Below are positions 1 to 35,422 of a stretch of 35,422 bases of DNA, piece after piece. The notes beneath the pieces were generated by a model that was not told the DNA's origin, did no database searches, and was given only the letters and a program-made list of their open reading frames with translations. The translations under genes and the position numbers were made by a program. The stretch's first letter is position 1. Each line of letters begins with the position of its first letter. Source of the stretch: a virus; the IMG/VR virus record IMGVR_UViG_3300048592_000389, positions 1 through 35,422 of that record, one strand, 5' to 3'.

Positions 1-129
1 GTTGGCAGCGACGTGTGGTGGACTTTGCCCACACCATTCATCTCGGAATCCCGCGGGGGTCGCTATTTTCGCTATTGGCCGCTATTTCGCGCTTCCCCTG
101 GCGCTCGGCTTCTGGCACGCTGCGTGTCG
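1..129. other. Left edge, non-coding, with CGCTATT repeats
   Basis: No convincing gene lies here; the open frames that cross it are shadows or lack a ribosome site. The stretch holds three direct copies of CGCTATT starting at 61, 70 and 80, that is, spaced about one helical turn apart. Such phased repeats can be protein-binding sites, for example for packaging or an activator, but nothing in the sequence shows which. The region may also be the tail of a control region upstream of the packaging operon. Confidence 0.35.
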
Positions 130-348
130 ATGGGCCACCTCACCCGCAGAGAGCTCCTCGGCCTCGCCGCTCTCGGCGGCGTCCTCTCGGCTGGCGCCAC
201 CCGCTGCACGGTGCGCGACGTCGAGGTCCGCCGGCTGGACGGCGAGCCGCTCGAGCCCGAGCGCGAGGAGCCCCCTGAGCCGCACGTCGAGGCGCACGTG
301 CTCGGCTATGGGCTGGCGCTGGTCCCTCCGCACCGGGGTCTGCGATGA
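130..348 (+). CDS. Small protein with Tat-like signal sequence
   Basis: A 72-residue product of unknown function. Its first 25 residues have the shape of a twin-arginine export signal: TRRELLG at residues 5-11, a hydrophobic stretch LAALGGVLSAGA, then a cysteine at 26. The rest is acidic and proline/glutamate-rich. The ATG at 130 was chosen because it puts the RR motif at the usual place; the same frame is open upstream to 13. There is no strong ribosome site. The stop overlaps the next gene's ATG by 4 bp (ATGA), which supports co-translation. The cysteine context (ATRC) is not a normal lipobox. It could also be a chance frame in GC-rich DNA. Confidence 0.4.
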   Translation: MGHLTRRELLGLAALGGVLSAGATRCTVRDVEVRRLDGEPLEPEREEPPEPHVEAHVLGYGLALVPPHRGLR

Positions 349-770
349 GTCCGATTCAGCCGGGCGTCATGCCCGACCTCCCGCCGCCGTTCCCGTGCTG
401 TCCGTTCGAGGAGGAGTGCAACCTGCACGTCTTCAACGGCGAGCGGCTCACGAACGGCCGGATCGTCGCGCGCTGCACGACGCACGACCGCCCTCTGCAC
501 GTCGGCATGGTGCTCGGCTTCTTCTTGCAGAAGCTCCTCGCGGTCGAGCGCGGTTTCGGGGCTCGGCTCGAGTCGCTTCGCGAGCACGTCGACGCCGCTG
601 TCACGACGATGATGGAGGGGGGCGACCCGATCGACGTGCGCGTCGCGCGGCTCGAGGAGTTCTTCGGCATGGAGCCGAACGACGGCCCGCAGGCGCAGGA
701 GATCGAGCGACGCGTTCGTGAGCGCGCTGCGCAAGTCGCGCCCGACGCGGAGCCCGGGACCGAGGGGTGA
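345..770 (+). CDS. Hypothetical protein upstream of terminase genes
   Basis: A 141-residue protein that I do not recognise. The N-terminal part is rich in Pro and Cys (PPPFPCCPFEEEC, residues 13-25) followed by another Cys and two His around residues 44-52, so it may bind a metal. The C-terminal half is helical and charged. It overlaps its neighbours by 4 bp on both sides (ATGA, GTGA), so it is part of the packaging operon. Confidence 0.6.
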   Translation: MSPIQPGVMPDLPPPFPCCPFEEECNLHVFNGERLTNGRIVARCTTHDRPLHVGMVLGFFLQKLLAVERGFGARLESLREHVDAAVTTMMEGGDPIDVRVARLEEFFGMEPNDGPQAQEIERRVRERAAQVAPDAEPGTEG

Positions 771-1498
771 GCGCTCCCGTCCCGCCGCCGGCCCTGAGCA
801 TCCTCACGGGCGCGCCGATCGACGACGTCTGTGAGGGCTGCCTCGAAGAGGTGCCGCTCGAGCAGCTCGTTGCCTCGCGGCGCGACAAGGTGACGATGCT
901 CCTGCTCTGCGATCGCTGCCTCGAGAAGGGCAAGGACGCGCCGAGCGAGAAGCTGCCGGTGCCGGCGGACCTGGGGACGGAGATCATCGCGAAGACGGGG
1001 GTTCACCCGAAGCACCTGCGCGTGCTCATGCGCTGGATCGAGGGCGGCCGGTTCTGTGATGCGACGGCCGCGGAGGGGATGGCGGGGACGGGCGCACACA
1101 CGCTCGCGGTCTTCATGGAGCGCTTCCCGAAGGCGCGTGACGCGTTCCGGGAGCTGCTGCGCCTGACGCGGCAGGATCCGGTCTATCTGGCGAAGAAGCT
1201 CAAGCTCGCCCAGAACGCCATGAAGCCGTTCTATCACCCGGGCACGCAGCAGGTCTCGTGGATCCCGGATAACGCGACTCGCTTGCGCGCCGTCGAGCTC
1301 GCGATGCGAGCGCATGGCATCACGCTGAACGAGAAGGGCGGGGCCGGCGCTGTGACGGTCATCATCAACGAGAACATCGACAGCGACGAGGAGTCCAGCA
1401 GCGTGGTGCTCGACGCCGACGAGTTCAAGGTGGAGGTGAACCTGCCGGCGAAGAAGGGGCGGCCGGCGAAGGACATCACGCCGAGGAAGCCGCGGTGA
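767..1498 (+). CDS. Candidate small terminase with N-terminal zinc ribbon
   Basis: A 243-residue protein one small gene upstream of the large terminase, the usual place of a small terminase, which recognises the packaging site and loads the large subunit. Residues about 68-170 are helical and contain a segment resembling a helix-turn-helix (RFCDATAAEGMAGTGAHTL), followed by a conserved-looking block ending in WIPDNATRLRA. The N-terminus has C22-x2-C25 and C48-x2-C51, a zinc-ribbon pattern that small terminases do not usually carry. The C-terminus is acidic then basic. The GTG start overlaps the previous stop (GTGA). The role is inferred from position; no diagnostic motif was found. Confidence 0.5.
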   Translation: MSAPVPPPALSILTGAPIDDVCEGCLEEVPLEQLVASRRDKVTMLLLCDRCLEKGKDAPSEKLPVPADLGTEIIAKTGVHPKHLRVLMRWIEGGRFCDATAAEGMAGTGAHTLAVFMERFPKARDAFRELLRLTRQDPVYLAKKLKLAQNAMKPFYHPGTQQVSWIPDNATRLRAVELAMRAHGITLNEKGGAGAVTVIINENIDSDEESSSVVLDADEFKVEVNLPAKKGRPAKDITPRKPR

Positions 1499-1707
1499 GC
1501 TGGGAGGATGCAATGGAGGCGGCCGGGCACGAGCTGCTGCCGTGCTGCCAGCATCCGGCTTGTGACGTGTGCGGGATGCACTTCTTCGTCGTGACACCGA
1601 ACTACGTCAAGGGCTTCTGGATCCTCCCCGATTCGCATCTGACGATGCCGGCGATGCCGATCGACTTCGCGCTGTGCCCTGGGGCGCGGCCGCAGGTCGT
1701 GCTCTAG
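1495..1707 (+). CDS. Small Cys-rich putative zinc-binding protein
   Basis: A 70-residue protein between the candidate small terminase and TerL. It has a dense Cys/His cluster (CCQHPACDVCGMH, residues 17-29) and a further Cys near the C-terminus, compatible with a zinc knuckle. It starts with GTG overlapping the previous stop by 4 bp, and its TAG shares one base with the GTG start of TerL. Its function is unknown; position suggests an accessory of packaging. Confidence 0.55.
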   Translation: MSWEDAMEAAGHELLPCCQHPACDVCGMHFFVVTPNYVKGFWILPDSHLTMPAMPIDFALCPGARPQVVL

Positions 1708-3092
1708 TGGCGCTCGCCGCGCAGGACGGCTCGCAGCGCTGGGAGGTGACGTTCCGGCCGAACCCGATTCAGCGCGAGTTCATTCGCTCGCGCGCGGACG
1801 CGGACTTGTGGGCGGCGCGGATGGGGGAGGGCAAGAGCGCCGGGCTCTGCTGGGCGATGTACTACCACCAGAAGCACAACCCGGGCGCGCGCCACGTCCT
1901 GATCCGCGACACGTACGAGAACCTGCGCGACACGACGCTCGCCGAGTTCTTCAAGTGGTTCCCACCCGGCACTTGCGGCGAGTGGAAGGAGACCACGAAG
2001 ACGTTCAAGTGGGCGCTCGGCGAGATGCGCGGGCAGCTCGTTTGCACGGGGGCGCAGGACGAGGTCGACGCAACGAAGTTCATGAGCCGCGAGCTCGCCG
2101 CTGCGTACTTCGACGAGCCCGCGCCCGCGACGGACTCGGGCGGGATCCCCAAGGAAGTGTTCTCGATGGTGATGTCGCGGCTGCGGCAGCCGAAGATGAA
2201 CTTCTACAGCGCGAAGCTCGCGGAGAACAACCCCGACGAGACGCACTGGACCTACAAGACGTTCGTGAAGCCCGGCACGCAGGGATACCGCTACCACCAA
2301 GCGCCGGAGCCGGAGAACCTCGAGAACCTTCCGGACAACTACTACGAGAAGATGCGCCGCGAGTGGGAGAACGCAGGGCGTCCGGACCTCGTTCGGCGCT
2401 TCGTCGATGGGCGCTTCGGATACCAGCAGATCGGCAAGGCGATCACGCCGGAGTTCTCGCCGGATCTACACCTCGTGCATGGCTTGATGCCGCTGCGCGG
2501 GCGCCCGCTGCTCCTCTTCTGGGACTTCGGGCTCAACCCGACGACGGTCTTCGCGCAGCAGACGCCACTCGGCTTCCTGCACGTGCTCGAGGCGTACGTC
2601 GGCGAGGAGTCGGGGGTCATTCAGCACGCGACCGACATCGTGAGGCCGCGCATTCGCGAGCGCTACGATGGGCTCGAGCTGATCCACATCGGCGACCCGG
2701 CAGGTCACAACCGCGAGCAGAGCAACTCGAACGTGACGGCGGTCTCGACGTTGCGCCGCGAGCTCGGCGGGGTCTTCCGCAAGGGCCCGGTCGGCTTCGA
2801 CGACGGCGTGAACGCGCTGCGCGAGCTCTTGCGGCGCACGATCCAGGGGCGCGGGGTGATTCAGATCGACCGCAACCGGGCGGAGCCGGTGTTTCTCGCG
2901 CTGCGCGGTGGGTGGCACCGCAGGGTGCATCGCGGCGGGATCGTGTCGGCCGAGGCGGTCAAGAACATTCACAGCCACGTGGGCGATGCCATGCGCTACG
3001 GGGTGGGGAAGCTCTACCCGACCGGGAAGGCCAAGGAGCCCAAGGGTGTCAAGCGAAAGGCTCCTATCGCGCAGGTCTGGCGTCAGCGCTGA
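1707..3092 (+). CDS. terL: Terminase large subunit
   Basis: This is the packaging motor: an N-terminal ATPase pumps DNA into the prohead and a C-terminal RNase H-like nuclease cuts concatemers. The 462-residue product has a Walker A-like loop GEGKS at residues 40-44 (with Glu where many ATPases have Ser/Thr/Gly), a Walker B-like YFDEP around residue 135, and three acidic nuclease positions: WDFG (D273), IGDPAGH, and HVGDAMR near the C-terminus. I chose GTG 1707, which overlaps the upstream TAG by one base; the open frame extends back to 1569 but that extension overlaps the previous gene and has no terminase character. The length is normal for the family. It is followed by portal, scaffold and capsid genes, as expected. 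Confidence 0.92.
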   Translation: MALAAQDGSQRWEVTFRPNPIQREFIRSRADADLWAARMGEGKSAGLCWAMYYHQKHNPGARHVLIRDTYENLRDTTLAEFFKWFPPGTCGEWKETTKTFKWALGEMRGQLVCTGAQDEVDATKFMSRELAAAYFDEPAPATDSGGIPKEVFSMVMSRLRQPKMNFYSAKLAENNPDETHWTYKTFVKPGTQGYRYHQAPEPENLENLPDNYYEKMRREWENAGRPDLVRRFVDGRFGYQQIGKAITPEFSPDLHLVHGLMPLRGRPLLLFWDFGLNPTTVFAQQTPLGFLHVLEAYVGEESGVIQHATDIVRPRIRERYDGLELIHIGDPAGHNREQSNSNVTAVSTLRRELGGVFRKGPVGFDDGVNALRELLRRTIQGRGVIQIDRNRAEPVFLALRGGWHRRVHRGGIVSAEAVKNIHSHVGDAMRYGVGKLYPTGKAKEPKGVKRKAPIAQVWRQR

Positions 3093-3417
3093 CGGGCGCG
3101 TGGGGACGGACCCGACGATCGCGCTGGTCGGCGCTCTGGCCGGCGACCGCGACGGCGAGCCGGTACGCAATCTGTGGGCGTCGGTGATGCTACTCGCCTA
3201 CGTCGACTTGCACTGGCCGCCGGAGATGGTCACGAGCCAGGGGGAGGCGCGGCGGGTGCGACAGACAGCGGAACACTTCTTCTTCGGGAGGGGGGACTCG
3301 GGGCTGCCGTGGGTTGCGCAGGCGCTTGGACTCGACCCCGAACTCGTGCGACAGTGGGCACGCATCAAGAACGAGGACGTTCTCCGCCTGTGGAAGACGT
3401 CGGGGTGGGGGAGATAG
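3046..3417 (+). CDS. Small phage protein between TerL and portal
   Basis: A 123-residue protein of unknown function. It has an Ala/Leu-rich helix (LWASVMLLAYVDL), an Arg/Gln-rich stretch leading to EHFFFG, and a C-terminal segment resembling a helix-turn-helix (LPWVAQALGLDPELVRQWAR). From memory, many tailed phages carry small proteins of this shape with a FxxVCxxAGLDPxxVR-like ending. The GTG at 3046 is preceded by AAGGAG at 3033-3038, so the gene would overlap the end of terL by 47 bp. A second GTG at 3100 avoids the overlap but has no visible ribosome site. Confidence 0.6.
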   Translation: MSSERLLSRRSGVSADGRVGTDPTIALVGALAGDRDGEPVRNLWASVMLLAYVDLHWPPEMVTSQGEARRVRQTAEHFFFGRGDSGLPWVAQALGLDPELVRQWARIKNEDVLRLWKTSGWGR

Positions 3418-3420
3418 GCG

Positions 3421-5274
3421 ATGGCTCAGCCGCTCATGCCGAATGCACCCGAGGTTCTCGAGGACGGCCCCTCGATCAGCCGGGAGGCGCTGTTCCGGCT
3501 CGTCATGGAGTATTGGCAGGAGGCGCGGGACGCGCGCGAGACGGGGCTCGAGGCGCGCGACGAAATCTGGCGACAGTCGATCGACGCCTACTACGGCCGC
3601 CAGGACTTCTCTGGCAAGGCGGAGTGGCAGAGCCGGGTCACGCTTCGCGACACGGCGCGCTTCGCCGATCGCTACGCGGCCTCGCTCGGCCGAGCGCTCA
3701 TGCAGGTGGGTCGCGATTGGTACGAGCCGCAGGTCCCGCAGAACGAGACGCCGCTGATTCCGCTCGTGCGCAAGCTCCTCGACTACCACCTCGCGCGCTG
3801 TGGCTCTTCACCGATGGGGCATCCGGTCGGCTTCCGGAAGCCCTTCAAGCAGACGGCGAAGGCGGGCACCATGCTCGCAATGGTCTCCGCCGTGACGTGG
3901 GACAGCGAGCAGAAGCGGGTTCGCCTCGAGCCGGTCGACGCGCGCGAAATCTACCTCGACCCGACCGGCCGCGGCATGTACCGCGTGCGTCGCTACGAGG
4001 TCGACCACTACGAGCTCCTGCGCATGGCGGAGGAGACTGACGCGGACGGAGACTCCGTGTGGGATCGCGAGGCGATCGACCGCCTCGTGTCGACCGCCGA
4101 TCGCGAGATGGAGTCGGAGCGGGAACGCACTTCGAGGACGGGCCGCACGCGGGGCCCGCAGAGCCGCCGCCCGCACGTGCTGAAAGAGTTCCTCTGCGTG
4201 CTCGTGAACGAGGACGGCGAGCGCCTCACTGCGGAGGTGGAGGGGCGCGTCGTCGACAAGTGGCTCGTCGTTCTCGGCGACGACCTCGAAGTGATTCGTG
4301 GCCCGGAGCCGAACCCGTTCTGGCACGGGCTCGACTGGATCGTCTATCACCCGCTGATCGACGTTCCCTTCTCGATCTACGGGAAGACGTACACGGAGGA
4401 CTTCCTCTCGATCGTCGAGGCACACGAGGACTTGACGCGGCTCCTGCTCGACTCGACGGCGATCACGACGCTCAAGAGCTACGCGATCAAGCCGAATCTG
4501 CTCGAGGACCCGACACAGATCGACGACGGCATGCGCCCGCTCAAGCTCTGGCTCGCAGACGATGATGCGGATATGGAGCAGTTCATTCGCGAGATCGAGA
4601 TGGGAAGCGTGCCTTCGCAGTCCATCGCGATTTGGCAGGGGCTCCGGGGCGCCGCGCGCGAGGCGGCGAAGCAGAACGACATCGACCTGGGGCAGGTTCC
4701 GCAGAAGGGCGACATCACCGCGACGGAGATCACGACCGTCGAGAGCCAGGGCGGCGAGATGGTGCTCGACGTCGCCGAGGGCATCGACGAGGGCTACCTC
4801 TCGGTCGTGCTGTCGCTCGTGTTCTGGACCGGGTTGCAGTACATGGACCCGCAGACGGACGAGTCGATCGCAGACCAGCTCGGCGAGGACATCGCCGCGA
4901 TGGTGACGGCGCAGCGGCAGGACTTCCGCTGGCGCCGCTACTCGTTCAAGGTGAAGGCGATCGCGGGTGTCGCAGAGCGAAACGAGGCGGCACGCAAGCT
5001 CTTGCAGCTCCTCCAGCTCGTCGGTACGAGCGAGGCGCTCGTGAACGCGCTCCTGGGGGTGGCGGATATGGGAAAGCTCATGGGGGAGATCATGCGTTCG
5101 ATCGGCTTCGACTGGACGCGGATCGCGAAGACGACGCCTCCGGACGTGCAGCCGGGCATTGCGCCTGACGGCTCGCCGGCCGAGCTTCCGCCCGGCGCGA
5201 TGACGCCCGAGCAGGCGACCTCGCAGGCGGTCGACGCCGCGCGCACGCGGCTCGGCGTGGAGGGTGGTGCGTGA
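3421..5274 (+). CDS. Portal protein (head-tail connector)
   Basis: The portal forms the 12-fold ring at the unique capsid vertex through which DNA enters and leaves. The 617-residue product lies directly after TerL and before the scaffold and capsid genes, and its size fits podoviral portals of 500-700 residues. Supporting stretches include an N-terminal helical region with DIYYG-like SIDAYYGRQDF, a central block DAREIYLDPTGRGMYR, then RLLLDSTAITTLKSYAIKPN and a C-terminal helix/barrel-like region ending in an Ala/Thr/Gln-rich tail. The start is ATG 3421 with GGGGGAG about 10 bp upstream. The family call rests on position, size and these segments. Confidence 0.85.
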   Translation: MAQPLMPNAPEVLEDGPSISREALFRLVMEYWQEARDARETGLEARDEIWRQSIDAYYGRQDFSGKAEWQSRVTLRDTARFADRYAASLGRALMQVGRDWYEPQVPQNETPLIPLVRKLLDYHLARCGSSPMGHPVGFRKPFKQTAKAGTMLAMVSAVTWDSEQKRVRLEPVDAREIYLDPTGRGMYRVRRYEVDHYELLRMAEETDADGDSVWDREAIDRLVSTADREMESERERTSRTGRTRGPQSRRPHVLKEFLCVLVNEDGERLTAEVEGRVVDKWLVVLGDDLEVIRGPEPNPFWHGLDWIVYHPLIDVPFSIYGKTYTEDFLSIVEAHEDLTRLLLDSTAITTLKSYAIKPNLLEDPTQIDDGMRPLKLWLADDDADMEQFIREIEMGSVPSQSIAIWQGLRGAAREAAKQNDIDLGQVPQKGDITATEITTVESQGGEMVLDVAEGIDEGYLSVVLSLVFWTGLQYMDPQTDESIADQLGEDIAAMVTAQRQDFRWRRYSFKVKAIAGVAERNEAARKLLQLLQLVGTSEALVNALLGVADMGKLMGEIMRSIGFDWTRIAKTTPPDVQPGIAPDGSPAELPPGAMTPEQATSQAVDAARTRLGVEGGA

Positions 5275-5618
5275 GGAAGGCGACGGCGCAGCGCGTGCAG
5301 GAGATCCTCGATCGTGGGAGCGCCTCGCTCGAGGTCGCCGCGTGGCTCGGTGACTTCTTCGAGCGCGAGTATGAGCGCGTCGAGGGCGAGGTCTCGAAGC
5401 GCATTGAGGCGGGCACGCTGACTCCTGAGGAGTCGCGCTTCTGGTGGCTCGAGATGGATGCGATGCGGCGCCTCGCGAAGCGCATCGAGGGCTCGGCGCG
5501 CGCGGCGCAGGCGATTCGGGAGCAGGTCGAGGAGCGCGAGATGGCGAAGCGGTCGCGCGAGGCCGCAGTTCGCCGCAGCCCGATCGACGGGGTCGAGTCC
5601 GTGGGCCGCATGCGCTGA
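5271..5618 (+). CDS. Small helical head-region protein
   Basis: A 115-residue, almost wholly helical, highly charged protein; residues 60-105 could form a coiled coil. It starts with GTG overlapping the portal stop (GTGA), so its translation is probably coupled to that of the portal. I do not recognise the family. Position between portal and scaffold suggests a head-assembly accessory or part of the scaffold. Confidence 0.65.
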   Translation: MRKATAQRVQEILDRGSASLEVAAWLGDFFEREYERVEGEVSKRIEAGTLTPEESRFWWLEMDAMRRLAKRIEGSARAAQAIREQVEEREMAKRSREAAVRRSPIDGVESVGRMR

Positions 5619-5623
5619 AGGGG

Positions 5624-5661
5624 GTTCCACGGGGAACGTCCGGCGTGTGAAATGGTTTCAC
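5624..5661. promoter_or_regulatory. Two short inverted repeats before the scaffold gene
   Basis: In the 62-bp gap before the scaffold-like gene are two dyads. The first is GTTCC-ACGG-GGAAC at 5624-5637. The second is a perfect 15-bp dyad GTGAAA-TGG-TTTCAC at 5647-5661. They are the only non-coding DNA of note in the head gene cluster. They may be operator or mRNA structures that set the high expression of scaffold and capsid; no consensus promoter hexamers were found with them. Confidence 0.35.
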
Positions 5662-5680
5662 GGTTGACGGACCCCGGGGG

Positions 5681-6397
5681 ATGCCGGCAAGATCCGCCGC
5701 GATGGCAGCCGCAGCACCGACGTCGCAGGACGACCCGCAGCGAGAGACGCCCGACGAGCGCGCGGAGCGCCTCGAGCGCGAGCGCGACGAGGCGGTGGCG
5801 CGGGAGCGGCGCGCATTCGATGCGCTCGTCGAAGGTCGCCGCGCTCCGCGCGCCGACGTCCAGTCGGACGACGAGCGCGAGCCCGCGGACCCCGGCCCGG
5901 AGCCGGATCCGCTCATCGACCCGGACAAGCACCGCGCGTGGCGCGACGCTCGCGAGCGGCGCGTCATCTGGATCGCGGGCGCTCCGGCGCGCCGGATGGA
6001 GCAGCGCGAGCGCGAGCGGGAGCGGCAGCAGGCGCTCTGGCAGCGCTACCGCGAGCGCTACCCGGACCTCTCGGAAGACACCGACCTCGTTCGGTCGCAG
6101 TTCCTCGCGGTCACGGAAGGCACAGGCATCATGCGCGACGGAGAAGAGGACGCCGTTCTCGACCGCGTCGCGTCGCGCGTTCGCAAGTACACCTCGGGTC
6201 GCGCGGCCGGCGACGATGGGGACCCCTCTCTCGGACGGCCGGGCTCGGCGCCGCGCGCGCCGAGTGTTCGTGGCGGCACCCGGCGCATTGCCGGACCGAA
6301 GCCGGAGCCCGAGCCCGAGAAGCCCGGCACGTTGCTGGGCGAGCTCGGCGAGATCCGCGAGAACATCGCGGTTCCCGGCTACGGGAAGTTCTACTAG
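5681..6397 (+). CDS. Scaffold-like protein
   Basis: A 238-residue, extremely charged protein, with Arg/Glu-rich helical stretches (residues about 25-60 and 105-130), an acidic Pro-rich linker and a Pro/Glu-rich C-terminus. This composition and its position directly before the capsid gene are typical of an internal scaffold that guides prohead assembly and is then removed. The C-terminal block ending in AVPGYGKFY could be the capsid-binding end. The start is ATG 5681, with ATG 5702 as an alternative; neither has a clean ribosome site. The function is inferred from composition and neighbours. Confidence 0.65.
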   Translation: MPARSAAMAAAAPTSQDDPQRETPDERAERLERERDEAVARERRAFDALVEGRRAPRADVQSDDEREPADPGPEPDPLIDPDKHRAWRDARERRVIWIAGAPARRMEQRERERERQQALWQRYRERYPDLSEDTDLVRSQFLAVTEGTGIMRDGEEDAVLDRVASRVRKYTSGRAAGDDGDPSLGRPGSAPRAPSVRGGTRRIAGPKPEPEPEKPGTLLGELGEIRENIAVPGYGKFY

Positions 6398-6409
6398 GAG
6401 GGGTGAGCG

Positions 6410-7360
6410 ATGTCCTGGGCCGAGCATGCGCCGAGCGGCACCTACCGCAATCACGCGCTCTCGAAGAACGTTCGCATGGAGGCGATGCAGAACCTCCAGT
6501 TCGCCCCGCACGCTTCGCCCGAGCCGGGCTACGGCAAGAAGAAGGGCGAGGCGATCACGATCACCCGCATGTTCCAGCTTCCGCGGGCGCCGCAGGTCGG
6601 CGAGCGGGAGTTCCTGCCTCGGGTGCGGCCGGACACCTCGACCGTGCAGATCACCCCGGCCGAGTGGGGGCTCGCGATCGAGCTCACCAAGCTCGAAGAG
6701 GACCTGACCTTCTTCGAGCTCGACCCGAAGATGCGCAAGCTCCTGCGCGACTCGATCGCCCGCACCGTCGACGTCATGGTGGCGGACGCTTTCAAGCTCA
6801 CGCCGTACAAGTTCATCCCGACGGCCGGCGGCGGCACCTTCGACACCGACGGAACGCCGTCGACCACGGCGGACGCGAACCTCGACATCGCGGACCTTCG
6901 GACGATCCGCGACCGCCTGAAGCGGCTCAAGGTGCCGCCGATGTCGAACGGGCTCTGGGTCGGCCTGCTCTCGACCCGGGCCGCGCGCGGCATCAAGAAC
7001 GACAACACGTACGCGACCTGGGTCTCCCCGACGAGTCGCATCGGCCTCGAGACCTCGACGGCCGGTGCTCCGCGCAACATGCGCGGCTATCTCGGGGTGG
7101 TGGAGGACATCGCCCTGTACGAGACGAATCACGAGGACGCGCTCTCGGACCTCGTCGGTGCGTCGACCGTCTGTGGTGAGGCGGTGTTCTTCGGGGACGA
7201 CGCCACGTCGCTCGCCGAGGTCGAGACACCGGACCTGCGCATCGGCCCGAGCTACGACCTCGGGCGCTTCCGCGACATCGGCTGGGTCGGGAACCTGAAC
7301 GCCGGCCTCGTCTGGCCGGAGGCGACCTACTCTCGCGTCATCCACGTGACGAGCGCCTAG
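6410..7360 (+). CDS. Major capsid protein
   Basis: The 316-residue product follows the scaffold-like gene and has the strongest ribosome site of the region (AGGAGGGGTGAG just before ATG 6410), as expected for the most abundant structural protein. The segment RTVDVMVADAFKLTPYK, followed by a Gly/Thr-rich loop and TIRDRLKRLKVP, resembles capsid proteins of podoviral/N4 gp56-type families as I recall them. The C-terminal part is beta-rich with an acidic face and ends in VIHVTSA. A viral HK97-type fold is expected but cannot be verified from sequence inspection. Confidence 0.8.
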   Translation: MSWAEHAPSGTYRNHALSKNVRMEAMQNLQFAPHASPEPGYGKKKGEAITITRMFQLPRAPQVGEREFLPRVRPDTSTVQITPAEWGLAIELTKLEEDLTFFELDPKMRKLLRDSIARTVDVMVADAFKLTPYKFIPTAGGGTFDTDGTPSTTADANLDIADLRTIRDRLKRLKVPPMSNGLWVGLLSTRAARGIKNDNTYATWVSPTSRIGLETSTAGAPRNMRGYLGVVEDIALYETNHEDALSDLVGASTVCGEAVFFGDDATSLAEVETPDLRIGPSYDLGRFRDIGWVGNLNAGLVWPEATYSRVIHVTSA

Positions 7361-7381
7361 GCGCTCGAGGGGGCACACGCA

Positions 7382-7816
7382 ATGCAGATCGGCGAGTACC
7401 TCGAGAAGGACACGGGCGCTTCGCCCGTCACGCTGACGACGGCCGCCGACAAGGCGACCTTCAACTTCCCGTCTCCCGTCGACGTCGTGGGGTGGGGCAT
7501 CATCATCACGACGCTCCTCGACGTGGGTGCCGGGGCGATCTTCGCCTGCGACCGCCGCATCACCGCGGGGTCGGACACGGGCCGCGTCGACGCGGCCGGA
7601 GGCACGATCACCACGCCGGCCGACGTCGCGGTGGGGAAGGTCATCTACCACGAGCTCACGACCCGACTCGAGCTCAACGCTGGCGACCAGATCGTCATCG
7701 AGGCGACCGACGCACCCGACACGGGCGGCGCAGGGATCCTGTTCGTCCGCTACCAGCCGCGCGGCCTGCACCTGAATCAGGATCGCGCCGCGGACGTGGT
7801 CGGATACGCGTCGTGA
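7382..7816 (+). CDS. Small beta-rich head protein (decoration-like)
   Basis: A 144-residue beta-rich protein directly after the capsid gene. It is Gly/Ala/Thr-rich with alternating hydrophobic residues (GWGIIITTLLDVGAGAIF; GDQIVIEATDAP), a pattern typical of a jelly-roll or immunoglobulin-like fold. Small proteins here are often capsid decoration proteins. The start is ATG 7382 with GAGGGGG about 10 bp upstream. The role is inferred from position and composition only. Confidence 0.65.
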   Translation: MQIGEYLEKDTGASPVTLTTAADKATFNFPSPVDVVGWGIIITTLLDVGAGAIFACDRRITAGSDTGRVDAAGGTITTPADVAVGKVIYHELTTRLELNAGDQIVIEATDAPDTGGAGILFVRYQPRGLHLNQDRAADVVGYAS

Positions 7817-8289
7817 GTCTGGACCATTCCAGGCCGCTGACCCTCAAGGTCAAGGGCGAGACCGTCATCGCCATGTACAAGGACGACCCTGGCGTCTTCT
7901 ACAACGAGGCGGGCCGGGAGGTCGCTCCCGAGCTGGCGGCGACGGTCGGCTTCGACATCGTTGCGCTCCAGAAGCAGCGCAACGTGAACCGGCGGGTGGC
8001 GGAGGCGACGAAGGAAATCGAGCGCGAGGAGAGCGAGAAGCTTCGCCGGATCGCGCTCGAGGAGGACCCGGTCTTCTACGCCGAGCACCGCGGCAACACG
8101 GCATTCGCAGTGCGCGACAAGCGGGTTGCGGACCCGAAGGCAGAGCCGGATGCGGCCTACCCGCTCGGGCTCAAGATGACGCGCGAGGAGGCGGAGGAGC
8201 GAGCCGAGTTCCTCATGGCGCTGGTGGCGGACGGCATGACGCCGGACGCGGCGCTCGCGGCCGCGAAGGAGGCCGGCGCGGACGACTAG
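7813..8289 (+). CDS. Hypothetical charged protein at end of head operon
   Basis: A 158-residue protein that starts with a GTG overlapping the previous stop by 4 bp. The N-terminus is beta-like (RPLTLKVKGETVIAMYKDD), the middle is a long charged helix (VAEATKEIEREESEKLRR) and the C-terminus is Ala/Glu-rich. I do not recognise it. The open frame extends far upstream of 7813 but that part is a shadow of the preceding gene. A terminator follows 26 bp after the stop. Confidence 0.65.
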   Translation: MSLDHSRPLTLKVKGETVIAMYKDDPGVFYNEAGREVAPELAATVGFDIVALQKQRNVNRRVAEATKEIEREESEKLRRIALEEDPVFYAEHRGNTAFAVRDKRVADPKAEPDAAYPLGLKMTREEAEERAEFLMALVADGMTPDAALAAAKEAGADD

Positions 8290-8314
8290 AGGCGCTGGCG
8301 AGCGCATGCTCGTA

Positions 8315-8351
8315 GGGGAGAGTCCTTGCGGGCTCTCCCCTATGTCTTTCT
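8315..8351 (+). terminator. Rho-independent terminator after head genes
   Basis: An 11-bp stem, GGGGAGAGTCC at 8315-8325 against GGGCTCTCCCC at 8330-8340 with one G-U pair and a TTGC loop, is followed by the T-rich run TATGTCTTTCT. This is the clearest intrinsic terminator in the window and divides head genes from tail genes. It also shows that the TTG at 8326 in the loop is not a real start for the next gene. Confidence 0.8.
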
Positions 8352-8361
8352 GGGGGTTCTG

Positions 8362-9432
8362 GTGGCGACGTACGCAGACATCGCGACGCGAGTGCAGGCG
8401 ATCCTCGTCTCCCCGACCGACGCATGCCTTGCGGCCATCCCGCGCTTCGTGGAGGAAGGGCAGCGGGCCGGCGAGGGGCGGCATGGCTTCCTGGCGATGG
8501 AGGGGGAGGTCTGGCTCGCCCCTGGCCTTGGCTCGACGTCGCTCGAGCTCGCTGCCGTCTTCCCGGTGCGCGGCTCCTACCTTCGCCGCCGCGTTGGCTT
8601 CGATCCGTCGATCATGAAGCTCACTCTGGAGTACAGCGAAACGTTCCTGGCGTCGAAGGTTCGCGCTGCGAACACATCGAATGGCGACTGGCTTCTCGAT
8701 CTGGTCCCGTGGCCGTCCGGATCCTTCAACGCCTCGATTCGGGCGAACCGCATCGCCTATCTGCTGTATTGGGGGATATTCGCGCAGGTTCTCCGTGTCG
8801 ATAGGCAGCCGGGGGTGTCGAACAACACGATGCTCCTTCGCTGTGAAGAGACGCTCATCAATACTGGAACGATCGCGGACGAGTTCTCCTATCGCCAGTT
8901 CACGGCAGAGTCGTTTCCGATGGAGTGGAGCGTCGAGGATGGAACGGAGCTCTACTTCGGCGCGAACACGCAGAACGGCAGGCCGAATGAGCTGCGCGAG
9001 ATGCAGGTTTCGATCGTCACGACCGCATCGACTCCTTCCTTCGTTGGCAATCGGACCTTTGAGTGCCTCCCGCCGTCGGATCTTCGCTCGTACAAGGATG
9101 GCGACAACTACGACGGTCCCTTCTACCTCGTTCGCCTTCCTTGCTACCTGTCGCTAGGAGATGGGCTGACCTGGGGCGCCGACCACGTTCCGGGGCACCA
9201 GCAGACGTGGTGGACGATCGCTGCCTCGGAGTATCTCGAGGCGTACGCCGCCGCTGAGGCATTCGCGTTCGACGAGGACTTCGTCAAGGCGGAGTTCTGG
9301 CGCGGCAAGGCTGAGACGGAGCTGTCGAAGCTCATTCGCGAGGACAAACAGGCTCGCGTTCGGACGCGCGCGATGAAGTGGAGCGGCGACCACTACCCGC
9401 AGCGCAGCCGGAAGCCGGACTGGAGGCTCTAG
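8362..9432 (+). CDS. Head-tail adaptor-like protein
   Basis: A 356-residue protein at the position of head-completion or adaptor proteins. Its N-terminus MATYADIATRVQAIL followed by a short helix pair resembles the start of podoviral adaptor proteins (P22 gp4-like families), which bind below the portal. The body is beta-rich with many aromatic residues. I chose GTG 8362, which has GGGGG just upstream; the frame is open to a TTG at 8326 but that codon is in the terminator loop. The assignment is from N-terminal resemblance and gene order. Confidence 0.6.
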   Translation: MATYADIATRVQAILVSPTDACLAAIPRFVEEGQRAGEGRHGFLAMEGEVWLAPGLGSTSLELAAVFPVRGSYLRRRVGFDPSIMKLTLEYSETFLASKVRAANTSNGDWLLDLVPWPSGSFNASIRANRIAYLLYWGIFAQVLRVDRQPGVSNNTMLLRCEETLINTGTIADEFSYRQFTAESFPMEWSVEDGTELYFGANTQNGRPNELREMQVSIVTTASTPSFVGNRTFECLPPSDLRSYKDGDNYDGPFYLVRLPCYLSLGDGLTWGADHVPGHQQTWWTIAASEYLEAYAAAEAFAFDEDFVKAEFWRGKAETELSKLIREDKQARVRTRAMKWSGDHYPQRSRKPDWRL

Positions 9433-10266
9433 GTGCCGACGTACAGCTTCGACGTCACGAATCCGACCGACACGTCGCTCGTCTCGAGCTTTCCGGCGAA
9501 CGAGCGTGCGATGCGCACGGCGCTCAACTCGTGGGCCACGCGCGAGCACTCGCTCACGGGCCGGCACAAGCTTCCGAGTGGCACGCGAGCAACGCGGAAC
9601 GCGCTCACGGACCTCGAGGACGGCGTCATCTTCTTCGACCGCGAGTCTGGCCTGATTGACATCCGCGACGGCTCTGGCTGGACCTACCAGATGGGCCTCT
9701 ACATGCCCGGCGACCTCAAGGTGGTGTGTTACGACCCGACATCGGTCCCGAACGGGTGGCTCATTTGCAACGGGCAGGCCGTCTCGACGACGACCTATTC
9801 CCGCCTTTTCGCTGCGATCGGCAGTGTGTGGAACGCGCAGGCTGGTGGTGACCCCGGTGGTGGGAGCTTTCGCGTTCCGAAGCTCTGGCAGCGCTACCTG
9901 ATCGGACACGAGAGCGGCGGGGACGCGATCGGGACGGAGGTCGGCGCGAACACGGTCGCGCTGGTGAAGGAGGAGCTGCCGACGGATGCGATTGAGCTGC
10001 TCACCTCGGAGGAATCGCCGACGCTCGAGTACGGTCCCGGGAAAACGAACACGAATCTGAGCTATGCACAGGCGGGGTATGACCTCCCGTCGCATCTTTA
10101 TGGCGGCCTCGCGGCCGGCGGTTCGTATTGGCCGGTGACGAACGCGGCAGGTGATGGCTTCATGACGACGGAGCCGCACGATCACGACCTGACGTGGCAC
10201 GGAAGCGGGGACGCGCACGAGAATCGTCCGCTCTCCGTCGTGGTCGGGTGGCTCATCAAGACGTGA
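9433..10266 (+). CDS. Tail fibre/collar protein with phage tail-collar domain
   Basis: The 277-residue product contains a clear tail-collar domain at about residues 91-160: MPGDLKVVCY, then PNGWLICNGQAVSTTTYSRL, a short insert, and GGGSFRVPKLWQRYLIGHE. The C-terminus ends in NRPLSVVVGWLIKT, the usual end of such collar proteins. They sit at the base or tip of fibres and often contact the host. The N-terminus (residues 1-60) is probably the attachment part. The GTG start directly abuts the previous stop. Confidence 0.85.
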   Translation: MPTYSFDVTNPTDTSLVSSFPANERAMRTALNSWATREHSLTGRHKLPSGTRATRNALTDLEDGVIFFDRESGLIDIRDGSGWTYQMGLYMPGDLKVVCYDPTSVPNGWLICNGQAVSTTTYSRLFAAIGSVWNAQAGGDPGGGSFRVPKLWQRYLIGHESGGDAIGTEVGANTVALVKEELPTDAIELLTSEESPTLEYGPGKTNTNLSYAQAGYDLPSHLYGGLAAGGSYWPVTNAAGDGFMTTEPHDHDLTWHGSGDAHENRPLSVVVGWLIKT

Positions 10267-10272
10267 GGTGAG

Positions 10273-12153
10273 ATGTCGCTTCCGGCCGCATCGCGCGCTC
10301 TTCTGCGCTCTCGCGAGCGGTTCGAGGTGCTACGTCCGAACCTCGGCATCTTCTACGATCGGCCTCGAGCGCTGATTCCTGATCGCGGTCTCGTCGATGC
10401 GCTCAACTGTCGAATCCGGAACGGTCGCATCGTTCGCCAGAATGCCGGCTGGTCGAGCTGGCGTGACATCCAGCTCAACGGTCCCGTCAAGCTGATTGAC
10501 CTCTTTCGGCTACGAACGGGTGTTGCGATCGCGATCTTCGGGTCCCTCACCGACCTTTACCGCTACGACTCTGGAACGTCGTCGGTCGTCTACATCACGC
10601 CTCGGTACGAGGTGGCCGGTGCGCAGCCTACGGTGGGGCTCACGAGCGTCGTCGGGTTGGGAACGGCATGGCTTGCGAACGCGAAGGCCGGCGACGAAAT
10701 CCACTTTGGGTCGGCAGGAGAGACGGACCCGGACGCGACTTGGTGGGTGATTGACGAGGTGACAAGCGACACCGGGCTCACGCTGACGGAGGTGTTCGCT
10801 GGCACCGATGGGATCCAGGTGTACACGATTCGGCGAAAGTTTACCATGAGCAACGTCGATCAGTGGATCGCCGACACCTTCCCGAAGGCGCTTCCGGCAG
10901 ACGAGGACGAGTGGTTTGCGACGAACGGTGTCGACCCGGTCGTGAAGTGGAACGGCGCGGACGATCAGGTTTCCTACGCGGACCTCGACTTCACGTGCAA
11001 GTGGCTCCGGCGCTGGAAGGGCATGATGCTCTATGGCGACATCACGGAGTCGAGTGAGCGCAAGAGCAACGTGATTCGGAACAGCGCCGTTTCGGAGCCG
11101 GAGAACGTCTCCGACTCGGGGGCTGGCGAGTTCAACGGTGCCGACGGTTCGGAGATTCTTCTTCGAGGGCGCGCGCTCGGGGACGTCTTCATCGCCTACG
11201 GGTCGAACAGCTTCAACCTGATCTATTGGGTTGGCCCCCCGGTGAACTTCGTCGTCCGACAAGCGTATCTCGGTGAGGTCGGGCGCGGAGCAATCTCGTC
11301 TCGCGCGATCGTCGACCGTGGCGACTATCATGACGTGATGACGGCATCTGGGCTCAAGCGCTTCGATGGCGTCTCGGTGCAGGATGCGCAGACGCACGTG
11401 TTCCGAGAGCTTGCTCGCCGCCTCGATCTGTCGCGGCCGCATCAAGCCATCGGGCACCTCTCGCCGCTCGATGGCGAGGTGTGGTGGATCGTCCCGACGA
11501 ACGGCGATGTATCCGCCGATATGCCTTCGTGGGCATGGACGGAGCACTACCTCGAAGACGTCTCTGTTCGGGGGCTTCCGATCGACTTCAAGCCCGTCAT
11601 GCGGCGAGAGCTTCCGGCGACGGCGATCGGCTTCTACGAGCGCCAGAGCGAGGATGCGCTGCGCTTCAATGACCTTGTGCAGTCGTTCGAGGTGACTGAC
11701 ATCCCGTGGAACGATCGCTTCTTCGTCGCGGGCTTCCCGACGATCCTTTTCGGTGACGAGGAGGGTTTCATCTTCGAGATCGGCGCCGAGGACGCGAAGG
11801 ACGGTGCTGACCTGCTTGCCTATGCGCGGTTTGCGCGGCGTCGCCTCGTCGAGAATGGCAATCAGCGAGCGCTCGTCGCTCGCCTCGAGCCGTACATCCA
11901 GAAGATCGACAGCGTCGACTACGACCTGTCCGTCCTGTTCTACGTGGACGACTTCGGAGAGCCGTCGTCGCAGCACGAGATCGTGGCGGTGGAGCGCACC
12001 TTCGAGCTCGCGACGTCCAGACCGGAGGACCGCTGGATCGCCCCTCGCGTGAAGGGGCGTTACGTCGAGGTAGAGTTCCGGACGCTCGGGGCGCAGCGCC
12101 AGTTCGAGCTTGCCGGGTACGGCATGGAGGTCGTCGGTGGGAGCGCTCGCTGA
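10273..12153 (+). CDS. Tail nozzle/stabilisation-like structural protein
   Basis: A 626-residue protein made mostly of short beta strands with repeated W/Y/F-containing turns, consistent with a beta-propeller-like fold. Its N-terminus (ALIPDRGLVDALNCRIRNG RIVRQNAGW, residues about 34-62) resembles podoviral proteins whose first step is to list position, followed by segments such as DIFIAYGS and GLKRFDGVSV. In short-tailed phages a protein of this size and shape closes the tail below the adaptor (P22 gp10-type or T7 nozzle-type). A good ribosome site, GAGGTGAG, precedes ATG 10273. The function is inferred from fold impression and position. Confidence 0.6.
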   Translation: MSLPAASRALLRSRERFEVLRPNLGIFYDRPRALIPDRGLVDALNCRIRNGRIVRQNAGWSSWRDIQLNGPVKLIDLFRLRTGVAIAIFGSLTDLYRYDSGTSSVVYITPRYEVAGAQPTVGLTSVVGLGTAWLANAKAGDEIHFGSAGETDPDATWWVIDEVTSDTGLTLTEVFAGTDGIQVYTIRRKFTMSNVDQWIADTFPKALPADEDEWFATNGVDPVVKWNGADDQVSYADLDFTCKWLRRWKGMMLYGDITESSERKSNVIRNSAVSEPENVSDSGAGEFNGADGSEILLRGRALGDVFIAYGSNSFNLIYWVGPPVNFVVRQAYLGEVGRGAISSRAIVDRGDYHDVMTASGLKRFDGVSVQDAQTHVFRELARRLDLSRPHQAIGHLSPLDGEVWWIVPTNGDVSADMPSWAWTEHYLEDVSVRGLPIDFKPVMRRELPATAIGFYERQSEDALRFNDLVQSFEVTDIPWNDRFFVAGFPTILFGDEEGFIFEIGAEDAKDGADLLAYARFARRRLVENGNQRALVARLEPYIQKIDSVDYDLSVLFYVDDFGEPSSQHEIVAVERTFELATSRPEDRWIAPRVKGRYVEVEFRTLGAQRQFELAGYGMEVVGGSAR

Positions 12154-13075
12154 TCGCATTCGGGCGATGTTCCGCCGTGCCGAGGAGGGGCCGTCCCCGG
12201 AGGCTCGGGCGCGGATCGAGGCTGCGGCGCAGGCCGCGACCAACTGGCGAGGCGTGTGCTCGGCGTGCGGCGATGCGGTGAGCGGGACGATCGCGGAGAT
12301 CAAGGCCCACCGCTGCAAGGGGGGTGGAGATGCAGCAGGTCGAGGAGCAGCCGCAAGTTCCGGTCCCGGGGAGCGCGGACCCGGGGGCGCTTCTGCGCTG
12401 GGCCACGAGCCTCATGCAGGTGGCGACTCGCTACTTCCAGGCGGTGTCGTTTCGCCTCAACCGGACGCTTCCGAAGGACGGGAGCGAGCCGATGACGTCA
12501 CCGCTCCCGCTGGCGACCTACACGACGGGGACGCTGCCGGCAGCGGCGGACTACCCGTGGACGCTGATCGCGGTGACGGACGGGTCGGCGGGGCAGAAGT
12601 TCCGAGCGAGCGACGGGTCGAGCTGGGTGAACCTGGGCTGAGGGTGCTGCGGCTTGCGAACCCGGAGGCCGTCGACCACCCGAACGTTTCTTCGATCCTC
12701 GAAAAGGCATTTGGGGATGGGCGCTGGGCGCGTCCGGAGGATGTTCGGGAGTGGATCCGCTGGCACTGCGACGATCCGCGCATGGCGGTCCTTCTGGCTC
12801 GCCGTGACGTGTCGGTGGTGGGGATTCTGATCGCGACGGACCTCGAGGACTCGCCCGGTGCTGCTCCCTGGGTCCAGCATCTTCACTGTCCGGATGACGA
12901 GGAGGCTCGAATGGCTCTCACCGAAGAGGTGTTCGGCTGGGCTCGTGATCGCGGTCACTCGACGGTATGGGCGATCAATGCGAGCGGCTTGCCTGACGAC
13001 GCGTACGTTTCACTGGTGCATGGTCAGATCGTTGGCGCAAGGGTGCTTGGAAGCGCGATCGCATTCAACTTCTAG
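12137..13075 (+). CDS. Long open frame: zinc-ribbon N-terminus running into GNAT-like C-terminus
   Basis: One frame is open from 12110 to 13075. From GTG 12137 the first 62 residues look real: a basic helix and a zinc-ribbon-like segment C-S-A-C...H-R-C. After that, up to about 12640, the translation is Gly/Ala/Arg low-complexity sequence because a better gene (12330-12641) uses another frame. From 12644 it looks real again. The long reading has no stop to end the zinc-ribbon gene, so either a stop was lost and the product is a 312-residue fusion, or the N-terminal gene is a remnant. The overlap with the nozzle gene is 17 bp. I treat this as one of two possible readings. Confidence 0.35.
   Translation: MGALADRIRAMFRRAEEGPSPEARARIEAAAQAATNWRGVCSACGDAVSGTIAEIKAHRCKGGGDAAGRGAAASSGPGERGPGGASALGHEPHAGGDSLLPGGVVSPQPDASEGRERADDVTAPAGDLHDGDAAGSGGLPVDADRGDGRVGGAEVPSERRVELGEPGLRVLRLANPEAVDHPNVSSILEKAFGDGRWARPEDVREWIRWHCDDPRMAVLLARRDVSVVGILIATDLEDSPGAAPWVQHLHCPDDEEARMALTEEVFGWARDRGHSTVWAINASGLPDDAYVSLVHGQIVGARVLGSAIAFNF
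12330..12641 (+). CDS. Small structural-type protein in alternative frame
   Basis: A 103-residue protein starting at ATG 12330, with AAGGGGGG about 6 bp upstream; a GTG at 12324 is an alternative. The N-terminal half is helical; the C-terminal half (TLIAVTDGSAGQKFRASDGS) is a short beta-rich end typical of small phage virion or fibre-associated proteins. It overlaps the zinc-ribbon open frame in a different frame and ends 2 bp before the GNAT-like gene starts. Its amino-acid composition is much more protein-like than the other frame over the same bases. Confidence 0.6.
   Translation: MQQVEEQPQVPVPGSADPGALLRWATSLMQVATRYFQAVSFRLNRTLPKDGSEPMTSPLPLATYTTGTLPAAADYPWTLIAVTDGSAGQKFRASDGSSWVNLG
12644..13075 (+). 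CDS. GNAT-like protein
   Basis: A 143-residue protein reading from GTG 12644, directly after the previous stop. The order of elements resembles a small acetyltransferase fold: helix pair at the start, a strand VAVLLARRDVSVVGILIA (here MAVLLARRDVSVVGILIAT), a central HLHC strand, a helix ALTEEVFGWARDRGHS and a strand TVWAINASG. Similar proteins with PWVxHLH and VWAINASG motifs occur near phage tail genes, as I recall. The usual acetyl-CoA loop is not obvious, so catalytic activity is doubtful. It is also the C-terminal part of the long open frame 12137-13075. Confidence 0.6.
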   Translation: MLRLANPEAVDHPNVSSILEKAFGDGRWARPEDVREWIRWHCDDPRMAVLLARRDVSVVGILIATDLEDSPGAAPWVQHLHCPDDEEARMALTEEVFGWARDRGHSTVWAINASGLPDDAYVSLVHGQIVGARVLGSAIAFNF

Positions 13076-13084
13076 GGGTTCACG

Positions 13085-13846
13085 ATGGGTGGCTTTGGAA
13101 AGAATAAGAGCGAGAGCAAGCAGAAGCCTTATGTGCCCGCTTCGTGGATTCCCTTGCAGGGGCGTTCGGCATCCGTTCTCACTGACCTCATGCGCGGTGG
13201 CCCGGAGTACGGAGGGATCTTCTCCGTCCCGATGACGTCCGCCGAGTCGGCGTCACTCTCGGGAATCACGGGCGCGGCTGGCGCTGGCCTCGACTACGGC
13301 CAGGACGCGCTCGACGCGACGATGCGCGGCGACTTCTTGCGGCTCGACTCGAACCCCTTCGCGCAGGACGCGATCCGCTCGGCGCAGCGCCCGATTCTCC
13401 AGGCTTTCGAGGAAGGGGAGATCCTCGATCGCTTCAACTTTGCGAACGCTGGGCACTCGCTGCCGGAGAGCTCTCCGTTCGCCCGCGCGCGCTCGATCGC
13501 AACGCGTGGCCTCGCCGACTCGCTCAGCGACGTGAGCTCGGACTTCCTGAATCGTCAGTTCCAGGCGGAGCGGCAGAACCAGCTCGCCGCGACCGACATT
13601 GCGCGCCAGCTTCAGGGAGACCAGTTCCAGCGCCGGCTCGAGGCGCTCCAGGCACAGGCGCTGCCGCGCCTGATTGCGCAGTACGGCGTCGACCAGGGGC
13701 TTGCCGAGTTCCGGCGTCGCGCCGAGCTCATGCTGGCCTCTGCGCAGGTGGCCGGAGGGCTTGCGGCGCCGATCGTTCTGGGCTCGAGCAAGTCTAGCGG
13801 GTGGAACTTCAACATCGACGCTCCGAACATTTCGATGACGGGGTAG
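13085..13846 (+). CDS. Internal virion protein candidate
   Basis: A 253-residue protein with a basic N-terminal stretch (KNKSESKQKPYVP), a Gly-rich loop, and long Gln/Ala-rich helices (residues about 85-215). The C-terminus is Gly/Ser-rich (VLGSSKSSGWNF). In podoviruses the genes after the nozzle encode internal or ejection proteins that leave the head first and form a channel; size, composition and position fit the smallest of such a trio. AGGGG lies about 7 bp before ATG 13085. I see no diagnostic motif. Confidence 0.6.
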   Translation: MGGFGKNKSESKQKPYVPASWIPLQGRSASVLTDLMRGGPEYGGIFSVPMTSAESASLSGITGAAGAGLDYGQDALDATMRGDFLRLDSNPFAQDAIRSAQRPILQAFEEGEILDRFNFANAGHSLPESSPFARARSIATRGLADSLSDVSSDFLNRQFQAERQNQLAATDIARQLQGDQFQRRLEALQAQALPRLIAQYGVDQGLAEFRRRAELMLASAQVAGGLAAPIVLGSSKSSGWNFNIDAPNISMTG

Positions 13847-13849
13847 GTG

Positions 13850-15643
13850 ATGCCGAAGCAGATCAGCGGGTCCGGGATCTTCGCTCCGGTCGCTTACGTG
13901 CATGCGCTGCTCGACGAGCGGCGCAAGCGAGCCGCGTTCGACGAGGCGGCGCGCGCGTCGCAGGCGGACGTCATCGGCCAGCTCGGCGTCGATCCGGGAC
14001 CGTTCTCGGCTGCGCAGGATCCCGGCGAGCGGCTCGCGATGATCTACGGCAACCCGGAGGCGCGCGCTCGGTACGAGAAGATGGAAGAGGGCAAGCGCAT
14101 CCTCGCGCTCGCGAGCGACCCGAAGGCGTTCTCGGACCCGAACTTCTACCAGTACCTCCAGGGGCAGCTTCCGGAGAAGGGCACCTTCGAGAAGGCGGGG
14201 GTTGGCGTCCTCGACACGCGAACGGGCGGGGTCGTCGGGCGCGTCCCGCAGGGCTACGAGGTCGGCGCGCAGGGCTCCGAGGTCATCGACCTCGATGCGG
14301 AGCGCGGCCCGGCTTCGGTCTACCGCGTTCCGAAGGACATCAACGTCGCGCCCGGAGGGTCGGTCATCCGGTCCGATGCGCAGGGCGCGGCGCCGCTCGT
14401 CTACCAGCCCCCGAACATGCAGGTTTCGCCGGACGCGACGGGCATCTTCGGTGGTGGCCCGCAGGTGTTCGGTCCTGGCGGCGCCCCGCTGGAGGCTGCC
14501 CCGATGGCGATTCCGGAGTCGGGTCAGTCTCCGTTCGCCCCGATCCCGCAGCCCGAGCCGTTGTCGCCTCCGATCGCTCCTCCGCCTCCGATCGCTCCTC
14601 CGCCTCCGGTGGTGCCGCAGGAGACCTCGCCGGGTGCAGCCTTGGCTCCGACCATGCGACCCGAGAGCGTCGCAGAGGAAGTGAACGCGATGCAGCGCGC
14701 GGCTGCGGTGGCGGGGCCTCCGGTGCTCGGCCCTGGCGGTGGCGTCGTGCATGGGAAGTCGACTCCGAAGAGCCCGGCCGGAAAGTATTCGGCGGACGCG
14801 CAGTCTGGCTACTTGACGCCCGATCAGGCGGTGAAGGGGATCACCAAGGAAACGACCGGGAAGACGATGAGCGTCTTCAACACGGCGACTGGTCAGACGG
14901 CTTTCGTCACGGAAGATCAGGCGCTCAGCGATCCCAACCTCGTTCCGATCCCGAAGGGCGTCTCCGTGAAGACGGGTGCGGACGGGACGGTCGAGTTCTC
15001 CTATGGCGACCAGACGGGAGGTTTGACCAACAAGACGAAGGGTGCGGCCGAGGAGAGTATTCGGGCGTCCGTCGCCGTGCTCGACCAGATCGACTCCGTG
15101 GCGCAGAAGTACGAGTCGAACTACTCGACTGGCTGGGCGCAGCTCGCCGCCTACGCCGTTGACAAGGGTGGTCGATGGGTGGGGCTCGAGAACGTTCCGC
15201 CGGAGCTTCGCGATCAGGCGTATCAATACGAGACCTGGGCGGTTGCGACCGGGCAGCTTCTCGTCGCGCAGCTCACGCAGTTCGGTGGCAAGGCGCTCAC
15301 GCAGACCGAGCAGACCCTCTTCCGGGAGAACATGGTCCCGACGAAGGAAGACGGCCCGGTGCGCTACATGGCGAAGCTGCGCGAGCTTCGGAGCTACTAC
15401 AAGCGTGCTTTGCACCGCGAGGCATGGCTACGCGCGAACGATATGGAGATCAACGAGCAGAACCTTGGGAGCATCTCGCTCTTCGGTGGTGGCTCGAACA
15501 GCATCGAAGGGCTCATGCTCAAGCGCGAGGGTGAGATCATGGCCGAGCTCGAGCAGGAAGGTTTGTCCGGGAACGCCGCCGAGCAGGAGGCGATTCGCCG
15601 GATGGCCGCCGAGTTCGGCTACCGGCAGGGGGCCGTCGAGTGA
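13850..15643 (+). CDS. Large internal virion protein with Pro-rich hinge
   Basis: A 597-residue protein (598 if GTG 13847 is used). The N-terminal part contains GSGIFAPVAYVHAL and helical segments; residues about 235-265 form a Pro-rich hinge (PPIAPPPPIAPPPPVVP) encoded by an 18-bp tandem repeat; the C-terminal third is helical and ends in an acidic/Gln-rich tail. Similar layouts occur in podoviral ejection proteins. The neighbours on both sides look like members of the same internal set, with 4-bp overlap to the next gene. No lysozyme or peptidase motif is visible. Confidence 0.6.
   Translation: MPKQISGSGIFAPVAYVHALLDERRKRAAFDEAARASQADVIGQLGVDPGPFSAAQDPGERLAMIYGNPEARARYEKMEEGKRILALASDPKAFSDPNFYQYLQGQLPEKGTFEKAGVGVLDTRTGGVVGRVPQGYEVGAQGSEVIDLDAERGPASVYRVPKDINVAPGGSVIRSDAQGAAPLVYQPPNMQVSPDATGIFGGGPQVFGPGGAPLEAAPMAIPESGQSPFAPIPQPEPLSPPIAPPPPIAPPPPVVPQETSPGAALAPTMRPESVAEEVNAMQRAAAVAGPPVLGPGGGVVHGKSTPKSPAGKYSADAQSGYLTPDQAVKGITKETTGKTMSVFNTATGQTAFVTEDQALSDPNLVPIPKGVSVKTGADGTVEFSYGDQTGGLTNKTKGAAEESIRASVAVLDQIDSVAQKYESNYSTGWAQLAAYAVDKGGRWVGLENVPPELRDQAYQYETWAVATGQLLVAQLTQFGGKALTQTEQTLFRENMVPTKEDGPVRYMAKLRELRSYYKRALHREAWLRANDMEINEQNLGSISLFGGGSNSIEGLMLKREGEIMAELEQEGLSGNAAEQEAIRRMAAEFGYRQGAVE
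14567..14608 (+). repeat. 18-bp tandem repeat coding for a Pro hinge
   Basis: Two exact copies of CCTCCGATCGCTCCTCCG (14567-14584, 14585-14602) and the first 6 bp of a third. The period is a multiple of three, so it lengthens the Pro-rich hinge of the internal virion protein by six residues per copy (PPIAPP) without disturbing the frame. Confidence 0.85.
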
Positions 15644-17811
15644 GTGCGCCGACCTACCGCTCGATCACGGAGAGGATGCTCGCCGAGGACGACCCGCTTG
15701 CCCTCGAGCGGGAGCGGTTGAAGCGCTACGTCGAGCAGCCGGCGACCGCGCCCCCGGCCGAGACCTATCGCGAGCGCCCGGTGCAGCCGATGCAGGGGAC
15801 GCCCTTCGCGGTGGGCGGGATCACGAGGCGCATGCTCGAGGGCGACGCGCCGCTCCCCGGCCTCTCCGACGCGGAGAAGGGGCAGATGGCCGAGGGAGTC
15901 ATGCGGACGGCGATCGGCGTCGCGGCGCCCATCGCCGGGGCTTACCTGGGTGGCCCTTTTGGCGCGGCGATCCCTCGAGCGCTCGGGGCCGCCCCTCGCG
16001 GGGTGGCGATCGGGGCTCGTGTCGGGCAGATCCTCGGGGCCGGCACCGGGAACCTCGCGGGCGGCGAGGCGCTGGGGGGCGAGGACCGCGACAACATCGA
16101 CCGCGTCATCGACTACGGGTTGGGGGCGGGCGCGGAGGGTGTCGCCCCCTACGTGGGGCCCGCCGCGAGCGGCGCCGTGCGCCTCGCAGAGAAGATCCCC
16201 GGCGTGGGCCCGTACGTGGTCACCCCCGTTGCGAATGTCGCGCGCAGGGCCGCCGAGCGCCTCCGGGCCCCCTTCGGAGCGCGGCTCCGGCCCGGCGCCG
16301 AGCAGGCGGTGGAGGATATGGGGGGTGCGGCCGTCGCCCAGCCCGGCCAGCTTCGATTCAGCCCGCCTGAGTCGCCCGTGAGGGGCGTCATCCCGCCCGG
16401 CCAGCTCACCGAGAGCCCCTTTCCTCAGTTCCTCCAGAACGTCGGCGAGGCGTCGATCGGGGGCGGCGGCATCGTGGAGGCGGCGCAGGAGGGCAGCGAG
16501 AAGGTCGCGCTGCTCAACCTCGACGAGTACATCGCGGCGCTCCGGGCGGGCGGCGACCTCGATTCGATGGCGGCGGCCGTGAGCGACGCGATCGAGGGCG
16601 GCTCGAAGCAGTTCACGCAGGCGATGCGCGAGGTCTACACGCGCATCGATGAGCTGGCACAGCCGGAGATCATCGAGCGGCAGGTGACCCGAATGGTCCC
16701 CCGAGAGATCACCGAGGAGATCCCCGCTCGAGGCTACGACCCTCCGCGCACGGTGACGCGCACGATTCAGGAGCCGGTCACGGAGACCGTCACGGAGCTT
16801 GGTCGCGGGGCCGTCGACCTCACTCGCTTGCGGGATTGGGCGAAGAAGACGCGCCGCCGCGTGGCGATGGGCATCGGTCGCGCCGAGCGCAACCGCGAGA
16901 CGATCGCCGTGCTCGACGACATCCTGTCCAGGCAGAAGCGAGTCACGTGGCAGGAAGCGCACGAGCTCCGCTCGACGCTCGCGTCGATCGGTCGGAACGA
17001 TGCCGACCTCGTTCCGGGCCGGCTTGGCGGCATCGGCAAGAACGGCTCCCGGTTGACGGACATTGCCATGCAGGACGCGGCCAGAGAGCTCCCCGAGGAG
17101 CTCTTGCCGCTCTACCGGGAGGCGTCGCAGCTCTGGCGGGAAGGCAAGGAGCGCTTCGGCGCGAAGCTCATCGAGCGCTTCGCTGCGAACGATCCCGATG
17201 GTCTCTTGCTCGCGATCAAGCCGGAGCGACGGCTCGGAATTCGGAACCTGCGAGAGATCGTCATGAAGCAGGATCCCGAGGCGTGGAAGCGCTTGCAGGG
17301 CGAGTGGGCGGTCTCGATGCTCAACCGGGCGGCGGACAACGCCGAGGGGGTGGTGAGCGGACCGAAGCTCGAGCGTGAGCTCAAGCGCTATCACAAGAGC
17401 GGCGCGCTTCGCGAGCTCTTTCCGGAAGATGGTGGTGAGGGGTTTCTTCGGATCGCGGCAACGCTGCGGTCTACGCAGCAGAACCCGCTCACCCGGACGG
17501 GCGCGATCGCGATCCAGCTTGCGCAGGCTGGCGCGGTCATCGGCCTGATCGGCGAGGATCCGCGCGAGTCGGCGTCGATCGTGCTGGGCCCTGCGGCACT
17601 CGCCTACATCGTGACGCGGCCGCGTGCGGCTCGGTACCTCAGCGTCGGCGCTGCGCAGGTGCCGGGCTCGAGGCTTGCCGCGCGCGCGTTCTCGCAGCTC
17701 GTCGCCGAGCTCGGTCGGCAGAAGCTCATCGACGTCAAGAACGACGTCCGGCTCGGAAGCGATCCGGTGCAGGTGTCTCCCGAGGAGCGCCGGCAGGGGG
17801 GTACTCAATGA
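15640..17811 (+). CDS. Largest internal virion/ejection protein candidate
   Basis: A 723-residue protein starting at GTG 15640 (overlapping the previous stop). Residues about 85-145 are Gly/Ala-rich and hydrophobic (GVAAPIAGAYLGGPFGAAIP; ILGAGTGNLAGGEAL), the kind of glycine-zipper sequence that inserts into membranes. The middle and the C-terminal part are long amphipathic helices, with a further Ala-rich hydrophobic stretch near residue 620. This is what is expected of a protein that forms a channel across the host envelope during DNA ejection. No transglycosylase motif (Glu with GLMQ-type loop) was found. The next gene starts within its stop (ATGA). Confidence 0.6.
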   Translation: MSAPTYRSITERMLAEDDPLALERERLKRYVEQPATAPPAETYRERPVQPMQGTPFAVGGITRRMLEGDAPLPGLSDAEKGQMAEGVMRTAIGVAAPIAGAYLGGPFGAAIPRALGAAPRGVAIGARVGQILGAGTGNLAGGEALGGEDRDNIDRVIDYGLGAGAEGVAPYVGPAASGAVRLAEKIPGVGPYVVTPVANVARRAAERLRAPFGARLRPGAEQAVEDMGGAAVAQPGQLRFSPPESPVRGVIPPGQLTESPFPQFLQNVGEASIGGGGIVEAAQEGSEKVALLNLDEYIAALRAGGDLDSMAAAVSDAIEGGSKQFTQAMREVYTRIDELAQPEIIERQVTRMVPREITEEIPARGYDPPRTVTRTIQEPVTETVTELGRGAVDLTRLRDWAKKTRRRVAMGIGRAERNRETIAVLDDILSRQKRVTWQEAHELRSTLASIGRNDADLVPGRLGGIGKNGSRLTDIAMQDAARELPEELLPLYREASQLWREGKERFGAKLIERFAANDPDGLLLAIKPERRLGIRNLREIVMKQDPEAWKRLQGEWAVSMLNRAADNAEGVVSGPKLERELKRYHKSGALRELFPEDGGEGFLRIAATLRSTQQNPLTRTGAIAIQLAQAGAVIGLIGEDPRESASIVLGPAALAYIVTRPRAARYLSVGAAQVPGSRLAARAFSQLVAELGRQKLIDVKNDVRLGSDPVQVSPEERRQGGTQ

Positions 17812-18221
17812 TCGCGCGGCTTGCTCTCTTTTTTTCTCTGCTACTGACACCTTTCGTGTCAGGTGCGCTCGGCTGGACAGAAGGCGGCAATGGTGTGTGC
17901 TCGGGGACTTCTGGCGGAACAGTCGCCGGGGACGGTCGGCCTGTCTTCTGGTGCCCAAGCGACTCGGCCAGCGCGCCGATGCTCGTCGCTTCCAGTGAGG
18001 CTACTTGCACGTGGGATCCGGACATCACTGGCTCTGGTGGCGCGGTGACGGTCGACGTCTACCGGCTGGCCGGGGGCACCTCCGTCAACTCGGGCCGGCC
18101 GCTCGATGGCTCCCCGCTCTCGAACGCGAATCCCCACGCCTACCTCACGCCGGGCGCTTACCTCTTCGTCGCCTCAGGCACCGCTGCAAACGGCCGCCTC
18201 GAGTGCCGGGGGCTCCGATGA
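17808..18221 (+). CDS. Secreted Cys-containing protein (first of secreted cassette)
   Basis: A 137-residue protein with a clear Sec signal peptide: basic start MIAR, hydrophobic core LALFFSLLLTPFVS and a likely cleavage after SGALG. The mature part is Gly/Ser/Thr-rich, beta-rich, with four Cys that could form disulfides (CSGTSGG, WCPSD, CTWDPD, near-terminal EC). A GGGGGG run lies just before the ATG, which overlaps the stop of the ejection-protein gene. Its neighbour overlaps by 4 bp. The function is unknown; the signal peptide puts it in the periplasm or outside the cell. Confidence 0.75.
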   Translation: MIARLALFFSLLLTPFVSGALGWTEGGNGVCSGTSGGTVAGDGRPVFWCPSDSASAPMLVASSEATCTWDPDITGSGGAVTVDVYRLAGGTSVNSGRPLDGSPLSNANPHAYLTPGAYLFVASGTAANGRLECRGLR

Positions 18222-20407
18222 TTCGTCGCGCGCTGCTGATCCTCTTCGCCATGACCGTTCCGCTCGCTGCGATCGGCGTTGGCTTCGGCGGCGTCCCATG
18301 CGTCGGATCGGGCTGCGGCGGCGGCGCGAGCACCGGCTGCCCGGCCGGCGACACGTCGTGTGTGGAGGTGGCGACGACGCCCGACATCTGCGCCGGCCTC
18401 CAGACCGCATTCAATGAGCTGCTCGACCCGAATCAGGTCGGCGGCATCCCTGCCGAGGTGACGGTCGTTGCGCCCGCGCCCGGGACGTACGACTGCGACC
18501 AGCGCGTGCGCGTCTGCCTGTCGAGCACGACGACGAGCGGCGCCAACGCCCCGGCGTGCAACGACACGACCACCGCCTACCCGGAGGTCCACTTCGCCGG
18601 CGAGTGGGACCGGGTGCGGATCGACGGCGCCTGGACCGCGGACCCGGGCACAAACGTCCACACCCCGGCCTACTGGCAGCCGAGCACGACCGGCCCGGAC
18701 GCGATGATCTGGATCGGCGACCTCCACGCGACGGAGAACGTCTCGCGGCTCGTGCCCGTGCGCGGCCCGAAGCTGTGGGTCGAGTCCGGCGGGTCGGGCT
18801 ATGTCGCGTCGGCGTGGCGGCGGAACATCCCGCTGTTCTGCGACGGCTGTACTGGATGGATCGGCTACAAGTCCCGCTCGCCGGACCTCGGCGCGTCGCT
18901 GCGACAGCATCAGTTCGCGGTGCTCGTCGGGCGGCGCCTCGCGGTGGACCTGGACGTGCAGACGCCAGTCTGGAGCTTCCAGGGAACGTCGCAGCACCTC
19001 GCGGTGATCGGCGACCGCATCACGGTCAGCGGCACACACCACCAGACGACGACCGACGCCGGCTCCGCGATGCACTTCGGTTACGGGGGAGTCGCGAGCG
19101 AGAGCGTGTTCTACAAGGTGGGCGGCGACCATCAGGCATACGGCGCTACGGGCGCGGTGGCCTTCGCCGGGCACTACGAGACGACCGCGGACTTCGTTGG
19201 CGCGAACGGCGTCAACCTCGCGAACGTCACCTCGGCCGTGCTGCGCGGGGAGTTCGGGCGGCGCGGAGCGGCGGGTGGCACGAACAAGCCGTGGGTCGAT
19301 GGTCAGTGGCTCGCGACTCGTCAGCCGCACATCGAGCTGCTTGGGCTCTTCCACGCGGACCCCGCCGGCCTGAACGCCAACGTCCGGCTCGCGGGCACGG
19401 ACGCGACGACTGTGGCGCAGCAAGTCCTCTCGCGTCCGCGGCTCGTTGTCGGCGGGCGCTTCGACATGTCCAACTTCGCCGCCACGCTCGGCGGACAGGC
19501 GCCGATCCATTGTCACACGACGCAAGGGAACATCCCGTGCGAGATCGAGCTGCTGCTCTCTGCCGCGCGGATCGGGAGCCGCTACCAGTGGGTGCATCCG
19601 TCCTACTTCCGCCAGCACCCGCAGTTCGGCGGGCAGCGCGTGCTGCACCCGGCGCGGACGGTGCGGACGGTGACTGTCTCCGGCACGGGCGTCAGCGGAA
19701 ACTGTGTGAAGGGCCTGAACGGCGGTGCGACTTCGATCGGTGCGTGCGCGGCAGAGGATGCGGTGACAGTGACAGAGCCCACGGTCATCAACTACCAGCG
19801 GCTCGACCTCCTGGAGGCGAGGCCCGGGTCGTCGCAGTGCATTCTCGCGGTGGAGCAGACCGTACATCCCGGCGTCGCCACCTGGGTCAACGGCCCGACC
19901 GAGGCGCGGGACTGCACGGCCGCGGACACGCCGCACACGGGATGCACGGGGGCAGGCGCCGGGGCGTCGCTCCGCGCCTACAGCTTCGCGCACCGGAAGC
20001 TGGAGTACGGGCGCGCGGCGACGGCCAGCGTGTACCAGCGCCGCACGACCGAGATTTACGATTACGACGAGACGGCCGGCTCGGCGGTGCTCCACCCGGG
20101 CCAGTCCTGGCGCGTCGTGGCTAAGCCGTTTCGGACCTGCTCGGGCGGCTCAGCGGGCTTGATCGACACGCTCGGCTGGCAGTGCGCAATCAACGCCGAT
20201 TGTGTGTCGCCGAACGGCAGCGCCGGCTCGCGCACATGCAACACGGTCGGGACGTGCGGGGATCTTGGGCTCTCGCGGATCACGGTCGAGACGTTCCCGG
20301 CGCTGAAGGACGCGCAGTGCTGGGACGGCATCGACAATGACGCCGACGGGCTGGTGGACTATCCGCAGGACGCCGGTTGCGCCAACTACGACGACGACGC
20401 GGAGTGA
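18218..20407 (+). CDS. Large secreted beta-helix-like protein with DGxDNDxDG tail
   Basis: A 729-residue exported protein. It has a signal peptide (MIRRALLILFAMTVPLAAIG), a Cys/Gly-rich linker, then a beginning typical of pectate-lyase-3-like beta-helix proteins (ICAGLQTAFNELL ... VTVVAPAPGTYDC) followed by many short beta turns (VIGDRITVSGTHH; GGRFDMSNFAA). The C-terminus has a Cys-rich stretch (WQCAINADCVS) and ends at residues 701-729 with CWDGIDNDADGLVDY followed by PQDAGC and an acidic tail, an Asp-rich calcium-binding-like motif common in secreted proteins of Myxococcota and other environmental bacteria. ATG 18218 was chosen because it gives the signal peptide and an ATGA overlap; the open upstream extension is a shadow. 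Possible roles are glycan binding or cleavage, or surface modification. Confidence 0.75.
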   Translation: MIRRALLILFAMTVPLAAIGVGFGGVPCVGSGCGGGASTGCPAGDTSCVEVATTPDICAGLQTAFNELLDPNQVGGIPAEVTVVAPAPGTYDCDQRVRVCLSSTTTSGANAPACNDTTTAYPEVHFAGEWDRVRIDGAWTADPGTNVHTPAYWQPSTTGPDAMIWIGDLHATENVSRLVPVRGPKLWVESGGSGYVASAWRRNIPLFCDGCTGWIGYKSRSPDLGASLRQHQFAVLVGRRLAVDLDVQTPVWSFQGTSQHLAVIGDRITVSGTHHQTTTDAGSAMHFGYGGVASESVFYKVGGDHQAYGATGAVAFAGHYETTADFVGANGVNLANVTSAVLRGEFGRRGAAGGTNKPWVDGQWLATRQPHIELLGLFHADPAGLNANVRLAGTDATTVAQQVLSRPRLVVGGRFDMSNFAATLGGQAPIHCHTTQGNIPCEIELLLSAARIGSRYQWVHPSYFRQHPQFGGQRVLHPARTVRTVTVSGTGVSGNCVKGLNGGATSIGACAAEDAVTVTEPTVINYQRLDLLEARPGSSQCILAVEQTVHPGVATWVNGPTEARDCTAADTPHTGCTGAGAGASLRAYSFAHRKLEYGRAATASVYQRRTTEIYDYDETAGSAVLHPGQSWRVVAKPFRTCSGGSAGLIDTLGWQCAINADCVSPNGSAGSRTCNTVGTCGDLGLSRITVETFPALKDAQCWDGIDNDADGLVDYPQDAGCANYDDDAE

Positions 20408-20411
20408 TCCA

Positions 20412-20939
20412 GTGGCAAGATGCAGAACGGTCGCCCTGGTCGTCCTGCTCGCCGCGTTCGCCGCGCGCGCCGAGGACCCGCCGGCCACCCACGCGGAGCC
20501 CGGCCCCTACGCTCCCGGCTGCTACCTCGCGACACGCTGGCATACGGGCGAACCCGGCGGGACGCTTCCGCCGGAGGACGACGCCATCCTGCCGATGGCA
20601 CCGCCGCCGCCGAACCGGCTGACGGCGATGCTCATCTGCTGGGGATCGGACGGCCACGTCACGACAGCGGCTGGCGTCATGGATCAGGCCCCGCCCGGCG
20701 TCTGGTATCCGCTCCTACCGGCCGTCATGCTGCACCCCGATTGCGGGCGGGTCGTGCCGCACCGCACGGCTGACGGCCCGGGCCGGTACTTCACGTTCGA
20801 GGACGCTGCCGGACGGATCGAGTGCGGGTATGACGCGGAGCAGCGCCGGACGCTCTGCTACTGCCCGCCCGCACCCGCACCCGCACCCGCACCGCCGCCA
20901 GCCCCCGAGTCCGCGCCCGAGCCGAAGGAGCTGTCGTGA
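20412..20939 (+). CDS. Secreted Pro-rich protein
   Basis: A 175-residue protein with signal peptide MARCRTVALVVLLAAFAARA and probable cleavage before EDPP. The mature part has several Cys and Trp, a segment LICWGSDGHVTTA, and ends in a Pro/Ala-rich tail (CYCPPAPAPAPAPPPAPES) coded by a hexamer repeat. GTG 20412 follows the previous stop by 4 bp, with GGAG about 8 bp before. Similar Pro-rich stretches stand just after the signal peptides of the next two proteins. The function is unknown; the tail looks like a wall- or envelope-spanning spacer. Confidence 0.7.
   Translation: MARCRTVALVVLLAAFAARAEDPPATHAEPGPYAPGCYLATRWHTGEPGGTLPPEDDAILPMAPPPPNRLTAMLICWGSDGHVTTAAGVMDQAPPGVWYPLLPAVMLHPDCGRVVPHRTADGPGRYFTFEDAAGRIECGYDAEQRRTLCYCPPAPAPAPAPPPAPESAPEPKELS
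20868..20891 (+). repeat. (CCCGCA)4 microsatellite
   Basis: Four perfect copies of the hexamer CCCGCA inside the coding end of the secreted Pro-rich protein. They encode the Pro-Ala repeats of its tail. The unit is a multiple of three, so copy-number change alters spacer length but not frame. Confidence 0.85.
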
Positions 20940-21889
20940 CTGGACGCCTCGCGCTCGTCCTGGTGGCGTTCCTCTTCGGCGGGCCCGCGCCCGCACCGCC
21001 GCCCTCGGGCAGCTACCCCCCGAACACCCCGAGCGTCTGGGGACACCTGCATCCGACGTGTCCGACCGTCTCGGGGACGTGCGCGACGAGCGTCGGCACG
21101 GGCGGCACGATCGAGAACTGCAACGCGACGAGCGAGATCACGGTCACGGGCAACGACGCCACCATCCAGTGCGTGCTCGCCACCGGGATCGGGCCGGGGG
21201 GGCTCCTGAACTTTGGCGCCAACATTCGCAACCTGACGCTCGATCGTGTCACCTTCACCGGGCTCGGTCTCGCGGGGCAAAGCGAGCTGTTGAAGATCAG
21301 CTCGACCAAGGGCACGGGATACCACACCGTCACGGTCACGAAGAGCGTGTTCAAGGAGCATCGGCTCGGAATCCTGCTCGGGGGCGGCAAGCTCGACAAG
21401 GACTCGGCCTCCGTGCCCGGCTACCCCGGCTATGCCTTCGTCGCGCGCGAGAACATCTTCGTGCCTCCTGTCTGGGACCCGACCGGCGGGCCGCACGTCG
21501 AGCAGATTTCGATCGTCGAGACGATGGACGGCGGGTTGTTCCAGTACAACACCGTAGACTGTGATGGCTCGCACAACTCGAACAACCCGTGCAACACCGC
21601 GCACGTCCTCGCGCAGCCTCACAGCGGCGGCGCAATCCAGAACATCACCTTCGATGGGAACCGGTGGATCGGTGACACGGCAGCCGTGAATGGCTTCGAC
21701 TTCACGCTGGACGAGGACCACAGCGCGCCGGGCAACTGTGTAGATCCGCTCGACTTCACAAACAACGTGATCGAGCAGTCCACCACTTCGACCTTCAACC
21801 TGACCGGGTGTCCGAGCATGGCGAGCCGCGGCACCTGCACCGGCAACACGCTGAACGGCAGCACGCTGACCGAGAGCGGGTGCTCGTGA
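20936..21889 (+). CDS. Secreted right-handed beta-helix protein, copy 1
   Basis: A 317-residue protein with a short signal peptide (MTGRLALVLVAFLFGG), a Pro-rich linker (PAPAPPPSGSYPPN) and a body of short repeated strand-turn units, e.g. ENCNATSEITVTGNDATIQC, NIRNLTLDRVTFTGLG, TVTVTKSVFKEHRLGI, IQNITFDGNRWIGD. Such units are typical of parallel beta-helix proteins that bind or cut polysaccharide. No catalytic triad can be assigned by eye. The downstream gene is a paralogue, sharing LGGGKxDKD, VETxDG, CNTxxxLxQPxxGGxxxN, CTGNTxxG. It starts with GTG in the previous stop (GTGA) and ends one base into the next ATG. Confidence 0.75.
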   Translation: MTGRLALVLVAFLFGGPAPAPPPSGSYPPNTPSVWGHLHPTCPTVSGTCATSVGTGGTIENCNATSEITVTGNDATIQCVLATGIGPGGLLNFGANIRNLTLDRVTFTGLGLAGQSELLKISSTKGTGYHTVTVTKSVFKEHRLGILLGGGKLDKDSASVPGYPGYAFVARENIFVPPVWDPTGGPHVEQISIVETMDGGLFQYNTVDCDGSHNSNNPCNTAHVLAQPHSGGAIQNITFDGNRWIGDTAAVNGFDFTLDEDHSAPGNCVDPLDFTNNVIEQSTTSTFNLTGCPSMASRGTCTGNTLNGSTLTESGCS

Positions 21890-22125
21890 TGATGCGGCAA
21901 GTGCTCGCCGCGTTGCTGCTTCTCACCGCGCTGCCCGCTGGAGCAGGCATCCGGCGGACCGAGCGCGTGCTGCTCGCGACCTGCGCGCCGGGATCGGCGC
22001 TGGCGCTGGCGATCCTGGCTGCGCCGCCCGCGCCGGACAACGGCTACGCGCCACCTTTCGCGCCGATCGCCATTCCACAGCCGGAGCCCGGCGGGCCCGC
22101 TGCCGTCGTGTGGGCTGTCGGGCGG
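21889..22125 (+). pseudogene. 5' part of beta-helix copy 2: signal peptide and linker (frameshifted)
   Basis: From ATG 21889 (overlapping the stop of copy 1) the frame encodes a signal peptide (MMRQVLAALLLLTALPAGA) and a Pro-rich linker (APPFAPIAIPQPEPGG), just like the start of copy 1. After about position 22110 this frame turns into Arg-rich shadow sequence, while the beta-helix body continues in the +1 frame. The junction lies between about 22100 and 22130. So the gene is either broken by an indel, wrongly sequenced, or joined by a frameshift. As it stands the mature body lacks its export signal. Confidence 0.55.
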
Positions 22126-22129
22126 CAAC

Positions 22130-22912
22130 GTGCCGGACGACACGAACCTGTCGAACTGCTCGCACACGGGATCAATGACGTTCAACGGCGACGCGACTCT
22201 GACGTGTGTCAACTGGGAGCTGAACTCCACCGACACGAGAGGCGCCTACTGCAACGGCGTCTGCCGGGTGGACGTCGAGAAGTCCACGATGACGGGGTCG
22301 GAGTCCACGGTGCAGTATCAGGCAAGCACGTTCTGGAACCTCTCGTCCAGCTTCGGCAGCGGAGCGGGTCACACCGTTCGCATCGAGCGCAGCATCATCA
22401 AGGGCAATCGGGTGGGCGTGATCCTCGGGGGCGGGAAGTTCGACAAGGACGTGGCTGCGGTCGAGCCGGGCTACTCCTTCGTGTTGCGGGAGTCGATTCT
22501 GCGCGAGCCGATCTACTACACGGGTCCGGACAACGACCACTCGGAGTTGATCGCGCTCGTCGAGACGCTCGATGGGGTGCTGATCGAGGCGAATCGGCTC
22601 TACTGTCGCGACGGCCTGACGTGCAACACCGGGAACATGCTGGGCCAGCCGGCCAACGGTGGCACGCTGGTCAACGTCTCCATCCTCGGGAATGCGATCG
22701 ACAGCGACAGCACTGGCATTGCGCTGACCTTCGACGAGGACAAGTCAAGCCCCGGCAACTGCATCACGGGGGTCCGATTCGAGGACAACGTGATCGACCT
22801 GGAGGGCACGGCCTCGACGTGGCTCATTACGGGGTGCCCCGCGATTCCTGATCGGCCCAACTCCACCTGCACCGGCAACACGGTGGACGGCGTGCCCGGA
22901 GGGTGCAGCTGA
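22130..22912 (+). CDS. Beta-helix protein, copy 2 (body without export signal)
   Basis: A 260-residue reading from GTG 22130 with a body homologous to copy 1: DDTNLSNCSHTGSMTF, LTCVNW, IKGNRVGVILGGGKFDKD, VETLDG, CNTGNMLGQPANGG, NCITGVRFEDNVIDL and CTGNTVDG at the end. It has no own signal peptide and no clear ribosome site; the frame is closed shortly upstream, and the matching signal peptide lies in another frame at 21889. Before the GTG the frame still reads sensible residues (LPSCGLSGGN), which suggests the junction is upstream of the GTG. Its last 50 bp are the start of a 65-bp tandem duplication. Confidence 0.6.
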   Translation: MPDDTNLSNCSHTGSMTFNGDATLTCVNWELNSTDTRGAYCNGVCRVDVEKSTMTGSESTVQYQASTFWNLSSSFGSGAGHTVRIERSIIKGNRVGVILGGGKFDKDVAAVEPGYSFVLRESILREPIYYTGPDNDHSELIALVETLDGVLIEANRLYCRDGLTCNTGNMLGQPANGGTLVNVSILGNAIDSDSTGIALTFDEDKSSPGNCITGVRFEDNVIDLEGTASTWLITGCPAIPDRPNSTCTGNTVDGVPGGCS

Positions 22913-23006
22913 TGCACACCCACCACTCCACCTGCGCCGGCAACACGGTGGACGGCGTGCCCGGAGGGTGCAGCTGATGCACACCCACCACTCCACCTGC
23001 GCCGGC
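22861..23006 (+). repeat. 65-bp tandem duplication across a gene boundary
   Basis: Copies start at 22861, 22926 and 22991; two are complete, differing at one base (A/G at the 11th position), and the third stops matching after about 16 bp, at CCGGC. Each full unit carries the end of a beta-helix gene (VDGVPGGCS-stop), a GGAGGG ribosome site, and the ATG start of the next gene (MHTHHSTCAG). The middle copy therefore makes a 21-codon mini-ORF, 22912-22977. CTCCACCTGC occurs both at the end of one gene and at the start of the next, so it is probably the short homology at which the duplication arose. Confidence 0.85.
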
Positions 23007-23405
23007 CTCGCGTCCTGTGGGCGGATCTTCCCGCTGACGGCAGAGTGCTTGACGGCGGACTGGACCCGCGTGACGTGTGGCCAATGCCTGCGACGGCTGC
23101 GCTCGCTGCGCCGTCACGGGGCGGCGGTGCTCGTGCTCGCGCTCTGCGTCGCGCCGGCCGCCTGGGCGGGCCGCGGCAAGCCTCCGCCCCCGCCGCCCGA
23201 CCTCGTGCTCCTGCGCGCGTGCCCGCGGCCGAGCGACACGTACACCCTGGAGCTGGACGGTGCGGTGGTGTGGACGGGCACGTTCACGGGCCAACGGTGC
23301 GAGGTGATCCCGCGCGTCGGAGACGGGCTCCTGCGCGCTCGCTGCGGCGCGAGCGAGTGGGTGCCGGCGGAGCGACGAGTGTTCGAGCCGCAAACGGAGT
23401 GCTGA
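22977..23405 (+). CDS. Zinc-finger-like head fused to exported/membrane domain
   Basis: A 142-residue protein with two unlike parts. Residues 1-42 resemble small phage zinc-binding proteins (HTHHSTC, CGR, VTCGQCLRRL), normally cytoplasmic. Residues about 50-68 are a hydrophobic signal or anchor (GAAVLVLALCVAPAAWA), then a Pro run, and a Cys-containing beta-rich domain (YTLELDGAVVWTGTF, Cys near the end). ATG 22977 has GGAGGG 9 bp upstream and shares the duplicated 65-bp unit. The second part alone would look like another exported protein of this cassette; no good internal start for it is seen. A fusion through a lost stop is the simplest reading. Confidence 0.6.
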   Translation: MHTHHSTCAGLASCGRIFPLTAECLTADWTRVTCGQCLRRLRSLRRHGAAVLVLALCVAPAAWAGRGKPPPPPPDLVLLRACPRPSDTYTLELDGAVVWTGTFTGQRCEVIPRVGDGLLRARCGASEWVPAERRVFEPQTEC

Positions 23406-23435
23406 GCTGCGCTAGCTGCGCTGAGGGGAGATGCG

Positions 23436-23708
23436 ATGGCCGCCGCAGGGGACGCGAAGGGCTGGATTCCGATCGCTGCCCAGCTCGTCGGGCTGATCGT
23501 CGTCGCGTCGTTCTTCTTGGCGCGGATCGAGGGAGACGCGCGCATGATCGCAGTCTCGATGGATCAGCTTGCCGGGGCCGTCCGGGAGCTCAAGACCGAG
23601 GTCGTCGCGCTCCGCAACTTCACCTACCAGCTCGACCGCCGCCTCGCCGTGGTCGAGGATCACGACGCGCGGGCCCGGGTCCGGGAGAGCGCGAGGGCCG
23701 CCGAATGA
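23436..23708 (+). CDS. Small membrane protein with coiled coil (spanin/holin-type candidate)
   Basis: A 90-residue protein with one N-terminal membrane segment (residues about 11-28, IPIAAQLVGLIVVASFFLA) and a C-terminal coiled coil (residues 40-85). This single-anchor layout is typical of inner-membrane lysis accessory proteins. GGGGAGATGCG lies just before ATG 23436 and the gene overlaps the lysozyme-like gene by 4 bp, which places it in the lysis cassette. It could also be a simple membrane accessory; nothing more specific is visible. Confidence 0.6.
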   Translation: MAAAGDAKGWIPIAAQLVGLIVVASFFLARIEGDARMIAVSMDQLAGAVRELKTEVVALRNFTYQLDRRLAVVEDHDARARVRESARAAE

Positions 23709-24205
23709 GCCCCGGAGACGCCATCGACCTTGCGATCCGCCCGGCACTTCGGCTCCTTCCTCAGCGCATGGCCTCGCGCTCGGCCGTCGCGATGCTGGTG
23801 GCGATCGGCCTACAGGAGAGCCGCTTCACGCACCGCCGGCAGACGACCTCGGCGGGTGGCTTCGGGCCGGCGCGCGGGTGGTGGCAGTTCGAGGCCAGCG
23901 GGGTTCGCGGCGTCGTGACCCACGCGGCGACCAGCGACCTTGCCGACGCGGTGGCGACCCGGCTGGGCTATCGGACGGCGACCTGGGGCGATCTGCACCT
24001 CGCGATCCAGCACAACGACGTACTGGCCGCCGCCTTCGCCCGCCTGAACCTCTGGTGGCTGCCGGCGCCGCTTCCGGAGCCTGACGACGTTGACGGGTCG
24101 TGGTGGCAGTATCTCGAGGCGTGGCGACCCGGGAAGCCATGCCCCGATACGTGGCCGAGATTCTTCGCGCGCGGCTGGGAGATCGCGCGGGAATGGGAGG
24201 GCTAG
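23705..24205 (+). CDS. Lysozyme/transglycosylase-like endolysin candidate
   Basis: A 166-residue protein in the middle of the lysis cassette. The segment MLVAIGLQESRFTHRRQ (E38 probable catalytic acid) followed by GPARGWWQFE resembles the catalytic Glu helix and substrate loop of lysozyme-like transglycosylases that cut peptidoglycan. The rest is helical with many Trp. There is no signal peptide, so passage to the wall would need a holin; the genes on either side have membrane segments. The start is ATG 23705 in the previous stop; the frame is open upstream to 23045 but that part is a shadow. Confidence 0.75.
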   Translation: MSPGDAIDLAIRPALRLLPQRMASRSAVAMLVAIGLQESRFTHRRQTTSAGGFGPARGWWQFEASGVRGVVTHAATSDLADAVATRLGYRTATWGDLHLAIQHNDVLAAAFARLNLWWLPAPLPEPDDVDGSWWQYLEAWRPGKPCPDTWPRFFARGWEIAREWEG

Positions 24206-24207
24206 AG

Positions 24208-24792
24208 ATGCTCGACTTCTGGCAATGGCTCAAGGGGAGCCGGACGGTGCAGGGGATCGTCGTCGCCGTCATCGGCTCGATTCTGCAAGTGCTCGTCGAC
24301 GACGGCTATCTGAGCGCTGGCGCGCTCGACCTGTTCGCACAGGTGCTCACCTACCTCGGGCTCGGCTGGGCCGGGTACGGGGCGCGGAGGGCGCTCCCCG
24401 GGGCGCTGCCGCTCTTCCTCGTGGCGCTGGTCGGGTGCTCGACGTCGCTCGGGCCGACGGGGGACCTCCACCTCGCGGCGCGCGTGGCGGAGCGGGCGCA
24501 GCGGCTCGCGAACTACATGCTCGAGGTCGAGTGCAGCACCGAGCGCATCCTCGAGAGCGAGGAGAGAGCCGAGACGTGCATCGAGCTGGCCGATGCGAAC
24601 GCAGCGGCGCAGGCGGCGATCGTAGCCGGGCTCAAGGGGGCCCGGGCAGGTATCGCAGCGGGTGACGAGAGCGCCATGCTGCGAGCCCTGCGCGGCTTCG
24701 ACGTCGGCCTGTGCGAGCTCCAAGGGGCGTTCCCGTCGGCCGACTTCGAGGGCGCTCCGTCCACGATGGAGTGCCAGGAGATCATGCGATGA
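24208..24792 (+). CDS. Holin-like membrane domain fused to a lipoprotein
   Basis: A 194-residue protein with two parts. Residues 1-60 have a holin-like layout: charged N-terminus (MLDFWQWLKGSRT), a membrane segment (about 14-30), a short turn and a second hydrophobic helix (38-57). Then comes a basic spacer ARRALPGALP and a hydrophobic run ending in a lipobox, LVGC with Cys77, as in a new lipoprotein signal; the remainder is an acidic helical domain with several Cys. GGAGG lies 7 bp before ATG 24208. No start codon would allow the lipoprotein part to be made alone. It may be a holin/outer-membrane spanin fusion, or the lipobox may be coincidental. Confidence 0.6.
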   Translation: MLDFWQWLKGSRTVQGIVVAVIGSILQVLVDDGYLSAGALDLFAQVLTYLGLGWAGYGARRALPGALPLFLVALVGCSTSLGPTGDLHLAARVAERAQRLANYMLEVECSTERILESEERAETCIELADANAAAQAAIVAGLKGARAGIAAGDESAMLRALRGFDVGLCELQGAFPSADFEGAPSTMECQEIMR

Positions 24793-24974
24793 ACCTCGCG
24801 AACATTCTGCTTCTCGTGAGCGAGCTCAGCCGGCTCGCCATCCTCGCGGCCGAGCGCAGCGACGGCGCCGTGACCGACGCCGAGGTCGATGCCGCGATCG
24901 CCGCCTGCGACCTCCAAGGCGTCGTGGCCGAACGCATCCGCCAGCGCATCCGGAAGGACGCCGGAAAGGTCTAA
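24789..24974 (+). CDS. Small helical protein of lysis region
   Basis: A 61-residue product starting at ATG 24789, overlapping the previous stop (ATGA). The first 25 residues are mildly hydrophobic (ANILLLVSELSRLAILAA), and the rest is a charged helix ending in RQRIRKDAGKV. Too short for family recognition; it could be a peripheral membrane or regulatory lysis protein. Confidence 0.55.
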   Translation: MNLANILLLVSELSRLAILAAERSDGAVTDAEVDAAIAACDLQGVVAERIRQRIRKDAGKV

Positions 24975-25119
24975 CCCCGTGTGGGGCGGGGGCGATGACC
25001 GCCGGGGCCGCAAAGGGGGGTGCGACCCATGCGCGGGCTTTCGCTCCCGCCCCCCTCAGGGGACGCCAGGGGACGTCGCGCCGCGCCCCCCGCAGCCGGC
25101 ACGCAGGGAGACAGAAGCC
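24975..25119 (+). other. GC-tract spacer without a gene
   Basis: These 145 bp contain runs of G and C, a short CCCC-GTGT-GGGG hairpin at the beginning and two copies of CAGGGGACG (25057-25065, 25067-25075). No credible gene or clear terminator is seen. It might hold the phage attachment site, since the integrase gene is close by, but no core can be named without a host sequence. Confidence 0.4.
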
Positions 25120-25410
25120 ATGCGCACCCCCGGAATCGCCGCTCTCGCTGCGCTGCTGGCCGCCTGCGCGGGGGTCTCCTACGGGCCCGGGCACACGGTC
25201 ACGGTCGACCACGATCTGCCGTCCTGGGCGATCCAGGGCCGCCAGCCCGGAGCCTACGGGCCTGGGGTCGACGCGGACGCCACGGGGCGCCCGATCGAGT
25301 GGCGCACGGAGCAAGGCGAGCTCGAGCGCGGATCCGTGCAGCCGGATGCCTACGGTCCTGGCGTCGGGATGGACGGCTACGGGCGCCCGGTGCGGGCCCG
25401 GTCGCGCTGA
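25120..25410 (+). CDS. Small lipoprotein with internal repeat
   Basis: A 96-residue lipoprotein: signal MRTPGIAALAALLAAC with lipobox LAAC (Cys16). The mature part contains two copies of an AYGPGV-x-x-D-x-x-GRP unit, at about residues 45-60 and 78-92. AGGGAG lies 9 bp before ATG 25120. The last 34 bp overlap the 3' end of the oppositely oriented integrase gene. It may be a spanin-like partner, or a lysogeny gene placed beside the integrase; neither can be shown here. Confidence 0.65.
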   Translation: MRTPGIAALAALLAACAGVSYGPGHTVTVDHDLPSWAIQGRQPGAYGPGVDADATGRPIEWRTEQGELERGSVQPDAYGPGVGMDGYGRPVRARSR

Positions 25411-26519
25411 TCGAGCTCGAGGAACCCGCCCCCTGCATCTTCCGGGATCGCGTGCGCGTAGCGCTCGGTGATGTAGGTCGTCGAGTGCCCGACCCACCCG
25501 GAGACCGTCTTCAAGCCGCGCCCAGCGGCAAGGGCGTGAGAGACGAAAGTGTGGCGAAAATCGTGCCACCGGAGCGGCCGAACGCCGCTCTCCGGGAAGC
25601 GGGCGGCGAGCCGGCGCCACGCCCGGCGCAGGTTCGCCTCGTCGACCCTGGCGCCCGTCGCTGTGCGAAAGACGTAGCCCGGGTCCGCGCCGCCCTCGCG
25701 CAGCCGGCGCCCCGCGGCGAGCGCCTCGAGCACGTCCCCGAGCAGCGACGACGCGGCGTCGAAGGGGACCGACAGCGCCTTCCCTCCACCCTTGCGGCCG
25801 GTCTCCTCCCCGCGCGTGACCTGCCCGCGGATGTAGACGCGCCGGTTCTGGAAGTCGACGTCTTCCCAGCGGAGCCCGATCGCCTCTCCCTGGCGGGCGC
25901 CCGTGTGGGAGGCGAAGACGACGAGCGGGTACAGCCACGGCTCGTGCTTCCGGGCGAGCGCGAGGATCTTGCGAAGCTCCTCGAGCGACCACGCGTCGGG
26001 GGCGTGCTGGCGGCCGCCATGTCGGCGCTCCATCGCGGCGATCGTCTTCCGGAAGCCGCGCAGCGGGTTCACGGGGAGGTGGCGACGGTGAAGCTCGACC
26101 ACGCGCGACAGGATCGTGAGGGCGTTGCGTGCGACGGACGGCGAGCGCTTCGCCCGCACGACTGCCGTTGCGAAGGCCAGCGCGTCGCCCTCGGTGAGCG
26201 TGCGCAGGTCGCGGTCGCCGAAGTGCGGGGCGAGGTGGTGCTCGACGAGCCCGGTGGCCGTCGCCTCGTAGCCGCGCGAGAACGTCTCGCGGTAGACCTC
26301 GACCCACTCCCGACAGAGCGTCGCGATGGGGAGCGGCTCGTGCTCGTCTCGCTGCCCGAAGCGATCGCGCTGCGTCTGCTGTAGCTCCGCTTCTGCCGCC
26401 CACTCGCGCGCCTCGGCCTCGCTCGCAAAGCTCTTGCGCTTGACGCGGCGGCGGCCGCGATAGAGTGCGACCTCCCAGCAGGAGCGTTCGGCTCGGTAGC
26501 GAGTACGGATCGTCAGCAC
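25377..26519 (-). CDS. int: Tyrosine integrase
   Basis: A 380-residue tyrosine recombinase that would integrate the phage at an attachment site. Residues 1-60 form an arm-binding-like N-terminus, about 65-160 the core-binding domain, and 175-365 the catalytic domain. The active residues are visible: R209 (HTGARQGE), a Lys in GRKGGGK (243-247), H319-R322 (HDFRHTF), H345 (GWVGHS) and nucleophile Y354 (ERYAH). The start is GTG 26519, which overlaps the end of the excisionase-like gene by 7 bp, so both are probably made from one message. Its 3' end overlaps the lipoprotein gene. No host gene fragment or att core was recognised. Confidence 0.92.
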   Translation of the reverse strand: MLTIRTRYRAERSCWEVALYRGRRRVKRKSFASEAEAREWAAEAELQQTQRDRFGQRDEHEPLPIATLCREWVEVYRETFSRGYEATATGLVEHHLAPHFGDRDLRTLTEGDALAFATAVVRAKRSPSVARNALTILSRVVELHRRHLPVNPLRGFRKTIAAMERRHGGRQHAPDAWSLEELRKILALARKHEPWLYPLVVFASHTGARQGEAIGLRWEDVDFQNRRVYIRGQVTRGEETGRKGGGKALSVPFDAASSLLGDVLEALAAGRRLREGGADPGYVFRTATGARVDEANLRRAWRRLAARFPESGVRPLRWHDFRHTFVSHALAAGRGLKTVSGWVGHSTTYITERYAHAIPEDAGGGFLELDQRDRARTGRP

Positions 26520-26776
26520 GACTCGAGCGTCCCGCGCACGTCGTTCATGATCCGCGCGGCCCGCTTCGTCCCTTCCGGCGTCTCGACCGTCTCGCCGACC
26601 ATGCGGCGGACGGCGGACACGGGGACAAGGACGCAGCCGTCGACCTTGACGGCCAGCAGCGTGCCATCGTCGATGCGCCGCCAGACGGTGTTCTTCGAGA
26701 GGCCCGTGACGATCGCGACCTCGCTCGGTCGCAGGCTCGCCATCTCGCGCCAGTGCCGGATCCGGAACTCGTTCAT
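26513..26776 (-). CDS. Excisionase-like / MerR-type HTH protein
   Basis: An 87-residue protein with an N-terminal helix-turn-helix (LRPSEVAIVTGLSKNTVWRR) followed by a short wing (DGTLLAVKVDGCVLVPVSAV), the common layout of excisionases that bend DNA next to the att site. It is directly upstream of int and overlaps it. I chose ATG 26776: a promoter with TTGACA and CAGAAT ends 6 bp before it, which would make a leaderless message. A TTG at 26836 gives 20 more residues but lies upstream of that promoter. Confidence 0.75.
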   Translation of the reverse strand: MNEFRIRHWREMASLRPSEVAIVTGLSKNTVWRRIDDGTLLAVKVDGCVLVPVSAVRRMVGETVETPEGTKRAARIMNDVRGTLESC

Positions 26777-26811
26777 GCCGCCATTCTGCGGCGGAACGTT
26801 TCGGTTGTCAA
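26777..26811 (-). promoter_or_regulatory. Promoter for excisionase-int operon
   Basis: On the minus strand, TTGACA (plus coordinates 26806-26811) and CAGAAT (26783-26788) are separated by exactly 17 bp. The -10 box ends 6 bp before the ATG of the excisionase-like gene, so transcription would begin at or next to the start codon. An 11-bp CGAAACGTTNC site lies in the spacer and would block RNA polymerase when occupied. Confidence 0.65.
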
Positions 26812-26917
26812 CCCGTTTTGAGGACTTGTCCGCCAAGCCGAAGCGCGACGATTCGTGGCGGCACGCAGAGTCGCTTGCAAGATCCGGGGCTCACTCACGA
26901 GCCGTAGCATGCCCCCA

Positions 26918-26944
26918 TAACAGGGCCCAGACTACCCCCTGTTA
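26918..26944. promoter_or_regulatory. Inverted repeat TAACAGGG/CCCTGTTA
   Basis: A perfect 8-bp inverted repeat, TAACAGGG (26918-26925) and CCCTGTTA (26937-26944), with an 11-bp spacer, immediately before the middle CGAAACGTTNC site. It may be a second operator or a small hairpin in a leftward transcript; there is no T-run. Confidence 0.45.
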
Positions 26945-26964
26945 CGAAACGTTTCCATAGGACC

Positions 26965-26993
26965 TTGACACGGCCCGAGGCCATCCGTAACGT
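26965..26993 (+). promoter_or_regulatory. Rightward early promoter
   Basis: TTGACA at 26965-26970, a 17-bp spacer, and TAACGT at 26988-26993. The ATG of the HTH gene is 10 bp after the -10 box, so the message would have almost no leader. A CGAAACGTTNC site covers the -10 and another lies upstream of the -35. Confidence 0.6.
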
Positions 26994-27003
26994 TTCGTGC
27001 CAT

Positions 27004-27279
27004 ATGGCAGACCCCACTCGGATTCGACGGACGGCGGTCGAGATCGTGCGCGACCACGCGGCGACTTGGCCTTCCATTAGCGCCTTCAGCCTGAGTCTCG
27101 GGCTGAGTCGCACCCACCTCGCGCTCTGGCTCCGGGAGCCGGAGCGGGGACTCCGGGAGCCGGCGCGGAGCCGGATCGCCAAGGAGTTCGGCTGGCCGGT
27201 CGAGGTCGTCGAGCGAAAGAACGAGCCCGTGGGCCGGGTCGTTCGGGAGCTCCGGCGCCGCCAGCGGAAGGCCGCATGA
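27004..27279 (+). CDS. Small HTH regulator (Cro-like position)
   Basis: A 91-residue basic protein with a helix-turn-helix-like segment (SISAFSLSLGLSRTHLALWLR, split at residues about 23-43) and a very basic C-terminus (RRQRKAA). It is the first gene of the rightward operon and sits next to the operator-like sites, as phage Cro or repressor proteins do. ATG 27004 was preferred over an upstream in-frame codon at 26965 because the latter is inside the -35 box. The next gene overlaps by 4 bp. Whether it is an activator, a Cro or the maintenance repressor cannot be told. Confidence 0.7.
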   Translation: MADPTRIRRTAVEIVRDHAATWPSISAFSLSLGLSRTHLALWLREPERGLREPARSRIAKEFGWPVEVVERKNEPVGRVVRELRRRQRKAA

Positions 27280-28703
27280 TCGCCGGGCTTCGCACGCAGC
27301 CCTGGGATCATCAGCTCGAAGCCATCGACTCGGCCGCCGGGCATCGCGGCTTCATGCTGGCGATGGAGATGGGGACCGGCAAGAGCCTGACGGCAATCGG
27401 GCTCATGCACGCATGGGGCGCCCGCCGGGTCCTGATTGCGTGCCCGCTCTCCGTCGTCGGCGTCTGGCCCCGCGAGCTCGACCAGCACTCGGAGTGGGGC
27501 TGGCATATCGCTCGGCTCGACCGGGGCTCGGTGCGAGAGAAGGCGTCCGAGGCCGCCCGCGCGTACGAGATCGCGACGACCGACGGCCACCCGGTCGCCG
27601 TCATCGTGAATCACGAGTCGCTCTGGCGCGAGCCCTTCGGGTCGTGGGCCAAGCGAACCCCCTGGGATCTACTCGTTGTCGACGAGAGTCACCGGGCGAA
27701 GGCGCCGGGCGGGAAGCTCTCTCGGTACCTGCAAGCGCTCGGCATGCAGGTCAAGCGATGCCTCGCGCTCACCGGGACGCCGCTCCCGCACAGCCCGCTC
27801 GACGCGTACGGACAGTTCCGATTCTTCGCGCCCTCTGCCTATGGCCGGTCGTTTCAGCGCATGCGCGACCGCTACGCCGTGATGGGCGGGTACGAGAACA
27901 AGCAGGTCGTCGGCTGGCGGAACATGGACGAGTTCGAGCGCGTGTTCTCGAGCCGCAGCTTCCAGGCCCGGAAGCAGGACGTGCTCGACCTGCCCGAGGA
28001 GATCGACGCGCGGCGCACGTGCCGGCTCGAGCCGCGCGCCATGAAGCTCTATCGGCAGCTCGAAGAGATGTTCTGGATCGACGTCGGCAAGGGAGAGGTC
28101 ACGGCGAGCAACGCGCTCGTGCAGCTCCTCCGGCTCCAGCAAATCACGAGCGGGACGATCGGCACCGACGACGGGGAGCTAGAGCACGTCTCGACGGCGA
28201 AGGAAGAGCTGTTCGCCGACGTGCTGTCCGACTTCCCGCAGGGCGAGCCGATCATCGCCTTCGCTCGCTTCCATGCCGACCTCGACGCGATCCATCGGGT
28301 GTGTGAGAAGCAGGGGCGTCGCCACGGTGAGCTCTCTGGCCGGCGCCGCGACCTCACGCCGGAAGCGCGCATGCCGGAAGATATCGACGTGCTCGCAGTG
28401 CAGATCCAGAGCGGCGGCGTCGGCATCGACCTGACGCGAGCATCGACCGCGATCTACTACTCGCTCGGCTTCTCACTCGGGGACTACCTCCAGAGTCGAA
28501 GCCGGCTGCATCGTCCGGGCCAGCGACGCAATGTCACCTTCCTGCATCTCGAGGCCGAGCAGACGATCGACGGGAAGGTGCTCGACGCGCTTTCGAAGCG
28601 ACAGAAGGTCGTCGAGCGCATCCTTGCGCGCGCCCATGCTTCCGGATCCGCCGCCTCCAACCCGTCGAGCGGCGACGATGGGTCAAGGCACGCCCTGCCG
28701 TGA
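27276..28703 (+). CDS. SNF2-family (SF2) helicase
   Basis: A 475-residue helicase/translocase with all SF2 motifs in order: motif I EMGTGKS at 31-37, motif II VVDESHR at 134-140, motif III LTGTP at 165-169, motif V GGVGIDL at 380-386 and motif VI QSRSRLHRPGQ at 406-416. Phage members of this family take part in replication or DNA remodelling. It lacks extra domains and is of normal phage size. The ATG overlaps the HTH gene's stop (ATGA). Confidence 0.9.
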   Translation: MIAGLRTQPWDHQLEAIDSAAGHRGFMLAMEMGTGKSLTAIGLMHAWGARRVLIACPLSVVGVWPRELDQHSEWGWHIARLDRGSVREKASEAARAYEIATTDGHPVAVIVNHESLWREPFGSWAKRTPWDLLVVDESHRAKAPGGKLSRYLQALGMQVKRCLALTGTPLPHSPLDAYGQFRFFAPSAYGRSFQRMRDRYAVMGGYENKQVVGWRNMDEFERVFSSRSFQARKQDVLDLPEEIDARRTCRLEPRAMKLYRQLEEMFWIDVGKGEVTASNALVQLLRLQQITSGTIGTDDGELEHVSTAKEELFADVLSDFPQGEPIIAFARFHADLDAIHRVCEKQGRRHGELSGRRRDLTPEARMPEDIDVLAVQIQSGGVGIDLTRASTAIYYSLGFSLGDYLQSRSRLHRPGQRRNVTFLHLEAEQTIDGKVLDALSKRQKVVERILARAHASGSAASNPSSGDDGSRHALP

Positions 28704-28903
28704 GTGAGCAAGCGGTCAACACCCTGGCGGATGCGGACGGCCATGACCAAAGGGCCAAGGGCGTGCTTCGCCGCACCTATTACCGGCTCGTCGGTCGCTG
28801 CTGGCGCTGCGGAGGCGTGCGTGCCTCGCTCCGCGGTGGCGTCAAGGTGAGCGTATGCCCGGACTGCCTCCGCAACGCATTCAGCATCGCGAGGGTGCGG
28901 TGA
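28700..28903 (+). CDS. Small zinc-finger protein
   Basis: A 67-residue protein starting with GTG in the stop of the helicase gene. It has a C-x2-C ... C-x2-C pattern (CWRCG near residue 34 and CPDC near residue 53) typical of a zinc ribbon. The rest is basic. It ends with a 4-bp overlap to the next gene. The function is unknown; a DNA- or RNA-binding accessory of replication is plausible. Confidence 0.6.
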   Translation: MSEQAVNTLADADGHDQRAKGVLRRTYYRLVGRCWRCGGVRASLRGGVKVSVCPDCLRNAFSIARVR

Positions 28904-29190
28904 GCAAGCGCGCCGCGCAGGAGTACATCGCAGACCAGCCTCTCCGGGTGGCAAGGTGGAAAGGGCGCACGGCGATCATCGTCAACGCAGGGAAGTGGAA
29001 GGTGGAGACGCTCCTGCGCGAGATCCTACGCGAGAACGAGCAGCAAGAGGTTGCCGTTGCGTGGCAGGAGCTCGAGACCGGAATGGTCCGCTTCTTCGCG
29101 CTCGATCGTCTGGGTCCGATGGAGAGCAAGATCTTCTCGCGACACGAGGCGACGCGGCTGCTCGTCGAAGCATTCAGCAAGGGGGACTAG
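28900..29190 (+). CDS. Hypothetical early protein
   Basis: A 96-residue protein starting at GTG 28900 (GTGA overlap with the previous gene; GAGGG just upstream). It has a beta-like N-terminal half (VARWKGRTAIIVNAGKWKV) and a helical C-terminus (HEATRLLVEAF). It is not recognised. Its stop shares one base with the GTG of the next gene. Confidence 0.6.
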   Translation: MSKRAAQEYIADQPLRVARWKGRTAIIVNAGKWKVETLLREILRENEQQEVAVAWQELETGMVRFFALDRLGPMESKIFSRHEATRLLVEAFSKGD

Positions 29191-29594
29191 TGGCCGCCGA
29201 CATCCGTCACGTGAAAGAGTACGCAAAGCTCGAGTCGAAGCGGCAGAAGCTCGGCGCCGACCTCGACGCGATCAAGGCGCGGCAGGAAGAGCTGCGCGAG
29301 GCCGTGCTCGAATACTTCTCGCGCCAGGGCATCGACAAGCTCTCGCTCGAGGGTCGCACGCTCTACGTCCGCGAAGAGCTCTGGGCGGGCCGAGAGGACG
29401 GCGTTTCAAACGAAGAGGCGGCGTCCGCGCTCGAGGCCGCAGGACTCGGCGACTACGCCGGGATCCGCATCAACACGCAGAAGCTATCGGCCTACGTGCG
29501 CGAGCTCGCTCGGAACGAGGAAGAGATCCCGGCGCCGCTCAAGGGCGTCATCAAGGTCTCTCAGGTCTACAAGATCGGGAGCCGAGCGCGCTAG
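29190..29594 (+). CDS. Gp157-like early protein
   Basis: A 134-residue protein with an N-terminal coiled-coil helix (VKEYAKLESKRQKLGADL ... AIKARQEELREAVLEYF), then GIDKLSLEGRTLYVREE and a C-terminal winged-looking part. The helix followed by a short beta hairpin that begins KLSLEGRTLYV resembles phage Gp157-type proteins, reported from siphoviruses in connection with replication and host defence escape; this is from memory. GTG 29190 has AAGGGGGA 6 bp upstream. The open frame extends to 28956 upstream, but that part is a shadow. Confidence 0.6.
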   Translation: MAADIRHVKEYAKLESKRQKLGADLDAIKARQEELREAVLEYFSRQGIDKLSLEGRTLYVREELWAGREDGVSNEEAASALEAAGLGDYAGIRINTQKLSAYVRELARNEEEIPAPLKGVIKVSQVYKIGSRAR

Positions 29595-29601
29595 CGCTCG
29601 G
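29582..29601 (+). promoter_or_regulatory. Perfect hairpin over a stop codon
   Basis: CCGAGCGC (29582-29589) pairs with GCGCTCGG (29594-29601) over a GCTA loop. It contains the TAG of the upstream gene and is 5 bp before a strong ribosome site. No T-run follows, so it is more likely a structure that stabilises the message or shapes access to the next ribosome site than a terminator. Confidence 0.5.
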
Positions 29602-29619
29602 AGAGGGGAGGTGAGACGA

Positions 29620-29676
29620 ATGAAGAAGAAGCCTCCGATGAAGCCCGGCAAGGGCAAGGGCGGGAAGGGCTGCTGA
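29620..29676 (+). CDS. 18-residue Lys/Gly peptide
   Basis: ATG 29620 begins an 18-codon ORF, MKKKPPMKPGKGKGGKGC, too short for normal gene finding. It has one of the best ribosome sites of the window, GGGAGGTGAG at 29606-29615, 5 bp from the start, and its stop overlaps the next ATG (TGATG). Strong initiation, a structured leader and a highly basic composition make it look like a real tiny protein. It could equally be a leader that couples translation to the HNH gene. Confidence 0.6.
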   Translation: MKKKPPMKPGKGKGGKGC

Positions 29677-30047
29677 TGCCTGCCTCCCGGCCCATCGAAG
29701 AGCGGCTACTCGACAAGCTCGAGCCGGTCCCGATGGGCTGGGAGGGCTTCGCCGCGTGCTGGACGTACACAGGCGGGCAGCGTGGTGGGAGCCGCGATTG
29801 GGATACGGGCGGTCACTACGGGTCGGTGTGGTACGAGGGAAAGACGCGCAGCCCGCACCGGCTCGTGATCGAGCTCTACGTGGGCCCGCTCGAGGCGAAC
29901 GAGCACGGCGCGCACACGTGCCGGAACCGGCGCTGCATCAATCCGGCGCACGTCCGTCCGGTCGAGCCGAGAATCAACGTGCTCGAGGCGTGGGAGGTGC
30001 GGCGTGCCTTCGAGGAAGCGGCCGAAGAAAAGGCCCGATGGCTCTGA
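29676..30047 (+). CDS. HNH endonuclease
   Basis: A 123-residue HNH-type nuclease. The C-terminal part has HRLVIELYVG (H61-R62), then HTCRNRRCINPAHVRPV with H80-C82, C87, N89, H92, the His-Asn-His/zinc core, followed by N101 in RINVL. Such small HNH proteins are common as free-standing endonucleases in phage early regions. It follows the tiny peptide with one base overlap. The next gene starts inside its 3' end. Confidence 0.85.
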   Translation: MPASRPIEERLLDKLEPVPMGWEGFAACWTYTGGQRGGSRDWDTGGHYGSVWYEGKTRSPHRLVIELYVGPLEANEHGAHTCRNRRCINPAHVRPVEPRINVLEAWEVRRAFEEAAEEKARWL

Positions 30048-30222
30048 GGCGGCACTCGGGCGAGGGATGCACCCGATCCGAGTCGTTCCGGTGGAAGGAA
30101 CGTACGTACTCGCCCAAAGGCTGATGGACGGAACACTCGACACAACAGGGATTCCCACCACCGAAGAAGGTCACGTGGCGTGGCTCATGCGCGTGGTGGA
30201 AAACGAGGAGACGAAGAAATGA
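30004..30222 (+). CDS. Hypothetical small protein
   Basis: A 72-residue protein starting at GTG 30004 inside the HNH gene (44-bp overlap), with GGGAGGTG 4-5 bp upstream. The N-terminus is very basic (MPSRKRPKKRPDG), the rest mixed with TEEGHVAWLMRVVENEE at the end. Not recognised. It ends in an ATGA overlap to the following gene. Confidence 0.6.
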   Translation: MPSRKRPKKRPDGSEAALGRGMHPIRVVPVEGTYVLAQRLMDGTLDTTGIPTTEEGHVAWLMRVVENEETKK

Positions 30223-30950
30223 GCAAGGCCAAGGCAAAGGCCGACAGCGGAGTCACGCCCGGCAGCGAGCTCGCGGTGGGGGCTCTCGAGGGGTACGCGA
30301 TTGCGAACTTCGACCCGACGGAGCTGCGCGAGATCGTCGCGTCGAACCTCTCGGGCGGCGTGCCGACGGAGTTCGACTTCCCGCGCCTCAAGGTCCCGAA
30401 CACGGGGGCGCCCGGGAAGTGGACGGTCGAGACGCTCGATGGCGAGGAGCAAGTGCCTGCGATCGAGGGGGTGATCGTCGGCTGGACCGAGCGGCGCAAC
30501 CGCTGGGAGAAGAGCTACGACGAAACCGGCGGAGGGGAGCCCCCGGTCTGTACGTCGCCGGACGGCCTCGTCGGCTACGGGAATCCGGGCGGGGACTGCA
30601 CCGCTTGCACGTTCGCGAAGTTCGGCTCGAAGGGAGAGAAGCCGCTGTGCCGGCAGTCGCGAGCGCTCGCGATGCTTCAGAGGGACGCGATCCTGCCGGC
30701 GATCGTGCAGGTTCCGGCGACGTCGCTGCGCCCCGTGCGCGCCTACTTCATGCAGCTCACGACGCGCGGCGCCCGCTTCTTCGACGTCATCACGCGCCTC
30801 GAGCTCACGAAGGGCCCGAAAAGCTGGATCATCAAGCCGGTCGCCGCGGGTAAGCTCGGCGACGGCGACAAGCCCCGGGTGCGCCCCATCGTGACCCAGA
30901 TGGAGGAGGTGCTCCGGAAGATGCAGATCGCTCCCGCCGAGGAGGGGTAG
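30219..30950 (+). CDS. Conserved-type early phage protein, possible ssDNA-binding
   Basis: A 243-residue protein. It has FDFPRLKVPN and GVIVGWTERRNRWEKSY in the first half, a Cys cluster (CTACTFAKFGSKGEKPLC) in the middle, and a beta-rich C-terminus with RPVRAYFMQLT. The layout, early position beside helicase and PrimPol genes, and an acidic tail (MEEVLRKMQIAPAEEG) are compatible with a single-strand DNA-binding or recombination accessory protein, as I recall of similar phage proteins. The Cys cluster suggests a metal. ATG 30219 overlaps the previous stop; the upstream open frame to 30180 has no support. Confidence 0.6.
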   Translation: MSKAKAKADSGVTPGSELAVGALEGYAIANFDPTELREIVASNLSGGVPTEFDFPRLKVPNTGAPGKWTVETLDGEEQVPAIEGVIVGWTERRNRWEKSYDETGGGEPPVCTSPDGLVGYGNPGGDCTACTFAKFGSKGEKPLCRQSRALAMLQRDAILPAIVQVPATSLRPVRAYFMQLTTRGARFFDVITRLELTKGPKSWIIKPVAAGKLGDGDKPRVRPIVTQMEEVLRKMQIAPAEEG

Positions 30951-30973
30951 AGGACGTTCGGGTCCGAAGCCTT

Positions 30974-31013
30974 GGGCTCGGCCGGGACCTGACTGGCCGG
31001 GCCCTCTTCTCCT
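30974..31013 (+). terminator. Terminator-like hairpin before the PrimPol gene
   Basis: GGGCTCGGCC (30974-30983) can pair over 10 bp, with one G-U, with GGCCGGGCCC (30995-31004), followed by TCTTCTCCT. The T-run is mixed with C, so termination may be partial and serve to lower expression of the replication genes downstream. Confidence 0.5.
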
Positions 31014-31028
31014 GGGGGGGGGTGAGGG

Positions 31029-32564
31029 GTGTCGATTCCTGGGCTGGACGTTCCGGCGATCGCCGAGCTGGCCGCGCGCCCGCAATGGGTGTGCTGGCGA
31101 TACGAGACGCGCGCCGGGAAGCCCACGAAGGTCCCCATCACGCCAAGCGGAACGCCAGCCTCCGTCACGAACCCGCGCACGTGGTCTAGCTTCGCCGATG
31201 CGTGCGAGGCGGTGGTTCGGAACGAGACGCTCGAGGGCGTCGGCTACGTACTCTCCCCTGGCGACCCGTACGTCGGTATCGACCTCGATGGGTGCCTCGA
31301 CGCGAAGGGCGTCCCCAACGCGATCGCCTGCGAGTTCATCGACTCGCTCGGGTCCTACGCAGAGGTCACCCCCAGCGGGCGCGGCCTGCACGTGTGGATC
31401 AGGGCGTCGCTTCCTGGCGGCCGCGGTCGCCGGAAAGGGCAGATCGAGGTCTACGCAGAGGCCAGATACCTCACCGTCACCGGGAAGCAGTTCGGCGACG
31501 CAGAGACGATCGAGGAGCGCTCCCCGCAGCTTGCCGAGCTCGTGAAGCGGCACCTTGGCGAAGAGGCAACGCAGCGAGCGCAGGGACCCGGGGTGCTCGA
31601 GGGCGTTCGCGTCGATCGTGACTCCGAGCCCCCGTCCGCGAAGCTCTCCGCCATCCTCGCAAATGATCGCAAGTTCAAGCGGACCTGGGAGCGCAACCGC
31701 CCAGACCTGCGAGACGACCCCTCGAGCCTCGACGCGTCGCTGGCCTACCTCGCCGCGAGTGCGGACTGGTCGAAGCAAGAGATCGTGAACCTCCTCATTG
31801 CATTCAACCGGGATTCGGGGCGCATCGCCAAGGTGCTGCGCACTGACAGCAACGGGGTCTACGACTACCTGCAAAGGACGCTGGAATGGTCGCTGCGCGC
31901 TGTGCGCTGCCAGGATTCCGAGCGGACCATGATCGAGGGTCTCGCCGAGCAGCAGGACGAAGAGCGCTACGACGCGGCGGCGCAGGAGAGCTCCGATCAT
32001 CTCCTGCAAGAGGTGAGCGCGGACCTGGGGCTCCCGATCAAGCGCGTGATCCAGCGCGGCCTCGAGACGCCACGGTACTACGTCGTGATCGGCGACGCGG
32101 AGGTGAACCTCGGCGGCCCGTCGTCGCTGCTCAATCAGAATGCGTTCCAGGCGGCGATTCTCGGCACGACGCGGACCATCATGAAGCCGCTGAAGACTCC
32201 GAAGTGGCTTCGCATCGTCCAAAGGATGGTGCGCGCCGCGGAGCTCGAGGACGTTGGCGAGGGGGAGTCGCGCCACCAGACACGGCAGCTTCTCGTTGAC
32301 CTCTTGCACCGCGAGCCGCCGGCAGAGGCGACCGACGACAAGGTACTGAGCGGCGTAACGGTCTCGAAGGACGACGCGACCTACATCGCCGTGAAATCAC
32401 TCCTCGCGATCGCCCGGAACTGGTGGGGCGAGAACCTGAGCGTTCGACAGCTCTGCGAGCGGCTTCGCGAAGTGGGCTGTGAGCCGCAAGCCCTGCCGGC
32501 GAAGACACCGGAAGGGAAGGTGACGACGCGTAGCTATTGGAGAGTCCCGAATGGACTCGTCTAG
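31029..32564 (+). CDS. Primase-polymerase (PrimPol, AEP-type)
   Basis: A 511-residue protein with an archaeo-eukaryotic primase domain in residues about 15-170. The sequence shows NPRTWSSFADA (48-58), the catalytic pair GIDLDGC (D85, D87), the nucleotide site TPSGRGLHVWI (H121), and the third acidic region QIEVYAEARYLTVTG (E140). The C-terminal half is helical with a winged-helix-like end and no Walker A site, so it is not a helicase. It would prime phage DNA synthesis beside the two helicases. GTG 31029 follows a run of G; it overlaps the next gene by 14 bp. Confidence 0.85.
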   Translation: MSIPGLDVPAIAELAARPQWVCWRYETRAGKPTKVPITPSGTPASVTNPRTWSSFADACEAVVRNETLEGVGYVLSPGDPYVGIDLDGCLDAKGVPNAIACEFIDSLGSYAEVTPSGRGLHVWIRASLPGGRGRRKGQIEVYAEARYLTVTGKQFGDAETIEERSPQLAELVKRHLGEEATQRAQGPGVLEGVRVDRDSEPPSAKLSAILANDRKFKRTWERNRPDLRDDPSSLDASLAYLAASADWSKQEIVNLLIAFNRDSGRIAKVLRTDSNGVYDYLQRTLEWSLRAVRCQDSERTMIEGLAEQQDEERYDAAAQESSDHLLQEVSADLGLPIKRVIQRGLETPRYYVVIGDAEVNLGGPSSLLNQNAFQAAILGTTRTIMKPLKTPKWLRIVQRMVRAAELEDVGEGESRHQTRQLLVDLLHREPPAEATDDKVLSGVTVSKDDATYIAVKSLLAIARNWWGENLSVRQLCERLREVGCEPQALPAKTPEGKVTTRSYWRVPNGLV

Positions 32565-34170
32565 GGTCTGGCAGGTCACGGGCCCCCCCGGCACCGGGAA
32601 GACGACCTACTTGTCCAGGCAGGTAGAGGCTGCCGCGAAGATGCGCGGAAGCGACAAGATCGTGGTCGCGAGCCTCACGAAGGCGGCCGCACACGAGATG
32701 GCGAGCCGCGGCGTGCCGATCCCAGAGGAGAACATCGGGACGCTGCACGCTCTCTGTTTCCGCTCACTCTTCCGCCCGAAGCTAACCGTTGGTCGCGAGG
32801 CGGAATGGAACGACTACGTCCGTACGAACGGGCTCCCCGAGGCGTGGAAGATCGGGAAGGCGTCGGACGACCTCGACAACGTGAAGCCAAGCGACGTCGT
32901 CCTCGACACGTTCGGCGCCGCATCGAAGCTCGAGCAGCTCGACCTGCTGCGCCATCGAGAGGTGCCCGCCGAGCGCTGGCCGATTGGCGTCCAGGCATTC
33001 GCGAAGGCATGGCGTGCGTGGAAGGACGAGGCGGAGCTGCTCGACTTCACCGACCTGCTCGAGGTGTGCGCCAGGGAAACGAGCTACGCGCCGGGACATC
33101 CCGAGGTGCTCGTCGGTGACGAGGTGCAGGACTGGAGCCGGCTCGAGACGCGCCTATTCCGCGACGTGTGGGGCAAGGCGGCGCAGTCCGTCGTCATGGC
33201 TGGCGACCCCGATCAGTGCTTGTACGAGTGGCGTGGCTCGGACCCGCGCATCTTCCTCGACTCGCCCGTGCCAGAGGAGAACCGCAGGGTGCTCGGCCAG
33301 AGCTACCGGGTGCCGGCCGCTGTTCACGAGCTCGCAACGCGTTGGATCGGGCAGATCGCAGAGCGGGCGCCCGTCGAGTACCACGCGCGGGACTTCCCCG
33401 GGTCGGTCACGTCGACCCGGGGCGACTGGCGCTCGCCGGAGCTCCTGCTCCCCGAGCTCGAGCGCTGGGTAGCCGCCGGCAAGAGCGTCATGATCCTCGG
33501 ATCCTGCGACTACATGCTGGCGCCGACGATTGCGACGCTGCGTCGCGAGGGGCTCCCGTTCTGGAACCCGTTCCGGAAGAAGCATGGCGGTTGGAACCCG
33601 CTGCGGCTCGGGTCGAAGCGACAGCGAACGGCGGTCTATCGCCTGCTCGCCTACCTGCGACCAAGCATGGAGGGTCGCGACTGGACCGGCGAGGAGATTC
33701 GGTCATGGGTCGAGCTCCTGAAGAGCGACGGACTCTTGCACCGCGGGGCGAAGCGCAAGATCGAGGCGTTCCCGGACGAGTGGAGATCCATCGAGTTCGA
33801 GTCCCTGTTTCGCAATCCTGCCGACGCACTCCGGGCGTACGACGGCGAGCTCGACTGGCTCGAAACGAACGCCTTGCCAAAGAGTCTCCAGGGTCTCAGG
33901 TTCCCGCTCGAAGTGGCACGAAAGCGCGGACCGGAAGCGCTCGAGAAGGACCCTCCCATCGTCGTCGGAACGATCCATAGCGTGAAGGGCGGGCAGGCAG
34001 ACGTCGTCGTTCTCTACCCGGACCTGTCCCGACTTGGCTTCGAGGAGTGGTCGTCTCGCGGTGGCCGGTCAGCCATCGTGCGCCTGTTCTACGTCGGCAT
34101 GACGCGAGCTCGAGAGAGTCTCGTGCTCGCCAGCCCGGCGTCGGCGTTTCACCCGAGGATTGCAGCATGA
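32551..34170 (+). CDS. UvrD/Rep-like (SF1) helicase
   Basis: A 539-residue SF1 helicase with motifs in order: I GPPGTGKT 11-18, II VGDEVQD 188-194, III AGDPDQCLYEWRGSD 217-231, IV QSYRVP 250-255, V GTIHSVKGGQADVVVL 473-488, VI YVGMTRARESL 514-524. Motif V carries the usual KG for helicases of the UvrD group. It is shorter than bacterial UvrD and lacks the long C-terminal extension, as in phage versions. The start overlaps PrimPol by 14 bp and the stop overlaps the next ATG. Confidence 0.9.
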   Translation: MDSSRVWQVTGPPGTGKTTYLSRQVEAAAKMRGSDKIVVASLTKAAAHEMASRGVPIPEENIGTLHALCFRSLFRPKLTVGREAEWNDYVRTNGLPEAWKIGKASDDLDNVKPSDVVLDTFGAASKLEQLDLLRHREVPAERWPIGVQAFAKAWRAWKDEAELLDFTDLLEVCARETSYAPGHPEVLVGDEVQDWSRLETRLFRDVWGKAAQSVVMAGDPDQCLYEWRGSDPRIFLDSPVPEENRRVLGQSYRVPAAVHELATRWIGQIAERAPVEYHARDFPGSVTSTRGDWRSPELLLPELERWVAAGKSVMILGSCDYMLAPTIATLRREGLPFWNPFRKKHGGWNPLRLGSKRQRTAVYRLLAYLRPSMEGRDWTGEEIRSWVELLKSDGLLHRGAKRKIEAFPDEWRSIEFESLFRNPADALRAYDGELDWLETNALPKSLQGLRFPLEVARKRGPEALEKDPPIVVGTIHSVKGGQADVVVLYPDLSRLGFEEWSSRGGRSAIVRLFYVGMTRARESLVLASPASAFHPRIAA

Positions 34171-34382
34171 GCGACAGAACCGCCTACGGATGCCTAGTCT
34201 ACGGACCCCTCAGCGGCCTGCTTCTCTGGGTAGCAATCGGTGCGATGGCGCTGCTGCTGCTCGGTTGCACGGAGCCGCCCGTGCCGGACCCGGTGACGGA
34301 GCTGCCGGAGCGATGCGAGTGGCCTCGGGTGCTCGGGTACATGGGTGACTGCCACCCGGCGCTGTCGGAGATCGAGCGATGA
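34167..34382 (+). CDS. Small lipoprotein in early region
   Basis: A 71-residue protein with a hydrophobic run GLLLWVAIGAMALLL followed by a lipobox LLGC (Cys34) and a Pro/Glu-rich mature part with two further Cys. The rather long N-terminal part before the hydrophobic core (MSDRTAYGCLVYGP) is unusual for a lipoprotein. It overlaps the helicase stop (ATGA). A small lipoprotein expressed early could exclude competing phages, but this is only a guess from position. Confidence 0.6.
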   Translation: MSDRTAYGCLVYGPLSGLLLWVAIGAMALLLLGCTEPPVPDPVTELPERCEWPRVLGYMGDCHPALSEIER

Positions 34383-34657
34383 GGTGGCTGGTGTCTGGAA
34401 CGTGGACTGGATACATCAGTTCGCAAATGCGAGAAGTGCATCGCGAGGTCGTGAAAGACCGAAAGCTGGCAGAGGCAATCCAGAAACTCGGCTCCATCCG
34501 GTACACCGACGGAACGAAACTCTACCTGTTCGTTCGGGAGTTGAACCGCAGCGAGCGAGTTAAAGCCATGGACAGCTACGGGTCATTGATTCGTGACTGC
34601 ATCAAGCATGGAGTGGACGCCGTTAGCGAACTGCCGACGGCGCGGGAGGTAGAGTGA
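34379..34657 (+). CDS. Hypothetical small early protein
   Basis: A 92-residue protein (ATG 34379 in the previous stop). It has a short beta-like start (RWLVSGTWTGYISSQ), a helical middle and ends in LPTAREVE. The last codons carry the GGGAGGT ribosome site of the next gene. I do not recognise it. Confidence 0.6.
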   Translation: MRWLVSGTWTGYISSQMREVHREVVKDRKLAEAIQKLGSIRYTDGTKLYLFVRELNRSERVKAMDSYGSLIRDCIKHGVDAVSELPTAREVE

Positions 34658-34968
34658 TGAAGATTTGGCTCGATGATGAGCGACCCGCGCCGGAGGGCTG
34701 GAGACATGTCAAGACCTTCGACGAGTTCCGCGTCGCCTTCGAGACGGGGCCGGTCGAGGCCGTGTCCTTCGACAATGACCTCGGATGGGGTCAGCGCGAG
34801 GGTTGGGAGATCGCGAACTGGCTGCGCGATGAGGTAGTAGCAGGTCGCATCACCGCGCCGATCAGTCTCCGCGTCCACACGGCCAACCCTGCGGCGCGCC
34901 CTCGCATCGAGGCGACGCTGCGAGAGATTCGTTCGCTTGCGCCAACGGCGCGGGAGGTGACGCGGTGA
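34657..34968 (+). CDS. cREC-type receiver-like protein
   Basis: A 103-residue protein with the motifs of a family I recall as cREC_REC (cyclic-phosphate processing receiver domain): MKIWLDDERPAPEGW at the start, VSFDNDLGWGQREGWEIANW in the middle and RVHTANPAARPRIEATL near the end. It keeps two acidic patches (DDE, DNDLG) and a HTANP loop. ATG 34657 was chosen over GTG 34654 because GGGAGGT ends 6 bp before it. The biochemical role is unproven; members have been linked to nucleotide or RNA-end chemistry in conflict systems, and here it could be a counter-defence gene. Confidence 0.75.
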   Translation: MKIWLDDERPAPEGWRHVKTFDEFRVAFETGPVEAVSFDNDLGWGQREGWEIANWLRDEVVAGRITAPISLRVHTANPAARPRIEATLREIRSLAPTAREVTR

Positions 34969-35114
34969 TCGGCGACCTACCTAGCCACGCAATCACCCTG
35001 GCCCTGCGCCGCTGCGGACGCTGGATCGTTTGCGACTGGGATGGGCGGTGGCGCAAGGTGGAACCGCTCCGGGAGCAAAGTCGGTGGGCCAGACTGAGGA
35101 GGATGTTTCGATGA
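34965..35114 (+). CDS. Small Arg/Trp-rich protein
   Basis: A 49-residue ORF (GTG 34965, GTGA overlap; GGAGGT ends 6 bp upstream). It is rich in Arg and Trp, with WIVCDWDGRWRKVEPL in its middle. It links two overlapping genes, so it is probably translated. No family is recognised. Confidence 0.55.
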   Translation: MIGDLPSHAITLALRRCGRWIVCDWDGRWRKVEPLREQSRWARLRRMFR

Positions 35115-35422
35115 GTACCGACGCGCGCCAGGAGGCGCTGACCGCCGACACGTTGGTCAAGATCACCGGCCTGAACGGCGAGGCGTATCACGGCGGCACC
35201 GGCAAGTGGCCACTCCCGCGCGGCAAGCGCCCCGGCGCATGGCTGCGAGTCACAGGGCCGCTGGTGCCGTGCAAGAATGGCCTTCACGTTTGCACTATCC
35301 GACAGGCGCTCGAATCGTGGTCCGGTCCTGCGATGTGGGTTGTGGAGACGCGCGGCGAGTCGATTGACCGCGGAAGCAATATCGTCGTGCGCGAGGCTCG
35401 CCTCCTCTCGCGCGTCGAGGAG
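35111..35422 (+). CDS. Partial gene: GLHVC-motif phage protein (3' end missing)
   Basis: The frame from ATG 35111 (overlapping the previous stop) is open to the end of the window, giving 104 residues. It contains PLPRGKRPGAW, VPCKNGLHVCTIRQALE and MWVVETRGESI, then VREARLLSRVEE. Small phage proteins with GxHxC followed by a WVxExRGE segment and an RxARL end occur in many genomes, as I recall, without a known function. Truncated by the window. Confidence 0.6.
   Translation, partial: MSTDARQEALTADTLVKITGLNGEAYHGGTGKWPLPRGKRPGAWLRVTGPLVPCKNGLHVCTIRQALESWSGPAMWVVETRGESIDRGSNIVVREARLLSRVEE

Follow-up and report, generated by a model that had tools for sequence, protein, structure and literature searches.

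Gene organization around the control region

A 227-base gap at positions 26777-27003 of the IMG/VR virus record IMGVR_UViG_3300048592_000389 lies between two oppositely transcribed gene sets (Table 1). The window is the whole stretch of DNA that was analysed, 35,422 bases with a G+C content of 0.68. On the left of the gap, a gene encoding an 87-aa excisionase-like protein precedes that of a tyrosine integrase; on the right, a gene encoding a 91-aa protein is joined by an ATGA overlap to the gene of an SNF2-family helicase, with further replication genes downstream. As the first two genes overlap in each operon, each small regulator is likely to be made together with its downstream enzyme. Codon-position G+C favours both small genes being real, with GC3 values of 0.95 (87-aa protein) and 0.86 (91-aa protein). 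The attachment site was not located.

The gene set of the record includes a tyrosine integrase, a large terminase, a portal protein, a major head protein, an SNF2 helicase, a primase and a UvrD-type helicase, and this combination of integrase, terminase/portal/head and replication genes is fairly read as that of a temperate tailed phage. The record is probably incomplete, because no terminal repeat was found in it and an ORF (35110-35422), preceded by a good Shine-Dalgarno sequence, continues past its right end. Close to the same end is encoded a protein with a cyclic-phosphate processing receiver (cREC) domain (34654-34968; Pfam E 1.6e-22). A 96-nt tRNA-Pro (ggg) called by ARAGORN at 30975-31070 overlaps the predicted start of the primase at 31029; it is likely that either this call is false or the primase start is mis-set.

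Table 1. Genes and sequence features of the divergent region, in window coordinates
Feature	Position	Strand	Description
Tyrosine integrase	25377..26519	-	Second gene of leftward operon; GTG start; Pfam Phage_integrase E 1.2e-20; phrog_1 E 1.4e-53
87-aa excisionase-like HTH_17 protein	26513..26776	-	First gene of leftward operon; 3' end overlaps start of integrase gene by 7 bases
Leftward promoter candidate TTGACA-17-CAGAAT	26783..26811	-	-35 at 26811-26806, -10 at 26788-26783; 10/12 consensus bases; called by promoter scan
Operator-like palindrome, site 1, GGAACGTTTC	26793..26802		In spacer of leftward promoter
Inverted repeat TAACAGGG-11-CCCTGTTA	26918..26944		Perfect 8-bp arms; abuts site 2; TAACAGGG unique in window
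Operator-like palindrome, site 2, GAAACGTTTC	26946..26955		Perfect; about 10 bp upstream of rightward -35
Rightward promoter candidate TTGACA-17-TAACGT	26965..26993	+	-35 at 26965-26970, -10 at 26988-26993; 9/12 consensus bases; missed by promoter scan
Operator-like palindrome, site 3, GTAACGTTTC	26987..26996		Covers rightward -10
91-aa protein, probable small HTH regulator	27004..27279	+	First gene of rightward operon
SNF2-family helicase	27276..28703	+	First of the replication genes; SNF2-rel_dom E 4.4e-18; phrog_62 E 1.7e-106

Promoter candidates and predicted transcript starts

A preliminary description of this DNA had placed two promoters at the edges of the gap, and their positions and spacers proved exact when checked base by base. 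The promoters are back-to-back, with their -35 elements about 150 bp apart. TTGACA occurs 7 times in the 35.4-kb window, and only these two occurrences have NANNNT at a distance of 17 bp. The rightward -10 element is poor, matching the consensus at 3 of its 6 bases.

The leftward ATG at 26776 lies 6 bp past its -10 element and the rightward ATG at 27004 lies 10 bp past its own, as had been described. No Shine-Dalgarno sequence was found upstream of either the 87-aa or the 91-aa gene; purine-rich sequences of the Shine-Dalgarno type are present at many other genes of the phage. From the usual distance between a -10 element and the transcription start, the leftward transcript is predicted to begin with the A of its ATG or a base beside it, and thus to be leaderless, and the rightward transcript is predicted to carry a leader of about 3-5 nt. 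These short distances and the lack of Shine-Dalgarno sequences are consistent with the earlier proposal that the messages would begin at or near the ATG.

Operator-like palindromes in the gap

The 11-bp motif CGAAACGTTNC is present exactly at 26793-26803 (minus strand), 26945-26955 (plus strand) and 26987-26997 (minus strand), and so all three copies are where they had been reported, in the leftward spacer, upstream of the rightward -35 element and over the rightward -10 element. It is better described as a 10-bp palindrome, GNAACGTTNC, of which there are four copies in the window, three of them inside the gap. Sites 1 and 2 are 153 bp apart, and sites 2 and 3 are 41 bp apart. The rightward -10 element is contained in site 3, and the one base of site 3 that departs from the palindrome is the first T of that hexamer. 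Scanning the whole window for the motif, part of a check that the preliminary description had proposed, gave one further exact copy of CGAAACGTTNC at 8637-8647 (palindrome 8638-8647), which is within a structural gene (ORF 8326-9432) and is probably there by chance.

In 1000 Markov-model copies of the window, the mean number of sites was 0.27; at least four sites were present in none of the copies, nor were three sites within 230 bp. In a generic test, 1 of 500 shuffles of the gap contained some 11-mer in three copies. Clustering statistics for 11-mers picked arbitrarily throughout the window were set aside as uninformative, because GC-rich coding stretches score too. That the three copies are a coincidence, or are non-transcriptional sites such as those of a host factor or of recombination, is given very little credence. 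The exact copy in the structural gene would suit such an explanation, as would the lack of comparative support and the outcome of scanning viral contigs for paired sites and for sites in spacers, the matches of which were mostly unrelated or coding; it is opposed by the Markov result and by the location of the sites on the spacer of one promoter and the -10 element of the other, the window having no others of this form.

The inverted repeat that abuts site 2 may be the operator of a second, different protein. No direct repeats spaced 9-12 bp were found in 26777-27003. The gap was earlier read as a compact, divergent control region, and this is supported: it lies between the xis-int operon and the early replication operon and has operator-like sites on both promoters.

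Candidate regulatory proteins

The 87-aa protein matches phrog_66 (E 1.5e-5), annotated as 'excisionase and transcriptional regulator', TIGR01764 (E 2.3e-4) and HTH_17 (E 2.8e-5); its Pfam and NCBIfam scores are under the curated cut-offs, and its gene overlaps that of the tyrosine integrase. No relative of it was found in viral contigs. Pfam and NCBIfam gave no match to the 91-aa protein, and PDB sequences none that is significant. Against an XRE-type HTH profile built from retrieved phage proteins it scored 7.0 bits, with its best stretch in register at residues 25-66, a score that was reached by none of 500 shuffles and by 5 of 3546 reversed decoys. Among 39 CDSs tested with this profile, only the 87-aa protein (14.7 bits) and the 91-aa protein were HTH-like, and the next best scored 0.4. 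AlphaFold models made without an alignment had mean pLDDT values of 62 and 52, both of low confidence. For the model of the 91-aa protein, no significant structural match was found with Foldseek. On this modest evidence, the 91-aa protein weakly resembles an HTH protein. Its relatives were sought in viral contigs, genome contigs and phage records and none were found; the sole phage match (E 0.3), in a 4.8-kb ORF beside a tail gene, was dismissed as chance.

The preliminary description had named either the HTH protein or the excisionase-like protein as the likely binder of the motif. The former stays a candidate, with a weak HTH resemblance, and the latter is weakened by the lack of direct repeats in the gap. 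Were the 87-aa protein the binder after all, it would be a repressor resembling C, encoded in a leftward operon for lysogeny, and would repress the promoter of that operon as well as the lytic promoter on the right. In P2, the repressor and the integrase are likewise arranged together, as C-int. The 87-aa protein is the best-supported HTH protein of the record (by its profile score and phrog_66) and is likely co-transcribed with int, and control of lysogeny by excisionase-type proteins has been described for Apl of phage 186 (PMC7498355) and for the Pf excisionase (PMC7379572). However, the described regulators of this type, including lambda Xis and 186 Apl, assemble head-to-tail on direct repeats that recur at intervals of about one helical turn, and their binding to a lone site is weak (PMC7498355), whereas the gap has single palindromes at much wider spacings and no such repeats. 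The 87-aa protein is therefore a weaker candidate than the 91-aa protein, and we regard its role as the binder as unlikely. Single, near-perfect palindromes are what a symmetric dimer would be expected to bind, and this would suit the 91-aa protein better. The overlap of its gene with the helicase gene is as expected for a regulator of a lytic operon.

Resemblance of the palindrome to the Cra operator

The consensus operator of the Escherichia coli LacI-family regulator Cra (FruR) is GCTGAAACGTTTCA (PMC11157272). Its central 10 bp are GAAACGTTTC, identical to site 2, and sites 1 and 3 differ from them by one base. The word itself thus exists among known operators, and its designation as previously unknown was too strong; a host regulator of the LacI family becomes a live rival for the binder. 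There are also differences: the T that precedes GAAAC in the Cra consensus is C at all three phage sites, the flanking T...A is unmatched, no LacI-family gene was seen in the phage, and the phage setting is one of early promoters.

Two unrelated viral contigs have similar sequences. In one (L015:2940-3055), five GAAACGTTTC palindromes lie within about 110 bp near terminase genes, which suggests that the palindrome is used elsewhere as a multi-copy site. In the other, which is AT-richer, a TTGACA-TATAAT promoter (L125:5912-5930) contains TGAAACGTTTCA between its two hexamers and is located upstream of a 269-aa ORF.

If a Cra/FruR-like host regulator of the LacI/GalR family occupied the sites, it would couple the early promoters of the phage to host metabolism. 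The match to the Cra consensus, the absence of a LacI-type protein among the phage proteins examined and the L125 promoter are in keeping with this explanation, but the C that replaces the flanking T of Cra recurs at every site, and three sites across both early promoters fit a phage-encoded repressor better. We consider a host regulator improbable. An extended form of the proposal, in which the xis-int and replication genes as one early programme are subject to a LacI/Cra-type host regulator, or to a phage mimic of its specificity, with three GNAACGTTNC sites as the targets, two leaderless messages and no CI-type repressor of the phage's own, is more doubtful still.

Proposed regulation of the early operons

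The sequence elements, gene order, gene overlaps, statistics and weak HTH resemblance that were observed are tentatively combined in the following reading, to which we assign slightly less than an even chance: the gap is a divergent early control region, in which a dimer of the 91-aa protein on GNAACGTTNC palindromes damps its own operon and shuts off xis-int. Two sigma-70-type promoters would fire outward, the left one into the genes of the excisionase-like protein and the integrase, and the right one into those of the 91-aa HTH protein, the helicase and the replication proteins; the messages from both would be leaderless or almost so. The palindromes would be bound by a small symmetric dimer, most likely of the 91-aa protein. 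Occupation of site 1 would block the leftward promoter and occupation of site 3 the rightward promoter, and binding at site 2 would probably be cooperative with that at site 3, which is 41 bp or about four helical turns distant. The 91-aa protein would be a regulator of the Cro/Apl/Cox type, exerting negative feedback on its own operon through the rightward site. This reading predicts the activity of the promoters, their start sites, the identity of the binder, its cooperativity and the biological role of the region. By analogy, one protein that represses both early operons from three sites might behave either as Cro or Apl does or as a CI-type repressor does.

In favour of regulation by the 91-aa protein, the motif sites are at functional positions of both promoters, at a density far above chance, and the gene order of phage THSA-485A is comparable. 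Against it stand the weak HTH call of the 91-aa protein, the poor rightward -10 element, the identity of the motif with the operator core of a known LacI-family regulator, and a maintenance repressor that is not accounted for. Of the candidate lysis-lysogeny switch that had been proposed, the evidence reaches as far as the divergent control region and not to a complete switch. A motif shared by the two promoters implies that they are repressed together rather than in mutual exclusion. Joint repression by one protein is not in itself bistable, because nothing here indicates mutual exclusion between the two directions.

No maintenance repressor was seen beside the operators, where the leftward genes are those of the excisionase-like protein and the integrase, and only two HTH-like proteins are encoded in the probably incomplete record. 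This function could belong to the 87-aa protein, to a host protein or to a gene outside the record. A separate CI-like maintenance repressor, encoded in a missing part of the phage, might also be the true binder of the motif, with both divergent HTH proteins otherwise employed. The signs of incompleteness at the ends of the record are compatible with such a gene, and CI-type repressors silence PL and PR through one motif on both. However, immunity genes usually adjoin their operators, and here both flanks are fully taken up by the two operons; we think it rather improbable that the binder is such a protein.

Searches for related control regions

Phage records, viral contigs and one-per-species genomes were searched for a similar control region and none was found, and a DNA similarity search with the gap returned nothing. 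The integrase has distant matches only (20-35% identity). A profile scan with the SNF2 helicase retained 80 contigs, the best at 47% identity, none of which shares the regulators or the motif cluster. The large terminase has no near relative, the distant ones being at 24-28%, and the portal protein has no phage match and three weak matches (23-25% identity), which come from sampled genomes and are spread over three phyla. A paired-motif scan of viral contigs yielded 3 contigs with no comparable switch; a scan with the promoter-spacer pattern yielded 56 contigs, approximately the chance expectation; one promoter among them is suggestive (L125), and another match is an artefact of coding repeats (L160). 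With no homologous control region and no relative of either regulator found, nothing in the proposed regulation is supported by conservation.

The gap is probably the operator set of a small repressor, ordinary in its design but with proteins for which no close relative is known. If the reading centred on the 91-aa protein is correct, this is a compact control region for early genes in a phage lineage to which the collections searched contain nothing closely related, with two small regulators that have no detectable homologues and an operator word that coincides with that of host LacI-family regulators. It would leave the view of phage switches unchanged unless the binder proves to be a host metabolic regulator.

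Comparison with known phage switches

The lambda cI transcript, a standard leaderless mRNA, is also a phage regulator message that begins at its AUG (PMC9031893), but in the present phage a leader that is absent or almost absent is predicted for each of the two divergent messages. The CI/MOR switch of phage TP901-1 has back-to-back divergent promoters and three operators for one repressor, one of which overlaps the lytic promoter (PMC7250872), and the present locus resembles it in having back-to-back promoters and three sites, one of them over the rightward promoter. TP901-1, however, encodes CI in one direction, where here the excisionase-like protein and the integrase are encoded and no CI was seen, and its operators include one with its centre between the two promoters and another within mor; the -35 elements here are about 150 bp apart. 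Apl of phage 186 and Cox of P2 are likewise small HTH proteins acting at early promoters, and Apl represses both of them (PMC7498355), but the sites of Apl consist of direct repeats in series at intervals of 10-11 bp rather than isolated palindromes, and the promoters of 186 are face to face rather than back-to-back. Thermoanaerobacterium phage THSA-485A has a similar gene order, with an XRE repressor leftward and HTH genes rightward, followed by an SNF2 helicase that is 35% identical; it differs in that its XRE repressor is annotated and its recombinase is of the resolvase type, not a tyrosine integrase, and no similarity was seen between its regulators and those of this phage.

Divergent early promoter candidates with operator-like sites on or beside both, a feature of CI/Cro-type switches, are present in sequence, and a maintenance repressor gene adjoining the operators is absent from the seemingly incomplete record; the one-turn direct-repeat operators of Apl/Cox-type switches are absent from 26777-27003. 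Membership in the TP901-1 or the 186 class is not claimed, because each differs from the present locus in a defining feature. The evidence partly supports the reading of this control region as a switch; the region is a further instance of a type known from phages, for which the 91-aa protein is the proposed binder.
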